DNA of 58,872 nt. Origin: Clostridiaceae bacterium. Lineage in GTDB: Bacteria > Bacillota > Clostridia > Peptostreptococcales > Peptostreptococcaceae. Location of the stretch: positions 1 to 58,872 of the forward strand of contig CABIVQ010000014.1 of the NCBI GenBank assembly GCA_902362365.1, in the 5' to 3' direction. The notes under the pieces are model-generated. The model saw nothing but the letters and a program-made list of their open reading frames with translations. It searched no databases and was not told the DNA's origin. The position numbers and the translations under genes are program-made. Positions 1 to 58,872 of this stretch are shown here, piece after piece (the stretch's first letter is position 1; every line of letters begins with the position of its first letter).

Positions 1-44
1 TTTATAAGGTAAGTGCGTCTAAAAATAAAATGGAAAAAATTTCA

Positions 45-86
45 ACCCTCATAATAATTGAGCGTTAGCTCTAAAATCATGAGGGT
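45..86 (-). terminator. Terminator of the glycogen operon
   Basis: An outer stem ACCCTCAT/ATGAGGGT (45-52 with 79-86) encloses an inner GAGC-GTTA-GCTC hairpin (60-71). On the minus strand it is followed by a short T-rich tail at about 35-42. It lies about 60 bases past the amylase stop codon, where the glgB-to-amylase transcript would end. Confidence 0.6.
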
Positions 87-148
87 CATTTTGTAAAGTA
101 TTAAATTTTACATTAATGCAACACTAGAATTATATAACGGCTTTTTTA

Positions 149-2065
149 TTATTTTTCTATATTATTTCTTAAACTAAATATTCTAAATGATTTTTCTCTA
201 ATCTTAATATTAAATAACCCCTTATTAAACAATCCATCTTCCTTCTCTATTAATTCTCCATACTTTTTAGGTATGTATTTTATGGGTAATTCTTCTAAAA
301 TATCTGCATTTAAATCTATAGTTATACTTTGTTCATCTCTAGATCTATTTATTAATATTAATAAATCTTCTTCTTCTGAATTTTTATCATATCTAATATA
401 ACCAAATACATCATTGTTATTAGTATATAAGAACTTAGTATCACCATAAGTTAAAACTAAGCGTTTCTTTCTTGTATTTATAGCATTTCTATAAAATTCA
501 ACCATATCCTCATCTTCATTTTTCCATGGATATGTTCTTCTATTGTCAGGGTCAGTATTACCTTCTAATCCGGCTTCATCACCATAATAAATATAAGGAA
601 TTCCTTCAAAAGTCATTTGTGTGATAACAGCTAACTTAACCATATCTTTATCGCAATCTAATTCAGTTTTAATTCTTTTTACGTCATGCGTTCCAAGTAA
701 ATTTAAATTAGCTTTAAATGATTCACTAGGATAATTTTCTTTTACTTCCATATAACTATTTGTTAATTCAAGAGAATTACATTCTCCTTTTAAAAAGGAT
801 ACTATATTTTTTCTAAAAGGATATCCTAATACTGAGTCCAATTGATCTCCTGTAAGATAGTTTCTTCTTTTATTATAACTTATCTTATTAGAAGCATCTT
901 CCCAAACCTCTCCAGCTAATATAGCATCCTTATCTACAGACTTTAACTCTTTTCTTAATTCTTTAATAAATTTCGTAGGAAGCTCATCTGCTACATCAAG
1001 TCTCCATCCTTTTACTCCCATACCTGTCCACTTCTTAATAACACTATCTTCATCATACATAATATAATCCATGTAAGATGGGTCTAATTCATTTACATTT
1101 GGTAGTGCTTTTATGCCCCACCAACTCTCATATTCATCAGGAAATTCTTTAAAATTGTACCAAGAAGCATATTCAGAATCTTTAGATTGATATGCACCTA
1201 AACTATCATAGTTTCCATATTTATTGAAATATTTACTATCTGCTCCTGTGTGATTAAATACACCGTCTAATATTATAGATATACCTCTAGCGTTAGCTTT
1301 TTCTATTAGTTCAGCGAATATCTCTTCATCACCAAACATAGGATCTATATTTTTGTAATTGCCTGTATCATACTTATGGTTGCTAGATGCTTCAAATATA
1401 GGGCTTAAGTATATTATACTAACACCTAATTTTTTTAAATAACCTAGTTTATTTATTATTCCCTTTAAGTTTCCTCCATAGAAATCCCATCTAATTATAT
1501 CTCCATTTTCGTCCTTTATGTACATTGGTTCATCATCCCAATTTGCATACATAAAAGTATTCTTCTTCGGATTACTAAGTTTATCATTTCTGTTACCATT
1601 ATTAAATCTATCCACAAATATGTGATACAGTACACCTTCTTTATACCATGTTGGTACATTTACATCATCATATACCGTTATTTGATATTTATTTATTCCT
1701 TCATAGGAATATTCAAAAGCCTGTCCATCTTCATTGCTCTTTCCATAAAATACTTTTTGTACATTTCCATCTATATTGACATCGACTTCAAAATAGTAGA
1801 AGTATAAACCTGTTTTTCCAAAAGGTTTAATTTTACAATAAAAAGTTTTCTCGTTATCGATATTTTGCATTTCTTTTAATTCTATTTTCTCATATATAAA
1901 AGTACTTAAATCTTCATTTTCCCCCAAAATTACCATTGATATATTGTATACATCGTAGTTTTTATTTGAAACTACATTTATAATTGCTTCTTCCTTAATA
2001 TTCAAGGCTCCAAATGGAGCCTTGAATTTTTCATCCCAAGAATTATAGTTTATTAAATTTCTCAT
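149..2065 (-). CDS. GH13 alpha-amylase / neopullulanase-type glucanohydrolase
   Basis: Cytoplasmic GH13 enzyme expected to cut alpha-1,4 (and possibly alpha-1,6) glucan chains; no signal peptide is visible. Residues 1-135 look like a CBM34-type N-terminal beta domain, as in cyclomaltodextrinases and neopullulanases. The (beta/alpha)8 barrel follows with the four GH13 regions: DGVFNH (267-272), GWRLDVADE with nucleophile D357, GEVWE with acid E386, and THD with D461. It is the last gene of the glycogen cluster. Its ATG lies inside the end of glgP (23-base overlap), so the two are probably translationally coupled. Inference: it trims or debranches glycogen alongside GlgP, since no glgX or pullulanase gene is present in the cluster. 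Exact specificity cannot be read from sequence. Confidence 0.9.
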   Translation of the reverse strand: MRNLINYNSWDEKFKAPFGALNIKEEAIINVVSNKNYDVYNISMVILGENEDLSTFIYEKIELKEMQNIDNEKTFYCKIKPFGKTGLYFYYFEVDVNIDGNVQKVFYGKSNEDGQAFEYSYEGINKYQITVYDDVNVPTWYKEGVLYHIFVDRFNNGNRNDKLSNPKKNTFMYANWDDEPMYIKDENGDIIRWDFYGGNLKGIINKLGYLKKLGVSIIYLSPIFEASSNHKYDTGNYKNIDPMFGDEEIFAELIEKANARGISIILDGVFNHTGADSKYFNKYGNYDSLGAYQSKDSEYASWYNFKEFPDEYESWWGIKALPNVNELDPSYMDYIMYDEDSVIKKWTGMGVKGWRLDVADELPTKFIKELRKELKSVDKDAILAGEVWEDASNKISYNKRRNYLTGDQLDSVLGYPFRKNIVSFLKGECNSLELTNSYMEVKENYPSESFKANLNLLGTHDVKRIKTELDCDKDMVKLAVITQMTFEGIPYIYYGDEAGLEGNTDPDNRRTYPWKNEDEDMVEFYRNAINTRKKRLVLTYGDTKFLYTNNNDVFGYIRYDKNSEEEDLLILINRSRDEQSITIDLNADILEELPIKYIPKKYGELIEKEDGLFNKGLFNIKIREKSFRIFSLRNNIEK

Positions 2066-4493
2066 TTATCTCACACCCTCTAAACCAAATATCTCTGCCA
2101 TATTCTTTTATAGTTCTATCACTTGAAAATACACCAGAATTTGCTATATTTATTAAAGACATTCTGTTCCAATCATATTTTTTCTTATAAAGTTCACTTA
2201 ATTCTCTTTGAGCTCTTTCATAGTCATTGGCATCTCTAAGTACAAAATACTCATCATTGTAAGTTATTAAAGAGTCGTAAACCTCCCTGCCTTCTTTACC
2301 CAAATTAGGTATAAATCCATTAATTAAATCATCTACAACTTGCTTTAACTTCAAGTCTGTATGATATAAGTCAATTGAGGAATATCCTCCGTTTTTATTA
2401 TAGTTTAATACTTCTTCAGCTGTTAAACCAAATAAAAACATATTTTCTTTTCCAATCAACTCATGAATTTCTACATTTGCACCATCCAATGTGGCCATTG
2501 TTATAGCACCATTCATCATAAATTTCATGTTACTAGTTCCTGATGCTTCCTTTGTAGTCGTTGAAATTTGTTCACTTACGTTCGCAGCTGGAATTATTAA
2601 TTCCGCTAATGAAACTCCATAATTCTCTATAAATACTACTTTTAACCTTCCTCTTACTCTAGGATCATTATTAATTAAATCAGCTACAGAATTTATTACC
2701 TTTATTATACATTTAGCTAGATAATATCCTGGAGCTGCTTTTGCTCCAAATATAAATGTTCTAGGTTCGATATCCATATCTGGATTATCTAATATTTTAT
2801 GATATAAAGTCATAATATTAATTAAATTTAACAATTGTCTCTTATACGCATGTAATCTTTTTACCTGTACATCAAATATAGAATTTGGATCTACATCTAT
2901 ATCATATTTATCCATTATATAATTAGATAATAAAACCTTGTTATTATATTTTATTTCATCTAACCTATTTAAAACATGATTATCACCTTTATAACGCTCT
3001 AGTTCTTTTAATTTAAAGGTATCTGTTTTCCATTCCTCACCAATTAAATTGGTAATTAACTCACTAAGCTCTGGATTAGCGCTCATTAACCATCTTCTAT
3101 GAGCTATTCCATTGGTTTTGTTATTAAATTTGTAAGGTGTATCATTATAAAAATCTTTTAATACTTCTCTTTCTAATAATGTTGTATGAAGTTTAGCAAC
3201 ACCATTGATACTATAACTTGATGCTATACATAAGTTAGCCATATTTATATTTCCATTATTGATAATACTCATTCTATTGATTTTATTTTGATCTGAATAC
3301 TTACTATTTAAATAAATTAAATATCTTCTATTTACTTCTTCTACTATCATGTAAATTCTTGGCAATAATTTTTTCATCATTTCTACAGGCCATTTTTCCA
3401 TAGCCTCCGCCATTATGGTGTGATTTGTATAAGATATAGTATTTATAGTTATATTCCAAGCCTCATCCCATGAAAGACCTTCTATGTCTAATAATATTCT
3501 CATAAGCTCTGGTACACAAAGTGCTGGATGAGTATCATTTATATGAATAGCTACTTTTTTATGAAGTTCATGTATATTAAGTTTATGCTTTTTATACTTT
3601 CTATAAATATCTTGTATTCCTGCACTTACAAAGAAATATTCTTGTTTTAATCTTAGTAATCTGCCTGCATAGTTAGAGTCATTTGGATATAAAACTTGTG
3701 ATATTTCCTCTGTATAGTACTTATAATTTAAAGCTTCTTCATAGCTTCCTGAATAATTTTTTGCATTTGCTGTTGTTTGACCAAAATCTCGTCTAGGTAT
3801 TTCACTTTTCCATAATCTTAGTGTATTCACACTATTATTTCTATAACCAATTATAGGTATATCATAAGGCATAGCCATTACTGGAATGTAGTTTTTATGA
3901 ATAACTTTTAAATTACCATCATGCTCCTCTAAATATACATCCCCTTCAAACTTTACTAGAATTGCTTTATTTGGTCTAACCACTTCCCATAAATAGTTTT
4001 CTTGAGTAAGCCAGTTATCAGGAACCTCAACCTGGCAACCATTTACAAACTTTTGCTTAAACAATCCATATTTGTATCTTATTCCATATCCATGCCCACT
4101 CATACCTACAGATGCCATAGAGTCTAAGAAACAGGCAGCTAGTCTTCCTAGCCCACCGTTTCCTAGAGCAGGGTCAATCTCTGATTTTATTAAGTCATCT
4201 AAATCTATACCTAACTCTTTTAGCCCTTCTCTAATACTATTTTCCACGCCTAGATTCAATAGGTTGGATTTTAATTGTCTTCCTAATAAAAATTCTATTG
4301 AAAAATAATATACTTCTTTCTCTGTATCAATCCTTGTGTCCACCCATTTCTTAGCAATAAGATCTTTTAATACACTTGCTAGAACATTTAAATGTTGTTC
4401 ATTACTAGCTTCATTTATAGGTTGTGCATATAAACTATACATCTTACTTTCAAAGTACTGTTTGAATTTCTTTTTGCTAATTGTGATCATCAA
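2043..4493 (-). CDS. glgP: Glycogen/maltodextrin phosphorylase
   Basis: GT35 phosphorylase that releases glucose-1-phosphate from non-reducing ends of alpha-1,4-glucans. It is 816 residues, the usual bacterial length. The pyridoxal-phosphate lysine sits in EASGTSNMKFMMNG (K657), and the N-terminal half carries the family stretch EIDPALGNGGLGRLAACF. It starts 9 bases downstream of glgA and overlaps the amylase gene by 23 bases, so it is firmly within the operon. It returns stored glycogen to glucose-1-phosphate, the same metabolite GlgC consumes. It could act on free maltodextrin too; the operon context favours glycogen. Confidence 0.96.
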   Translation of the reverse strand: MMITISKKKFKQYFESKMYSLYAQPINEASNEQHLNVLASVLKDLIAKKWVDTRIDTEKEVYYFSIEFLLGRQLKSNLLNLGVENSIREGLKELGIDLDDLIKSEIDPALGNGGLGRLAACFLDSMASVGMSGHGYGIRYKYGLFKQKFVNGCQVEVPDNWLTQENYLWEVVRPNKAILVKFEGDVYLEEHDGNLKVIHKNYIPVMAMPYDIPIIGYRNNSVNTLRLWKSEIPRRDFGQTTANAKNYSGSYEEALNYKYYTEEISQVLYPNDSNYAGRLLRLKQEYFFVSAGIQDIYRKYKKHKLNIHELHKKVAIHINDTHPALCVPELMRILLDIEGLSWDEAWNITINTISYTNHTIMAEAMEKWPVEMMKKLLPRIYMIVEEVNRRYLIYLNSKYSDQNKINRMSIINNGNINMANLCIASSYSINGVAKLHTTLLEREVLKDFYNDTPYKFNNKTNGIAHRRWLMSANPELSELITNLIGEEWKTDTFKLKELERYKGDNHVLNRLDEIKYNNKVLLSNYIMDKYDIDVDPNSIFDVQVKRLHAYKRQLLNLINIMTLYHKILDNPDMDIEPRTFIFGAKAAPGYYLAKCIIKVINSVADLINNDPRVRGRLKVVFIENYGVSLAELIIPAANVSEQISTTTKEASGTSNMKFMMNGAITMATLDGANVEIHELIGKENMFLFGLTAEEVLNYNKNGGYSSIDLYHTDLKLKQVVDDLINGFIPNLGKEGREVYDSLITYNDEYFVLRDANDYERAQRELSELYKKKYDWNRMSLINIANSGVFSSDRTIKEYGRDIWFRGCEINEKFNKL

Positions 4494-4502
4494 ATCTCTC
4501 CT

Positions 4503-5945
4503 TTAATTGAGAATCCCCTGATATGCCTCTATATATTTCTGAGCTGATTTTTTCCAACTATTATCAGTATGCATAGCATTTTCAACTAGCCTATACCACA
4601 TATCTTTATCTTTATACACTTTTAATGCTCTTTGAATGCAATACAACATTTCATGCGCATTATAATTTGCAAAACTAAATCCATTACCATCACCCGTGTA
4701 TTGATTATACGGTTCTACAGTATCCTTAAGACCTCCAGTTTCCCTTACTATCGGCAAGGTTCCATATCTCATAGCTAACATTTGACCTATTCCACAAGGT
4801 TCAAATAAAGAAGGCATCAGGAACATATCACTACCAGAGTATATTTGTTGAGCAAAACCGCTATCAAAAGTTATTCTAGCAGAAACTTTTTTACAGTAGA
4901 GAGAACTATAGTAATTAAACATAGATTGATACTGCTGTTCCCCTGTACCTAATATCACTAACTGTAAATCTTCCCTTATTAACTCTGGCATAATATAAGA
5001 TATTAAATCAAATCCTTTTTGTGATACTAGCCTAGATACTATACCTATTACAGGAATATCTGGATTTACTTCTAACCCTAGTATTTTTTGTAATTCTAAC
5101 TTATTCTTAATTTTGTCTTCTAAATTATTAGCATCATACTTGAAGAAAATATTTGGATCAGTCGATGGATCATTTATATCATAATCTATTCCATTTAGAA
5201 TCCCTTCTAATTTATATGAGTTTGCCCTTAATAATCCATCTAATTTTTCTCCATAGAATGGAGTCTGTATTTCATCTACATAAGTCTTACTTACAGTTGT
5301 TACCTTATCTGAAAATACTATACCTGATTTCATAAAACTTACTCCACCGTAGTATTCAACATCTCCATTATTGTAATACTCATCAGATAAATTTAATAAG
5401 TCTCCCAACACTTCTTTTCCAAATATACCTTGGTATTGTAAGTTATGTATAGTATATAAAGTTTTTATATTTTTATATTTATCTAAATGATTATATCTAT
5501 TTTTCAATATCAAAGGTATCATACCTGTATGCCAATCGTTTATATGAACTACATCAGGGTAAAAATCTATTTTTTCCATAGTTTGTAGTACGGCTTCACT
5601 GAAAAATGCAAATCTTTCTGCATCATCTCCATATCCGTAAAGGTAAGCATATTCCCCTTCCCTTTTAAAGTAATACTCATTGTCTATAAAATAAAATTTA
5701 ATCCCTTCAAATTCCATTTCTAAAAGGCCACAATATTGATTTCTCCAACCTACTTGAACATTAAATACAGCTACTTCTTTTAGTTGATCTTTTAAATATG
5801 TTGGTATAGTTGAATATTTAGGTAATATTACCCTTACATCTACCCCTTCTTTTTTCAAAGCTTTAGGCAATGCATATGACACATCGCCTAACCCTCCAGT
5901 TTTTACAAAAGGCCAACACTCTGATGTCACATAAAAAACCTTCAT
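4503..5945 (-). CDS. glgA: Glycogen synthase (ADP-glucose dependent)
   Basis: GT5 glucosyltransferase that extends alpha-1,4-glucan chains from ADP-glucose. The diagnostic KTGGLGD motif is at residues 15-21 (K15 binds the ADP-glucose phosphate). The C-terminal Rossmann half has the retaining-GT segment LFEPCGIGQMLAMRYG followed by RETGGLKDTV. At 480 residues it is full length. It lies 12 bases from glgD upstream and 9 bases from glgP downstream. The ATG is preceded by GGGGGAAA. Confidence 0.97.
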   Translation of the reverse strand: MKVFYVTSECWPFVKTGGLGDVSYALPKALKKEGVDVRVILPKYSTIPTYLKDQLKEVAVFNVQVGWRNQYCGLLEMEFEGIKFYFIDNEYYFKREGEYAYLYGYGDDAERFAFFSEAVLQTMEKIDFYPDVVHINDWHTGMIPLILKNRYNHLDKYKNIKTLYTIHNLQYQGIFGKEVLGDLLNLSDEYYNNGDVEYYGGVSFMKSGIVFSDKVTTVSKTYVDEIQTPFYGEKLDGLLRANSYKLEGILNGIDYDINDPSTDPNIFFKYDANNLEDKIKNKLELQKILGLEVNPDIPVIGIVSRLVSQKGFDLISYIMPELIREDLQLVILGTGEQQYQSMFNYYSSLYCKKVSARITFDSGFAQQIYSGSDMFLMPSLFEPCGIGQMLAMRYGTLPIVRETGGLKDTVEPYNQYTGDGNGFSFANYNAHEMLYCIQRALKVYKDKDMWYRLVENAMHTDNSWKKSAQKYIEAYQGILN

Positions 5946-5957
5946 TAAATTTCCCCC

Positions 5958-7088
5958 TTATATACTTAGATTTTTTTCTATAACCATAGGGTAATTTTCG
6001 TCTCCCCTTAATTCTTTTCCCTCTGATATTGATATATTTTTATCTAATATAACATTATTTAATACTACATCAGATTCAATAGTACAATTTTGCATTACTA
6101 CAGAATTCTTTATTACAGTATTTTTTCCTATATTAACCTTTCTAAATATAATACTATTTTCTACTACTCCATCTATTACACAACCTGTTGCTATAAATGA
6201 GTTCTTTACATTAGCATTTTCTTTATATATTGTAGGTGCTTGATTCTTTTCTTTTGTTAATATTCTTTTATTTGAATAAAGAAGTTCTTGAGATACTTCT
6301 GGTTCTAATAATTCTTTACTCATTTCATAGTAACTTTGAATTGAATTTATACACTTTAAGTAGCCTTTAAATTCATATGCTCCTACTTGTATATTATTAA
6401 TTTCATGAGTTATAAAATCTTGGAAATAAGAATATGTACCTAAATTAACTATTTCATATATACAAGATACAAAGTCCTTACGTCTCATTATATACATTTC
6501 CATAAATATGTTAGCTCTTGGGAATGTCCCTAAGTTACTACCTATATTTATTACTCTATCATTTCCATCTAAATTTAACGTTAAGCATCCTTTAAAATCT
6601 TTATTTGCATTATCTATATTCTTATAAATTACAGTTATATCATTGTTAGATTTTTTATGATATTCTAATGCTTCTAAATAATCTATATTACAAATCATAT
6701 AACTTGGAGCTATTAAAATATACTCTTCTTCACTTTTATCTATGTAATCTATATTAGCTAATATAGTATAAATATCACCATTTCTGCCTTCATATTGATT
6801 ATGGTACTTTGTATTCTCTGGACTAAGTATGCAAAGTCCTCCTGTTTTTCTACTTAAATCCCAATCTTTTCCACTTCCTAAATGGTCTGTCAGTGATCTA
6901 TATTTTTCTTTTGCATAAATCCCTACATTAGTCATTCTTGAATTAACCATATTAGAAATAGCAAAATCTATTACTCTATATCTCCCTGCGATTGGTATAG
7001 ATGCTATTGGCCTAGCATAGTTAAGCTTACTTACACTAGGAGCACCTTTTTTATCTAAATTTATTAATCCCATGCATTCATTTCTCAT
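5958..7088 (-). CDS. glgD: GlgD, regulatory paralogue of ADP-glucose pyrophosphorylase
   Basis: Nucleotidyltransferase-fold protein paralogous to GlgC, with a left-handed beta-helix C-terminus (hexapeptide-like repeats from about residue 290). It lacks the N-terminal GGxGxRL nucleotide loop (it reads LINLDKKGAPSVSKL) and the catalytic SGDH segment (it reads APSYMICN), so it is probably non-catalytic. In Gram-positive clusters GlgD forms a hetero-oligomer with GlgC and modulates it (family knowledge). It is 2 bases downstream of glgC, as expected for subunits made together. Confidence 0.94.
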   Translation of the reverse strand: MRNECMGLINLDKKGAPSVSKLNYARPIASIPIAGRYRVIDFAISNMVNSRMTNVGIYAKEKYRSLTDHLGSGKDWDLSRKTGGLCILSPENTKYHNQYEGRNGDIYTILANIDYIDKSEEEYILIAPSYMICNIDYLEALEYHKKSNNDITVIYKNIDNANKDFKGCLTLNLDGNDRVINIGSNLGTFPRANIFMEMYIMRRKDFVSCIYEIVNLGTYSYFQDFITHEINNIQVGAYEFKGYLKCINSIQSYYEMSKELLEPEVSQELLYSNKRILTKEKNQAPTIYKENANVKNSFIATGCVIDGVVENSIIFRKVNIGKNTVIKNSVVMQNCTIESDVVLNNVILDKNISISEGKELRGDENYPMVIEKNLSI

Positions 7089-7090
7089 AA

Positions 7091-8245
7091 TTATTTTCCC
7101 CCTTGTAATACTTGTTGAGGTTTTACAATTTCATATTCTGATACTACATTAATTTCATCCTCATTATTTCTTATAATTGCATTATCTTCTATAATTGCAC
7201 CTTCTCCAATCATTGCTTTTTCAATTGTTACATTTTTACCTATTTTTACATTAGGCATTATTACAGAATCTTTAACTGTACTATTTTCATCAACGTAAAC
7301 ACCATGAGATAGAACTGAGTTTTCTACATCTCCTAATATAGAGCATCCATCTGCTATTAATGCTTCACTTATATCTGCATCTTTTCCTATATATTGAGGT
7401 GGGCTAGCCATAGTATTAGTGTATATTCTCCATCTTGAATCATTTAAATCTATTGCATCTGGATATTTTATAAGATCCATATTTGCATCCCATAAACTTT
7501 GTATTGTTCCAACATCTCTCCAATATCCTTTAAATGAGTATGCATACATTTCAGCTTGGTCTTCTAGCATCATAGGAATTATATTCTTTCCAAAGTCATC
7601 AAAACACTTATTACTATCCTCAGACTTTATAAAGTAATCTCTTAAAGTACTCCAGTTAAATATATAAACTCCCATAGATGCTAAGTTACTCTTAGGATTT
7701 TCTGGTTTTTCCTCAAATTCATATATTTTACCATCTTCTTTAGCATTCATTATTCCAAATCTAGGAGCTTCATCCCAAGGCACTTCAATTACCGCAATAG
7801 TAGCCTTTGCCTTTTTTTCCTTGTGGAAGTTTAGCATTTTACTATAATCCATTTTATAGATGTGATCTCCTGATAAAACAAGAACATATTCTGGATTATA
7901 TGTATCTATAAAGTTCATATTTTGATATATTGCATTTGCAGTCCCTTTATACCAATTACCTTCTTTTTCATCCATATATGGTTGTAATATGTAAACCCCA
8001 CCATTAATTCTATCTAAATCCCAATGGCTCCCCATTCCTATATGAGAATTTAATATTAATGGTCTGTATTGTGTTAAAACCCCTACAGTATCTATTCCAG
8101 AATTTGAACAGTTACTTAATACGAAGTCTATGATTCTATACTTTCCACCAAAAGATACTGCTGGCTTTGCTATACTCTTTGTAAATACACCTAATCTAGA
8201 ACCTTGACCACCAGCTAAAATCATTGCTATCATTTCTTTATTCAT
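7091..8245 (-). CDS. glgC: Glucose-1-phosphate adenylyltransferase (ADP-glucose pyrophosphorylase)
   Basis: Makes ADP-glucose from glucose-1-phosphate and ATP, the committed step of glycogen synthesis. Visible motifs: GGQGSRL (12-18), [24 protein letters not shown] (101-109), catalytic SGDHIYKMD with D127, and FEEKP. A hexapeptide beta-helix follows from about residue 290. Length 384 is typical for the Firmicutes enzyme. It is followed by glgD after 2 bases and preceded by 133 AT-rich bases after glgB in which I see no gene or hairpin. Confidence 0.97.
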
Positions 8246-8378
8246 TAAATTTGATTCCCCCTAGATAACTTTATATATTTTAAATTTTTATTTGATATGC
8301 TTATTGTATTATGATTTTAAATTTATAATTTTTTATTTGCTCATTGAATTTTTGATTTGCTTTTAGTTGCATTTATAT

Positions 8379-10355
8379 TTAATCTTTTATATCTATTGTT
8401 CTTATACTTTCCTTCTCTTTATTTTCCCCATTATTTTTAAGTTCTTCTTTTAACTTTATAAAAGTTACACCTAAAGGAGGTACTTTTATTGTTATATTAT
8501 GATCTTTATTATGCCATTTTTCATTTATTGAGAAGAGTTCTGCCCCATTCATAGTTTGATTAGATCCCCAATATCTTTCATCATCTGAATTAAATACTTC
8601 TTCATAAATACCACTATATGGAACCCCTATTTTATAATCATAATGAACTACTGGTGTAAAGTTTATTACTGCTATAGTAAAATCTTTCTCTTTTTTACCT
8701 TTTCTCATTATAGTTATTACACTTTGTTCATTATTATGAGGGTCTATAAAATCAAAACCTTCATAATTATTATCTATCTCATATAATGCTTTATCACCTT
8801 TATACATATGATTTAAATCTCTAACATAGTCCTGCATTTTAATATGCGGTTCAATTTCTAATAATTCCCATTCAAGACCATATGCATATCTCCATTCAAG
8901 ACCTTGCCCAAATTCTGATCCCATAAATAAGAGCTTTTTACCTGGATGAATCATATAGTATGCATATAATAATCTAAGACTTGCAAATTTTTGCCATGTA
9001 TCTCCTGGCATTTTATCAAGTAAAGATTTCTTACCATGAACAACTTCATCATGAGATAATGGTAGTATAAAATTCTCTGAAAATGCATACATAAACGAGA
9101 ATGTAATTAATTCATGGTGATATTTTCTGTAAACTGGATCCATTTCCATATATTTTAATGTATCATTCATCCATCCCATATTCCATTTATAAGTAAATCC
9201 TAATGCACCTTTGTAAGTAGGTCCCGTAACCATAGGCCATGCAGTAGATTCTTCAGCTACTATAATTGGATTTTTAATGTATTTATATACTGTTTCATTT
9301 AATTTCTTTAAGAAATCAATTGCTTCTAAGTTTTCCCTTCCACCATATTTATTTGGCTTCCAGTCACCTCCATCATAATCTAAATACAGCATACTGGATA
9401 CTGCGTCCACTCTTATTCCATCTATATGAAATTCCTTAAACCAATAAAGTACATTGGATAATAAGAAACTATTAACTTCTGGTTTACCTAAGTCAAAATG
9501 AGCTGTACCCCATCCATGATTGTCTGCTTTTGTAGGATCTGAGTACTCATATTGAGGAGATCCATCAAATTTGTACAATCCATGTTCATCTCTACAGAAA
9601 TGACTATAAGCAAAATCTAAGATTACGCCTAAATTATTTTCATGGCATTTCTCAACAAATTTTCTAAATTCATTCGGTTTACCATGTCTACTTGTAGGAC
9701 TGTAATATCCAACTGTTTGATATCCCCAAGACATATCTAATGGATATTCAGTTATCGGCATTATTTCAATATGCGTATATCCCATATCTTTAGCATAATC
9801 TAACATCTCATATAATTCTTCATATGAAAAGAAGCCACCATCCCACTTTCTTTTCCATGATCCTAAATTTACTTCATATATGTTCATAGGTTCATTATCA
9901 CATATTTTTTTAGATTTACATTCCTGCCACTTATTATCTGACCACTCATAATTCCCTATATCATACACTACTGATGCTGTATTAGGTCTTAACTCCGAAA
10001 ATGTAGCATATGGATCTGATTTTAATCTACTAATACCATCGCAACCAATTACATTATATTTATATTTCTCCCCTTCTGATAAATTGTCTATAAATATTCC
10101 CCATACTCCACTATGGTATAAATTAGTCATTGGATGAGAATCTATACTCCAGTTATTAAATTCCCCACTCAAGTAGACACACTTTGCATTTGGTGCCCAC
10201 ACCATAAAGGATACACCTTTTTTCCCTTTATAACTTACAACGTGACTTCCCATAAATTCGTAACTATTAATTGACTGCCCACTTTTAAATTTCTTTATAT
10301 TGTCTTCTGTTATTATTGATTCATACTTAATAGAAATCTCCCCCCCCTTAAACAT
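8379..10355 (-). CDS. glgB: 1,4-alpha-glucan branching enzyme
   Basis: GH13 branching enzyme that introduces alpha-1,6 branches into glycogen. A CBM48 domain spans about residues 35-130 (VWAPNAKCVYLSGEFNNW). The barrel follows: DFAYSHF (247-253), GIRVDAVS with nucleophile D317, AEES (367-370), and LSHDEV with D436. It is the first gene of the glycogen operon. The start is odd. The only in-frame ATG (10355) follows a weak GAAG just 3 bases upstream, while a strong Shine-Dalgarno-like AAGGGGGGGGAG lies inside codons 3-6. Six bases after that element is an ATT codon (10331-10329). Translation from ATT, or a miscounted G tract, are alternatives. Function is sure; the exact N-terminus is not. Confidence 0.94.
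   Translation of the reverse strand: MFKGGEISIKYESIITEDNIKKFKSGQSINSYEFMGSHVVSYKGKKGVSFMVWAPNAKCVYLSGEFNNWSIDSHPMTNLYHSGVWGIFIDNLSEGEKYKYNVIGCDGISRLKSDPYATFSELRPNTASVVYDIGNYEWSDNKWQECKSKKICDNEPMNIYEVNLGSWKRKWDGGFFSYEELYEMLDYAKDMGYTHIEIMPITEYPLDMSWGYQTVGYYSPTSRHGKPNEFRKFVEKCHENNLGVILDFAYSHFCRDEHGLYKFDGSPQYEYSDPTKADNHGWGTAHFDLGKPEVNSFLLSNVLYWFKEFHIDGIRVDAVSSMLYLDYDGGDWKPNKYGGRENLEAIDFLKKLNETVYKYIKNPIIVAEESTAWPMVTGPTYKGALGFTYKWNMGWMNDTLKYMEMDPVYRKYHHELITFSFMYAFSENFILPLSHDEVVHGKKSLLDKMPGDTWQKFASLRLLYAYYMIHPGKKLLFMGSEFGQGLEWRYAYGLEWELLEIEPHIKMQDYVRDLNHMYKGDKALYEIDNNYEGFDFIDPHNNEQSVITIMRKGKKEKDFTIAVINFTPVVHYDYKIGVPYSGIYEEVFNSDDERYWGSNQTMNGAELFSINEKWHNKDHNITIKVPPLGVTFIKLKEELKNNGENKEKESIRTIDIKD
10340..10347 (-). 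repeat. G8 homopolymer in the first codons of glgB
   Basis: Eight consecutive G on the coding strand fill codons 3-6 of glgB, in a region otherwise very AT-rich. It is simultaneously an excellent anti-16S match (AAGGGGGGGGAG). Gain or loss of one G would take the upstream ATG out of frame with the enzyme. Confidence 0.8.
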
Positions 10356-10361
10356 TCTTCT

Positions 10362-10385
10362 TTACAAAATATAATTATTTTGTAA
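10362..10385. repeat. Inverted repeat just upstream of glgB
   Basis: Ten-base arms TTACAAAATA/TATTTTGTAA separated by 4 bases. The repeat ends 6 bases from the annotated glgB ATG on the minus strand. It could be an operator or an mRNA hairpin at the ribosome entry region. Confidence 0.5.
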
Positions 10386-10586
10386 GTGTTGATTATCTTT
10401 TTATAATTCCATATTTATTTTTTATCTATTAATATTTTTAAATTAAATGCACTACTCTAAATACTTACTGAGCTATTTTTTATTTAGCAGGGTATCTGCA
10501 TTATGATTTAATTCTCCTAAGAGTCAAAAATCCCTCTTAATTTTTTTAATTTCTTGTTATTATTTTATAAATTATCTAATTTCTTA
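10386..10586. other. AT-rich intergenic stretch upstream of glgB, no gene seen
   Basis: This is the upstream region of the glycogen operon and should hold its promoter. I see only a poor candidate on the minus strand (TTGACT, 18 bases, TAATGC) and no convincing gene, riboswitch or RNA. A five-codon ATG ORF with a distant AGGAGA was noted and not called. Confidence 0.3.
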
Positions 10587-10634
10587 TATAAAGAAAAAAG
10601 AAGGAATTTACATATTCCTTCTTTTTTCTTTATA
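10587..10634 (-). terminator. Terminator after the SPFH gene
   Basis: Perfect 21-bp inverted repeat (10587-10607 with 10614-10634) around a 6-base loop. The arms are purine-rich and pyrimidine-rich, so the descending arm itself supplies T runs. It begins 26 bases past the SPFH stop codon. Confidence 0.85.
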
Positions 10635-10659
10635 TTTATTCATTTAATTCCAAATCCTA

Positions 10660-11652
10660 TTATCTTTTATTCTCATCTGCTAACACCTCTTTTATTCCTT
10701 TAAATGTACCTAAAAGATTAACAGCTTCTGAAGGTAGAACTATCTTAGTAGCATCTCCTTTTGCTAATTTTTCTAAAGCTTCCATAGATTTTAGTGCTAG
10801 CATATTATCATCAATATCAGATTCTTTCATAGCTTTAAATACATCATATAATCCTTGAGCTGTCGCTTTTTGAACTCTAACAATTACTTCCGCTTCACCT
10901 TCGGCTTTTGCTACAGCTATTTTCTTTATAGACTCTGCTTCTCCTTCTGCTCTTAGGATCGCTGATTCTTTTTCACCCTCCGCTTCCCTAATCATCGCTT
11001 CCTTTTTAGCCTCTGCTCTTAATATAGCTGATTGCTTTTCACCTTCTGCTTGTAATATTGATGACGCCTTATTACCTTCTGCTTGTAATATTGACTCTCT
11101 TCTTTCTCTTTCAGCTCTCATTTGCTTTTCCATAGCTACTTGTATATCTTCTGGAGGCATTATATTTTTTAATTCAACTCTGTTTACTTTTATTCCCCAC
11201 TTATCAGTAGCTTCATCAAGTATAGATCTCATCTTTGTATTAATTAAGTCTCTTGATGTTAATGTTTCATCTAAATCTAATTCACCTATTATATTCCTTA
11301 ATGTTGTAGCTGTTAAATTCTCAATTGCAGCTATTGGATTTGCTATTTCAAATACATATCTTACTGGATCTGTAATTTGATAATAAACAACTGTATCTAT
11401 TTGCATTGTTACGTTATCTTTTGTTATAACTGGCTGTGGCGGAAAATCTATAACGATTTCTCTTAAATCAATTACATAAGCCATATGATCTAAAAATGGT
11501 ACTAAGAAATGTACACCTGTATCTGCTACTTTTAGGAATTTTCCAAGCCTCATAACTATACCTACTTTAGATTGTTTAATTACCCTTACATAACTTAAAC
11601 TTATTAAAACTACTACTAATACTAACACTACTACTAATATTATTTTAAACAT
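10660..11652 (-). CDS. SPFH/band 7 (stomatin-like) membrane protein, QmcA/YbbK type
   Basis: One N-terminal transmembrane helix (residues 2-21) is followed by an SPFH/band 7 domain (about 25-190). A long alanine/glutamate coiled coil follows (about 185-265) with repeats of the form ILQAEGxKxSAILRAE, and then a short C-terminal tail. Such proteins oligomerise into membrane scaffolds; QmcA-type members sit beside NfeD-family partners, as here. It is 29 bases downstream of the nfeD-like gene. The ATG follows a strong GGGGGGAG site. Its precise physiological role is not known from sequence. Confidence 0.93.
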   Translation of the reverse strand: MFKIILVVVLVLVVVLISLSYVRVIKQSKVGIVMRLGKFLKVADTGVHFLVPFLDHMAYVIDLREIVIDFPPQPVITKDNVTMQIDTVVYYQITDPVRYVFEIANPIAAIENLTATTLRNIIGELDLDETLTSRDLINTKMRSILDEATDKWGIKVNRVELKNIMPPEDIQVAMEKQMRAERERRESILQAEGNKASSILQAEGEKQSAILRAEAKKEAMIREAEGEKESAILRAEGEAESIKKIAVAKAEGEAEVIVRVQKATAQGLYDVFKAMKESDIDDNMLALKSMEALEKLAKGDATKIVLPSEAVNLLGTFKGIKEVLADENKR

Positions 11653-11681
11653 CTTTCTCCCCCTATTTTTATTGAGATTTA

Positions 11682-12107
11682 TTAATTAGTTGTACTTTTC
11701 ACAACTAGTTTTACGCCTTCTATTTTTATAACTTCTACAGTAGTACCTTTTTCAATTGTTTCATTATTAACTCCTATTGCACTCCATTCTTCTCCATTCA
11801 CAATAACTATTCCAGTTTTGTATGGAAGTATATTCTCTCTTACAACTCCTCTTTTAGATAAAATTCCCTGCAAATTAGTTTCATATTTATAATTCTTATC
11901 TTTTTTAACTATTTTTTTCGTAACTATAACTAAAAGAGATATGGATATTATTGCAAATATAATTACTTGAAGTATTATACTTGATATAAAACTACTCAAT
12001 GCTAATACTACTAACGCCCCTATACTAAACCAAATTAAAGTTAAGCTTGTTGTAAGTAATTCTCCTATTCCAAACAGAATTGCTACTACTAACCACACTA
12101 ATTTCAA
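11682..12107 (-). CDS. NfeD-family membrane protein
   Basis: Short NfeD-type protein of about 141 residues: three or four hydrophobic segments in the first 75 residues, then a soluble OB-fold-like tail (about 80-141, GKRG..LxPxGxVxVNGEEWSA-like pattern: GVVRENILPYKTGIVIVNG). Partner of the adjacent SPFH protein. An upstream ATG at 12125 has no ribosome site. AGAGGG lies 6 bases before a TTG at 12107, giving MKLVWLVVAIL, so I chose the TTG; the ATG would add 6 residues. Confidence 0.85.
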   Translation of the reverse strand: MKLVWLVVAILFGIGELLTTSLTLIWFSIGALVVLALSSFISSIILQVIIFAIISISLLVIVTKKIVKKDKNYKYETNLQGILSKRGVVRENILPYKTGIVIVNGEEWSAIGVNNETIEKGTTVEVIKIEGVKLVVKSTTN

Positions 12108-12223
12108 TCTCATCCCTCTTTTCATTTATATTCATTAACATAGACCATGCTTTAACCATATTATATACTATGTAATTCAGTAAAAGTATATATTTTTATA
12201 TTAAATTAAGGAGGTAAGTCAAT

Positions 12224-13708
12224 ATGAAGCAAGGCTTTAAGAATATTACAATTACACTAATACTCTCTATAGTCCTAATTAGTCAGTATAATCTTGCAAA
12301 TGTATACGCACTATTTGAAAATCCCCCTTCACAAGAACAAATAATAGAAGATCCTAATATATCTACTGATTCTAATGATGTAATCCATGATGACACATCT
12401 ACTACTCTTGATGATGATAATTACTCCGAAGAAGATAATATACCTTCTAAGCCTGCAGAGAGTATCCAAACTGAAGATGACTCTACTATAGATAATCCTA
12501 CACCCATAGAAATACATGATGTTAATTTATTAAACGCCATAAATAATGCCTTAGGTATAGATGGATCAACTGAGGTTATAAATAGCTCTAATATCTTAAG
12601 CCTTGAAGAATTAGATGCTTCTGGTCTTGGTATTACGGATTTAAGTGGACTAGAATCAGCTAAAAACTTATCCTTATTAGATCTTTCTGATAATAACATC
12701 AAAGATGTTGCCCCTTTATCTAGTTTAGATAACTTAAATGGCCTATTTTTAAATAACAATAATATAATCGACTTATCACCAGTTGCTAACATAGCACAAA
12801 AAATAATAACTACTTATGGTACTGACGATACTAAGTACGGTTTCCAAGCTTATAATCAAACTTACACTCTAGAAACAATAAAGTCTGATAAAGGTTCTGA
12901 TATAACACTAATTCTGGGAAGTGATATTTCTCAACCAATTAACATGTATAAAGAAACTCCTGATATTGAATCTATTAATCCATCTGGCAATATAGATAGT
13001 ACAAAAATTTTATTAACTAATATCCAGGAATCTTCAGAATATCAAATTAAATTCTATGAAATTGAAGGGTGGAGCTTTATTTACTACTTAGACATAGAAA
13101 TAAATAATTCAGACTCTCAAAAACCTAATGATTCCGATAAGCCAACTGCTCATGACAATAACGATGAACCTGATGAACCAACTACTCCTAATAATAATGA
13201 TGAACCTAATAATAACAATACTACTATTGTAGACATTGATGACAACAGTAACAATACAATAGTTAATAATGATACTACTGTTATTACCCAAATTAAAAAT
13301 GTTATTAATAAGAATACTTTTATATCAAAATTATCTAAAATTAAAATAAATGCTAAAGATCAAAGCTTATACGTTGGTGACTTATTTGAACCCATGAAAA
13401 ATGTTACAGCTACAGATTCTGATGGTTCTGATATTACAAAAAATATAATTATATCTGATAATACTATTGTTACAAATACAAAGAATATTATAACTCAAGC
13501 CGGTCAATATAAAGTTACTTATGAAGTTACGGGAAGATCCTGAGAAACAGTTCGTAAAACTATAAATATTTCCGTTTATAATTATGGTGAAGAAAAAGTC
13601 GAAAATGTTAAAACTGGAGATAATTCCATTATTATCTTTTGTACTTTAGGCATCATTGCAATCTTAGCACTTATTGTAGTTAATATCATTTTAAGAAAGA
13701 GAAAATAG
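12224..13708 (+). pseudogene. LRR/Ig-like surface protein with sortase-like anchor, interrupted by an in-frame TGA
   Basis: Secreted surface protein. An AAGGAGG site precedes the ATG. Residues 1-30 are a signal peptide ending near VYALFE, followed by an acidic low-complexity stretch. Next come internalin-like leucine-rich repeats (about 110-195; LSLLDLSDNNIKDVAPL), an unassigned beta region, and an Asn/Asp/Pro linker (about 300-350). A DUF5011-like Ig domain begins near 380. The frame stops at TGA 13541-13543 inside that domain. The same frame then continues without a stop for 54 codons (13544-13708): it completes the last Ig strand, then has NVKTG (13604-13618), a hydrophobic helix and RKRK. 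That tail looks like a cell-wall sorting signal. Either a GGA-to-TGA nonsense mutation or UGA readthrough; the truncated product would be 439 residues and unanchored. Confidence 0.8.
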
Positions 13709-13719
13709 TATATATTTAT

Positions 13720-13745
13720 AGCCAAGATTAATCCTTGGCTTTTTT
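13720..13745 (+). terminator. Terminator of the LRR gene
   Basis: Perfect 7-bp stem AGCCAAG/CTTGGCT with a 7-base loop, followed directly by five T. It lies 11 bases after the TAG that ends the continued frame (13706-13708), not after the internal TGA, which supports the longer reading as the original gene end. Confidence 0.85.
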
Positions 13746-13835
13746 ATTGCTATTTTCTAATACATATTATAATAAATCAACAGTATTCTTCTTATTATTA
13801 ATTCCATGGTCTATTGTATATTCATTATTCTTATA

Positions 13836-13875
13836 TATAAAATGAACCTATAACTTAATATAGGTCCATTTTATA
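13836..13875 (-). terminator. Terminator at the end of the maltose operon
   Basis: Imperfect hairpin: TATAAAATG/CATTTTATA and ACCTATA/TATAGGT arms with one mismatch and a 6-base loop. It starts 11 bases past the malL stop. The T-tail on the minus strand is weak. Confidence 0.55.
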
Positions 13876-13886
13876 GGTAGAGGTTA

Positions 13887-15548
13887 TTATATTTTATACA
13901 TTCTAGCTTCCCATGGTTTTAATATCATACTATTTATATCTTTATGCTCTTTAACTTTGTAATTTGATATTACTAAATTACTAAATCTTAAGTTTAACTT
14001 ATTATAAGAATATGTATTATCATAATTACTCAAATTAGTTATTATTAAGAATTTTTTATCATCAAGTATTCTTTCATATGCAAATATATTTTTATCTTCT
14101 TCCAGAATAAGATTATATGATCCATAAATTAAACACTCATTTTCTTTTCTTATTTTAATAATATTTTTATAAAAATTTAATACTGAATTACTATCTTTTA
14201 ACTGCTTCTCAACGTTAATATCTTCGTAATTTTCATTTACTTTAAGCCACGAATTTCCTACTGTAAATCCTCCATTTTTAGAAGAATCCCATTGCATAGG
14301 AGTTCTTGTATTATCTCTAGAATATGCATTTAATTCACGTAGTGCTTCATCTATAGTTCTTCCATTTTTTATTTTATCTTCATATACACTTTTAGCTCTA
14401 ACATCATTATATTCTTCAATATTATTAAATTTAGCATTAGTCATACCTAATTCTTGCCCTTGGTATATAAAAGGTGTCCCTTCCATCATAAAGTACATAA
14501 GTGCTAAAGACGTTGAACTTTCATATATATACTCTTTATCATTTCCTAATGTAGATACAACCCTTGGTGTATCATGATTTTCTATATATAAAGCATTCCA
14601 CCCTTTATTATGAAGCTTATTTTGCCATTTACTTATGACCCTTTTATACTCTATCCAATCTACATTCCTACCTGGATTATCATTCCATAAGTCCATATTT
14701 TCAAACTGGAATATCATATTGAACTTTCCATCATCTTCACCAACCCAAACTTCAGCTTCATCAGCATCAACTCCAGCAGCTTCACCTACCGTCATTATGT
14801 CATATTTATCAAAGGTATTTATTTTTAACTCTTTTAGAAAATCTTGTATCCCAGGTCTATTGCTATGTTTATCAAAAGATGGTACATATTCTAAATTATC
14901 AGGATTAGGCATATCTAAAAGACCTTCATCTTTTTTTATATGACTTATAGCATCTATCCTAAATCCATCTATACCCTTATCTAACCACCAATTTACCATT
15001 TCATATAATGCTTCTCTTACTTCTTCATTTTCCCAATTTAGATCTGGTTGCTTTTTTGAGAATAAATGTAAATAGTATTCGTCAGATTCTTCCTCATATT
15101 GCCAGGCAGATCCTTTAAATATACTTTCCCAGTTATTTGGTTCTTTATTATTTTTCCCTTTTCGCCAAATATACCAATCTCTTTTATCACTATCTATAGA
15201 AGACTTTGATTCAATGAACCATGGATGTTCATCACTAGTATGGTTTATTACTAAGTCTGCTATCAATTTTATATTTCTTTTATGTGCTTCTTTTAATAGT
15301 TCATCAAAGTCTTCCATAGTACCAAAATCATCCATTATAGCTTTATAATCGCTTATATCATAACCATTATCATCGTTTGGTGATTTGTAAAATGGAGATA
15401 CCCATATTATATCTATTCCTAGGTAAGCTAAATAATCTAGCTTTTCTATAATACCTTGAATATCTCCTATTCCATCACCGTTAGAGTCCATGAAACTTCT
15501 TGGATAAATTTGATAAGCTACAGCTTCTTTCCACCATGCTTTTCTCAT
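13887..15548 (-). CDS. malL: Oligo-1,6-glucosidase / alpha-glucosidase (GH13)
   Basis: Cytoplasmic exo-glucosidase that releases glucose from isomaltose, isomaltotriose or maltose-type oligosaccharides. GH13_31 features: WWKEAVAYQIYPRSF at the N-terminus, DLVINHTS, QPDLNW, GFRIDAISH (nucleophile D199), VGEAAG (E256) and ENHDTPR (D326). The family's typical start is M(K/R)KxWWKE. The upstream ATG (15566) lacks a ribosome site but contributes GGGGGA ten bases before the ATG at 15548, so I chose the latter (553 residues). Last gene of the maltose operon, 29 bases after the phosphorylase. The motif does not separate alpha-1,6 from alpha-1,4 preference with certainty. Confidence 0.9.
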   Translation of the reverse strand: MRKAWWKEAVAYQIYPRSFMDSNGDGIGDIQGIIEKLDYLAYLGIDIIWVSPFYKSPNDDNGYDISDYKAIMDDFGTMEDFDELLKEAHKRNIKLIADLVINHTSDEHPWFIESKSSIDSDKRDWYIWRKGKNNKEPNNWESIFKGSAWQYEEESDEYYLHLFSKKQPDLNWENEEVREALYEMVNWWLDKGIDGFRIDAISHIKKDEGLLDMPNPDNLEYVPSFDKHSNRPGIQDFLKELKINTFDKYDIMTVGEAAGVDADEAEVWVGEDDGKFNMIFQFENMDLWNDNPGRNVDWIEYKRVISKWQNKLHNKGWNALYIENHDTPRVVSTLGNDKEYIYESSTSLALMYFMMEGTPFIYQGQELGMTNAKFNNIEEYNDVRAKSVYEDKIKNGRTIDEALRELNAYSRDNTRTPMQWDSSKNGGFTVGNSWLKVNENYEDINVEKQLKDSNSVLNFYKNIIKIRKENECLIYGSYNLILEEDKNIFAYERILDDKKFLIITNLSNYDNTYSYNKLNLRFSNLVISNYKVKEHKDINSMILKPWEARMYKI

Positions 15549-15577
15549 TCTGTTTATTTCCCCCATATAGTGAATTT

Positions 15578-17905
15578 CTACATATTTAAATATAAATTTT
15601 CTTCTCTCTTTATAGTTAACTTATCTTCAATTTTATAACTCTCTCCATATACAACTAATTCTACTTGCCCTTCACTTATATTTTCTATAAATATATTTTC
15701 TTGTTCAACTATTACTTTTAAAGCATGCTCTCTATAGTTTATGTTGAATGAATAAGAATTCCATTGCTCTGGTAACTTAGGATTAAACGATAAGGTTTCA
15801 TTCCAAGTCCTCATTCCTGCAAATCCTTGAACTATTGCTAACCATGACCCAGACATAGATGTAATATGCAATCCATCTTCTGTATCATTATTATAGTTAT
15901 CTAAGTCTAATCTTGCAGTTCTTGAATATAGTTCATATGATTTTTCTAAGTTGCCTATTTCAGATGCAATTATTGAGTATATGCATGAAGATAATGATGA
16001 TTCATGAACTGTATATTTTTCATAAAAATCAAAGTTTCTTCTTTTTTCTTCTATTGAGAATTTATCCCCAAAGTAATACATACCTTGAAGTACATCTGCT
16101 TGTTTAATAAAGCAAGATCTAAGTATTCTATCCCAGGACCAATTTTGATTTAATGGTAAGTTTTCTCGAGGTAAGTCCTTAACCTCTATAAGATCCTTAT
16201 CTAAAAAGTTATCTTGTTGAACTATTATATCTAAATCCTTATCATATGGAAGATACATATTTTCAGCTATAGTAATCCAATTACTTAGTTCTTCTTCTTT
16301 TACATTATTTCTTTCTACTACATTATTTCTTTCTACTGATTTAGCATACTGTTCTTGTAATTTATTTATATTTTCAACTGCATACTCCAAGCACCATTTT
16401 GCTATATAATTAGTATACCAATTGTTATTTACATTATTATCATATTCATTAGGACCCGTAACTCCATGTATCATATATTGACCTTGACACTTTGCATAGT
16501 GAACTCTACTAGCCCAGAACCTTGCAACCTCAACTATTACATCTATACCTTTTTCCTCTATATAAGAGTAGTCTCCAGTATAATTAGTGTAATTATAAAT
16601 TGCATATATCATACTTCCATTACGATGTATTTCTTCAAATGTTATTTCCCATTCATTATGGCACTCTTCACCATTGAAAGTTACCATCGGATATAAAGCA
16701 CCTTCTAATCCAAGCTTTCTAGCATTTTCTTTAGCTGCATCTAATTGATTATATCTATATTCTAATAAATTTCTTGACACATGCTTATCTGCTACACCCA
16801 AATATAACGGTAAGCAATACGCTTCTGTATCCCAATAAGTTGCTCCACCATATTTTTCTCCAGTGAATCCTTTAGGACCTATATTTAACCTGTAATCATC
16901 CCCATAATACGTTGAGAATAATTGGAATAGATTATATCTTATACCTTGCTGTGCTGCTATATCCCCCTCTATCTTTACATCTGAAGTTTCCCATCTTTTA
17001 TTCCACTCTTCTGAATGTTCTTTAAGTAAATTTTCATATCCTTTTACTATTTCTTCATTTAGGATATTCTCACTTGAACTTAGAAGTTCATCTTGATTAT
17101 GATCTCTAGTTGAAGTTATAGCAACATATTTTGTTAATGACACCGTATCATTATGATTTATATCTACAACTATAGTATTTGCACTATAAAGTTCTTTGTT
17201 CATAAATTCAGAAACCTTAGCTTCTTTGCTAACTTTATTTATCATGTTTGCACATACTGTAAATACTTCTGTTCCAAATTCATTGTCCTTAGTTCTTGAT
17301 ATTACATTTCCCTTATACTCTTTTGATCCTGAGCTAATATTTATCCAAAATTTTTCCTCATAATTTGAATCTTCATTTGTAACATTACCATCTAAATAAG
17401 ATACAAAAGTTATTTCCCCATCAAAGTTTAATGCTCTTACATCATACTTTATAACTGCTAATTCTTTTCTTTTTATGCTTAAAAATCTTTGAACTTTTAC
17501 TTCAATTTTTGAACCATCTACATTAGCTATAAACGTACGAGTTAAAATACCATTTTTCATATCTAATTCTCTATAAAAATTTTCAACTTCACATTTACCT
17601 AAATCAAGATATTTGCCATTTACCAGTACATCTATGCCTATATAATTTATGCTATTTGGAACTTTTCCAAAATATTCGGGATATCCATTCTTCCACCAAC
17701 CAACTCTTGTTTTATCTGGAAACCATACACCTGCTATATAAGAACCTCTATGACTATCTTTTGAGTACATTTCTTCATAGTTCCCTCTCATTCCCATATA
17801 ACCATTCCCTAAACTCATTATAGATTCAGCTAATCTATTTTCTTCAAATTCAATTTTATCTTGTATTATTTTCCATTCATCTATTTTGTTAAATATACGT
17901 TTCAT
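15578..17905 (-). CDS. mapA: Maltose phosphorylase (GH65)
   Basis: Converts maltose and phosphate to glucose and beta-glucose-1-phosphate. At 775 residues it has the GH65 layout: N-terminal beta-sandwich (about 1-270), helical linker, (alpha/alpha)6 barrel (about 320-690), C-terminal beta domain. Family signatures are NGEECHNEWEITFEEIHRNG (411-430) and GVTGPNEYDNN; E487 aligns with the catalytic acid position of GH65 maltose phosphorylases. The neighbouring beta-phosphoglucomutase consumes its product, which strongly supports a phosphorylase acting on maltose rather than a hydrolase; kojibiose or trehalose phosphorylase are less likely given malEFG. Residues about 542-553 hold an in-frame VERNNV duplication. 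Confidence 0.93.
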   Translation of the reverse strand: MKRIFNKIDEWKIIQDKIEFEENRLAESIMSLGNGYMGMRGNYEEMYSKDSHRGSYIAGVWFPDKTRVGWWKNGYPEYFGKVPNSINYIGIDVLVNGKYLDLGKCEVENFYRELDMKNGILTRTFIANVDGSKIEVKVQRFLSIKRKELAVIKYDVRALNFDGEITFVSYLDGNVTNEDSNYEEKFWINISSGSKEYKGNVISRTKDNEFGTEVFTVCANMINKVSKEAKVSEFMNKELYSANTIVVDINHNDTVSLTKYVAITSTRDHNQDELLSSSENILNEEIVKGYENLLKEHSEEWNKRWETSDVKIEGDIAAQQGIRYNLFQLFSTYYGDDYRLNIGPKGFTGEKYGGATYWDTEAYCLPLYLGVADKHVSRNLLEYRYNQLDAAKENARKLGLEGALYPMVTFNGEECHNEWEITFEEIHRNGSMIYAIYNYTNYTGDYSYIEEKGIDVIVEVARFWASRVHYAKCQGQYMIHGVTGPNEYDNNVNNNWYTNYIAKWCLEYAVENINKLQEQYAKSVERNNVVERNNVKEEELSNWITIAENMYLPYDKDLDIIVQQDNFLDKDLIEVKDLPRENLPLNQNWSWDRILRSCFIKQADVLQGMYYFGDKFSIEEKRRNFDFYEKYTVHESSLSSCIYSIIASEIGNLEKSYELYSRTARLDLDNYNNDTEDGLHITSMSGSWLAIVQGFAGMRTWNETLSFNPKLPEQWNSYSFNINYREHALKVIVEQENIFIENISEGQVELVVYGESYKIEDKLTIKREENLYLNM
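16302..16337. repeat. 18-bp tandem duplication inside mapA
   Basis: Two identical adjacent copies of an 18-base unit (16302-16319 and 16320-16337) encode VERNNV twice, in frame, in what appears to be a surface loop of the GH65 protein. It looks like a recent slippage duplication and leaves the frame open. Confidence 0.85.
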
Positions 17906-17944
17906 AATTGTCCCCCATAAAATTCCAACCTAATATTAAAATCT

Positions 17945-18625
17945 TTATAATGAATACTCTTTTTCAGATTTATTATATTTAGATATAATTAAATTAAAGT
18001 CTAGTTCTTTTGTAGATTTTACTACATATTTTGCTTTGCATAATGTATCTGTATCTCCAATTCCTACAGAATACATCATTGCAGAATTAATTGCATCTAC
18101 TCCAGCACTTGCATCTTCAAATCCTATGCAATATTTTGGATTTACATTAAGTCCTTTTGCTGCCATAAGAAAAATATCTGGAGCTGGTTTACTGTTTTTG
18201 CATTCTGATGCATCTGCTATAAAATCAAAATACTCTATAACTCCTAAACTATTTAAAACTGGAATTGCATTTTTACTTGCTGATGCCAACCCTATCTTAA
18301 TTTTATTGTTCTTAGCTTCTTCTAATAACTCTATTATTCCAGGTAATATATCATTTGGAGTTATTCTTTTTATTAATTCTTTATAGTCTTCATTTTTTTC
18401 AGTAGCCAATTGTAGCTTTTCTTCTTGTGTAAACTGATTTTCTTTATTACCGAACACTAACATTCTTTCAAGTGATTCTATTCTACTTATTCCCTTTAAT
18501 GTTTCATTAAACTCCTCATCTATTTCTATTCCTATTTTATTACCTAATTCCTTCCATGCTAGATAGTGATAATAGGCTGTATCAGTTATAACACCATCTA
18601 AATCAAATATAAATGCTTCTATCAT
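17945..18625 (-). CDS. pgmB: Beta-phosphoglucomutase
   Basis: HAD-superfamily enzyme converting beta-glucose-1-phosphate to glucose-6-phosphate. HAD motif I is FDLDGVITDT with D8 and D10; motif II S near GLASASKN; K in SKPAPD; motif IV GFEDASAGVDA. The helical cap contains the GISRxESLE-type stretch (GISRIESLERML) typical of beta-PGM. At 226 residues it is full length. It lies between malR and mapA and completes the phosphorolytic maltose route into glycolysis. Confidence 0.95.
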   Translation of the reverse strand: MIEAFIFDLDGVITDTAYYHYLAWKELGNKIGIEIDEEFNETLKGISRIESLERMLVFGNKENQFTQEEKLQLATEKNEDYKELIKRITPNDILPGIIELLEEAKNNKIKIGLASASKNAIPVLNSLGVIEYFDFIADASECKNSKPAPDIFLMAAKGLNVNPKYCIGFEDASAGVDAINSAMMYSVGIGDTDTLCKAKYVVKSTKELDFNLIISKYNKSEKEYSL

Positions 18626-18685
18626 ATCTATAATAAAATCCTTCCTCTTTTTAAATTGAATAGATTACGACTCATACTATATTAC

Positions 18686-19687
18686 TTAGATAAAAGTATC
18701 TCTTTCTACTAGTTTAGTATCTACGATATAATTCTTTCTCTTGCTATTTTTTCCTTCTAACTTACTAATTAGCAACTTAGCTGCATAGTGTCCAAGCCTT
18801 CCTGCCATTATATCAACTGAGGCTATAGATGGCTTCTGATACTGAGCAATCTGTGAATTATTGAACCCAATCAATGCTATATCTTTAATACTGTTATCTT
18901 TAACATACTCTTGAACACCTAAAGCTAATAGATCATCTGTGGTTACTATAGCTGTTAACCCTTCTTCTTTGAATAATTTCTTAGCTGCATCATAACCATT
19001 TTTTGCATTAAACTCATTTTGTTGCACAATTAAATTATCATAATAATCAAGTTTTGAGTCTATCAAAGCATCTTTGTATCCCTTTAATCTATCTTGTGAC
19101 ATATTCCATTCTTCAATAGCTCCTACGAATCCTATTTTTTTATGACCATTTTCTATAAGAAGATGAACTAAATCATACATAGCCTTAACGTTATCATTAT
19201 CTACCCATAATATAGATTCTGTATCCTCGGGTCTACCTATAACTACAAAAGGAAACTTTTTATCTTGTAAGTAATTGATAATCTCATCATTTTGTCTACT
19301 TCTCATAAGAATAACTCCGTCAATTAAGTTATTATTAGTAATTTCTTTCACATGATTTAATTCACCTTTATCATCTTCACTAAATGCATACGTAATATAA
19401 TACCCTTTAGTTTGAGCATATAGGCTCATTCCTTGCATTGATGTAATAAAGAAAGGATTTGTGAATAAATCTTTAGCCTCATTTGGCAAAACCACACCTA
19501 ATATTTTTGTTCTTTTTCTAGCCAAACTTCTTGCCATTGCATTTGGCTCATACCCAAGTTTATCAATTGCTTCTTGAACTCTCTTTCTTGTTGTTTCGCT
19601 TATTCTAGGATTGTTTGATAAAACCCTAGATACTGTAGATGTCGCTACATCTGCCTCCTTAGCTACATCTTTTATAGTCACCTTCAT
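18686..19687 (-). CDS. malR: LacI-family regulator of the maltose operon
   Basis: N-terminal LacI helix-turn-helix (TIKDVAKEADVATSTVSRVL, residues 3-22) with hinge helix (NAMARSLARKRT), then a periplasmic-binding-protein-like effector domain (about 60-333). It sits inside the operon between malG and pgmB. The likely targets are the two TGCAA-CG-TTKCA palindromes flanking the malE promoter. A GTG three codons upstream (19696) is possible, but AGGAG is better spaced for the ATG at 19687. Ligand presumably maltose or maltodextrin (inference from context). Confidence 0.92.
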   Translation of the reverse strand: MKVTIKDVAKEADVATSTVSRVLSNNPRISETTRKRVQEAIDKLGYEPNAMARSLARKRTKILGVVLPNEAKDLFTNPFFITSMQGMSLYAQTKGYYITYAFSEDDKGELNHVKEITNNNLIDGVILMRSRQNDEIINYLQDKKFPFVVIGRPEDTESILWVDNDNVKAMYDLVHLLIENGHKKIGFVGAIEEWNMSQDRLKGYKDALIDSKLDYYDNLIVQQNEFNAKNGYDAAKKLFKEEGLTAIVTTDDLLALGVQEYVKDNSIKDIALIGFNNSQIAQYQKPSIASVDIMAGRLGHYAAKLLISKLEGKNSKRKNYIVDTKLVERDTFI

Positions 19688-19725
19688 ATACTTCACTCCT
19701 ATAGAAATCTTTTATATTGTTGTAC

Positions 19726-20544
19726 TTACTTTATACTTCCTGATACAACACTTTTTATTATGTGTTTTTGTGCAAAGAAGTAAAATACTAAAACTGGTAT
19801 TATAGTAAGTACTAATCCTGCTAATGCTAAATCCCATTGCTTTGTATATTGACCAAAGAAGAAATACATTGCAAGCGGAATTGTTCTTGTTTCTGGCGTA
19901 TTTATTATTAATGATGGTAATAAGAAGTCATTCCAAATCCAAACTGTATTAAGTATAGCTACAGTTATAGTAGTAGGCTTAAGTAGTGGGAATATTATGT
20001 ATCTAAATGTTTGCCATTTACTGCATCCATCTATTATAGCCGCCTCATCTAACTCCTTTGGTATGCCTTTTATAAATCCATGATATAAAAATATTGCTGA
20101 TGCACATCCAAATCCTATATACATGAATATGATCCCTGGAACATTAAGTAAATTTAATTTTCCTGCTATGCTTATCAAAGGTAACATTATAGATTGGAAT
20201 GTTACAATCATAGATGAAATAAATAAGAACAATATTCCATTTGCTAGTTTTGAATTTGTTCTTTGAATCATCCATGCTGCCATAGCAGAGAAAATTATTA
20301 TAAGCAATACACTAATTACAGTTATAAAAAGTGAATTACCTAGAACTTTTATAAAATCTAATTGCTCCCAAGCTCTTATATAATTACTAAAACTTGCACT
20401 ACTTGGAAGAGCTAATGTACTTTCAAATAACTCTCCCTTTGTTTTAAAAGAGTTTACTATTATTATATAAAAAGGTGATAAACATATTAACCCTAATATT
20501 AATCCTAATATATTTAAGCCCCATTTTTTTAATTTATTATCCAT
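19726..20544 (-). CDS. malG: Maltose/maltodextrin ABC permease MalG
   Basis: Inner-membrane subunit of a carbohydrate ABC importer (CUT1 family) with about six transmembrane segments and the EAA loop ELDEAAIIDGCSKWQTF near residue 165, which contacts the ATPase. At 272 residues it is full length. Its start overlaps the last base of malF's stop region (shared coordinate 20544). No malK-type ATPase is encoded in the operon, so a shared MsmX/MsmK-like ATPase elsewhere is needed (inference from known Firmicutes CUT1 systems). Confidence 0.94.
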   Translation of the reverse strand: MDNKLKKWGLNILGLILGLICLSPFYIIIVNSFKTKGELFESTLALPSSASFSNYIRAWEQLDFIKVLGNSLFITVISVLLIIIFSAMAAWMIQRTNSKLANGILFLFISSMIVTFQSIMLPLISIAGKLNLLNVPGIIFMYIGFGCASAIFLYHGFIKGIPKELDEAAIIDGCSKWQTFRYIIFPLLKPTTITVAILNTVWIWNDFLLPSLIINTPETRTIPLAMYFFFGQYTKQWDLALAGLVLTIIPVLVFYFFAQKHIIKSVVSGSIK

Positions 20545-21479
20545 TATGCTTCCACCTCACCTTTCTTAGTTAAATAAACTTGTGTTAATGCTATTACCGC
20601 TACTAATATAAAGAATATTACTGCCTTTGCTTGTGCTAAACTCATCTTATTATATGAAAAAGCTGTTTGATATATATTCAAAGCTAACATTTGAGTTGCA
20701 TTTCCTGGTCCACCATTAGTTAAAGCTAAGTTTTGATCGAATAACTTAAATGAATTTGATAAAGTTAGGAATAAACTTACTGTAAACGCAGGTCTAACCA
20801 TAGGAAAAGTTATTAATCTTATTCTTTGAAGAGGACTTGCTCCATCTATTTTTGCTGCCTCATTTAATTCAGGTGGTACATTTTGTAATCCTGCTACATA
20901 TATAACCATTACATAACCTGCCATTTGCCAGGCTGTTAATATAACTAATCCCCAGAAACCTGTTTTTTCATTTGATAGCCATCCCATCATCCAAGTTTGA
21001 TTTAATGCTTGACCTAGCCCATTAAATACATTTACAAATATAAATTGCCATATAAATCCTAGAATCAATCCACCTATTAAGTTCGGCATAAAAAATACTG
21101 TTCTAAGTGGATTGCTTATTTTAGACTCCCTTGTAACCAATAATGCTAATGTAAACCCTAAAAAGTTTATTACTACTATAGATGCTAATGTAAATTTAAC
21201 TGTAAATCCAAAAGATTGCTTAAATCCTTCATCAGCAAATACTTTTACATAGTTTTCTAGTCCTATAAACTGAGCTGAGTTTCCTATACCATTCCAATCT
21301 GTGAATGAATAGTATATACCTAATAGCAATGGTATCAAAACTACAACGACAAATGCTAGTAAACTCGGACCTACAAATGCCCAAAAAGTAAGACTATCTT
21401 TTAATCTTTTATTTTTTCTTATCTTATTTTCTTGCCCCTTGTTCTTACTCTTTTGTTGACCTTTATGTACACTTTCCAT
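20544..21479 (-). CDS. malF: Maltose/maltodextrin ABC permease MalF
   Basis: CUT1 permease, 311 residues, with a basic N-terminal tail (1-28, many Lys) and six predicted transmembrane helices. The EAA loop is ELNEAAKIDGASPLQRI (about 218-234). It lacks the large periplasmic loop of the E. coli protein, as usual in Firmicutes. The ATG is preceded by AAGGGGGATC. It is separated from malE by 148 bases containing a strong stem-loop and runs directly into malG. Confidence 0.94.
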   Translation of the reverse strand: MESVHKGQQKSKNKGQENKIRKNKRLKDSLTFWAFVGPSLLAFVVVVLIPLLLGIYYSFTDWNGIGNSAQFIGLENYVKVFADEGFKQSFGFTVKFTLASIVVINFLGFTLALLVTRESKISNPLRTVFFMPNLIGGLILGFIWQFIFVNVFNGLGQALNQTWMMGWLSNEKTGFWGLVILTAWQMAGYVMVIYVAGLQNVPPELNEAAKIDGASPLQRIRLITFPMVRPAFTVSLFLTLSNSFKLFDQNLALTNGGPGNATQMLALNIYQTAFSYNKMSLAQAKAVIFFILVAVIALTQVYLTKKGEVEA

Positions 21480-21580
21480 AAATTTAGATCCCCCTTTTAT
21501 TTGTATTAATCTCTAAGTTAAACATTAATTATTTCAATATAATAAATATTTAACTTAAAAATTACATCTATATTTATTCA

Positions 21581-21613
21581 AATATAGGAAAGTACATTGT
21601 ACTTTCCTATATT
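21581..21613 (-). other. Intercistronic stem-loop between malE and malF
   Basis: Perfect 15-bp stem with a 3-base loop, 15 bases after the malE stop. The minus-strand tail has few T, so it is a poor terminator. It more likely protects the 3' end of malE mRNA or partly attenuates, giving more binding protein than permease, as known for other mal and binding-protein operons. Confidence 0.7.
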
Positions 21614-21627
21614 GTCAGAATTACCAA

Positions 21628-22941
21628 TTACTTTCTTTCTTCAGCCCAAGTATCTTGTGCATGCTTTACTAAATCTTCCCAAGACATACTTCCATCTAAA
21701 TATTTTTGAATATCTGCTCCAACTACGTTTTCTCCCCATCCACTTGGATATCCCATGAACACCCATGGCATAGTTTTTCCATCGTTAGCATATTGTAAAA
21801 CTGCTGCAGATAATGGATCTTTTGGTTGTAAACTTTCATCTTCATATCCTTTAAATGCAGGAATAAAGTTAAAATCATTTATCACCATTTCTTTTCCTTC
21901 ATCAGAAGTATATAACCAGTTTAAGAAATCTTTAGCTGCTGCCTTTTCTTCATCTGATTTATCTTTATTTATAGACCAATACATTGGTATACCTACTGGT
22001 ATAGAGTCTTCATTAACACCTTCTAAAGGCATTGGTAATATCCCTAAATTATTACCTATTTCTTCATTAACTCCACTTATAGCTTGATAAGTCCAGTTCC
22101 CCATTTGTATCATTGCAACTTTACCTGTAGCAAATTTTTGTTCAGTTTGCATAGCATAATCAACACTGTTTAAAGATGCTTTAGTTCCATCTGGCATATA
22201 AGAATACTCAGCTTGTAAATCAAGAATTTTCTTTAATTGATCACTATATTTAAATTCTAATGTTTTAGCTTCATAAGCTTCTTTTCCACTTGCAAATTCA
22301 TTACCTAATGCAACATTTAATAAGTGTAATCCTGTTACCCATTTTTCTTTTGCAGGTAATGACATTACTGCTTCTATTCCTAACTCACTCTTTTTAGAGT
22401 CTAATGTCTTAACTGCTTCTTCTAATTTAGCAAAAGTAGTTATTTCTTCTGGGTTTATTCCAGCCTTCTCAAATATTTGCTTATTATATATAAATCCATA
22501 TCCTTCTTGAGCAAAAGGCATACCGAATATTCCATCATCAGTTGTAACTGAACCTAGAGTTCCTTCAAATGCTTGATTTACCCAAGGTTGATCAGATAAA
22601 TCTTCTAATTTAGAAGCCCAGTCTTCAACATCTTGAGGTCCACCTATATTAAATATAGTTGGTTCTTGACCAGATTGGAATTTAGTTCTTAATCCCGCAC
22701 CATAGTCATTTCCTCCACCAATAGTTTCTATGTTTATCTTTACTCCATCGTGGCTTTCTTCATATTTCTTTGCAGCTGCTTGAAGTGCTTCTTGAGTTTC
22801 AACCTTAAATTGGAATATATCCACTGTAACATCTCCAGAAGCACTACCTCCACTTGAATCTTTACTTGAACTACAACCAACAAGACTTCCACAAATCAAA
22901 GTTGTTACTGTCATTAAACTTAATGCTTTTTTGAATCTCAT
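21628..22941 (-). CDS. malE: Maltose/maltodextrin-binding lipoprotein
   Basis: Extracellular solute-binding lipoprotein (family 1). The signal peptide ends in the lipobox LVGC with C23, followed by a Ser/Gly-rich linker. Mature protein residues 35-437 show the two-lobe SBP_bac_1 pattern (YEESHDGVKINIETIGGG, NIGGPQDVEDWASKLEDL, WSINKDKSDEEKAAAKDFLNWL). First gene of the maltose operon, directly behind a consensus promoter with two operators. The sugar is inferred from mapA, malL and malR in the operon. Confidence 0.93.
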   Translation of the reverse strand: MRFKKALSLMTVTTLICGSLVGCSSSKDSSGGSASGDVTVDIFQFKVETQEALQAAAKKYEESHDGVKINIETIGGGNDYGAGLRTKFQSGQEPTIFNIGGPQDVEDWASKLEDLSDQPWVNQAFEGTLGSVTTDDGIFGMPFAQEGYGFIYNKQIFEKAGINPEEITTFAKLEEAVKTLDSKKSELGIEAVMSLPAKEKWVTGLHLLNVALGNEFASGKEAYEAKTLEFKYSDQLKKILDLQAEYSYMPDGTKASLNSVDYAMQTEQKFATGKVAMIQMGNWTYQAISGVNEEIGNNLGILPMPLEGVNEDSIPVGIPMYWSINKDKSDEEKAAAKDFLNWLYTSDEGKEMVINDFNFIPAFKGYEDESLQPKDPLSAAVLQYANDGKTMPWVFMGYPSGWGENVVGADIQKYLDGSMSWEDLVKHAQDTWAEERK

Positions 22942-22973
22942 AATATGTATTCCCCCTATTTTATTAAAGTTTA

Positions 22974-22987
22974 TGCAATCGATTGCA
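22974..22987. promoter_or_regulatory. LacI-type operator O2 downstream of the malE promoter
   Basis: Perfect 14-bp palindrome TGCAATCGATTGCA centred on CG, about 20 bases downstream of the -10 box of malE. It fits MalR (LacI family) and also resembles a cre site; MalR is the simpler reading because the gene lies in the operon. Confidence 0.8.
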
Positions 22988-23000
22988 CATCTTTAATAAA

Positions 23001-23029
23001 ATAGTAGCACAAGATTTCCCATTGTGCAA
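23001..23029 (-). promoter_or_regulatory. malE promoter
   Basis: On the minus strand, -35 TTGCAC (23024-23029), 17-base spacer, -10 TACTAT (23001-23006) with an extended TGC just upstream. The -35 is inside operator O1 and operator O2 lies downstream. Confidence 0.75.
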
Positions 23030-23038
23030 CCGTTTACA
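23025..23038. promoter_or_regulatory. LacI-type operator O1 overlapping the malE -35 box
   Basis: TGCAACCGTTTACA, a 14-bp near-palindrome of the same pattern as O2 (TGCAATCGATTGCA), 51 bases centre to centre from it. It also matches a CcpA cre consensus, so catabolite control is an alternative. Confidence 0.65.
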
Positions 23039-23112
23039 TTTCATTTTTGTATTTTTTCCTTTAATAACTCTCTACTATTTAATAAAAGTATATTTAAAAT
23101 AATAAATAATAA

Positions 23113-23157
23113 AAAAAGAGCTTCCCAAGTTTAAATTATACTTAGGTTACTCTTTTA
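23113..23157 (-). terminator. Terminator of the macrodomain gene
   Basis: Imperfect hairpin with AAAGAG/CTCTTT base and inner CCTAAG-type pairing, followed on the minus strand by a run of T (plus-strand A at 23111-23117). It separates the macrodomain gene from malE. Confidence 0.6.
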
Positions 23158-23178
23158 TTATATTATTACGCTATATCT

Positions 23179-24036
23179 TTACTTTGATAAAATATGTCTA
23201 TATATTTCTTCATCACTATCTTTGTAAACATTAAAAACTACCTTTAATTCTTTTTCTGGATTATCTTCCATCCATTTTTTTACGGTTTTAACTGCTATTT
23301 TAGCAGCATCCTCCTTTGGATAACCAAACACGCCTGTTGATATACAGCAGAAAACTATATTTTTTATATTATCTATATCCCTTACTATATTGAGGCATGA
23401 ATTATAACAAGATGATAATTGTTTTTCTTGCTCCTTAGTTGGATCTAATGAAGATACAATAGGGCCTACTGTATGGATAACATATTTAGATGGTAAACAA
23501 TAAGCTCTAGTTATTTTTGCAGAGCCGGTGTATTCTAAATGATTTTGTTTTTCTATTATAATATTGCAATCTTTTCTTAATCTTGGTCCTGCTGCTGAAT
23601 GTATTGCATTATCTATACACATGTGAAGTGGCTGCATGCACCCCAGCAATCTACTATTAGCTGCATTAACTATTACATCTGATTTTATAGTAGTTATATC
23701 TCCATTGAATATGGATATATCTTTTTCTACTTCTGGTATATCATCTACACTTATAGTATTTTTTTCTTTGCATTCTGTTATTAATAATCGTTCTAGTAAT
23801 TCAAGATTTACAGGATCAATTTCTTTTGGAGGATATGCATTTAGAATTCCACGAAGCATATTTCTTCGTGTATCGTAAGTATCTGGTAAATTTTTAGTAT
23901 TCCAAATCCCTTCCTTAGAAAAATAGTCAATTAATACTCTAACTGCTCTGTATTTTTCTGATTTTGACATAGGTTTTACATCTTTATTAAATACTTCAAA
24001 TAAGTCTATATCGTTAGCATAATCTACCCAATTCAT
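23179..24036 (-). CDS. Macrodomain ADP-ribose hydrolase (Zn-macro type)
   Basis: Residues about 110-285 form a macro domain: ITTIKSDVIVNAANSRLLG and GVFGYPKEDAA are the ADP-ribose-binding loops. Between them GCMQPLHMCIDNAIH carries the Cys/His/Cys cluster of the zinc-containing macrodomains found in staphylococci and streptococci. The first 100 residues are the helical N-terminal extension typical of those proteins. Those relatives remove ADP-ribose from proteins and are often linked to SirTM and lipoate genes; no such partner is here. The ATG at 24042 abuts GGAGG directly, so the ATG at 24036 (6-base spacing) is chosen. Confidence 0.88.
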   Translation of the reverse strand: MNWVDYANDIDLFEVFNKDVKPMSKSEKYRAVRVLIDYFSKEGIWNTKNLPDTYDTRRNMLRGILNAYPPKEIDPVNLELLERLLITECKEKNTISVDDIPEVEKDISIFNGDITTIKSDVIVNAANSRLLGCMQPLHMCIDNAIHSAAGPRLRKDCNIIIEKQNHLEYTGSAKITRAYCLPSKYVIHTVGPIVSSLDPTKEQEKQLSSCYNSCLNIVRDIDNIKNIVFCCISTGVFGYPKEDAAKIAVKTVKKWMEDNPEKELKVVFNVYKDSDEEIYRHILSK

Positions 24037-24145
24037 AAACATCCTCCCACATCCATTTGAATTTTTAATTTAATTCTAAAATACTATATCTAACTCTTTA
24101 TTTTTAACAATTCTTCAAAATATCAAGTATTTATTTATATATATT

Positions 24146-24196
24146 AAAAGTCATGAAAATAAAGTTATTTATATCACTTAAATTTTCATGACTTTT
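24146..24196 (-). terminator. Hairpin downstream of the NifU-like gene
   Basis: Perfect 15-bp arms AAAAGTCATGAAAAT and its complement (24146-24160, 24182-24196) around a 21-base AT-rich loop, 77 bases past the nfu stop. The better T run is on the plus strand, so it may act in both directions. Confidence 0.6.
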
Positions 24197-24272
24197 TTAA
24201 TATCATCTATTAAATATATATTTTTTATTTAATAATATAATAAAAAAATTATTTATCAAATAGTTTTAGTAA

Positions 24273-24494
24273 TTATATTCCTATTACTTGAGTTACGCCA
24301 GGTACTTCTTTAACTAATAAATTTTCTATAACAGCCTTTATAGTCATTGTCGCCCCTGGACAACCCTGACATGCTCCCTTTAATCTTACTAATACAACTC
24401 CATCTTGATTTACATCTACTAACTCAACATCTCCACCATCTCTTTGAAGAATTGGTCTTACTTTTTCAAGTATCTCTGCTACTTTCTCTCTCAT
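24273..24494 (-). CDS. NifU-like C-terminal domain Fe-S protein
   Basis: Single Nfu domain of 73 residues that scaffolds or carries Fe-S clusters. The CxxC motif is in GACQGCPGATM, with the typical DGGDVELVDV start. An ATG 12 codons further upstream (24530) lacks a ribosome site, whereas GGGGGG lies 5 bases before the chosen ATG at 24494. It stands alone between its own hairpin and tyrA. Confidence 0.92.
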   Translation of the reverse strand: MREKVAEILEKVRPILQRDGGDVELVDVNQDGVVLVRLKGACQGCPGATMTIKAVIENLLVKEVPGVTQVIGI

Positions 24495-24591
24495 AATACC
24501 CCCCAAAAAAACTTTAATTAACATATTCATAAAAATTTTACTTTATATTTTAATTCCACATTGCTTACCGTTTTCCCTTTTTTAATTTACT

Positions 24592-25425
24592 TTATAGTTT
24601 TTGTCTTCTACTAGATGATTGTCGAAATAATTCAATTAGTTCATTACTATCTTCACTTTCTATAGATTTCTTTATTTTATTTAATTCAATTGTAAAATCA
24701 TCTATTGATTTTAATAGATTTTTCTTATTCCCAATAAAAAGTTCACACCATAACTCATCATTAATATTTGCTATCCTTGTTAGCTCTCTATAACTATCCC
24801 CTATGAAATCTCCTGTTGCTCTATTATTTTCATCACTATTTATTAATGCAACAGCTAATGCATGTGGTAATTGAGATGTATAAGAAATTATTTCATCATG
24901 AAAATCTGCACTTACTTTTCTTATTTTACTAAATCCTATTGAATATATTATACTTTCTAATAATTCTATATTTTCTACTTTATTAAATTCAGAATTAATT
25001 AATATATAATTAGCTCCATTGAATACTTCGTTACTTGCAAAATCTAAGCCTTTTTTTTCCCTACCTGCCATCGGATGACCAAATATAAAATCTACACTAT
25101 TAGGTAATATTTCTAATATCTCTTTTATAAACAATCCCTTAATTCCAGTGGTATCAGTTATAACGGCTCCTTTTTTAAAATTTAATTTATTCTCCAAAAT
25201 AAATTTTTTTATCAGTTTAGGGTAAATTGAAATTATCACTAAATCTGCTTCTTTTAATATCTCATTTCCTTTGGTGCAGCCATCTTTTATTATTCCTATA
25301 CTTTTCGCCTTTGTTATTGTACTTTCATCTATATCTATCCCATATACTTCATCATATCCAGCTTTTTTAAGGGCCATTGCAAAAGACCCTCCAATTACAC
25401 CTAATCCTACTATAGCTATTTTCAT
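24592..25425 (-). CDS. tyrA: Prephenate dehydrogenase
   Basis: NAD(P)-dependent oxidative decarboxylation of prephenate to 4-hydroxyphenylpyruvate, the tyrosine branch. Rossmann motif GLGVIGGSFA (7-16), TDTTGIKG, GHPMAGREKKG around residue 117, and the catalytic-domain stretch SQLPHALA with His. No ACT domain at the end (277 residues). The start overlaps the aroF stop as ATGA, so the two are coupled. Last gene of the aromatic operon. Confidence 0.94.
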   Translation of the reverse strand: MKIAIVGLGVIGGSFAMALKKAGYDEVYGIDIDESTITKAKSIGIIKDGCTKGNEILKEADLVIISIYPKLIKKFILENKLNFKKGAVITDTTGIKGLFIKEILEILPNSVDFIFGHPMAGREKKGLDFASNEVFNGANYILINSEFNKVENIELLESIIYSIGFSKIRKVSADFHDEIISYTSQLPHALAVALINSDENNRATGDFIGDSYRELTRIANINDELWCELFIGNKKNLLKSIDDFTIELNKIKKSIESEDSNELIELFRQSSSRRQKL

Positions 25426-26435
25426 ATTACTTTGCCTTCTATTTCTGCCAATACCCTTGCTTTTTCCATTAAAAATCTAAATTTATTTGGCTTTATTGAT
25501 TGCTGTCCATCACATAATGCTTTTTGTGGGTTATTGTGTACCTCTATAATAAGTCCATCGCACCCAGAAAGTATTGCTGCTTTAGACATAGGTTCTACCA
25601 ATCTCCAGTCTCCCGAAGCATGACTTGGGTCAACTATAACAGGTAAATGAGATAACCTCTTTACTATTGGTATCGCACTTAAATCTAATGTATTTCTTGT
25701 ATATCTCTCAAATGTTCTGATTCCTCTTTCACATAGAATTACATTTTCATTCCCTTCTGCCATTATATACTCCGCACTCATCAGCCATTCCTCTATAGTC
25801 GCCGATAAGCCTCTCTTTAATAGTATTGGTTTATTAGTTCTTCCCACTTGTTTTAATAAATCAAAGTTTTGCATATTTCTTGCCCCAATTTGTATTACAT
25901 CTACATCTTCCACAAATTTATCTATATAATCGGTTGACATAAGCTCAGTCACTATAGGTAAACCAGTTTCTTGTTTTGCTAACTTCAATAGGTTTAACCC
26001 TTCCATCTCCATGCCTTGGAAACTATAAGGTGATGTTCTAGGTTTGAAAGCCCCACCTCTTAAAAAGTTTGCTCCTGATTCTTTTACACTTTTTGCAATC
26101 TCAACTATTTGTTCTTCAGACTCTACTGAACACGGACCTGCTATTATTCCTAAATTAGATCCACCAATCTTACTTCCTAATACATCGATAACAGTATCTT
26201 CTGTTTTAAATAATCTATTTGCTTTTTTAAATGGTTCTTGTACCTTTAATACCTTTTCAACATATCTAAATGATAAAATTTCATCTGAATCTATAATCGT
26301 AGTATCTCCTATCACGCCTACTATACATTTTGAATTTCCCTCTGTTATATTAGTTTTTACACCTTTACTTTCTATATGATCAACTAATTCTCTTACTTCA
26401 TCCTGAGTGTATCCTGTATTCAAAACAATAACCAC
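25422..26435 (-). CDS. aroF: 3-deoxy-7-phosphoheptulonate (DAHP) synthase
   Basis: First enzyme of the shikimate pathway (phosphoenolpyruvate plus erythrose-4-phosphate). It is the type I-beta form: a short N-terminal ferredoxin-like regulatory domain (1-70) precedes the barrel, with GPCSVES, GGAFKPRTSPYSFQG, LKRG and DPSHASG motifs. The N-terminal domain in this class mediates feedback by Tyr or Phe (family knowledge). Translation begins at GTG after GGGAGGGAA. It is 28 bases after pheA and overlaps tyrA by 4 bases. Confidence 0.95.
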   Translation of the reverse strand: MVIVLNTGYTQDEVRELVDHIESKGVKTNITEGNSKCIVGVIGDTTIIDSDEILSFRYVEKVLKVQEPFKKANRLFKTEDTVIDVLGSKIGGSNLGIIAGPCSVESEEQIVEIAKSVKESGANFLRGGAFKPRTSPYSFQGMEMEGLNLLKLAKQETGLPIVTELMSTDYIDKFVEDVDVIQIGARNMQNFDLLKQVGRTNKPILLKRGLSATIEEWLMSAEYIMAEGNENVILCERGIRTFERYTRNTLDLSAIPIVKRLSHLPVIVDPSHASGDWRLVEPMSKAAILSGCDGLIIEVHNNPQKALCDGQQSIKPNKFRFLMEKARVLAEIEGKVI

Positions 26436-26463
26436 AATATTCCCTCCCTTATTTTTTACTTAT

Positions 26464-27597
26464 TTAAATATTACCTTTTTTATAGCTCCCTAAAAATTTA
26501 AAATATTTACTTTCGTTTTCTATATTAGCTATAGCTCTTTTTATTTTTTCCTCTTTAATACTTCCCTCAAAATCTACATAAAACAGGTATTGCCATGGTA
26601 TATGTTTGTTTGGTCTAGACTCTATCTTCGTTAAGTTTATATTATAATCTGCAAAATACTTTAATAGTCTATATAGTTCACCTGACTCATGTTCCGTAGA
26701 AAATATTATACTTGACTTATCACAAGCATTTCCTACTTCAAAATTCCTACCTATTATCACAAACTTAGTATAATTATCCTTGTTATCATTTATATTACTA
26801 TCTATAATATCTAAGTTATAAATCTTAGCTGCTCTTTCTGATGCTATTGCAGCCTTTGTTTTGTCATTTAAATCTGAAACTAATTTTGCAGATATAGCTG
26901 TGTTTAAATAAGGTATCAACTTTATATTCTCATACCTTTTTAGGCTCTCTGCACTTTGCTCAAATCCTTGAGGATGAGAGTAAACTTCTTGTATATCATT
27001 TATTGTTGCTCCTTTTACACCTATTAGATGTTGATTTATCTTTATACATTCTTCACCTACTATATAAAAATCATATATCTTTAATAAATCATATACTTTA
27101 CTTATTCCACCTGTTGATGAATTCTCTATAGGAGCAATAGCATAATCAATCTCTTCATTTTTTAAAGCTATAAACAACTCTTCAAACGTTTCATAATTTT
27201 TAGTATTTTTTATACTAGAAAAATGTTTATGCATCGCCTCTTCACTAAAAGATCCAATAACGCCTTGATACCCTACTTTTAAATTTTCTTTTGGATATTT
27301 TATTACTTTTTCACTATCATAATCACTATTTATTTCTTTACTCTGAATTAATCTGCTTAAATTCATTAAGTTCATATAATAACTTCTCAGAAATGATTCA
27401 TACTCTTTATTTTTTAGATAAGATATATTCTTAGCTATAACTAATTCTTCTCTCTCACTTTGATATATTTGCATATTATTATTTTTCTTATAATCAGATA
27501 TTTTTTTAGATAAATTCATCCTATTCTCAAATAGTAATGTCATTTCCTTATCTATATTGTCAATTTCAGATCTATAGTTCTCTAGTAAATCCATCAC
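26464..27597 (-). CDS. pheA: Bifunctional chorismate mutase / prephenate dehydratase
   Basis: Makes phenylpyruvate from chorismate. Chorismate mutase domain (about 1-90; RSEIDNIDKEMTLLFENRM), prephenate dehydratase domain (about 108-290; GYQGVIGSFSEEA, IENSSTGGISKVYDLL, DNYTKFVIIGR), and C-terminal ACT domain (about 297-377) with ESRP, the phenylalanine-binding signature. Start is GTG at 27597 or the next codon ATG at 27594; both suit the GAAAGGA upstream. First enzyme gene of the operon, about 135 bases downstream of the attenuator terminator, so it is likely controlled by both attenuation and allosteric Phe. Confidence 0.96.
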   Translation of the reverse strand: MMDLLENYRSEIDNIDKEMTLLFENRMNLSKKISDYKKNNNMQIYQSEREELVIAKNISYLKNKEYESFLRSYYMNLMNLSRLIQSKEINSDYDSEKVIKYPKENLKVGYQGVIGSFSEEAMHKHFSSIKNTKNYETFEELFIALKNEEIDYAIAPIENSSTGGISKVYDLLKIYDFYIVGEECIKINQHLIGVKGATINDIQEVYSHPQGFEQSAESLKRYENIKLIPYLNTAISAKLVSDLNDKTKAAIASERAAKIYNLDIIDSNINDNKDNYTKFVIIGRNFEVGNACDKSSIIFSTEHESGELYRLLKYFADYNINLTKIESRPNKHIPWQYLFYVDFEGSIKEEKIKRAIANIENESKYFKFLGSYKKGNI

Positions 27598-27685
27598 ATC
27601 AATCCTTTCTTATTTATTTTGAATAAAAATTCACTTCGCTCATGTCCCAATGAATGCATCCGTTACTCAAACTTAGTAGTTGGAG

Positions 27686-27718
27686 TTATAAATTATCCAC
27701 GAACCAGATAATTTATAA
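27686..27718 (-). other. Second hairpin between attenuator and pheA
   Basis: Perfect 12-bp AT-rich stem (TTATAAATTATC with 27707-27718) and a 9-base loop. There is no T tail, so it is not a terminator. It lies in a slightly GC-richer 100-base stretch whose origin I cannot assign. Confidence 0.5.
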
Positions 27719-27731
27719 TCCCTTAGAATAT

Positions 27732-27757
27732 AAAAAAAGAGCTCAAATGAGCTCTTT
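27732..27757 (-). terminator. Attenuator terminator of the pheA operon
   Basis: Minus-strand AAAGAGCTC-ATTT-GAGCTCTTT followed by TTTT, a strong intrinsic terminator. It starts 38 bases after the stop codon of the aromatic-rich leader ORF and lies well before pheA, inside the leader transcript. Confidence 0.9.
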
Positions 27758-27795
27758 CTTAATATCCCAACTAAAACTAATTTAAATGTGATATA

Positions 27796-27948
27796 TTACT
27801 TGAATGAAATAGAATACATGAACTCATTAGAAAAATTTTTATATTTATTTTTGCAGAAGAAATATCCAGCGCTAAAATAAAAGCCCCAGAAAAATAAGTT
27901 ATAAAATTTATAAAGTTTTTCTTCTAACATTCTTCTAATTTGGTTCAT
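27796..27948 (-). CDS. Aromatic-residue-rich leader peptide of the pheA operon
   Basis: Fifty-codon ORF. GGAGGG (27955-27960) lies 6 bases before the ATG, a very good ribosome site. The peptide has 10 Phe, 6 Tyr and 1 Trp; residues 13-31 read YKFYNLFFWGFYFSAGYFF, 12 aromatics in 19. It sits between a consensus promoter and an intrinsic terminator upstream of pheA-aroF-tyrA. This is the structure of a pheL/trpL-type attenuation leader: ribosome stalling at Phe/Tyr codons when charged tRNA is scarce would favour read-through. An alternative is a small functional membrane peptide, since the core is hydrophobic, but the position and pairing make regulation much more likely. Confidence 0.85.
   Translation of the reverse strand: MNQIRRMLEEKLYKFYNLFFWGFYFSAGYFFCKNKYKNFSNEFMYSISFK
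27820..27828 (-). promoter_or_regulatory. Antiterminator 5' strand within the leader ORF
   Basis: Minus-strand AATGAGTTC (leader codons 41-43) is complementary over 9 bases, with one G-U pair, to GAGCTCATT (27746-27754), the 5' arm and loop of the terminator. A ribosome stalled at codons 13-31 leaves this segment free; a ribosome at the stop codon would cover it. Confidence 0.65.
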
Positions 27949-28017
27949 CTCTATCCCTCCATAATTTTAATATATTTCAAATACTATTTTTAATTATTAC
28001 TTTCTAATATTGATATA

Positions 28018-28045
28018 ATTATAGTCCTTATATTTCCTATGTCAA
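28018..28045 (-). promoter_or_regulatory. Promoter of the pheA leader and operon
   Basis: Perfect -35 TTGACA (28040-28045) and -10 TATAAT (28018-28023) on the minus strand with a 16-base spacer. Transcription would begin near 28011, about 50 bases before the leader's ribosome site. Confidence 0.85.
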
Positions 28046-28115
28046 TATTAACGATTTATTTATATGTATTATTATTTTTTTATTTCTGTATACATAATTC
28101 TTCCTGTGAAAACAT

Positions 28116-28144
28116 TTGCAAAATTAATTTTTTCTTTTTATAAT
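28116..28144 (+). promoter_or_regulatory. Promoter of the 63-residue membrane protein gene
   Basis: TTGCAA (28116-28121), 17-base spacer, TATAAT (28139-28144) on the plus strand, divergent from the pheA leader promoter. It is about 50 bases before the small ORF. Confidence 0.7.
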
Positions 28145-28200
28145 AAAATTAAGTAGTTTTATTCAATTATTGTAAATTAAATAAGGGAGTTGGATCAATT

Positions 28201-28392
28201 TTGAATATAAAATTAAAAATATCTAATTACTTGCTAATCTATGCTTTATTCTTAACATTATACATATTTACTTTCAAAGGCAATATAAACTACATAAATT
28301 TAAAAATATGTTTAACTTCATCAATATTTCCAGCTGTAGTTGGAGGTACTGTAATTAATTTATTTTTAAAGAGGAATATTAACTGCAAATAA
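28201..28392 (+). CDS. Small two-helix membrane protein, unknown
   Basis: Sixty-three residues with two hydrophobic segments (about 8-27 and 33-56) and a basic C-terminus. I do not recognise it. It starts at TTG; AAGGGAG lies 11 bases upstream, a long spacing. Support for a real gene comes from the consensus promoter upstream and a terminator 14 bases after the stop, forming a complete monocistronic unit. It could instead be a short transcript with a regulatory RNA role. Confidence 0.55.
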   Translation: MNIKLKISNYLLIYALFLTLYIFTFKGNINYINLKICLTSSIFPAVVGGTVINLFLKRNINCK

Positions 28393-28406
28393 TTTAATAC
28401 AAAAAT

Positions 28407-28442
28407 AAAAAGTTACCAATTATATATAATTAGTAACTTTTT
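28407..28442. terminator. Bidirectional terminator between two small genes
   Basis: Ten-bp arms AAAAAGTTAC/GTAACTTTTT with further inner AT pairing. T runs are available on both strands. It serves the plus-strand 63-residue gene and the minus-strand 66-residue gene that end on either side. Confidence 0.8.
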
Positions 28443-28447
28443 GTGTG

Positions 28448-28648
28448 CTATATTTCATTAAATTCTTCCATTAAAGATTCTATCATGCTTTCATTCTCTT
28501 TTCGTTCAACCAAATCAAATATAAGCTCTTGTAAATATAAGTCTATATTTTTAGGATCACGAAAATCTTCGATTTCATAATGTGTAGTTACCTGTGGGTT
28601 TAAATGTACATGTATGTTATCTTTATTTATGTCTTTATCTATAAGCAT
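28448..28648 (-). CDS. Small acidic hypothetical protein
   Basis: Sixty-six residues, soluble and acidic, with no recognised domain. The N-terminal half is probably beta (NIHVHLNPQVTTHYEIED) and the C-terminal half a charged helix (LYLQELIFDLVERKENESMIESLMEEFNE). AAGGAGA lies 10 bases before the ATG. It ends at a shared terminator. Possibly in one transcript with the upstream CPBP gene (107 bases away). No function is assigned. Confidence 0.6.
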   Translation of the reverse strand: MLIDKDINKDNIHVHLNPQVTTHYEIEDFRDPKNIDLYLQELIFDLVERKENESMIESLMEEFNEI

Positions 28649-28755
28649 AATACTTCTATCTCCTTATTTATGTTAAGCTATATAATAATTAATTATAAAT
28701 TCTAATTATATTTTTGTAAATATCTAATATTTTTATATTTTCAGAATCTTCCTGG

Positions 28756-29430
28756 CTAATAAAATAATATACTAAACAGTGCATGTAATAGCATACATAT
28801 ATATGTATCCTTTAATTTTACTTTTACAGCACCTAATATACTCCCCATTATAAAAGCTTTCATCATGCTTGAAGTAACTATATCAATAATATATCCTGGC
28901 TTATTTGTGATACTTATATATTGTCTAATTATATCTATATAACCAACCTGATAAAATGCATATAGTATTGTTATAGATATAAAAACTATCATAACATTTT
29001 TTATATGGTTAGTTAAATAATTCCATAAGTATTCTCTAAATAATAATTCTTCAAAAATAGGAATAATAATTATAAGTAAAACTGATAGTCCAATATTGTA
29101 AATATTATATGCATCTTCAAAGTATTGAGTTATCATAAAGGTTAATATAACAATGATTCCTAATACCATACGAATTTGCTTATTGTTTTGATTAAACATA
29201 TTCACAATTTTTAAGCTAGTCGGATTAAATATTTCATTATTTTTTAATATTAATAGCAATAAAATGCCTAATAATGCAAAAGATATAGCTGTCGTAATTA
29301 TTAAATTTACCAAGTTAAAATTAAGTTGTTTTAATAAAATAAATTTAATATTTATCCTAGCTAATTGCACTACAAATAAAATAAGAATTACATCTATTAT
29401 GTATTCTTTATAATTTGCTCTAGATTTCAA
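28756..29430 (-). CDS. CPBP-family intramembrane protein, possibly inactive
   Basis: About six transmembrane helices and the CPBP (Abi/CaaX-protease) motif EELLFR at 127-132, plus H216 in LLHALFS near the end. The first histidine motif, normally FxxxH after the next helix, reads AFYQVGY here, so that metal or catalytic His appears to be Gln. That suggests a degenerate or non-proteolytic member. Relatives act in prenyl-protein processing, bacteriocin self-immunity or regulation; nothing nearby decides between these. Confidence 0.8.
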   Translation of the reverse strand: MKSRANYKEYIIDVILILFVVQLARINIKFILLKQLNFNLVNLIITTAISFALLGILLLLILKNNEIFNPTSLKIVNMFNQNNKQIRMVLGIIVILTFMITQYFEDAYNIYNIGLSVLLIIIIPIFEELLFREYLWNYLTNHIKNVMIVFISITILYAFYQVGYIDIIRQYISITNKPGYIIDIVTSSMMKAFIMGSILGAVKVKLKDTYICMLLHALFSILFY

Positions 29431-29570
29431 TTTTAATCACCTACGTTTATACTGCTTTTTATTTATATTCACAGTATAACTGAGTATTATTATTTTGTAA
29501 AATATAAAAAAGGGAAATTCATAAGATATATTTAATTTATTAATGTACTACATTCATGAAAGGAGAATTT

Positions 29571-29786
29571 ATGAAAAATAAATTTATTTATAAATTTTCA
29601 CTATGCTTTTTTACTGTAATATCAATTTTATGTTTAGGCTTCTTTAATTTTTATATGTCTGGCTATTATAATAATATATCCATAGGGATTTCATATATAT
29701 TACATCCATCTGCATTATTTTTAATAATTCTCATTATAGTATTTATACAATTGATACTTGCATCTAAATTAAGAAAAAATAAATAA
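29571..29786 (+). CDS. Small two-helix membrane protein, unknown
   Basis: Seventy-one residues with two hydrophobic stretches (about 7-30 and 42-64) and a basic tail LRKNK. Unrecognised. An ATG at 29556 lies within the ribosome site region; AAAGGAGA is 5 bases before the ATG at 29571, so I use that. A perfect 17-bp terminator overlaps its end, supporting a real transcript. Confidence 0.6.
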   Translation: MKNKFIYKFSLCFFTVISILCLGFFNFYMSGYYNNISIGISYILHPSALFLIILIIVFIQLILASKLRKNK

Positions 29787-29824
29787 AGACACCTTAACTT
29801 AAATGAATTAAGGTGTCTTTATTT
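29781..29824. terminator. Bidirectional terminator
   Basis: Perfect 17-bp stem (29781-29797 with 29808-29824) with a 10-base loop. It overlaps the stop of the 71-residue gene and ends 3 bases short of the convergent HTH gene, so both are terminated by one element. Confidence 0.9.
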
Positions 29825-29826
29825 AT

Positions 29827-30138
29827 TTAATCATAAAATCCATTTAATACTCTACATATTGTTGCCTTACTCCAATTAGTTTTTTTTGCTATTTCTCTAT
29901 AACTCAAACCACCCTCTCTTAAATTTTTTATATTACTTATATCAAGATCTCTTATTTGCTTTTCTTTTGGTTTTAATCCACTCTTATTAGATTTTAATAA
30001 CTCGATTTCACTTTTTAACTTATCTATTTCTAATTGTTTTTTCTGCAATTTTTTTTCATAATTATTTCTCATTTCATTAAACTCTTTTATGTAATTAATT
30101 TTCCAATCCTCTTCAGATTTCAATTTAAATATCCCCAT
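29827..30138 (-). CDS. Coiled-coil plus helix-turn-helix protein
   Basis: One hundred and three residues. About 10-50 form a charged coiled coil (NEMRNNYEKKLQKKQLEIDK). About 70-100 form a resolvase/Hin-type helix-turn-helix (LREGGLSYREIAKKTNWSKA). No recombinase catalytic domain is present, so it is probably a dimeric DNA-binding regulator or a replication/partition-type accessory protein rather than a recombinase. Monocistronic; no operator recognised. Function unknown. Confidence 0.7.
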   Translation of the reverse strand: MGIFKLKSEEDWKINYIKEFNEMRNNYEKKLQKKQLEIDKLKSEIELLKSNKSGLKPKEKQIRDLDISNIKNLREGGLSYREIAKKTNWSKATICRVLNGFYD

Positions 30139-30273
30139 ATTCTAACCTCCTTGCACTATAATTTATCAATATAAGGAATAATTTCTTTATTTAATATCAA
30201 ATTCCTTGTTATTATATACTATTTAAAAACGTAAAATTAATCTATATTTCAACACTATCTTATATTGCTAAAC

Positions 30274-30309
30274 AATTTTTAGTTTTTTCATATAATAAAA
30301 CTAAAAATT
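30274..30309. terminator. Orphan hairpin upstream of ytaF
   Basis: Perfect 13-bp arms AATTTTTAGTTTT/AAAACTAAAAATT with a 10-base loop, between the divergent HTH and ytaF genes. No gene ends here, so it may end a short untranslated RNA or be a promoter-region fold. The rest of 30139-30434 shows nothing I can name. Confidence 0.35.
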
Positions 30310-30434
30310 TTCATTATTTATATTTATATTTTATAAACTTTGCGAATTGCTTCATTTAAAAATCACACTTTTAAGAAAAATATATATTATGGATTATAAA
30401 GACTTTATTTATATAATCATAAGGGGGATATTTT

Positions 30435-31052
30435 ATGAACTATACGACAGCACTTTTACTTTCTGTTTCAGCTAATTTAGATACTTTTGCGGTATGCATC
30501 TCTTATGGTATGAAGAAAGTAAAACTAAGTTTTATAGGAGCATTGTTGATTAGTTTAATAACATCTCTTGGTACTTTTTTATCTATGTATTTAGGTAAAA
30601 TCATTACTAATTTCATTTCACCTAAAATTGTAACTATAATCGGTGGAATTTTACTATTAATCCTAGGTCTTAAAATTGTAATTGATTTTTTAAAAAAATA
30701 TAGAAAATCGCATGTTGAAGATTTATTAAGACATAAAAAAGTAAGCTATGGAGAAATTTTAGATAATCCTATAAAAGCAGACGCTGATAATTCTGGAGAT
30801 ATTGATATTAAAGAATGTATAACTTTATCAATAGCTCTTACATTAAATAACTTAAGTGTTGGAATAGCTGCTAGTATTGCAGGTATAAGCATCTTATTAA
30901 ATACTTTATTTACTTTTATATTAACATGGATAAATATTGGAATAGGTTTTTATGTAGGTCGAAGATATGCCTCTAAACTTGTTGGAAAATACTCTGATTT
31001 GGTTAGTGGAGTACTGATAATTATTCTAGGTATTTATCAAATTTTTATGTAA
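30435..31052 (+). CDS. ytaF: YtaF-family membrane protein (MntP-like)
   Basis: Six hydrophobic segments in the MntP/YtaF arrangement: NLDTFAVCISYGMKKVKLSF at the N-terminus and TLNNLSVGIAA in the second half, each with the Asp or Asn found in the two inverted repeats of this fold. A central cytoplasmic loop contains ADADNSGDIDIKE, an EF-hand-like acidic stretch seen in YtaF proteins. Family members include the manganese exporter MntP and a sporulation membrane protein. AAGGGGGAT precedes the ATG. No manganese riboswitch of the yybP-ykoY type is apparent upstream. Confidence 0.88.
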   Translation: MNYTTALLLSVSANLDTFAVCISYGMKKVKLSFIGALLISLITSLGTFLSMYLGKIITNFISPKIVTIIGGILLLILGLKIVIDFLKKYRKSHVEDLLRHKKVSYGEILDNPIKADADNSGDIDIKECITLSIALTLNNLSVGIAASIAGISILLNTLFTFILTWINIGIGFYVGRRYASKLVGKYSDLVSGVLIIILGIYQIFM

Positions 31053-31055
31053 TAT

Positions 31056-31115
31056 TCTAATATAATGATAAAAAGCGAACTTCATCTAAAGTTCGCTTTT
31101 TATCATTATATTAGA
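31056..31115. terminator. 27-bp perfect inverted repeat shared by ytaF and yitT ends
   Basis: Arms 31056-31082 and 31089-31115 are exact complements with a 6-base loop. The left arm begins 4 bases after the ytaF stop; the right arm is the last nine codons of the yitT-like gene. It contains GCGAACTT next to A/T runs, so it can terminate in both directions. Confidence 0.9.
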
Positions 31116-31721
31116 TTTACTTTTTTTAACATGATTATATATATAATCTATTACATTTCCACTAATAGCTACTGCTACTAATGAGTAAAGTATATTATCA
31201 ATAGACATATATGATAATGATAATAGTAAAACAGCACAATCTCCTAGCATATATACTCTACCGATATTTAAAGATGTAGTCTTAGAAATCACTAATGCTA
31301 AAGCATCATCTCCACCAGCTGCACATCCTGTTGTAACTATAAGCCCCACTCCTAATCCTACACTTATACCTGCAAGTACTGTAGATATAAACATACTATT
31401 TATACTAGGTAGTATAGGTCCTATACTTTCAAATATATCATATAAAACAGAAAAACTAATTGATGCAAATATAGAATACATAAAGAATTTTTTCCCAAAG
31501 TATTTGTATCCTATTAATAAAAGTGATAAATCTATTATTATATTTGCTATCTCTGGCTGAATGTTGTATAGGTTCTTTAGCAGTAGTAAAAGTCCTAACA
31601 CTCCACCTTCTGTTATGTTGTTTAAATAATAAAAGTTATAGACTCCAAATGCAAGTATTGCTGAGCCCATTATTATACGTAGAATTCTTTCTACTTCTTG
31701 CCGCCTGGCCATTTTATCCAT
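31086..31721 (-). CDS. YitT-family membrane protein, short form
   Basis: Two hundred and eleven residues with five to six transmembrane helices of the YitT_membrane type: LAFGVYNFYYLNNITEGGVLGL and GLGVGLIVTTGCAAGGDDALA are the conserved glycine-rich loops. The C-terminal DUF2179 domain of full YitT proteins is absent. The terminal nine codons double as one arm of the shared terminator. Family function is unresolved. Confidence 0.85.
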   Translation of the reverse strand: MDKMARRQEVERILRIIMGSAILAFGVYNFYYLNNITEGGVLGLLLLLKNLYNIQPEIANIIIDLSLLLIGYKYFGKKFFMYSIFASISFSVLYDIFESIGPILPSINSMFISTVLAGISVGLGVGLIVTTGCAAGGDDALALVISKTTSLNIGRVYMLGDCAVLLLSLSYMSIDNILYSLVAVAISGNVIDYIYNHVKKSKSNIMIKSEL

Positions 31722-32120
31722 TCCCTTTCTTTCTTAATTTACTATAATTATATAGGATAAAAAAGCCTTTGTATACACCACTTTTCCAAACTTAAAATTA
31801 TACAAAATTTTGTTATTTTTTTCAAGTGTTTTTTATCGTTTTTTCAATCTATTTTCTTATTTTTTATGAACCTTAGGTATTTCAATGATTATAACTAAGT
31901 ATATTTACAATAAAGTTTAGATTAGCTACCTTTAAGGTTTAGTAGGATTAAGTTTCTGTTTATATTAATTTTTTATTTGTTTACTAATACTATCCTAATT
32001 TTTATCTTAGATTATGATATTTTATTAATAATAATAGTAATAATATAAATAGTATTAATTATGCCAATATGATATTATAAATTAGTTAATATAAAATAAT
32101 TCAACATGTGAGGTCGTAAT
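31722..32120. other. 399-base divergent intergenic region, nothing identified
   Basis: Very AT-rich region between the divergent yitT-like and helicase genes. It should contain both promoters and a helicase 5' leader. DEAD-box helicase leaders are often long and autoregulated, but I cannot point to a specific fold, riboswitch or small gene here. Confidence 0.3.
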
Positions 32121-33224
32121 ATGAATTTTAGAGAATTAGGAATTAAAGAAGATATTTTAAATATATTAAATAAAAATGGTATAACTACACCAACTCCAAT
32201 CCAAGAAGAGAGTGTAATACCTATAAAAAATGGTCAAGACATTATAGCACAAGCTCAAACAGGTACAGGAAAAACATTAGCTTTTTTACTACCTATATTC
32301 GAAAATATATCAAAGGATATAAACAGCACTCAAGTTCTTATCTTATCTCCTACGAGAGAATTGGCTATACAAATTACAGAAGAAGCTACAAAGTTAAATG
32401 AAGCAAAGAATATAAATATACTTGCAGCTTATGGTGGTAAGGATATTGGTTCTCAAATTAATAAATTAAAGAAAAATATTCATCTAATCATAGCAACTCC
32501 TGGAAGACTTCTAGACCATCTAGATAGAGGAACTATTGATCTTAGTAAAATAAAAACTTTTGTTTTGGACGAAGCTGATCAAATGTTACTTATGGGATTC
32601 AAAAATGAAGTTGAAGCTATATTATCTAAAACATCAAAGAAACGTCAAACTTTATGCTTCTCTGCTACTATGAATTCTCAGGTAAAGAAATTAGCTTATA
32701 GATATATGACTGATCCTATGGAAATTTCAATAAAAAAAGCAGAGGTTACTCTTGATTCGATAAAGCAGGAAGTTGTTGAAACTACAGATAGATGGAAACA
32801 AGATGCTTTATTTAAAGTTCTAAATGAAGATAACCCATTTATGGCAATAATCTTCTGCAGAACTAAAAGAAGAGTTGATGCCCTTGAAGAAGCTATGGCT
32901 AAAAATGGCTATAACTGTGCTAAACTTCATAGTGATATCCAACAATCAAAGCGTGAAAGAATTATGAAATCTTTTAGAAATGCTGATATTCAATATCTAA
33001 TAGCTACTGATGTCGCTTCTCGAGGACTTGATATAAGTGGGGTTGATAATATATATAACTATGACATCCCAGAAACTGCAGCTGATTATGTTCATCGTAT
33101 AGGTAGAACTGGTAGAGCTGGTAAGGGCGGATATACTTGTATGTTTATTGATCCTAAAAATATTAAAACTTTAAATGAAATAGAAGAAACTATAAAATTT
33201 GAAATTCCTAGAAGAGAAATATAA
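32121..33224 (+). CDS. DEAD-box RNA helicase, minimal core
   Basis: ATP-dependent RNA unwinding. All core motifs are present: Q motif in ITTPTPIQEE (21-30), AQTGTGKT (45-52), PTRELA, TPGRLLDHL, DEAD (150-153), SAT (181-183), IFCRTKRR, TDVASRGLD, HRIGRTGRAG. It ends at 367 residues soon after motif VI, so it lacks the basic or DbpA-type C-terminal extension of CshA/DeaD. Likely a cold-response or ribosome-assembly helicase of the RhlE/CshA group; a partner specificity cannot be read. GAGGT precedes the ATG. Confidence 0.95.
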   Translation: MNFRELGIKEDILNILNKNGITTPTPIQEESVIPIKNGQDIIAQAQTGTGKTLAFLLPIFENISKDINSTQVLILSPTRELAIQITEEATKLNEAKNINILAAYGGKDIGSQINKLKKNIHLIIATPGRLLDHLDRGTIDLSKIKTFVLDEADQMLLMGFKNEVEAILSKTSKKRQTLCFSATMNSQVKKLAYRYMTDPMEISIKKAEVTLDSIKQEVVETTDRWKQDALFKVLNEDNPFMAIIFCRTKRRVDALEEAMAKNGYNCAKLHSDIQQSKRERIMKSFRNADIQYLIATDVASRGLDISGVDNIYNYDIPETAADYVHRIGRTGRAGKGGYTCMFIDPKNIKTLNEIEETIKFEIPRREI

Positions 33225-33239
33225 TTAATAATGCATTAA

Positions 33240-33277
33240 AATAGAGGTAATTACCTATTTGGGTATCTACCTCTATT
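33240..33277. terminator. Terminator between helicase and EIIB-like genes
   Basis: AATAGAGGTA/TACCTCTATT arms with an inner TACC/GGTA pairing. It lies 15 bases after the helicase stop and about 40 bases from the end of the convergent EIIB-like gene. Confidence 0.75.
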
Positions 33278-33316
33278 AATCTAATATATTCTTTTTTAAT
33301 AACTATAAATAAAAAA

Positions 33317-33619
33317 TTAATTTAAATCTGTAGCTATTTCATTTATCACATTTATTGGATTTTCTATTACGAATTTTGGCTCTACTTCGTAATATTCACA
33401 GTCTATAAATCTTTCTATTTCCTCTATATCTTCTACACTTTTATCTGTTACGAATAAAATTACATTTGAGCTTTTTATATTTTCATTTGATAGTTTGTTT
33501 TTTATTTTATTTTGTTCTTGCACTTCGCAGTTTATTTCATATCCTAGTTGTTTACCTGCTTCTGTAAGTGCTTTTGCACTTTCTTCATTATTGCACACTG
33601 CTGATATTTTTAAATTCAT
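33317..33619 (-). CDS. Orphan PTS fructose-EIIB-like protein
   Basis: One hundred residues that follow the fold pattern of the fructose-type PTS EIIB domain: ISAVCNN.. loop, helix (SAKALTEAGKQLGYE), strand, then NVILFVTDKSVEDIERF. The phosphorylatable Cys is kept (C8), but the family loop CPTGIAHT is replaced by CNNEESAK. There are no EIIA, EIIC or HPr-like neighbours. It may be a diverged regulatory or sensor domain. GAGGT, 7 bases before the ATG at 33619, outranks the upstream start at 33658. Confidence 0.65.
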   Translation of the reverse strand: MNLKISAVCNNEESAKALTEAGKQLGYEINCEVQEQNKIKNKLSNENIKSSNVILFVTDKSVEDIEEIERFIDCEYYEVEPKFVIENPINVINEIATDLN

Positions 33620-33729
33620 AGTTGTTACCTCTTTCTCTAGTGTATATTGTAATATCATTATAACCTATACTTTACTAAATTAATTATTAAAATTTTATCT
33701 ACTTTATTATTTCTATATTAATTAAGGCT

Positions 33730-34788
33730 CTATTTATTTAATTCATAGCTAATTTTATTTATTTTATCCATAACTCTACTATACTCTTCTCCTTCTAGTA
33801 CTGTTGGCTGATAGTTGTTTCGATTTTTTGTAGATGATATAGAACATGGAATAATATTTGGTTCATCTATAGTTTTTAGTTCTCCATCTTCAAAATTGTA
33901 TGTTTGTTGATATATCATACTATCTTTATCTAATGGGTTTCTATTTCCTCCAAAACAAAAATTACTTAAACTATAAGCTATGTACTTATCTTCCCCTTTT
34001 GAATTTCTATACTTTTCTATTCCTTGCAATACATGAGGATGGCTACCTACAACTAAATCAGAACCATTCTCCAAAACAAAATGAGCTATATTTTTTTGAA
34101 CTTCATTAGGATAATAATCATTTTCTGCACCCCAGTGAAAGTAGGTTATTACCATATTTACTCCACTTTCTTTAATGTCATTTATATCTTCTTTGATTTC
34201 ATTTAAATATGATGGGCTATAATTTGAATTCCATCCAGTGTAAGCTAAAAATCCAACTTTTATTCCTTTTACATCTATTATACTTTTTTCTCCTAATCCG
34301 GCATAAAATATTCCTGCCTCATCTAATATATCTTTTGTGTCATTTAAACCTTTTTCATAATAATCTTGAGAGTGGTTATTGGCTATACTTACGGCCTCGA
34401 TACTTCCTTCTTTTAATATATTAACGTATGATGGGTGGCCCTTAAATGCAAACTTCTTCTCTGTATTTCCATTATTAGAATCAGTTAATGTACCTTCTAA
34501 GTTAACTATACTTAAATCATCGTCTTTAAATATCTCTTTAACATTACCAAAGAAGTATCCATAATTATTACTTTGTTGTTCAAACTCATGATCAAATGTT
34601 CCTCCTCCTATAGATCCAATGTAATTTCCCATTGTAACATCACCTGCAAAACTTAAAGTTATACTTTGCTTTATAGGCTCTTCTTCTATATCTAAATAAT
34701 CATCTTCTTGTACCTTTATCTTTGAACAGCCATAAAAAGATATAGCTACTAAAATAATTATTATCGACCATGCTTTTTTATATAACAC
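33730..34788 (-). CDS. CapA-family lipoprotein (PGA_cap metallophosphatase fold)
   Basis: Signal peptide with lipobox FYGC (C21), then the CapA/PgsA fold: SFAGDVTMG, NLEGTLTD, IANNHSQDYYEKG, VGSHPHVLQG, which hold the metal-ligand Asp, Asn and His residues of this calcineurin-like family. Related proteins take part in poly-gamma-glutamate or capsule export, but no pgs/cap synthetase genes are nearby, so the substrate is unknown. Start is GTG after GGGAGG at about 10 bases. Monocistronic. Confidence 0.88.
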   Translation of the reverse strand: MLYKKAWSIIIILVAISFYGCSKIKVQEDDYLDIEEEPIKQSITLSFAGDVTMGNYIGSIGGGTFDHEFEQQSNNYGYFFGNVKEIFKDDDLSIVNLEGTLTDSNNGNTEKKFAFKGHPSYVNILKEGSIEAVSIANNHSQDYYEKGLNDTKDILDEAGIFYAGLGEKSIIDVKGIKVGFLAYTGWNSNYSPSYLNEIKEDINDIKESGVNMVITYFHWGAENDYYPNEVQKNIAHFVLENGSDLVVGSHPHVLQGIEKYRNSKGEDKYIAYSLSNFCFGGNRNPLDKDSMIYQQTYNFEDGELKTIDEPNIIPCSISSTKNRNNYQPTVLEGEEYSRVMDKINKISYELNK

Positions 34789-34916
34789 TATGCATCAACC
34801 TCCCAATTAATAATTTCTTTTATTATTTCTCCTATATTAATATTTATAAGTTGATGATTTCACAATAATTCTATAAATCTATGTAACAAATTAATTATTC
34901 AATTATAGAAATAAAA

Positions 34917-34967
34917 AAGCACAGATAAGTTCATTGAATTTTTTATCCAAATTACATATCTGTGCTT
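34917..34967 (-). terminator. Terminator of the ribose operon
   Basis: AAGCACAGATA/TATCTGTGCTT arms (11 bp) with a 29-base loop. On the minus strand it is followed by TTTT. It lies 10 bases past the rbsB stop. Confidence 0.85.
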
Positions 34968-34976
34968 CTTATTAAT

Positions 34977-35876
34977 TTAGTTTCTAGTTATTAATTTTAA
35001 TTCTACTGGTATAAAGTTGTCTACTTTCTCACCTTTTAATATTTTGTCTATTGCATTTACAGCTGCCTCACCTATTAATAATGGCTGTTGTGCTACTGTA
35101 GCTGCCATAGTTCCATTTTTAACTGCCTCTACTGCATCATCTGTTGCATCAAATCCAACTATAAGAACGTCTTTCATTCCCATATCTTCTAATGCTTTTT
35201 GTGCTCCTAATGCCATTTCGTCATTTTGAGCAAATACTGCATCTATATTTTTTTTAGATTGAAGTATATTTTCCATTACAGTAAGACCTTGTGTTCTATC
35301 AAAATCAGCTATTTGCTTAGCTATTATATTCATATCACTTTCTGCTATCTTATCATCAAATCCTTGACCTCTATCTCTAGCAGCTGAAGAACCTGCTGTT
35401 CCTTCAAGCTCAACTATATTCCCTTTTCCACCTAATTGATCTATTAGGTACTGAGCTGCCATAGATCCTCCAACTGCATTATCAGATGCAATATGTGTTA
35501 CTACATCTCCACCGTTAGCAGCTCTATCTACAGTTACGACTGGTAACTCATAGTTATTAGCTATCATTACCGATGCCACTGCTGAATCTGAATCAACTGG
35601 ATTTAAAAGAACTATATCTACCTCTTTTACTGTTAAGTCTTCCATATTAGATACTTCTTTAGCCGGGTCATTTTGAGAATCTAAAACAACAACCTCATAT
35701 CCTAGTTCTTTTGCTCTTTCTTCTATTCCACTTTTTAAGTCAACGAAAAATGGATTGTTTAACGTTGATACTATAAATCCTATTTTTTTAACGCTACTGT
35801 CACTTTTTTGTTGGCATCCAACTAAAGTCATAGCACTCATTATTATTGTTAATATTATAGAAAGAAATTTTTTCAT
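34977..35876 (-). CDS. rbsB: D-ribose-binding lipoprotein
   Basis: Periplasmic-binding-protein-like lipoprotein (lipobox LVGC, C21). Mature part shows the RbsB pattern: IGFIVSTLNNPFFVDLKSGIEE, VDRAANGGDVVTHIASDN, FAQNDEMALGAQKAL, VGFDATDDAVEAVKNG. It delivers ribose to RbsCA. Last gene of rbsK-D-A-C-B. Autoinducer-2 is an alternative ligand for this family, but rbsK and rbsD point to ribose. Confidence 0.95.
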   Translation of the reverse strand: MKKFLSIILTIIMSAMTLVGCQQKSDSSVKKIGFIVSTLNNPFFVDLKSGIEERAKELGYEVVVLDSQNDPAKEVSNMEDLTVKEVDIVLLNPVDSDSAVASVMIANNYELPVVTVDRAANGGDVVTHIASDNAVGGSMAAQYLIDQLGGKGNIVELEGTAGSSAARDRGQGFDDKIAESDMNIIAKQIADFDRTQGLTVMENILQSKKNIDAVFAQNDEMALGAQKALEDMGMKDVLIVGFDATDDAVEAVKNGTMAATVAQQPLLIGEAAVNAIDKILKGEKVDNFIPVELKLITRN

Positions 35877-35891
35877 TTTATATTTCCTTTC

Positions 35892-36869
35892 TTAGTTGCT
35901 TTTTCTGTCTAAAAGTACTGCTAATAATATAACTGCACCTTTTACCATTGTTTGATAGTAAGATGATACGTCTAATATGTTAAGCGCATTACTTAATACT
36001 CCTATTATTAATGCCCCTATTATTGTTCCTGTTATCTTACCTTTACCACCATTTAAACTAGTACCTCCAAGTACTACTGCTGCTATGGCATCTAACTCAT
36101 ATCCTGAACCTGCAGTTGGTTGTGCTGAGTATAGTCTTGAAGTTATTATTATACCTGCTATTGATGCAAGTATTCCACTTATTGTATATACCCATATTTT
36201 TATTTTATCTGTATTCAGTCCTGATAACTTAGTTGCTTCTTCATTTGAACCTAATGCATAAGTATATCTACCCATTTTAGTATTATGAAGTATATAGTAA
36301 CATACCATAAATACTAATATCATTATCATAGCTGGTGTTGGTATTCCAAGTATTGTTCCTCCACCTATTTTACCAAATGACATTGCTAATTCATTACTTC
36401 CTAAAGTTATAGGATTTCCATTTGTATAAACTAATGTTAAACCTTTTAATACAGTCATAGTTGCTAGAGTTGCTATAAATGGTTGTAACTTACCTTTTGA
36501 TATTATAAAACCGTTTAAGAATCCAACTACTACTCCTACTACTAAAGCTGCAAGTACTGCTATTACTACATTTTGTCCTGAAACTAAAATACTAGCACAT
36601 ACTGCACCGCTTATACCTAGTATCGAACCTACTGATAAATCTATTCCTCCAGTTAATATAACGAAAGTCATACCTGCTGCTATTACTGCATTTACCGAAG
36701 TTTGTCTAAGTATATTCATTATATTCTTAGGACTTAAGAACGATGGATTCAGTATTGATACTACAGCTATTAATAATACTAATCCTAATAAACTTTTATA
36801 TTTAACTAATAATTCTTTTATATTTACATTTTTAGATGTTGAGCTTTGTGCTCTTGATGATATATCCAA
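35892..36869 (-). CDS. rbsC: Ribose ABC permease
   Basis: Integral membrane permease of the BPD_transp_2 family, 325 residues, 8-10 transmembrane helices. Conserved stretches GGIDLSVGSILGISGAV, TNGNPITLGSNE and GGTSLNGGKGKITGTIIGA are typical of RbsC. It begins 2 bases after rbsA ends and is 15 bases before rbsB. Confidence 0.96.
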   Translation of the reverse strand: MDISSRAQSSTSKNVNIKELLVKYKSLLGLVLLIAVVSILNPSFLSPKNIMNILRQTSVNAVIAAGMTFVILTGGIDLSVGSILGISGAVCASILVSGQNVVIAVLAALVVGVVVGFLNGFIISKGKLQPFIATLATMTVLKGLTLVYTNGNPITLGSNELAMSFGKIGGGTILGIPTPAMIMILVFMVCYYILHNTKMGRYTYALGSNEEATKLSGLNTDKIKIWVYTISGILASIAGIIITSRLYSAQPTAGSGYELDAIAAVVLGGTSLNGGKGKITGTIIGALIIGVLSNALNILDVSSYYQTMVKGAVILLAVLLDRKSN

Positions 36870-36871
36870 TT

Positions 36872-38362
36872 TTATGCCTCCTTAGCTTCAACCGCACATT
36901 TTAATATTGCTTCTTGTGTTGCAGATTCTATATCAAATTCTCCTGTTATTCTACCTTGACTTAAAACTAAAATTCTATCACTTAATCCTAAAATTTCCGG
37001 CATTTCAGAAGATATCATTATTACTGCTTTACCTTGACTCTTAAATTCGTTTATAAGGTCATATATTTCTTTTTTTGCTCCAACGTCTACCCCACGAGTA
37101 GGTTCATCAAGTATAAGGACATCAGGGTGAGTCATAAGAGCTTTAGCTATAGCTATTTTTTGCTGATTACCACCACTTAAATTCCTTATTAACTGTTCTT
37201 CACTTGGAGTTTTTATTCTCATTCTACCTATATAGTCTTGAACTCTAGCAAGTTCCTTTTTCTTATCAATTCTGAAGAATGAAGACATTCTATTTAAAGA
37301 AGATATAGCCATATTTTCTCTTACTGATAAGTCTAGTATTAATCCATCACCTTTTCTATCTTCTGAAACATATGCTATTCTATTCTTTAAACCATCTTTA
37401 GCAGATTTATTATCTATTTCTCTATTTTTTATATATACTTTTCCACTTGTCTTTTTGAAGTGTCCGTATATAGTTTTAGCTAACTCTGTTCTTCCAGCTC
37501 CCATTAAGCCTGATATACCTAAGATTTCCCCAGCCTTAACCTCGAAAGATACATTATCTACATATTCGTTACATAGATTTTCTACCTTAAGCACTGTATC
37601 TCCCTTTTCAGTTTCTAATCTTGGAAATTGATCTGTAAGCTTTCTACCTACCATCATCTCTATCATTTTATCTTCATCTAAATTGCATAAATCTTCAGTT
37701 CCAACAAATTTCCCGTCTCTTAAAACTGTTATATAGTCACATATTTCAAAGATTTCTTTAAGTCTATGCGATATATAAACTAAGGCTTTACCTTCATTTT
37801 TCAGCTCATTTATTACATTAAATAAACTTTCTGTTTCTTTATCTGTAAGAGCATCAGTTGGTTCGTCCATTATTATTATTTGTGCATCTAAAGATAATGC
37901 CTTTGCTATTTCTACCATTTGTTGCTGAGCTATACTTAAATTACCTACTAACTCTCTTGCACTTGTCTCTACATTTAACTTTTTAAGTAATGCATCTGCA
38001 TCACCGTAAAGCTTTTTAAAGTCAACAGCAAATCCCTTCTTTGGCTCACGTCCTAAAAATATATTTTCACCTATACTTAAATCTGGTAATAAGTTAAGCT
38101 CTTGGTGTATTATCGCTATTCCTTTTTCTCCAGCATCTTTAGGACCTTTTATATCCGTCTCTTCACCTTTATAGAATATTTGTCCACCATCTTTTTTATA
38201 TACACCACTTAATATTTTCATAAGTGTTGATTTTCCTGCTCCATTTTCACCCATTAGGGCCATTACTTTACCTTCGTAAAGTTCTAAGTTTACCCCATCT
38301 AACGCCTTAACTCCAGGGAATTCTTTAACTATGTCTTTCATTTGTAAAATAGGGTTTTTCAT
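36872..38362 (-). CDS. rbsA: Ribose ABC importer, dual ATPase
   Basis: Two fused ABC cassettes. First: GENGAGKST (38-46), LSIAQQQMVEIAKAL, IIMDEPTDAL. Second: GLMGAGRTE in place of a full Walker A, LSGGNQQKIAIAKAL, LILDEPTRGVD. The degenerate second Walker A is a family trait. At 496 residues it is full length. It directly abuts rbsD and is 2 bases from rbsC. Confidence 0.97.
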   Translation of the reverse strand: MKNPILQMKDIVKEFPGVKALDGVNLELYEGKVMALMGENGAGKSTLMKILSGVYKKDGGQIFYKGEETDIKGPKDAGEKGIAIIHQELNLLPDLSIGENIFLGREPKKGFAVDFKKLYGDADALLKKLNVETSARELVGNLSIAQQQMVEIAKALSLDAQIIIMDEPTDALTDKETESLFNVINELKNEGKALVYISHRLKEIFEICDYITVLRDGKFVGTEDLCNLDEDKMIEMMVGRKLTDQFPRLETEKGDTVLKVENLCNEYVDNVSFEVKAGEILGISGLMGAGRTELAKTIYGHFKKTSGKVYIKNREIDNKSAKDGLKNRIAYVSEDRKGDGLILDLSVRENMAISSLNRMSSFFRIDKKKELARVQDYIGRMRIKTPSEEQLIRNLSGGNQQKIAIAKALMTHPDVLILDEPTRGVDVGAKKEIYDLINEFKSQGKAVIMISSEMPEILGLSDRILVLSQGRITGEFDIESATQEAILKCAVEAKEA

Positions 38363-38758
38363 TTAAAATACAACTCCTGATTTTAATATTATGTTTGCGT
38401 AAGGAGTACATTCACCAGTTCTTACTACTGCCTTACTCTCCTTAGTCATTTTTTTGAAATCTTCATGACTAACCATTGTTACTTTTATATTTTCAAATCG
38501 CTTTAATATTTCATTATATATATTAGTATTTTTTTCTACTATTTCCTCAGCAATAACTATTTCTTCTACACATAATTCTTCTAAAACTGTATCTAAAGTT
38601 TCTAAGAAAGAAGGTACTCCATATTTTAATGCTAAGTCTATTCTATTTACACCATCTGGTATAGGTAACCCACAATCTCCTATTGTTAAACTATCTGTAT
38701 GTCCCATTTTAGATATTGTATATGATACTTCACTATTTATAAGTTTTGTTTTTCTCAT
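38363..38758 (-). CDS. rbsD: D-ribose pyranase
   Basis: Interconverts beta-pyranose and furanose forms of ribose, supplying RbsK and the importer. 131 residues with the RbsD signatures [20 protein letters not shown] and [13 protein letters not shown]. It lies 5 bases after rbsK and abuts rbsA. Confidence 0.96.
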
Positions 38759-38763
38759 TCTAC

Positions 38764-39672
38764 CTACCCCCTAAAATTTTCTACATCATTTAATGTTGGT
38801 AATGAACTTTGTGCTCCTTCTTTTTGAACACTTAGAGCTCCAACTTTTGAAGCAAAATCCATAGCCTCTTCTACATTTTTATTATTAGCAAATGCAACAG
38901 CCAATGCTCCTGTATAGCTATCTCCTGCCGCAGTCGTATCTATTGCATTAACTTTATATGCCTTTTTAAACATAGATTTTTCTTTATTTATATATAGGCT
39001 TCCTTTAGAACCTAAAGTAACTATAAGTTCTTTTACACCTTTATCTATCATTACCTGAGCAGCTTTTTGAATATCTTCTTCAGTTTCTATTTCTACTCCA
39101 CTTAAAATTTCTAACTCAGTTTCATTAGGAGTTAATAAATCTACATTTGCAATTATATCATCTTCTAATTTAACTGCTGGGGCTGGATTTAATATAGTAT
39201 ACTTTCCAAGCTCTTTAGATCTTTTTAGTGCATATTTTATTGTTTCTAATGGTGTTTCAAGTTGAAGTACAACTATATCACTATTTTCTATTCCTTCTAT
39301 ATTTGAATCTATATATTCATTATCTACTTTATAGTTTGCTCCAGGTGCAACTACTATAGAGTTTTCCGCATTATTGTCTACAGTTATCATTGCAACACCT
39401 GTTGCTATATCTTCTTGATTTATATATTTAGTGTTTACATTGTCATTTTTTAAGGCATTTAATAAAGTTTCTCCAAATCCGTCTTTTCCAACTTTACCTA
39501 TCATGTTCACATTTCCACCAAGTCTTGCCATAGCAACAGCTTGATTGGCTCCTTTTCCACCTGGAACTTCTTTAAAATCTCCGCCTATTACTGTTTGACC
39601 ACCCTTAGGTCTGTTATCTACCTTTACTACTAAGTCCATGTTTAGACTTCCTATGACACATATATTTTTCAC
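38764..39672 (-). CDS. rbsK: Ribokinase
   Basis: PfkB-family kinase phosphorylating ribose. N-terminal GSLNMDLV and [11 protein letters not shown]-terminal [13 protein letters not shown] with the catalytic Asp. The usual DTTGAGDxF is DTTAAGDSY here, a mild change. It starts at GTG six bases after AGGAGG. First gene of the operon; no rbsR is in the window, so the regulator is elsewhere. Confidence 0.95.
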
Positions 39673-39683
39673 AGTATTCCTCC

Positions 39684-39709
39684 TGTTAATTGTTTTATTT
39701 ATATTAACA
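39684..39709. repeat. Inverted repeat in the rbsK 5' leader
   Basis: TGTTAAT (39684-39690) and ATTAACA (39703-39709) separated by 12 bases, between the predicted promoter and the AGGAGG of rbsK. It could be a regulator site or a small mRNA fold next to the ribosome site. Confidence 0.4.
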
Positions 39710-39738
39710 AATAGTATGATTTTTTACTTTCTTTATTT

Positions 39739-39767
39739 AGAGTATCATATTAGAATCATTAGTGCAA
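39739..39767 (-). promoter_or_regulatory. Candidate promoter of the ribose operon
   Basis: TTGCAC (39762-39767), 17-base spacer, TACTCT (39739-39744) on the minus strand, about 60 bases upstream of rbsK. Box matches are good for -35 and moderate for -10. Confidence 0.5.
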
Positions 39768-39877
39768 CATATTTCTACTTTTTAACCTTTATATAGACAA
39801 TTTTTATATTTTTAAAATATTTAATATAATATAAAAATATCCCTTTATTTTCTTAAATCTAGATAATGTTGTGAATA

Positions 39878-39927
39878 AAAAAGCTAACTACTTAATTTAT
39901 CCATATAAATTAAGTAGTTAGCTTTTT
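39878..39927 (-). terminator. Terminator of the 93-residue gene
   Basis: Perfect 23-bp stem with a 4-base loop and flanking A/T runs, 14 bases past the stop of the minus-strand gene at 39942. One of the longest perfect stems in the window. Confidence 0.9.
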
Positions 39928-39941
39928 AGAATTATTACATA

Positions 39942-40223
39942 CTATATATGTCTTATAATAAATTGCATAATTTCAGACACTTCAAATTCAATTAAACTAA
40001 ACAACTTGTATATGACATGACTTTTAGGACCATTTTCATCCTCTTCCTCTTCAATCCAAGTTCTTATAATAACTTTATCATTATCATCATATTCTACATT
40101 TAACGGTGGTGTATCAAACTCTTTTATATTGATGGTAAATATATGAGTTTTATTTTTTATATCCTCATCACAAGATCCTAAATATGTTACTTTCAGTTTT
40201 TGATTTTCAAATAAAGCTTCCAT
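39942..40223 (-). CDS. Small acidic hypothetical protein
   Basis: Ninety-three residues, soluble, with alternating strand-like segments and an acidic loop IEEEEDENGPK. No family recognised. GGAGGG lies 6 bases before the ATG, and a very strong terminator follows, so it is a genuine monocistronic gene. It is divergent from the SH3/C39 gene; the 146 bases between them must hold both promoters. Confidence 0.75.
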   Translation of the reverse strand: MEALFENQKLKVTYLGSCDEDIKNKTHIFTINIKEFDTPPLNVEYDDNDKVIIRTWIEEEEDENGPKSHVIYKLFSLIEFEVSEIMQFIIRHI

Positions 40224-40369
40224 ATTATACCCTCCTAAAAATTATATTTATATATTGTCCATAAACGCTAATATTTATATTTATTTTTCGCTTTAATTTA
40301 GATATATATGGTAAAATTAAATTTGGTTTTATATTCATGATAAAAATTAAATTTAATCGGAGGGGTAAA

Positions 40370-41366
40370 ATGAGTTTAATATTAAGAAAATTTTTATGTG
40401 TAATTTCAGTTATATTTATCACTATAAGTTCATCATCTTCAGTGTATGCATCTAGTAAAGTTTCTAATTCCATAAATTCTACCTTTAAAGAAATGCAAGT
40501 TACTACAAATAGTCTTAACGTAAGATCTGGAGCTGGTACTAAGTATAAAAAAGTGGGTTCTATCAAAAAGAATACTAAAGTAAAAGTATACTCTATATCT
40601 AAGGGTTGGGCCAAAATAGAATATAAAAATTCCAAAAGATATGTTAGCTCTCAATATCTAAAGAATATTTCAATATCTAGCAGTTCTTCTAATAATAGCA
40701 GTAATAATAATGCTTCTAACCCTGCAAGTATAGTAAAAGAAATGCAAGTTAATACAAGTGTACTTAATGTCAGAAAAGGTGCTAGTACTAGTAGTAAAAA
40801 ACTAGGGTCTATAAAAAAAAATACTAAGCGTTAAATATATTAGCCAATATCCTGAACTTCCACTTGGATGCGAGGCTACGGCTTTAACTCAATTACTTAA
40901 TTATAAAAAAGTAAATGTAAATAAAATAACTATAGCCAATGAAATGACTTATTCACCAAATAAAAACCCTTCTCTTGGATTTGTTGGTAGTCCATTTAAA
41001 AATGAAAAAGGAGTTTTCCAAGCAATTTATCCAGAAGCATTAGAAAGCCTTGCAAAAAAATATAGAAAATCTAGTGCCAACATAACTGGTGCTTCAGTAG
41101 ATACTTTAGAAAAAGAAATTCGTAAAGGAAATCCTCTTGTTGTTTGGGCGACTTTAAACTTTACAACACCCAAAATGGGATACTGGTACGAAGGTACTAA
41201 AGATAAGATATGGGTAGCTAAAAATTTACACGTAGTTGCTGTAACTGGTGTTGACCATAACTACTTCTACATAACAGATCCCGCTAAAGGTTCTTATAAA
41301 GTAAAAAAATCTACATTTAAATCAATTTATGAAAAAGTAGGTAAAAAGGCATTAGTCATCAGATAA
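40370..41366 (+). pseudogene. Secreted SH3-repeat / C39-like cysteine peptidase, frameshifted
   Basis: GGAGGGG precedes the ATG at 40370. Fragment 1 (to TAA 40832-40834) has a signal peptide (1-28), a full bacterial SH3 domain (VTTNSLNVRSGAGTKYKKVG), a Ser/Asn linker, and the first half of a second SH3 repeat. The frame then ends. In the frame one base on, with no stop from about 40830 to 41366, a peptidase C39-like domain follows: YISQYPELPLGCEATALTQL with catalytic Cys, NLHVVAVTG with His, and YITDPAKG with Asp. All three candidate catalytic residues survive. Any single-base loss between the SH3 repeat and 40829, for example in the A9 tract, rejoins the parts. The second SH3 repeat also looks internally shortened, so a larger deletion is an alternative. 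No start and ribosome site for a separate C39 gene was found. Confidence 0.8.
40813..40821 (+). repeat. A9 homopolymer at the frameshift
   Basis: Nine consecutive A just before the premature stop of the SH3/C39 gene. Eight A would place the two fragments in one frame, reading SIKKILSVKYISQ across the junction. Confidence 0.8.
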
Positions 41367-41367
41367 T

Positions 41368-41409
41368 AAAAAATCTGATATAGATAATTTAATCTATATC
41401 AGATTTTTT
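41368..41409. terminator. Bidirectional terminator
   Basis: Perfect 18-bp arms AAAAAATCTGATATAGAT and complement with a 6-base loop. It begins right after the C39 stop and ends 2 bases before the convergent HAD gene. Confidence 0.9.
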
Positions 41410-41411
41410 AT

Positions 41412-42047
41412 TTATAAACTTAGTAATTCTTCAAACTTATCAATTACATGATTATATTCTTCTGTATTACCAAATCCGTATCGAGCATATATAAAAGGTA
41501 TTCCAGCTTTTTTAGCTGCATCACAATCCATCTGTGTATCTCCTACATAAACAGGATGCTTCAAATTATTTCTTTCAATTACAATTTTTATATTCTCCGC
41601 CTTTGATAAATTTGTTCTGCCTGGACATTCAAAATCTACAAAATACTTGTCAAGATTATAAAACTTCATAAATGTTTCTATATATCCATCTTGGCAATTG
41701 CTAACTATAAATAACTTATACTTTTTAGATAGAACTTTCAATGTATCTTCTAGCTTATCATATAAAGTTGCTCCATGTTCCATTAAATACTGATTTTCAA
41801 ATTCACCACATTCTCTCAATAGAATATCTCTCTTCTTCTTATCCATATTGGGGAACATTCTCTCTCCAATCACTTCTAATTCAAGTCCCATATATCCCTT
41901 TAATTCCTCTGTTGTAACTTCCTTTTTATCGTTGTCATATTTACTTATTATAGTACTCCATGAAGAAGCAATCTCTTTAGTCGAATCCCATAGAGTACCA
42001 TCTAAATCAAATATCATACTATCAATATCTTTTAAACTATTCTGCAT
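41412..42047 (-). CDS. HAD-superfamily phosphatase (phosphoglycolate-phosphatase-like)
   Basis: Two hundred and eleven residues. Motif I FDLDGTLWDS, motif II VSNCQDG, motif III Lys (NLSKAENIK), motif IV VGDTQMDCDAAKKAGIP. The alpha-helical cap is of class C1. Similar to Gph/PpaX-type phosphatases; the substrate cannot be told from sequence. Separate from the next gene by 57 bases. Confidence 0.85.
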   Translation of the reverse strand: MQNSLKDIDSMIFDLDGTLWDSTKEIASSWSTIISKYDNDKKEVTTEELKGYMGLELEVIGERMFPNMDKKKRDILLRECGEFENQYLMEHGATLYDKLEDTLKVLSKKYKLFIVSNCQDGYIETFMKFYNLDKYFVDFECPGRTNLSKAENIKIVIERNNLKHPVYVGDTQMDCDAAKKAGIPFIYARYGFGNTEEYNHVIDKFEELLSL

Positions 42048-42104
42048 ACCCCTATTCTCCTTCTAATCCAATGATTTCACTATATATTATAACTTAATTT
42101 CTAA

Positions 42105-42545
42105 TTAACATCCTATTTCCTCAAATAATTTAATTAATGATTCTTCAAACCTAATATTATCATCTTTGGTTCTTTTCTTTGGACCTTTAGTTCTACCTCC
42201 ACCTTGTCTTACTTTTTTAGATATATGTCTTGTGAATAATAATTGATCAATATTTTCATTATTATATACTAGTCCATTTTGATTTATAGCATGTCCTCCC
42301 TTGGAGAGCACCATGGCAGCTAATCCATAATCTTGTGTCACCACTATATCTCCTTTATTTACCTTGTTAACAATTAGAAAATCTGCTGAGTCATTACCTT
42401 TAGAAACAACAATTTTTTCTACTTTGTATTTCGAAAAATCATGTGATGTATCACATATAATAATAGCTTCTTTATTAAATTTTTTAGCAGTATTTATGCT
42501 AATATCAATTACAGGACATCCATCTCCATCTATTAATAGCTTCAT
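42105..42545 (-). CDS. YaiI/YqxD family protein (UPF0178, DUF188)
   Basis: One hundred and forty-six residues with the PIN-like DUF188 signatures MKLLIDGDGCPV, VSKGNDSADFLIVN, GDIVVTQDYGLA and GGGRTKGPKKRT. Acidic residues in the first and third motifs suggest a nuclease-like fold; the family's role is not established. Confidence 0.92.
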   Translation of the reverse strand: MKLLIDGDGCPVIDISINTAKKFNKEAIIICDTSHDFSKYKVEKIVVSKGNDSADFLIVNKVNKGDIVVTQDYGLAAMVLSKGGHAINQNGLVYNNENIDQLLFTRHISKKVRQGGGRTKGPKKRTKDDNIRFEESLIKLFEEIGC

Positions 42546-42609
42546 ATTTTCTCCTTATTATTTTCATTATATATTTTTATTATATATCAAATAACTTCAA
42601 TATATAATA

Positions 42610-42665
42610 AGTGCGTATATCATAAGCAACTTTATAATATAAAATCTACTCATAATATACGCACT
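42610..42665 (-). terminator. Hairpin after the YczE-like gene
   Basis: AGTGCGTATAT/ATATACGCACT arms (11 bp) with a 34-base loop, starting 18 bases after the stop codon on the minus strand. Confidence 0.6.
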
Positions 42666-42682
42666 CTTTAACTTTTCATTGA

Positions 42683-43384
42683 CTAATTTATTTCTTCAGC
42701 TATATTATCTTCATTAATTTCTTTCTTGCTTTTCTTACTAAGCATTGGTTTAAAATAAAAATGCTCATCTACAAAAGAATTCACAAAAGAAACAACCTTT
42801 CCAGTTATTAATGCACATATAACAGTTCCAATACCTATCCCTTCAAATCCTTTTAAGAATACTACTGACAATACTATAGTTGTTGCTAAGCAAGATAAGT
42901 CAAATACAGTTTTTACCTTCTTATAATTTATATTAAATTCTTCAGTTAAGTCTCTTGTAAAAGTATCTATTGGCAAAACTGGAGTTTTGCATTTTAATAA
43001 TAATGACATTCCAACTGAAAGCATTGAAAAACTTATAAGGAAATATATTATATTATATATTATATTATTCGGTAGCTTTTGCATAATAAATATATTGCAA
43101 AAATCTATCATATTGCCAAATACTATTGCAAGAAAAAATGATACAATGTAACCAACTTTAAATTTCTTTGTTATTAAAACTAATATAAGTATTAATACAC
43201 ATTGAAATATATAATTCCAACTACCATAAGTAATATTATCAAAAACCAAACTCAATGTATATGGCACTGATGATATTGACGATATTCCAAATCCACTCTT
43301 AACCATAAGCGTATTAGCAAAACTATTAATAATTAACCCCATAAACAATGCTAATTCCCCAACAAATAATTTTTTCTCTTTCAT
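42683..43384 (-). CDS. YczE/YitT-like integral membrane protein
   Basis: About 233 residues, five or six transmembrane helices, matching the YczE/YyaS pattern: FANTLMVKSGFGISSISSVP at the N-terminus, KTPVLPIDTFTRDL in the middle loop, and GIGTVICALITGKVVSFVN near the end. Role unknown. A GTG at 43396 overlaps the GAGGGG ribosome site, so the ATG at 43384 is the better start. Confidence 0.82.
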   Translation of the reverse strand: MKEKKLFVGELALFMGLIINSFANTLMVKSGFGISSISSVPYTLSLVFDNITYGSWNYIFQCVLILILVLITKKFKVGYIVSFFLAIVFGNMIDFCNIFIMQKLPNNIIYNIIYFLISFSMLSVGMSLLLKCKTPVLPIDTFTRDLTEEFNINYKKVKTVFDLSCLATTIVLSVVFLKGFEGIGIGTVICALITGKVVSFVNSFVDEHFYFKPMLSKKSKKEINEDNIAEEIN

Positions 43385-43472
43385 AATTCCCCTCACTTTT
43401 TTAATCTTCTTTTTTATCTAAAAATTAAATTTTATTTTACTTTAAACTTGCTTAAGTATATTTCTCATAGAG

Positions 43473-43509
43473 AAACGGTGAACTCTACTTTAATTTGAGT
43501 TCACCGTTT
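43473..43509 (-). terminator. Terminator of the TRAP transporter operon
   Basis: Perfect 13-bp arms AAACGGTGAACTC/GAGTTCACCGTTT with an 11-base loop, 21 bases past the dctM stop; T tail is modest. Confidence 0.8.
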
Positions 43510-43530
43510 TCCATAAAATGTAATTAAAAA

Positions 43531-44844
43531 CTATTCTATCATTCCCATAACTTTAGGAAGGAATAAACTTATTTGTGGTATAAATGTTACTAACATTAGA
43601 ACGACAAATATTGATATATAGAATGGTAATATATTTTTTATTACCCCTTCGATTTTAGTTTTAGCTACTCTACATCCAACAAATAGAGTATTTCCAACTG
43701 GCGGTGTTATTGTACCTATACATAAGTTAAATACTAACATTATACCAAATTGTATTGTATCCATACCTAAGTTTTGAGCTATAGGTAAGAATATTGGTGT
43801 AAATATTAATATAGCTGGAGTTAAATCCATAAAAGTACCTACTATTAATAATAGTATATTCATAATTAATAGTATTACAATTGGGTTATTTGATACACCT
43901 AATATTAAATTTGTTATGTATGTTGGAACATTAGTAAATGCTAATACCCAAGACATTATAGAAGAAACCCCTATTAAGAATACTATCATAGCTGTCATAT
44001 TTATAGATTCTAATAATATTCTTGGTATATCTTTTAATTTTATAGACTTATATAAGAACATTGCTAATAATAAAGAATATACAACTGCAATAGCTGCACC
44101 TTCCGTAGCTGTAAATATTCCACCTATTATACCACCTATTATTATTACAATTAGTGATAAACTTGGTAATGCATCAAAAAATACTTTTAAGCCTTGCATG
44201 AATGTTATTTTTTCATTATTAGTTTTATATCCTTGCTTCTTAGCTATAAAGAATGCAACGACCATAACTCCTAATCCCCATAATATACCTGGAATATATC
44301 CAGCCATAAATAATGCTGCAACTGATGTCCCTCCACTAACTAACGAGTATATTATTAATGAGTTACTTGGAGGTATTAATAAACCAGTAGGTGCAGATGC
44401 TATATTAACTGCCGCACTATAATCTGTATTATATCCAGCTTCCTCTTGAAGAGGTGCCATTGTACCCCCTATAGCTGCTGCTGCCGCTGTTCCAGATCCA
44501 CTTATAGCTCCAAACAACATGTTTCCTACAACGTTTGTATGTGCAAGAGACCCTGGTAATTTTCCTGATAATAATGTTGCAAAATTAACTAGTCTTATTG
44601 CTATACCACCATTATTCATTATTATCCCTGCTAATACGAAGAATGGTATTGCTAATAATGAGAATGAGTTAATCCCTGTAAATATACGCTGAGATGCTGT
44701 AAAAACAGCATTTTCCCAAGGTAGTGCTGATAATATTGATATAACTGAAGATATTCCTATTGTAACTGATATCGGTATCCCTATTAATAATAAAACTGGA
44801 AATACTGCTAATAAAGTTAATCCTGTTTGTAATGCTAATTCCAT
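43531..44844 (-). CDS. dctM: TRAP transporter large permease
   Basis: DctM-type subunit, 437 residues, about 12 transmembrane helices, with the glycine-rich family stretches FGAISGSGTAAAAAIGGTMAP and GTITPPVGNTLFVG. It uses an ion gradient to move the substrate delivered by DctP. Third gene of dctP-Q-M, which lies directly downstream of the uronate genes and shares their operator motif, so hexuronates are the likely cargo. Confidence 0.95.
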   Translation of the reverse strand: MELALQTGLTLLAVFPVLLLIGIPISVTIGISSVISILSALPWENAVFTASQRIFTGINSFSLLAIPFFVLAGIIMNNGGIAIRLVNFATLLSGKLPGSLAHTNVVGNMLFGAISGSGTAAAAAIGGTMAPLQEEAGYNTDYSAAVNIASAPTGLLIPPSNSLIIYSLVSGGTSVAALFMAGYIPGILWGLGVMVVAFFIAKKQGYKTNNEKITFMQGLKVFFDALPSLSLIVIIIGGIIGGIFTATEGAAIAVVYSLLLAMFLYKSIKLKDIPRILLESINMTAMIVFLIGVSSIMSWVLAFTNVPTYITNLILGVSNNPIVILLIMNILLLIVGTFMDLTPAILIFTPIFLPIAQNLGMDTIQFGIMLVFNLCIGTITPPVGNTLFVGCRVAKTKIEGVIKNILPFYISIFVVLMLVTFIPQISLFLPKVMGMIE

Positions 44845-44866
44845 TGGTTTTCCTCCCCTAATTTAA

Positions 44867-45376
44867 TTACGCTGTTTTAGCATTTTTATTTTTTGCTTCC
44901 TTACCATTTGCCAGCTCTTTAACAATATCAGATATATTTAAAATGTTGTACACTATTGTTACAACTCCTGATAAAGGTAATGCAAGGTAAATATAACCCA
45001 TAGGTATTTGTAATGATGAAGATGATTGTCCCATTGATAACTGTGACATCTTAAATCCTCCAAATACTAATACTAATGCTGCAAATAATATAACTACTAA
45101 CTCCGAGAATAACTTTACCTTAGTTTGATTTCTTTCACTAAGCTTATCTACTAAAAATGACATACGCATATGCTCTTGTTTTCCAAATACATATGCTGCA
45201 CCTAATAACCCCATCCACACAAAGCATATTAATACTAGCTCTTCTGTTACAGTACTAGGCTTATTAAATATATATCTAGATGCAACTTGCCATGTTGCAA
45301 ATATTGTCATTAGTGCTAATAATAAACAGCACACAACTTCTAATACTTTATCTAAACCTTTTCTAATAGCTTCCAT
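44867..45376 (-). CDS. dctQ: TRAP transporter small permease
   Basis: DctQ-type subunit, 169 residues, four transmembrane helices; RYIFNKPSTVTEELVLICFVW is the family signature region. It pairs with DctM and is 22 bases upstream of it. Confidence 0.93.
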   Translation of the reverse strand: MEAIRKGLDKVLEVVCCLLLALMTIFATWQVASRYIFNKPSTVTEELVLICFVWMGLLGAAYVFGKQEHMRMSFLVDKLSERNQTKVKLFSELVVILFAALVLVFGGFKMSQLSMGQSSSSLQIPMGYIYLALPLSGVVTIVYNILNISDIVKELANGKEAKNKNAKTA

Positions 45377-45414
45377 TCATTTTCTCCTTTAATAATATAT
45401 TTTAACAATATTTA

Positions 45415-46461
45415 TTATTTTTTATCACTATTAGCATTCTTTGCTAATATTTCATCACCCTTTGCACGAATCTTATCATAAACTGCCTTCATATCTTCAT
45501 CTTTTGTATATTCAGCATGTAAGTCTTTCATCTTTTCTTGGAATGGCTTTATATCAGGGTAATAGAATTGAACTCCCATCTCTTCTGCTTTAGCTTTAGC
45601 ATCTGCTGCTGCATCTTCCCAAAGCTCTACCTCAAATTTATTCGCATAATCAGCCGCTTCCATTACAATTTGTGCTTCTTCCTTTGTTAACTTGTTATCT
45701 AATAAAGAAGTACTAGCAATTAATATATCAGGTAACATAGCATGCATATTATAAGAATAATGTTTAGCAACTTCCCCATGCTTATTATTTATTAGTGCTA
45801 ACTCATTATTTTCAGCCCCATCAATTACATTTTGTTGTAACCCTGTATAAACTTCTCCAAACGACATTGGAGTCGGAGAAGCTCCTAATGCTTGAAGCAT
45901 TTTTACATTTGTAGGACTTGTTTGAACTCTTATTTTTAAACCTTTTAAATCATCTGGCTCCATTATAGGTTTCTTAGTAGTATATATATTTCTCACTCCA
46001 GCATCAAACCAAGTTAATCCTACAAATCCACTTTGTCTTGTTGACTCATATACAGGCCCTATAATTTCTTCATCATTCATTACTTCATGATAATGCTCTG
46101 TACTATCCATTATATAAGGTAAATTTAAAACAGTGTAACTACTATTAAATGCTTCTAATGTTCCAAGACCTCCTATAACTAAATCAACTGCCCCTGTCTG
46201 AGCTAGTTCAACAGCTTGTGCTGTAGCACCTAACAATTCATTTGGAAATATCTGAACATCAATATCCCCATTTGTTTTTTCCTCTACATACTTTTCAAAC
46301 TCTAACATTGCTTTATGTTGAGGATGTTCTTCATTTTGACCATGCGCAACCCTTATAACTTTAACCTTTTTTTCTGCTCCATCGACTTTGCTACAACCTA
46401 TAGCACTGAATCCAATAGTAGCAGCCAGCAATAAAGCTGTAATACGTTTTCCTACCTTCAT
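45415..46461 (-). CDS. dctP: TRAP transporter substrate-binding lipoprotein
   Basis: DctP-family solute-binding protein with a lipobox (SAIGC, C23). The family core is present: GVRNIYTTKKPIMEPDDLKG, LKIRVQTSP with the carboxylate-binding Arg, and LGASPTPMSFGEVYTGLQQ. DctP proteins bind organic acids; the adjacent uxaC-uxaA-uxaB-kdgK-eda genes suggest glucuronate, galacturonate or fructuronate-type acids (inference). First gene of the transporter operon, with its own promoter and a perfect GTATAC operator upstream. Confidence 0.94.
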   Translation of the reverse strand: MKVGKRITALLLAATIGFSAIGCSKVDGAEKKVKVIRVAHGQNEEHPQHKAMLEFEKYVEEKTNGDIDVQIFPNELLGATAQAVELAQTGAVDLVIGGLGTLEAFNSSYTVLNLPYIMDSTEHYHEVMNDEEIIGPVYESTRQSGFVGLTWFDAGVRNIYTTKKPIMEPDDLKGLKIRVQTSPTNVKMLQALGASPTPMSFGEVYTGLQQNVIDGAENNELALINNKHGEVAKHYSYNMHAMLPDILIASTSLLDNKLTKEEAQIVMEAADYANKFEVELWEDAAADAKAKAEEMGVQFYYPDIKPFQEKMKDLHAEYTKDEDMKAVYDKIRAKGDEILAKNANSDKK

Positions 46462-46502
46462 TAAATATCCACCCTTCTTTATATATTTACTGTCCCTTTT
46501 TC

Positions 46503-46520
46503 ATTCTAGTATACTAGAAT
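46503..46520. promoter_or_regulatory. GntR-type operator upstream of dctP
   Basis: Perfect 18-bp palindrome ATTCTAGTATACTAGAAT located downstream of the predicted dctP -10 box. The core GTATAC recurs near eda and gntR. Confidence 0.8.
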
Positions 46521-46536
46521 AATTAAATATGTTAAC

Positions 46537-46565
46537 AATATAACATAAAGTTTTATAATTTTCAA
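46537..46565 (-). promoter_or_regulatory. dctP promoter
   Basis: TTGAAA (46560-46565), 17-base spacer, TATATT (46537-46542) on the minus strand with TG one base before the -10. The start would be near 46530, about 10 bases before the palindromic operator. Confidence 0.7.
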
Positions 46566-46611
46566 TTTCTTTACATTATTTTTTCTAATTTTTTTCATTT
46601 TTTCAATTAAG

Positions 46612-46642
46612 CCCCTGATTTTACATAAAGCAAAATCAGGGG
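46612..46642 (-). terminator. Hairpin at the end of the uronate operon
   Basis: Perfect 11-bp GC-containing stem CCCCTGATTTT/AAAATCAGGGG with a 9-base loop, 7 bases after the uxaC stop. The T tail on the minus strand is poor, so termination may be partial and some transcription could continue into dctP. Confidence 0.65.
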
Positions 46643-46649
46643 TATTTCA

Positions 46650-48074
46650 TTAATTTACTTTGCAATATTTAAATGCATTATTGTAACATATATTCTCTAC
46701 TATTTCTCCTAATATTTTCATATCTGCTGGATATTCTCCATTCTCTACTAATTCACCTATATAGTTACATAATATTCTTCTAAAATATTCATGTCTCGTA
46801 TAAGATAGGAAGCTACGAGAGTCTGTAAGCATTCCAACAAATTGACTTAATAATCCCAATTGAGATAACGCCATCATTTGTCTTTCCATTCCATCCTTTT
46901 GGTCATTAAACCACCATCCAGAACCAAATTGTATTTTACCCGCTATACCTCCACCTTGGAAGTTTCCAAGCATTGTTCCTAATACTTCATTATCCTTTGG
47001 ATTTAAGCAATATAATATAGTTTTAGGTAAATTATCTTCACCATCTAGTGTATCTAATAATCTAGATAAAGGCTGTGCTACTTCACCATCATCTATACTA
47101 TCAAATCCAACATCTGGACCTAATTTTTTATACATTCTAGTGTTATTATTTCTTAATGCACCTATATGTAACTGCATAACCATATTATGTTTAGAATATA
47201 TTCTACCTAAGTTAACCATAGTTAAAGTAGAGTATTTTTCTATTTCTTCTTGAGTTAAACATTCCCCATTTATAGCTTTCATAAATATAGCATTTACTTC
47301 TTCTTCATTTGTATTTCTGAAATAAACTCTATCCATAGCATGGTCAGTTATTGTACATCCATTTTCTACGAAGAATTCAATTCTTCTTTCTAGAACGTTC
47401 ATAAGCTCTGTATAGTTAGTTATTGTAGTATTTTCAGTAGCTCCTAACACTTTTATATAATCAGCAAATCCTTCATTTCCTATTTTTACTGCTTTATCAG
47501 GTCTTAATGTAGGTCTTACTTCACAGTCAAAGTTTTCATCTTGAGCTATTTTTATATGATGTTCTAAGTTATCAGCTGGATCATCAGTAGTTGCTATATA
47601 CTTTACATTTGATTTCTTTATTATGCTTCTGGCACTGAAATCATCACTTTGGATAACTTCATTACACCTATTCCATATTTCTTCTGCATTCTCTTCACTT
47701 AATACTTCTTCTACACCAAAGTATGTCTTTAACTCTAAATGAGACCAGTGATATATTGGGTTTCCTATTAAGTAAGGCATTGCTTTTGCAAAAGCTTTGA
47801 ATTTTTCAAAATCACTTTTACTTCCAGTAATATACTCCTCATCTATTCCAAAACTTCTCATTGCCCTCCACTTATAGTGATCTCCATATAACCATATTTC
47901 TGTTATATTGTTATACTTTTTATCTTCAGCAATCTCACTTGGTATTAAGTGACAATGGAAGTCAAATATAGGCATATTTTTTGCATGTTCATGATATAAA
48001 TATTTAGCTGTTTCATTTTGTAATAAGAAATCTTCATCCATAAATTTTTTAACCCTTGTAATATCTTTTAACAT
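46650..48074 (-). CDS. uxaC: Uronate isomerase
   Basis: Converts glucuronate to fructuronate and galacturonate to tagaturonate. 474 residues (E. coli UxaC is about 470). Amidohydrolase-related metal motif FDFHCHL (35-41), then the family stretches WRAMRSFGIDEEYI, CEVRPTLRPDKA, VMQLHIGALRNNN and MLTDSRSFLSYTRHEYFRR. Last gene of eda-kdgK-uxaB-uxaA-uxaC. Confidence 0.96.
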   Translation of the reverse strand: MLKDITRVKKFMDEDFLLQNETAKYLYHEHAKNMPIFDFHCHLIPSEIAEDKKYNNITEIWLYGDHYKWRAMRSFGIDEEYITGSKSDFEKFKAFAKAMPYLIGNPIYHWSHLELKTYFGVEEVLSEENAEEIWNRCNEVIQSDDFSARSIIKKSNVKYIATTDDPADNLEHHIKIAQDENFDCEVRPTLRPDKAVKIGNEGFADYIKVLGATENTTITNYTELMNVLERRIEFFVENGCTITDHAMDRVYFRNTNEEEVNAIFMKAINGECLTQEEIEKYSTLTMVNLGRIYSKHNMVMQLHIGALRNNNTRMYKKLGPDVGFDSIDDGEVAQPLSRLLDTLDGEDNLPKTILYCLNPKDNEVLGTMLGNFQGGGIAGKIQFGSGWWFNDQKDGMERQMMALSQLGLLSQFVGMLTDSRSFLSYTRHEYFRRILCNYIGELVENGEYPADMKILGEIVENICYNNAFKYCKVN

Positions 48075-48092
48075 ATTTATAGCCCCCTTTTA

Positions 48093-49580
48093 TTATAAAG
48101 TTACACCGTCTTTTAATATTGATATTTCTCTATATCCATTCTTTTCATTTTGCGCTATATATTTTCCTGAAGCTGTATCAAGTATAAGATTAAAGAATGA
48201 ATCGTCTACAGATTGTGCATCTTTTGTTTCTATTAACTCTCCAGCATTAAAGTCTATCCAATGTTTCTTCTTATTATATAAATCTGTATTAGTAGATATT
48301 TTTAAAGTTGGAACTGAACCTCCAAAAGGTGTTCCTCTACCAGTTGTAAATAAAACCATGTGAGCTCCAGCTGCTGCTAGAACTGTTACTGCCACTTGAT
48401 CATTCCCTGGACCATAAAGTAAATTAAGTCCTGTTTTAACTGCTCTTTCACCATAACCAAGTACATCTGTTACTATAGCTTTTCCGCCTTTTTGAACACA
48501 ACCTAATGATTTTTCTTCTAGAGTTGTTATTCCACCCTTTTTGTTTCCTGGAGATGGATTTTCATATATTACTTGGTCATATCTTATAAAGTATTTTTTA
48601 AAGTCGTTTATTAAATCAACACTTTTATCAAATACATCCTTGTTTACTGCTCTATCAAATAATATCGTTTCAGCCCCAAACATTTCTGGTACTTCAGTTT
48701 GTATAGATGTTCCACCTAAAGCAACTATTTCATCTGATAATCTTCCTAAAAGTGGATTTGCTGTTATACCAGAGAATGCATCTGATCCTCCACATTTAAG
48801 ACCAATCTTTAATTTAGATATATGTACATCTTCTCTTTCAAATTTAGAAGCATATTCTACTAATTCTGATATTAATTTTTTTCCTTCTTCTATTTCATCT
48901 TCGACATCTTGTATATTTAAGAATTTAATTCTATCATGATTGATAGGTTCCAATATTTCTTTAAAACTTGCTAAAGTATTATTTTCACATCCAAGGCCTA
49001 CAACTAAAACCCCCGCTGCATTTGGATGATTTACTAATCCTGAAAGTATTTTTCTTGTATTCTCTAAATCATTACCTAATTGAGAACATCCATGTGGATG
49101 CTCAAAGTAATGAACGCCGTCAACTTTATCATTTATAAGCTTATTTCCTTCTTTAACTAATAAAGCGCATGTTTTATTTATGCATCCAACTGTATTTATG
49201 ACCCATATTTCATTTCTAATTCCAACATCTCCATTTTCACGAACATATCCTTTAAAGAAAATGTCTTCATCCCTTTTAGGTTGATTTAAGTCATTTTTAT
49301 TGAATTCATACTCTAATATACCATCTAATCCAGTACTCATATTATGAGAATGTATCCACTCTCCAATTTTTATATTTTCCTTAGCTTTACCTATGCTATA
49401 TCCATACTTTAATACATCATTTCCCTTAGATATTTCCTTTACTGCCACCTTATGACCTTTTGGAGTATCTTGTAATAATGTTATATTGTTATCATCTAAG
49501 CTGATAGTGTCTCCCTTGACACCATCAGCTAACAGTACAACTACATCATCTTCTTTATTTATCTTAATGAACTGGCTCAT
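48093..49580 (-). CDS. uxaA: Altronate dehydratase
   Basis: Dehydrates altronate to 2-keto-3-deoxygluconate, iron dependent. 495 residues, the same length as the E. coli enzyme. N-terminal SAF domain (about 1-95) and UxaA catalytic part: EHPHGCSQLGNDLENT, GLGCENNTL, KCGGSDAFSGITANP, TTGRGTPFGGS. The upstream in-frame ATG (49622) lies far inside uxaB. The chosen ATG follows GGAGAAGG and overlaps the uxaB end by 17 bases, so translation is coupled. Confidence 0.94.
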   Translation of the reverse strand: MSQFIKINKEDDVVVLLADGVKGDTISLDDNNITLLQDTPKGHKVAVKEISKGNDVLKYGYSIGKAKENIKIGEWIHSHNMSTGLDGILEYEFNKNDLNQPKRDEDIFFKGYVRENGDVGIRNEIWVINTVGCINKTCALLVKEGNKLINDKVDGVHYFEHPHGCSQLGNDLENTRKILSGLVNHPNAAGVLVVGLGCENNTLASFKEILEPINHDRIKFLNIQDVEDEIEEGKKLISELVEYASKFEREDVHISKLKIGLKCGGSDAFSGITANPLLGRLSDEIVALGGTSIQTEVPEMFGAETILFDRAVNKDVFDKSVDLINDFKKYFIRYDQVIYENPSPGNKKGGITTLEEKSLGCVQKGGKAIVTDVLGYGERAVKTGLNLLYGPGNDQVAVTVLAAAGAHMVLFTTGRGTPFGGSVPTLKISTNTDLYNKKKHWIDFNAGELIETKDAQSVDDSFFNLILDTASGKYIAQNEKNGYREISILKDGVTL

Positions 49581-51057
49581 ATTCCTTCTCCATTGTTTGT
49601 AATTTTTCAGTAATAACTTCAACTATGTTTAAATACGTAGCTAAGTCCTCGCCCCAAAGTTTTGATTCACTTAATATATGTCTTACATATTCTTCATTCT
49701 TTTCTTCAAACTTAGAATGTGCTTCACTCATAAATTCTAATACTTCTGGAGTATCGAATACTTTATACTCATTTCCATTAAAATCATGACCTATATATCC
49801 ATTTTCTGTTTTTTCTATTTGATAGAATCTTAAAAGTCCTGCTAAACCTACCATCATATTTTCCGGTAATTTATTATTCTCTTCTATGAAAGACTTCACT
49901 GTCGGCCATAATCTATTTTGGAACTTAGACACTGAATTCATAGATATTGATTCTAATTTATGTTTTATATGCGGATTTCTAAATCTTCCAAGTACAGTAG
50001 ATGCAAATTCTTCTTTATTTCCTGTTCTATTTTTTAATGAAGGCAATATTTCTTTTTCTAATGTTTCATTTAAATATGCTTTCATTGTTTCATTTTCTAC
50101 AACTTCATCAACTTGATTAAATCCTTTTAATATACTTTGTGGTGTTATTAATGTGTGAGATCCATTTAAGATTCTAACTTTTAATAATTGAGTATCATGT
50201 AAAGATTCTAACCACTGTACATTAAGTCCAGTTGCATTTAGTGGTAATATATTATCTAGTTCTTCACTTCCTTCTATAGCCCATAAAAAGTATGGTTCAC
50301 ACATAGACATTGCGCCATCTTTATATCCTAATCTTTCAAAATAAGCTTGTGAATCTTCTCTTGGGTAACCAGGAACTATTCTATCAACTAAATTATTTAA
50401 GAATACACAATTCTCTTCAACCCAAGTCTTGAACTCTTCTGATGCTCCAAAATCTTCAGAATGCTTAGCTACAAACTCTTTTAACACTCTTCCATTTTCT
50501 GCAACTAGTTCACAAGGGAATATAAGAAGTTTTTTAGAAATATTGCCTAAAACTTCAAATCTATGCATTAAGAATGCAGTAAGCTTACCTGGGTATAAAC
50601 CTTCTGTACATACATTTTCAAGTTCTACTTTTTTGTAAGCAAGTCCAGCTTCAGTAGTATTTGATATTACAACTTCTAAACTTTCTTGTTCTGCTATTTT
50701 CATAAAAGTATCCCATTCTGCATTATAATTAAATACTTTTGAAAATACAGATATTACATCTTGTTCAAATACCTCTGTATCACCCTTAAACCCTCTTTGA
50801 ATTACTGTATATAAATTATCTTGAGACTTTAGTGTATTTATTTTTCCATCATGGTTTAAAGGACAAGTTAATGCTATTGATCCATCATACTTTCCTGCTT
50901 TTATTGCTTGGTCTACCATCCAATCAAAGAATGACATTAAGAAGTTTCCTTCTCCTACTTGCATTATTTTTATCGGACTGTTTAATACCTTTTCATGATG
51001 CGCTCTTTGAGATTCAGTTAAGCAATCCATACTTAAATTTCTTATTTCATTACTCAT
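49564..51057 (-). CDS. uxaB: Tagaturonate reductase (altronate oxidoreductase)
   Basis: NADH-dependent reduction of tagaturonate to altronate. Mannitol-dehydrogenase-type family, 497 residues: GEGNFLMSFFDWMVDQ (N-terminal nucleotide region), ISNTTEAGL, LNGSHTLITP and FRNPHIKHKL. Together with uxaC and uxaA it defines the galacturonate branch; no uxuA or uxuB for the glucuronate branch is in the window. Confidence 0.95.
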   Translation of the reverse strand: MSNEIRNLSMDCLTESQRAHHEKVLNSPIKIMQVGEGNFLMSFFDWMVDQAIKAGKYDGSIALTCPLNHDGKINTLKSQDNLYTVIQRGFKGDTEVFEQDVISVFSKVFNYNAEWDTFMKIAEQESLEVVISNTTEAGLAYKKVELENVCTEGLYPGKLTAFLMHRFEVLGNISKKLLIFPCELVAENGRVLKEFVAKHSEDFGASEEFKTWVEENCVFLNNLVDRIVPGYPREDSQAYFERLGYKDGAMSMCEPYFLWAIEGSEELDNILPLNATGLNVQWLESLHDTQLLKVRILNGSHTLITPQSILKGFNQVDEVVENETMKAYLNETLEKEILPSLKNRTGNKEEFASTVLGRFRNPHIKHKLESISMNSVSKFQNRLWPTVKSFIEENNKLPENMMVGLAGLLRFYQIEKTENGYIGHDFNGNEYKVFDTPEVLEFMSEAHSKFEEKNEEYVRHILSESKLWGEDLATYLNIVEVITEKLQTMEKEYEPVH

Positions 51058-51089
51058 ATTAATTTATCTCCCTTTACATATTGAAAATT

Positions 51090-52121
51090 TTACCTTTTTA
51101 TATTTTGTAATCCTGATGTCATAAGTGTCTCAACATCATCTAAACAAACTAAGTTTATATCACCTTGAATACTATGTTTTAAAACGCTCGCGCAAGTTGC
51201 AAATTCTACTACATCTTCATTATTTAATTTTTTTAACAACCCATGTAATATACCGGCTGTATAAGAATCACCTCCGCCAACTCTATCTAATATGTCAAAG
51301 GTATATAATTTTGATTTATTTAACTTTTCTCCATCGAATAAAAATCCTTGTAGTGAATTATTATTTACTGTGTTAACTTTTCTTTTTGTACATGATGCAT
51401 ATTGTAAATTAGGGTAATTATCAAATAACTTCTTATATAATGAAGTTAAACAATCTTCAAATTCCAATCCTTCATCCACTTCATACTCTAATATATTTTT
51501 AAAATCTAATATACCTAAAAATGCAATATCCACAAATGGAAGTATTTCAAACATGAACTCTCTAGCTTCTTCTAAGCTCCATAGCTTCGATCTGAAGTTT
51601 GAATCATAAGAAACAACTATATTTCTTTTCTTAGCTTCCTTTGCAATTTCTAAAGTTAAATCTTTTATCTCTTTACTTAATGCAGGATTTATGCCTGACA
51701 CATGAATTAACTTTACATCATTTAGCATTTCTTCTATATTAAATTCATTCCTTTTAGCTAACGATATAGCTGAATATTTTCTATCATATGTAACATCAGA
51801 ATTTCTAAGTCCATTACCTTGTTCTAAGAAGTAAATCCCTAGTCTTCCTTCTCCCTTTATAATTTCCTTAGTATAAATTCCAAAAGAATTCAAATCTCTT
51901 ATTACTTTTTCTCCTAATGTATTATCTGGTACCTTTGTAACAAATTTTGTATCATGTCCAAACATACTTAAACTACAGATAACATTTGCTTCTCCACCAG
52001 CATAAGTAGCATCAAAAGAATTTGCCTGTATTACTTTTTGAAAACCTGGAGGTGTAAGTCTTAGCATAACTTCACCAAAACCTAAAACCTTTCCATTATT
52101 ATTAACTTCTAATCTTTTCAA
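51090..52121 (-). CDS. kdgK: 2-dehydro-3-deoxygluconokinase
   Basis: PfkB-family kinase making KDPG from 2-keto-3-deoxygluconate. N-terminal GFGEVMLRLTPPG and YAGGEANV; C-terminal DRVGGGDSYTAG with catalytic Asp, the DRVGGGD form typical of KdgK. The only suitable start is TTG at 52121, inside the end of eda (20-base overlap), with AAGGAG 13 bases away; translation probably depends on coupling to eda. Confidence 0.93.
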   Translation of the reverse strand: MKRLEVNNNGKVLGFGEVMLRLTPPGFQKVIQANSFDATYAGGEANVICSLSMFGHDTKFVTKVPDNTLGEKVIRDLNSFGIYTKEIIKGEGRLGIYFLEQGNGLRNSDVTYDRKYSAISLAKRNEFNIEEMLNDVKLIHVSGINPALSKEIKDLTLEIAKEAKKRNIVVSYDSNFRSKLWSLEEAREFMFEILPFVDIAFLGILDFKNILEYEVDEGLEFEDCLTSLYKKLFDNYPNLQYASCTKRKVNTVNNNSLQGFLFDGEKLNKSKLYTFDILDRVGGGDSYTAGILHGLLKKLNNEDVVEFATCASVLKHSIQGDINLVCLDDVETLMTSGLQNIKR

Positions 52122-52713
52122 TTTTATTTACAAACTCCTTAGCTAAATTTTCTATGTCTTTTAAGCTTCCTGAATTAAATAAAGAACTTCCTACCCCTAC
52201 ACAAGAAACTCCCATTTTAAACCATTCATCTATATTATCTATACTAACTCCGCCTGTAGGCATTATTTCAACATGAGGAATTGGTGCTTTAACAGCTTTA
52301 ACATACTTAGCTCCAAATACATCTCCTGGGAATAACTTAACCATTTTATTTCCTTTTTCTAAGGCATACATTATTTCAGTTACAGTCATGCATCCTGGTA
52401 AATATACAACTCCCAATTCTTTACATATATCACTTACTTCATCTGAAAATCCTGGACTAACTACATATTCAGCACCAGCTTCAATAGCATCTTTGGCCAT
52501 TTTACCATTAAGTACACTACCTATACCTACTAAAGCATCTTTATAATTCTTTTTAACCTCTTTTATAAGTTCTACTACATTAGGTATTGTATAAGTTAGC
52601 TCTAAGGCTTTAATACCTCCATTCAAGCATGCATTAACATACCCCAATGCTTCCTCATGGTCTTTCGCTCTAATAACTGCTACTATTCCTTCTTTTTTTA
52701 GTTTACTTAACAT
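52102..52713 (-). CDS. eda: KDPG (and probably KHG) aldolase
   Basis: Splits 2-keto-3-deoxy-6-phosphogluconate into pyruvate and glyceraldehyde-3-phosphate. Class I aldolase barrel of 203 residues: IRAKDHEEA, GIKALELTYT (catalytic Glu), GIGSVLN, SPGF, and MVKLFPGD with the Schiff-base Lys. First gene of the uronate operon. ATG follows GGGAGG at 5 bases. A nine-codon ORF ends on that ribosome site. Confidence 0.95.
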   Translation of the reverse strand: MLSKLKKEGIVAVIRAKDHEEALGYVNACLNGGIKALELTYTIPNVVELIKEVKKNYKDALVGIGSVLNGKMAKDAIEAGAEYVVSPGFSDEVSDICKELGVVYLPGCMTVTEIMYALEKGNKMVKLFPGDVFGAKYVKAVKAPIPHVEIMPTGGVSIDNIDEWFKMGVSCVGVGSSLFNSGSLKDIENLAKEFVNKIEKIRS

Positions 52714-52723
52714 ACGAACCTCC

Positions 52724-52753
52724 CTAATAACCTTGTATACCAGTTTGTTTCAT
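52724..52753 (-). CDS. Possible nine-residue upstream ORF of eda
   Basis: ATG at 52753 with TTGGAGA 8 bases upstream reads MKQTGIQGY and stops at TAG, whose G begins the GGGAGG of eda. It overlaps the third GTATAC element (52735-52740). It could feed ribosomes to eda or block its ribosome site; equally it may be coincidence. Confidence 0.35.
   Translation of the reverse strand: MKQTGIQGY
52732..52743. promoter_or_regulatory. GTATAC operator, downstream site of eda
   Basis: CTTGTATACCAG, a near-palindrome of the same family as the dctP operator, about 20 bases before the eda ATG and far downstream of the promoter. Suited to roadblock or DNA-loop repression. Confidence 0.6.
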
Positions 52754-52895
52754 ATAAAAATTCTCCAATTATATATTATCATTGAGTTTTAATCATAAAC
52801 TATACTATATATACTAATTTATAATTATTTTCTATGAATCTTTTAACTAGTATTATAGTTTATATTTACATACAAGAAATCATTTTCTCTTTACC

Positions 52896-52909
52896 ACTTG
52901 TATACCAAT
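52896..52909. promoter_or_regulatory. GTATAC operator at the eda transcription start
   Basis: ACTTGTATACCAAT type element (GTATAC 52900-52905), about 12 bases beyond the -10 box. A repressor here would block initiation or clearance. Confidence 0.7.
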
Positions 52910-52917
52910 ATAGTTCA

Positions 52918-52945
52918 ATTATACAATATTTTTAAATTTTTTCAA
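52918..52945 (-). promoter_or_regulatory. Promoter of the eda-uxaC operon
   Basis: TTGAAA (52940-52945), 16-base spacer, perfect TATAAT (52918-52923) on the minus strand. It implies a leader of roughly 200 bases before eda. Confidence 0.75.
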
Positions 52946-52987
52946 TATTTTACTTATTATTTTATTAAAAAAATTTATTTTTATCAA

Positions 52988-53001
52988 ACTTGTATACATC
53001 T
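52988..53001. promoter_or_regulatory. GTATAC operator upstream of the eda promoter
   Basis: AACTTGTATACATC type element (GTATAC 52992-52997), about 50 bases upstream of the -35 box, so eda is flanked by sites on both sides. Confidence 0.6.
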
Positions 53002-53022
53002 TCATAAATAAACTATAATCTA

Positions 53023-53059
53023 AAAAAAGATGTGATCATAAATTAATCACATCTTTTTT
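53023..53059 (-). terminator. Terminator of the gntR gene
   Basis: Perfect 14-bp arms AAAAAAGATGTGAT and complement with a 9-base loop, followed by T on the minus strand. It separates gntR from the eda promoter. Confidence 0.9.
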
Positions 53060-53084
53060 AATATTTTCATGCATCACGTACTTT

Positions 53085-53771
53085 TTACTTAAAATATTTA
53101 GATATTTCCTCATCATGCTTTATTAGATAATCCCAACTCTTCATTGAAAACTTCATATGTTTATCTATTAATTCTTCTACCTTACTTATATCTTTATTAT
53201 TAATAACATTTAAAAATTCTCTATGCTGCTCCACTACCGATTTTTTAGAATCTTTTTTCTGAGTTAGCAATCTCATTCTATTGTAATGAGTACTTATATT
53301 TAGTATACTACTCCATACATGTGTTTTATTAACCCCTGCAAATAATAATTCATGGAAACTAGTATCCAACTTGTGAAATTCAGTTTCTCCACCCTCCATA
53401 TTAGCTATTATTTCTTGTGCAAATAAGTTTTTCTCTAAATCTATCATTATTTCATGTGGGAAGTTTTCACATGCTAATTTTAGCACTTTCTCTTCTACAG
53501 CAAATCTCATAAACAACGCTTCATCTATTAAATCAATATCTATAAGAGATACATATGTACCAGATTGAGGCTTTACTTCTATTAAATGTTCACTTTTCAA
53601 TCTCATTATTACTTCTCTTATTGGAGTTCTTGATAAATTTAGTTTTTCTGCTAACTCAAGCTCACTTAATAGTTCACCCGGCTTTAACTCTAAAGACATT
53701 ATATTTTCTTTTAGAACTCTATATGCATACTCTTTTCCTGTCTCTTTGTCTTTTCTTTCATATAGTATCAA
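53085..53771 (-). CDS. GntR/FadR-type regulator of uronate genes
   Basis: N-terminal winged helix (about 10-75; LSELELAEKLNLSRTPIREV) and C-terminal FCD ligand domain (about 85-215) with candidate metal or ligand His residues. FCD-type GntR proteins include UxuR, ExuR and KdgR-like regulators that respond to uronates or their products. The start is TTG, well placed after AGGGGGTGAG. A GTATAC palindrome overlaps its own -10 box, indicating autoregulation, and similar sites lie at eda and dctP. Confidence 0.9.
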   Translation of the reverse strand: MILYERKDKETGKEYAYRVLKENIMSLELKPGELLSELELAEKLNLSRTPIREVIMRLKSEHLIEVKPQSGTYVSLIDIDLIDEALFMRFAVEEKVLKLACENFPHEIMIDLEKNLFAQEIIANMEGGETEFHKLDTSFHELLFAGVNKTHVWSSILNISTHYNRMRLLTQKKDSKKSVVEQHREFLNVINNKDISKVEELIDKHMKFSMKSWDYLIKHDEEISKYFK

Positions 53772-53821
53772 TGTAGCTCACCCCCTAAATATAATCATAC
53801 TATATTTATCTAAAATTCTAT

Positions 53822-53835
53822 AACTAGTATACTAA
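53822..53835. promoter_or_regulatory. GTATAC operator overlapping the gntR -10
   Basis: AACTAGTATACTAA type element (GTATAC 53827-53832), matching the dctP palindrome at the central 10 bases CTAGTATACT. It covers the -10 box of gntR. Confidence 0.7.
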
Positions 53836-53853
53836 ACATAAAAAATAAATCAA
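53826..53853 (-). promoter_or_regulatory. gntR promoter
   Basis: TTGATT (53848-53853), 16-base spacer, TATACT (53826-53831) on the minus strand. The -10 is embedded in the operator. Confidence 0.65.
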
Positions 53854-53894
53854 GTTTATACATTATTACGTTAGAACCAATTTCTATAAGTAAA

Positions 53895-53931
53895 AGGCAG
53901 ATAAAATTCTTTTATAAAAATTTATCTGCCT
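53895..53931. terminator. Terminator between the ABC exporter and gntR
   Basis: AGGCAGATAAA/TTTATCTGCCT arms (11 bp) with a 15-base loop and CTTTTT on the plus side, TTTTA on the minus side. It lies about 75 bases past the exporter stop and before the gntR promoter. Confidence 0.7.
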
Positions 53932-54005
53932 CTTTTTGTTATGTTTATTTATATTGTAAAGCTTATATTATTTTAATTTATATTCTCTAATTAATCAATA
54001 TTAAT

Positions 54006-55862
54006 TTACATAGCCTCATCTTTTTCAAATTGAGAGTTATATAAATTTGCATAGAATCCATTTTGAGCTAGTAACTTTTCATGATTACCAATTTCAATTA
54101 TATCTCCCTCATTCATTACTAATATTAAATCGGCATTTTTTATAGTAGATAATCTATGCGCTATTATAAAGCTAGTTCTACTTTCCATAAGATTATCCAT
54201 AGCTTTTTGAATTAATATTTCTGTTCTTGTATCCACTGAACTAGTTGCCTCATCCAAAATTAATATTTTAGGGTCTGCAAGTATAGCACGAGCAATTGTA
54301 AGTAACTGTTTTTGTCCTTGCGACACATTACTTGCTTCTTCATTTAACACCATGTTGTATCCATCTGGTAAAGTTTTTATAAAATGATGTACATGTGCAG
54401 CTTTTGCAGCCTCTATAACCTGTTCATCACTTGCATCTAATCTACCATATCTAATATTATCTTTAATACTTCCATTAAATAGCCAAGTATCCTGAAGAAC
54501 CATTCCAAATAATTCTCTTAATTCACTTCTATTAAAATCTTTTATATTATGATTATCTATTAGTATCGCTCCAGAATTAACATCATAGAATCTCATTAAA
54601 AGTTTTATAATAGTTGTTTTACCTGCTCCTGTAGGTCCTACTATTGCAACCTTTTGTCCTGGTTTTACATGCGCTGTAAAATCTTTGATTATAATTTTAT
54701 CAGAGTTATATCCAAACTTAACATGATCAAAATCAATTCTTCCTTCTATACCATCGATACTAACAGCATTTTCTACAGTTTGATCTTCCTCTTCTTCATC
54801 TAAGAATTCAAATACTCTTTCCGCTGCCGCTGCAGTAGATTGTAATAAATTAGTAACTTGAGCTACTTGAGCTAATGGTTGTGTAAAGTTTCTTACATAT
54901 TGTATAAATGATTGTATATCTCCAACTTCAATAGTCTTTCTAATAGCTAACCATCCACCTAGTATTGCCACAACTACATAACCTAAGTTACCTACAAACA
55001 TCATAAGCGGCTGCATTATACCTGATAAAAATTGAGATTTCCATGCTGATTGGTATAAAGTATTATTTAATTTATCAAATTCATTTACAGCTTCTTCTTC
55101 ACCATTAAATACTTTTACTATGTTATGACCACCGTATAACTCTTCAACTTGACCATTTACGTGACCTAAGTATTCTTGTTGAGCTTTAAAGTATTTTTGT
55201 GATCTTTTTACTATTAATGATATTAATATCATAGATATAGGTAATATAAGTAAAGTTACACCTGTCATAAGCCAACTTATAGATAACATCATTACAAGTA
55301 CACCTATAATTGTAGTTACTGATGTTATTAACTGAGTCATACTTTGATTTAAACTTTGACTTAGAGTATCTATATCATTAGTGATTCTAGATAAAACTTC
55401 ACCATGAGTTTTTGTATCAAAATATCTCATAGGTAATCTATTTATTTTCTCTGATAATTCATTTCTTAAGTTATATGCAACTTTTTGAGATATTCCACTC
55501 ATTACAAACCCTTGTATAAATGAGAATATTGCACTTAATATATATAATCCAATTAACGCAATTAGTATTTTCCCAATTGCATCAAAATCAATTCCAGCTC
55601 CAGTAGCACCTGAAACTTTAGCAACTAAACCTTCAAATATTTTAGTTGTAGCTCTACCCAGTATCTTAGGTCCAACAACTGAGAATGATACACTTCCAAT
55701 TGCAAATATTATAACTAATATTATAGAAAGTTTAAATTTACTTAGGTAGCCTAGTAAAGTTTTCATTGTACCCTTAAAATCTTTAGCTTTTTCTCCTGCG
55801 CCACTCATAGGGCCATGTCCCATAGGGCCTCCCATTCTTTTTGGTTTTTGATTATTACTCAT
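54006..55862 (-). CDS. ABC exporter half-transporter, catalytic partner
   Basis: Six-helix exporter domain (about 35-340) plus ATPase (about 370-610). Walker A GPTGAGKTT, signature VSQGQKQ in place of LSGGQ, Walker B ILILDEATSSVD with catalytic Glu, and H-loop IIAHRLST. The N-terminus is Gly/Met/Pro-rich. Overlaps the upstream partner gene by 8 bases. With the MarR gene this resembles heterodimeric multidrug exporters (BmrCD/YheIH type). Confidence 0.93.
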   Translation of the reverse strand: MSNNQKPKRMGGPMGHGPMSGAGEKAKDFKGTMKTLLGYLSKFKLSIILVIIFAIGSVSFSVVGPKILGRATTKIFEGLVAKVSGATGAGIDFDAIGKILIALIGLYILSAIFSFIQGFVMSGISQKVAYNLRNELSEKINRLPMRYFDTKTHGEVLSRITNDIDTLSQSLNQSMTQLITSVTTIIGVLVMMLSISWLMTGVTLLILPISMILISLIVKRSQKYFKAQQEYLGHVNGQVEELYGGHNIVKVFNGEEEAVNEFDKLNNTLYQSAWKSQFLSGIMQPLMMFVGNLGYVVVAILGGWLAIRKTIEVGDIQSFIQYVRNFTQPLAQVAQVTNLLQSTAAAAERVFEFLDEEEEDQTVENAVSIDGIEGRIDFDHVKFGYNSDKIIIKDFTAHVKPGQKVAIVGPTGAGKTTIIKLLMRFYDVNSGAILIDNHNIKDFNRSELRELFGMVLQDTWLFNGSIKDNIRYGRLDASDEQVIEAAKAAHVHHFIKTLPDGYNMVLNEEASNVSQGQKQLLTIARAILADPKILILDEATSSVDTRTEILIQKAMDNLMESRTSFIIAHRLSTIKNADLILVMNEGDIIEIGNHEKLLAQNGFYANLYNSQFEKDEAM

Positions 55863-58110
55863 CAGCTAGCTCCTCCTTTGAAAGTTGTGATAAAGCTATT
55901 TGCTTGTATACTTCACAATTATTTAAAAGCTCTTTATGAGTTCCTTTTCCTACCATTTTACCTTCGTCAAGAACAATTATTTGCTCTGCATTTAAAATTG
56001 TACTTATTCTCTGTGCAACAATTAATACAGTACTTTCTGATATTTCTTCCTTTAAAGATTTACGAAGTTTTGCATCAGTTTTAAAATCTAGTGCAGAGAA
56101 ACTATCATCAAATATATAGATTTCTGGGTCTTTAGCTATAGCTCTAGCAATAGAAAGTCTTTGCTTTTGACCACCTGAAACATTAGTCCCGCCTTGTGAA
56201 ATCTTAGTTTCATATTTTTCCGGCTTAGATTCTATAAACTCTGTAGCTTGAGCTATTCTTGCAGCCTTATTTATATCTTCTTCTGTAGCCTCTTTTTTAC
56301 CATATCTTAAATTTGAATCTATTGTTCCTGAGAATAATACACCTTTTTGAGGTACATATCCGATTTTTTCTCTTAAATCATGTTGCGTAACATCTTTTAT
56401 ATTTACACCATCTACTAATATTTCACCTTTAGTAACATCAAAGAATCTAGGTATTAAGTTAATTAGCGTTGATTTCCCACTACCTGTACTTCCGATAAAT
56501 GCTGTTGTTTCTCCAGCATTAGCTGTAAATGAAATATCAGTTAAGATATCCTCTTCTGCATCTGGGTATCTAAATGAAACATTCTTAAACTCAATAACAC
56601 CTTTTTTATCTTCTTTAAATTGAACCGGTTTTTCTGGATCTTTAACGGAAATATCTGTATTTAAAACTTTATCTATACGATCAAGAGATACTAATGCTCT
56701 TGGTAACATAACTGATACCATAGATATCATTAAGAATGACATTACTATTTGCATTGTATATTGTATAAATGCCATCATATCTCCAACTTGCATTGTACCT
56801 GCATCTATACTATGAGCTCCATTCCAAACAATTAGTACTGTAATAGCATTCATTACAAACATCATTGCTGGCATCATACAAGACATCACTCTATTAACAA
56901 AAACATTAACCTTAGTTAAATCCTTATTTGCTTTTTCAAATCTTTGTTCTTCATATTTTTCAGTACTAAATGCTCTTATAACTGGAAGACCTGTAAGAAT
57001 TTCTCTACTTACTAAGTTGAGCCTATCAACTAAACTTTGTAGTATTTTGAATCTAGGCATAACAACTATAAACATTATCATAACTAACACTAAAACAGAC
57101 GCAACACCTACACCAATAATCCAAGTCATAGATGTATTAGTTTGTAACACCTTTAGTACACCACCTAAGCCTAATATAGGCGCGTAGAATACAATTCTTA
57201 AAAACATTACCATCATCATTTGTATTTGTTGTATATCATTAGTACTACGAGTTATTAAAGACGCTGTAGAAAACTCAGTTATTTCTTTATTTGAGAATGA
57301 CATAACTTTCTTAAATACAGAACTTCTTAAATCTTTACCTAAAGTAGCTGCAACTCTAGCTCCTAATAACCCTACTAAAACTGATGCCAGAACACTTAGT
57401 AATGTTATTCCTAACATTTTTAAACCAGTCATTATAATATAGTTGTTTTGCATCTTTTCTGTATTAATGCCTATTGCTTCATACTCACTTTTCACATAAT
57501 TAACTGCACTTTGATCTACCATAGTTTCGGGTAAATTTTTAAAGTTTTTATCTATTTCTTTTGTAATAGCAGTTAAATTTTCTTCAGGCATTGATGATAA
57601 TACTTTAAATATATCAACATCACCATTTTGTGTAGCTGACGTTGGAAGATTAGCCATCATTTGCTTCTTCATAGCATCAACTTCTGTACCACCATTTTCA
57701 ATTCCAGATACTATTAATATCGGCTTACCTAATATACTACTTAGTTCGTCTATTATTTCTTTATCAGTAGTGCTTAACTTATAAAGATCTTCTTTTTCTA
57801 AAGCAGGATATTCTTCTTTATATTTATTGAATTCTTCTGTTGAAATAGAGTCTTTACTTAGCAGATTATAATTTTGTAATACCTTATCTTTATCAGCTGA
57901 GCTCATAAATATTGTAATTTTATCTAGTTCACTCTTTCGTATTATTTCTGGTACTGCATTTTCTACTCCACCTTGCTGTATCCCAACATTTACTATACTT
58001 GATGTATAATCAGGTAGGGCAAGTTCACATATCGCTTGACCTATCAACAATGCTACGATGAAAATAATTGATAGGGTAGATTTTTTTAAATATTTTACTA
58101 ACTTATTCAT
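55855..58110 (-). CDS. ABC exporter half-transporter with degenerate site and large outer loop
   Basis: 751 residues. The first transmembrane helix (about 12-32) is followed by a roughly 190-residue extracytoplasmic insert (about 35-225), then the remaining helices and the ATPase. Walker A GSTGSGKST, intact signature VSGGQKQR, but Walker B reads IYIFDDSFSALD, with Asp where the catalytic Glu should be, and the H-loop reads VAQRIST with Gln. Its partner has the reverse pattern, so one nucleotide site is consensus and one degenerate, as in heterodimeric exporters. It lies 18 bases after marR. Confidence 0.93.
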   Translation of the reverse strand: MNKLVKYLKKSTLSIIFIVALLIGQAICELALPDYTSSIVNVGIQQGGVENAVPEIIRKSELDKITIFMSSADKDKVLQNYNLLSKDSISTEEFNKYKEEYPALEKEDLYKLSTTDKEIIDELSSILGKPILIVSGIENGGTEVDAMKKQMMANLPTSATQNGDVDIFKVLSSMPEENLTAITKEIDKNFKNLPETMVDQSAVNYVKSEYEAIGINTEKMQNNYIIMTGLKMLGITLLSVLASVLVGLLGARVAATLGKDLRSSVFKKVMSFSNKEITEFSTASLITRSTNDIQQIQMMMVMFLRIVFYAPILGLGGVLKVLQTNTSMTWIIGVGVASVLVLVMIMFIVVMPRFKILQSLVDRLNLVSREILTGLPVIRAFSTEKYEEQRFEKANKDLTKVNVFVNRVMSCMMPAMMFVMNAITVLIVWNGAHSIDAGTMQVGDMMAFIQYTMQIVMSFLMISMVSVMLPRALVSLDRIDKVLNTDISVKDPEKPVQFKEDKKGVIEFKNVSFRYPDAEEDILTDISFTANAGETTAFIGSTGSGKSTLINLIPRFFDVTKGEILVDGVNIKDVTQHDLREKIGYVPQKGVLFSGTIDSNLRYGKKEATEEDINKAARIAQATEFIESKPEKYETKISQGGTNVSGGQKQRLSIARAIAKDPEIYIFDDSFSALDFKTDAKLRKSLKEEISESTVLIVAQRISTILNAEQIIVLDEGKMVGKGTHKELLNNCEVYKQIALSQLSKEELADE

Positions 58111-58128
58111 CTTTTATACTCCTTTATG

Positions 58129-58602
58129 TTATTTATATTCACATTCCATTTCAATGATAGTATCATACATCTTTTTAAATAAACGTATCATTTCATCGGT
58201 ATCTTCTTCACCCATTTTTTCTACAATTCTATGAGTAAATTCTTCAAACATTTTTGTTTCCTCAGCAAGAATCTGATCACCATCTTCAGTTATGTTAATA
58301 TAGACAACTCTTCTGTCTGATTTATCTGTTATTCTATTTACAAATCCCTTTTCTTCTAAAGTATTTATTAATTTTGAAATTGCCGGTTTTGTTACCGATA
58401 AAAACTTACTTAAATCAGAAGCTTTAACGCCTTTTGAAGAATACTCATTTGTACTTTCACTATTTTTTAAATATTTAATAGTTTTGAGAAGCATAAACTC
58501 TCTATTTGGCATATTCTTTTTCCTAAATCCATTATGGGCAAGCTTATTAATTTGTGTTATGACACTTAATAGCTCTTTTGATTTATCCTTTGATACATCC
58601 AT
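58129..58602 (-). CDS. MarR-family transcriptional regulator
   Basis: 157 residues with a MarR winged helix (about 55-125): ASDLSKFLSVTKPAISKLINTLEEKGFVNR and the wing DKSDRRVVYINITEDG. First gene of the exporter operon. Three GTTAAC elements in and after its promoter suggest autorepression, with release by a compound the exporter removes (inference). Confidence 0.93.
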   Translation of the reverse strand: MDVSKDKSKELLSVITQINKLAHNGFRKKNMPNREFMLLKTIKYLKNSESTNEYSSKGVKASDLSKFLSVTKPAISKLINTLEEKGFVNRITDKSDRRVVYINITEDGDQILAEETKMFEEFTHRIVEKMGEEDTDEMIRLFKKMYDTIIEMECEYK

Positions 58603-58623
58603 TTACAATTTAACCTCCCAATT

Positions 58624-58676
58624 TTAGTTAACCTAAATAATAGTTAACCATGATAAATATTATTTTAGTTAACTAT
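58624..58676. promoter_or_regulatory. Triple GTTAAC operator of the marR-exporter operon
   Basis: TTAGTTAACC (GTTAAC 58627-58632), TAGTTAACCA (58643-58648) and TTAGTTAACT (58668-58673). One lies between the -35 and -10 boxes, two downstream; the two downstream sites are 16 bases apart. Confidence 0.65.
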
Positions 58677-58690
58677 TTTATATTAGTCAA
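58662..58690 (-). promoter_or_regulatory. marR promoter
   Basis: TTGACT (58685-58690), 17-base spacer, TAAAAT (58662-58667) on the minus strand, about 60 bases before the marR ATG. The last 180 bases of the window beyond it hold no gene I can identify. Confidence 0.7.
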
Positions 58691-58872
58691 TAGATTTATT
58701 GATTAATTTTTCATAAACTTAGTTATTTCCCATATTTAATATATAAATAGCATAATTGTATATGATAAATTATCATATTAAGTGCAACATCTAAAAATAT
58801 GTAAAAAAATAGTTCACAAGTTTATGTTCATGTTACAGTAATAATAATCACAAAACTACTTTACATGAAAGG

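What the first reader, a model, noticed from the sequence alone, without database searches (positions are those of the whole stretch)
27732..28045. Ribosome-mediated attenuator with a 50-codon Phe/Tyr-rich leader controlling pheA-aroF-tyrA
Seen: consensus promoter TTGACA-16-TATAAT, GGAGGG site, 50-codon ORF with 10 Phe, 6 Tyr and 1 Trp (12 aromatics within residues 13-31), then an intrinsic terminator (27732-27757) 38 bases past the stop. Leader codons 41-43 (27820-27828) can pair over 9 bases with 27746-27754, the 5' arm of the terminator. Known: pheL/trpL leaders use stalling at codons for the end product. Inference: starvation for charged tRNA-Phe or tRNA-Tyr stalls the ribosome upstream of codon 41, frees the antiterminator and lets transcription reach pheA. 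The mixed Phe/Tyr/Trp run would sense several aromatic amino acids for an operon that serves both Phe and Tyr. The leader is long and unusually dense in aromatics, and clostridial aromatic operons are more often thought of as T-box controlled.
Basis: partly seen in the sequence, partly recalled or inferred. Interest (0 to 1): 0.82.

Follow-up and report, generated by a model that had tools for sequence, protein, structure and literature searches.

The report
Aromatic leader-peptide attenuator in Firmicutes
Ahead of the genes for making phenylalanine and tyrosine lies a short peptide gene rich in those same amino acids and a switchable stop signal; relatives of the peptide occur in several branches of Firmicutes, which suggests that these bacteria sense aromatic amino acids through a translating ribosome.

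Summary
In detail: a 50-codon ORF (27948-27796, -) with a perfect-consensus promoter, GGAGGG, 10 Phe, 6 Tyr and 1 Trp, then an intrinsic terminator and pheA-aroF-tyrA. The 9-bp leader/terminator pairing is not significant alone but is backed by relatives. In Acetoanaerobium noterae (another family), a locus reached through PheA homology has a homologous leader before aroF-tyrA-aroA-pheA, its own terminator, and an AATGAG:CTCATT antiterminator at similar spacing in another reading frame. Searches found 97 small proteins; with the window's, 86 of 98 contain SAGY[FL]; named sources span Clostridia, Negativicutes and Bacilli. Tails encode NE or M[RS], compatible with AAUGAG in two frames, at offset 44/45 nt in 32 of 96 (shuffles: mean 0.98, maximum 6). 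Best reading: ribosome-mediated transcription attenuation sensing Phe/Tyr/Trp supply; a new variant. The recurrent SAGYF core exceeds what codon counting needs and suggests an untested nascent-peptide role, though word-based searching favours it. Genomic context is known for two members only; nothing is shown experimentally.

The parts
28018..28045 (-). sigma-A type promoter TTGACA-16-TATAAT, 12 of 12 consensus bases
27955..27960 (-). Shine-Dalgarno GGAGGG, 6 nt before the ATG
27796..27948 (-). leader peptide ORF, 50 codons plus stop (10 Phe, 6 Tyr, 1 Trp)
   Evidence: homologues and L014:1294-1455
27859..27888 (-). codons for the recurrent core W-G-F-Y-F-S-A-G-Y-F (residues 21-30)
27820..27828 (-). 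antiterminator 5' strand AATGAGTTC, codons 41-43 of the leader, starting 45 nt after the first base of the Ser codon of SAGYF
27746..27754 (-). antiterminator 3' strand GAGCTCATT, part of the 5' arm and loop of the terminator
27732..27760 (-). intrinsic terminator AAGAAAGAGCTCATTTGAGCTCTTTTTTT
26464..27597 (-). pheA, bifunctional chorismate mutase/prephenate dehydratase, first controlled gene (start GTG 27597 as listed, or the ATG right after it)
25422..26435 (-). aroF, DAHP synthase
24592..25425 (-). tyrA, prephenate dehydrogenase

Best explanation
A ribosome-mediated transcription attenuator in front of pheA-aroF-tyrA, one of a group of homologous aromatic leader peptides seen in three classes of Firmicutes. 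Inferred mechanism: when charged tRNA-Phe, -Tyr or -Trp is scarce, the leading ribosome stalls in the aromatic run or core (codons 13-31). This leaves AAUGAG (codons 41-42) free to pair with CUCAUU in the nascent 5' arm of the terminator before the 3' arm is made, and RNA polymerase reads on into pheA. When charged tRNAs are plentiful the ribosome moves to codon 39 or beyond, covers AAUGAG, and the terminator forms. Shown by sequence: the parts, their order, the homologue with its own terminator and antiterminator in a second family, and the computed switch point between codons 35 and 39. Inferred: stalling, kinetics, and the sensing of all three amino acids.
For: Complete anatomy. A homologous leader (GFYFYSAGYF core) upstream of aroF-tyrA-aroA-pheA in A. 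noterae, reached through PheA homology and not by a leader search, with promoter TTGACA-16-TAGAAT and terminator AGGGTCTCATTGAAACTTCAATGAGGCCCT-TTTTT. AATGAG:CTCATT at both loci, 45 nt (window) and 41 nt (A. noterae) after the Ser codon and in different reading frames, N-E versus M-R. Folding the RNA up to the terminator's 5' arm, for 13 sampled P-site codons: antiterminator pairing probability 0.95-0.97 with the P site at codons 20-35, 0.58 (window) and 0.91 (A. noterae) for the remaining pairs at 37, and 0 at codons 39-50. Tails of the leader-like proteins: NE or M[RS], both compatible with AAUGAG, at offset 44/45 nt in 32 of 96 (shuffle mean 0.98, max 6) and in 16 of 56 members under 60% identity (mean 0.56, max 5). 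No T-box match, and no Rfam family at gathering score in the window.
Against: With the whole terminator present, equilibrium folding gives terminator probability 0.98-1.0 and antiterminator 0 at every ribosome position in both loci, so a kinetic switch must be assumed. The 9-bp match is not significant on its own (window 367 and 274 of 2000; A. noterae 98 and 105 of 2000). 48 of 96 members lack the NE/M[RS] signal in the 40-48 nt range. Only two members have known genomic context; DNA of the others could not be fetched. The ribosome footprint (15 nt beyond the first base of the P-site codon) is an assumption. The tail shuffles do not correct for shared ancestry. The profile that gave most members included rows P0025-P0028, which had only E 0.047-2.4 in the search before and were admitted by eye.
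Confidence: 0.85

Rival explanations
1. Nascent-peptide-assisted attenuator: the WG[FY]3-4SAGYF core acts in the exit tunnel or peptidyl-transferase centre, slowing or arresting the ribosome at SAGYF, so that a modest shortage of Tyr/Phe-tRNA (or another signal) is amplified, instead of pure codon counting.
For: S-A-G are not aromatic and not needed for tRNA sensing, yet in 67 members under 70% identity S is kept in 64, A in 67, G in 63, Y in 67 and F in 61, while the three aromatic positions just before swap F and Y. At the same operon in Ilyobacter a bare run (WYFYYYF) is present without SAGYF, so the core is not required for every such leader. In the two loci with DNA, the five SAGYF codons show 3 synonymous and 0 non-synonymous differences.
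Against: Members were found by exact 5-residue words, and anchored them by an expression that demands A and nearly SAGYF, so the invariance is inflated; exact SAGYF is in 75 of 98, and WG + 3-4 residues + SAGYF in 59 of 98. SAGYF also turns up in an unrelated background frame (L021). An arrest by EXCESS aromatic amino acid at SAGYF would leave the antiterminator free and turn the operon on, the wrong direction. No direct evidence of arrest.
Confidence: 0.3
2. The SAG codons are kept for RNA reasons, as part of a protector (1:2) hairpin or pause hairpin, and the peptide itself is irrelevant.
For: Ser is AGC in both loci with DNA, a G+C-rich spot in a 28.7% G+C window. A. noterae can form ATAGC-GCAG-GCTAT across the SAG codons.
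Against: In the window the predicted structure there is different and weak; third codon positions differ between the two loci in 3 of 5 codons.
Confidence: 0.2
3. The 50-residue product is a functional small protein (for example a membrane peptide) that happens to lie before the operon; the terminator is its own 3' end.
For: Recurrent, hydrophobic peptide core in three classes; a terminator follows the ORF.
Against: Tails vary but many keep a word compatible with one RNA sequence in two reading frames; the terminator arm can pair with the ORF in both loci; the peptide is rich in exactly the operon's products; spacing between WG and SAG varies (3 residues in 58, 4 in 19 of 96).
Confidence: 0.07
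4. A T-box, TRAP or other non-ribosomal element controls the operon and the ORF is incidental.
For: T-boxes are the usual device in Firmicutes (general knowledge; PMC7438776, passages, names T-boxes before several C. difficile amino-acid genes).
Against: No Rfam family at gathering score in the window; no T-box up to E 10 in 27550-28100; the 134-nt segment after the terminator folds only modestly better than shuffles (z -1.82).
Confidence: 0.04

Closest known systems
Classical amino-acid attenuators of Proteobacteria (pheL-pheA, trpL; Rfam RF01859 Phe_leader)
   Same: Leader ORF rich in codons for the operon's product, followed by mutually exclusive antiterminator and terminator before pheA (general knowledge of the kind).
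   Different: Longer leader, mixed F/Y/W, a recurrent WG[FY]3-4SAGYF peptide core, antiterminator strand inside the ORF's end; the Phe_leader model scores 21.1 bits against a cut-off of 55. Organism group is Bacillota.
uORFC-13-1 motif upstream of aroF in Acholeplasma (PMC8632094, passages read)
   Same: uORF with at least one Phe codon and an adjacent terminator upstream of aroF; attenuation by the speed of Phe incorporation proposed there.
   Different: Reported only from Acholeplasma and unknown environmental sources (24 representatives) as an RNA motif; no SAGYF core is mentioned in the passages read. Homology to the present leaders was not tested.
His leader peptides of hisS/hisZ in Firmicutes (PMC2965389, passages; PMC4833913, passages)
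   Same: Leader-peptide attenuation in Firmicutes, in the first paper described as replacing T-boxes.
   Different: Histidine codons and different genes.
Leader of Ilyobacter polytropus aroF-tyrA-aroA-pheA (L017:4772-4825, found here)
   Same: Same enzymes, aromatic leader (MASQNLTNWYFYYYFRN), terminator, alternative hairpins.
   Different: 17 codons, bare aromatic run, no WG...SAGYF, Fusobacteriota.

Membership tests
ribosome-mediated transcription attenuator (pheL/trpL kind) | translatable leader ORF enriched in codons for the operon's end product | tested here: met
   17 of 50 codons aromatic, GGAGGG site, densest 19-codon stretch of 92 ATG ORFs of 30-100 codons; stop-to-stop frames without ATG can be as dense; translation itself not shown
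ribosome-mediated transcription attenuator (pheL/trpL kind) | intrinsic terminator between leader and first structural gene | tested here: met
ribosome-mediated transcription attenuator (pheL/trpL kind) | antiterminator mutually exclusive with terminator and occluded by a ribosome past the control codons | tested here: met
   on RNA without the terminator 3' arm; with the full terminator the antiterminator is absent at equilibrium, and the match alone is not significant
ribosome-mediated transcription attenuator (pheL/trpL kind) | architecture conserved at the cognate operon in a relative | tested here: met
   A. noterae L014; one relative only
ribosome-mediated transcription attenuator (pheL/trpL kind) | ribosome stalling and derepression on starvation for the amino acid | not testable with these tools
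   needs experiment
Rfam RF01859 Phe_leader | score at or above the gathering cut-off | tested here: not met
   21.1 bits against 55, E 0.47
T-box (RF00230) | covariance-model match upstream of the operon | tested here: not met
   none at gathering score in the window; none up to E 10 in 27550-28100
TRAP-controlled leader | about 11 closely and regularly spaced [GU]AG triplets (recalled) | tested here: inconclusive
   15 [GT]AG over 414 nt, no regular spacing seen by eye
uORFC-13-1 (Acholeplasma aroF) | sequence/structure consensus of that motif | not tested
   no sequences of that motif were at hand; only passages of PMC8632094 read

The most novel reading that the evidence does not exclude
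A previously uncatalogued leader-peptide family of Firmicutes (aromatic run, then WG[FY]3-4SAGYF, then an AAUGAG-like antiterminator word about 44 nt after the Ser codon) in which the nascent chain itself helps the ribosome to pause at SAGYF, so that aromatic-tRNA supply and a peptide-encoded pause are read together: an amino-acid attenuator that is part codon counter, part arrest peptide, standing where a T-box would be expected.
Probability: 0.3. Interest if true: 0.82.

Novelty: new variant of a known kind. Interest (0 to 1): 0.62.

Why it matters
Firmicutes are textbook T-box users; leader-peptide attenuation of amino-acid genes there has been reported for his genes, and a Phe uORF has been proposed for Acholeplasma aroF (passages of PMC2965389, PMC4833913, PMC8632094). 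A homologous aromatic leader present in Clostridia (C. difficile and gut commensals among them), Negativicutes and Bacilli would be a missed class of control of a central pathway, hidden as unannotated or 'hypothetical' ORFs of about 40-60 aa. The recurrent peptide core makes a general question directly testable: do such attenuators use the nascent peptide, or only the codons?

Tried and rejected
Tried without useful result: the genome-contig scan with PheA returned 12 loci, titled Gastranaerophilales, Galligastranaerophilus or uncultured bacterium, at 30-35% identity. Leader searches: phages, one match at E 6; plasmids, none; Anaerovirgula leader in plasmids, one match at E 4. Viral contigs by AroF, leader profile, two DNA patterns and PheA profile: none confirmed; by AroF profile: 6 loci, none with a leader of this kind. 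Four further Bacillota loci (Subdoligranulum L015, Lachnospira eligens L016, Natranaerobius L018, Paenibacillus L019) and Ilyobacter showed no match to the leader profile in their whole records. Background: profile A4 over 292 genomes of the phylum of G001 (the genome of L001, titled Gastranaerophilales; I recall that as Cyanobacteriota) gave 2 matches, E 7.5e-4 and 0.0067. The first (L021) does contain FSAGYF, inside a 110-residue open frame without an aromatic run of the kind seen here; the second (L022) does not. So weak profile E-values, and SAGYF alone, are not specific. Pfam and NCBIfam scans of the 22 members of A3 gave only stray rows (best E 0.15 and 0.22, one member each); PDB sequences, nothing up to E 10.

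Rejected: T-box; a second element between terminator and pheA (z -1.82, not compelling); the idea that the 9-bp pairing is by itself evidence.

Literature: 10 searches in the open-licence PMC library. 'SAGYF' inside words gave 2 papers, both unrelated by title and abstract start. No paper describing this family was seen; subscription papers, among them Lopatovskaya 2010 on attenuation (seen only as a reference), are not held, so absence from print is not established. Only passages were read, of PMC2965389, PMC4833913, PMC8632094, PMC7438776 and PMC10687069.

Full report
WHAT IS THERE. On the minus strand the window holds, in order, a promoter with both hexamers perfect (28045-28018), GGAGGG, a 50-codon ORF (27948-27796) MNQIRRMLEEKLYKFYNLFFWGFYFSAGYFFCKNKYKNFSNEFMYSISFK, an intrinsic terminator (27760-27732), 134 nt, then pheA, aroF and tyrA. 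The codon counts, coordinates and 9-base complementarity in the finding were reproduced. The ORF has the densest aromatic 19-codon stretch of the 92 ATG ORFs of 30-100 codons in the window, but stop-to-stop frames without the ATG condition reach 13 and 12 aromatics in 20 residues elsewhere, so density alone is not decisive. The window has 28.7% G+C. The nearest named leader homologue is from Romboutsia hominis (P0002, 81% identity over 96% of the query; Peptostreptococcaceae), so the source is probably Romboutsia or a close relative (inference; no whole genome is held).

CHANCE. The terminator is unlikely by chance (1 found, shuffles mean 0.1). The 9-bp leader/terminator match is not: equal or better in 367 of 2000 codon shuffles and 274 of 2000 dinucleotide shuffles; for A. 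noterae 98 and 105 of 2000. The case for the antiterminator therefore rests on comparison.

A SECOND LOCUS. A tblastn of PheA against plasmid records hit a 2.63-Mb Acetoanaerobium noterae record deposited as a plasmid (Filifactoraceae). Upstream of its aroF-tyrA-aroA-pheA (gene names from the order and similarity of the ORFs) lies MENLIGNMINANNKFYFSFFSLGFYFYSAGYFAFQKSYKNPMRYSLYYPQVLQH (L014:1294-1455), with TTGACA-16-TAGAAT and the terminator AGGGTCTCATTGAAACTTCAATGAGGCCCT-TTTTT. It is the only match to the leader profile in that record (this leader was a row of the profile). Its CAATGAGAT can pair with the terminator arm over 9 bp. The AATGAG word starts 45 nt (window) and 41 nt (A. noterae) after the first base of the Ser codon of SAGYF, but is read as N-E in one and M-R in the other. 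In the five SAGYF codons there are 3 synonymous and no non-synonymous differences.

SWITCH GEOMETRY. Folding the RNA from 16 nt past the start of the P-site codon to the end of the terminator's 5' arm, for 13 sampled P-site codons (20-50), the antiterminator has probability 0.95-0.97 at codons up to 35, 0.58 (window) or 0.91 (A. noterae) for its remaining pairs at 37, and 0 from 39 on, in both loci. The aromatic run (codons 13-31 in the window) lies on the permissive side. Against this, once the 3' arm is included the terminator wins at every position, so the switch must act while the hairpin is being made.

A FAMILY. A single-sequence search found 5 proteins (E up to 1), a 5-row profile 28 of 30 candidates (E up to 10), a 12-row profile 94 of 676 candidates (E up to 10); in all 97 ids. 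Of the 94, 83 have E 1e-3 or better, 73 of them not rows of the profile (counted). Rows P0025-P0028 of that profile had only E 0.047-2.4 and were admitted by eye for their core, so the E-values of Pelosinus (P0028) and Anaerovirgula (P0026) are not independent; C. difficile (P0034, 3e-10), Intestinibacter (P0040, 2.4e-9), Trichococcus (P0071, 3e-6), Cellulosilyticum (P0080), Petromonas (P0082) and Alkaliphilus (P0086, 6e-4) were not rows. Trichococcus is in Bacilli and Pelosinus in Negativicutes. With the window there are 98 sequences: exact SAGYF in 75, SAGY[FL] in 86, WG + 3-4 residues + SAGYF in 59; a looser expression fits 96, all but P0022 and P0023. In 67 members under 70% identity, anchored on that expression: S 64, A 67, G 63, Y 67, F 61 (L 6); the three positions before S are 97-99% aromatic with F and Y interchanged. 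W-G lies 3 residues before S in 58 and 4 in 19 of 96. Caution: the word-based search and the anchoring expression both favour SAGYF, so this is recurrence, not proof of invariance. The A. noterae leader is the one member reached by operon homology and not by leader similarity.

AN RNA WORD IN TWO FRAMES. The tails diverge, yet NE or M[RS] (readings of AAT-GAG or A-ATG-AG) fall at an implied offset of 44/45 nt from the Ser codon in 32 of 96 members, against a shuffle mean of 0.98 and a maximum of 6 in 2000; in 16 of 56 members under 60% identity, mean 0.56, maximum 5; in the wider 40-48 nt range 48 of 96, mean 2.94, maximum 9, and 24 of 56, mean 1.65, maximum 7. Half (48 of 96) do not show it; some of these end in FLR, LVR or GE, compatible with CUGAG/GUGAG (my reading; DNA not seen). 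C. difficile tails LVRP and SGEA (P0034, P0045) can be read as the same RNA in two frames (inference). Shuffles do not remove shared ancestry.

OTHER LOCI. Ilyobacter polytropus has at the same four genes a different, minimal leader MASQNLTNWYFYYYFRN with a terminator and alternative hairpins. Four Bacillota loci lacked the family in their whole records. Background: 2 of 292 genomes of the phylum of G001 gave weak profile matches; one of the two contains FSAGYF inside a longer frame, so SAGYF by itself is not specific. No Rfam match reached the gathering score in the window or in L014-L019 except a ZTP riboswitch in L016, and no Pfam or NCBIfam model matched the 22 members scanned beyond stray rows (PDB).

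INTERPRETATION. The best-supported mechanism is classical ribosome-mediated attenuation responding to aromatic aminoacyl-tRNA supply. The unexplained part is the SAG of the core. Pure codon counting does not need it, as the Ilyobacter leader illustrates; an RNA-structure reason is not shared by the two loci with DNA; a nascent-chain contribution is plausible and untested. An arrest caused by excess aromatic amino acid at SAGYF would switch the operon the wrong way, so if the peptide matters it more likely amplifies starvation pauses or keeps ribosome and polymerase in step (inference).

KNOWN OR NEW. Leader-peptide attenuation in Firmicutes is in print for his genes (PMC2965389, PMC4833913, passages), and an Acholeplasma aroF uORF motif is in print (PMC8632094, passages). 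I saw no report of this aromatic family in 10 searches of the open library (listed in Tried and rejected). I rate it a new variant of a known kind.

Noticed in passing
L017:4772-4963 (Ilyobacter polytropus): An independent, minimal aromatic leader MASQNLTNWYFYYYFRN with terminator and alternative hairpins upstream of aroF-tyrA-aroA-pheA in Fusobacteriota.
   Followed up: partly
L014:1637-1710: 8.2 perfect copies of the 9-nt unit AAGAGCTTA between the attenuator and aroF in A. noterae; function unknown.
   Followed up: no
window 27598-27731 (-): Between terminator and pheA lies a long AT-rich hairpin (ATAAATTATC...GATAATTTAT); whole segment z -1.82.
   Followed up: partly
P0023, P0005: P0023 resembles the A. 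noterae leader with a frameshift across the core; P0005 has a partly duplicated core/tail. Both come without DNA, so sequencing error is possible.
   Followed up: no
NZ_CP154629.1: A 2.63-Mb sequence deposited as an A. noterae 'plasmid' carries the aromatic biosynthesis operon and looks like the chromosome.
   Followed up: no
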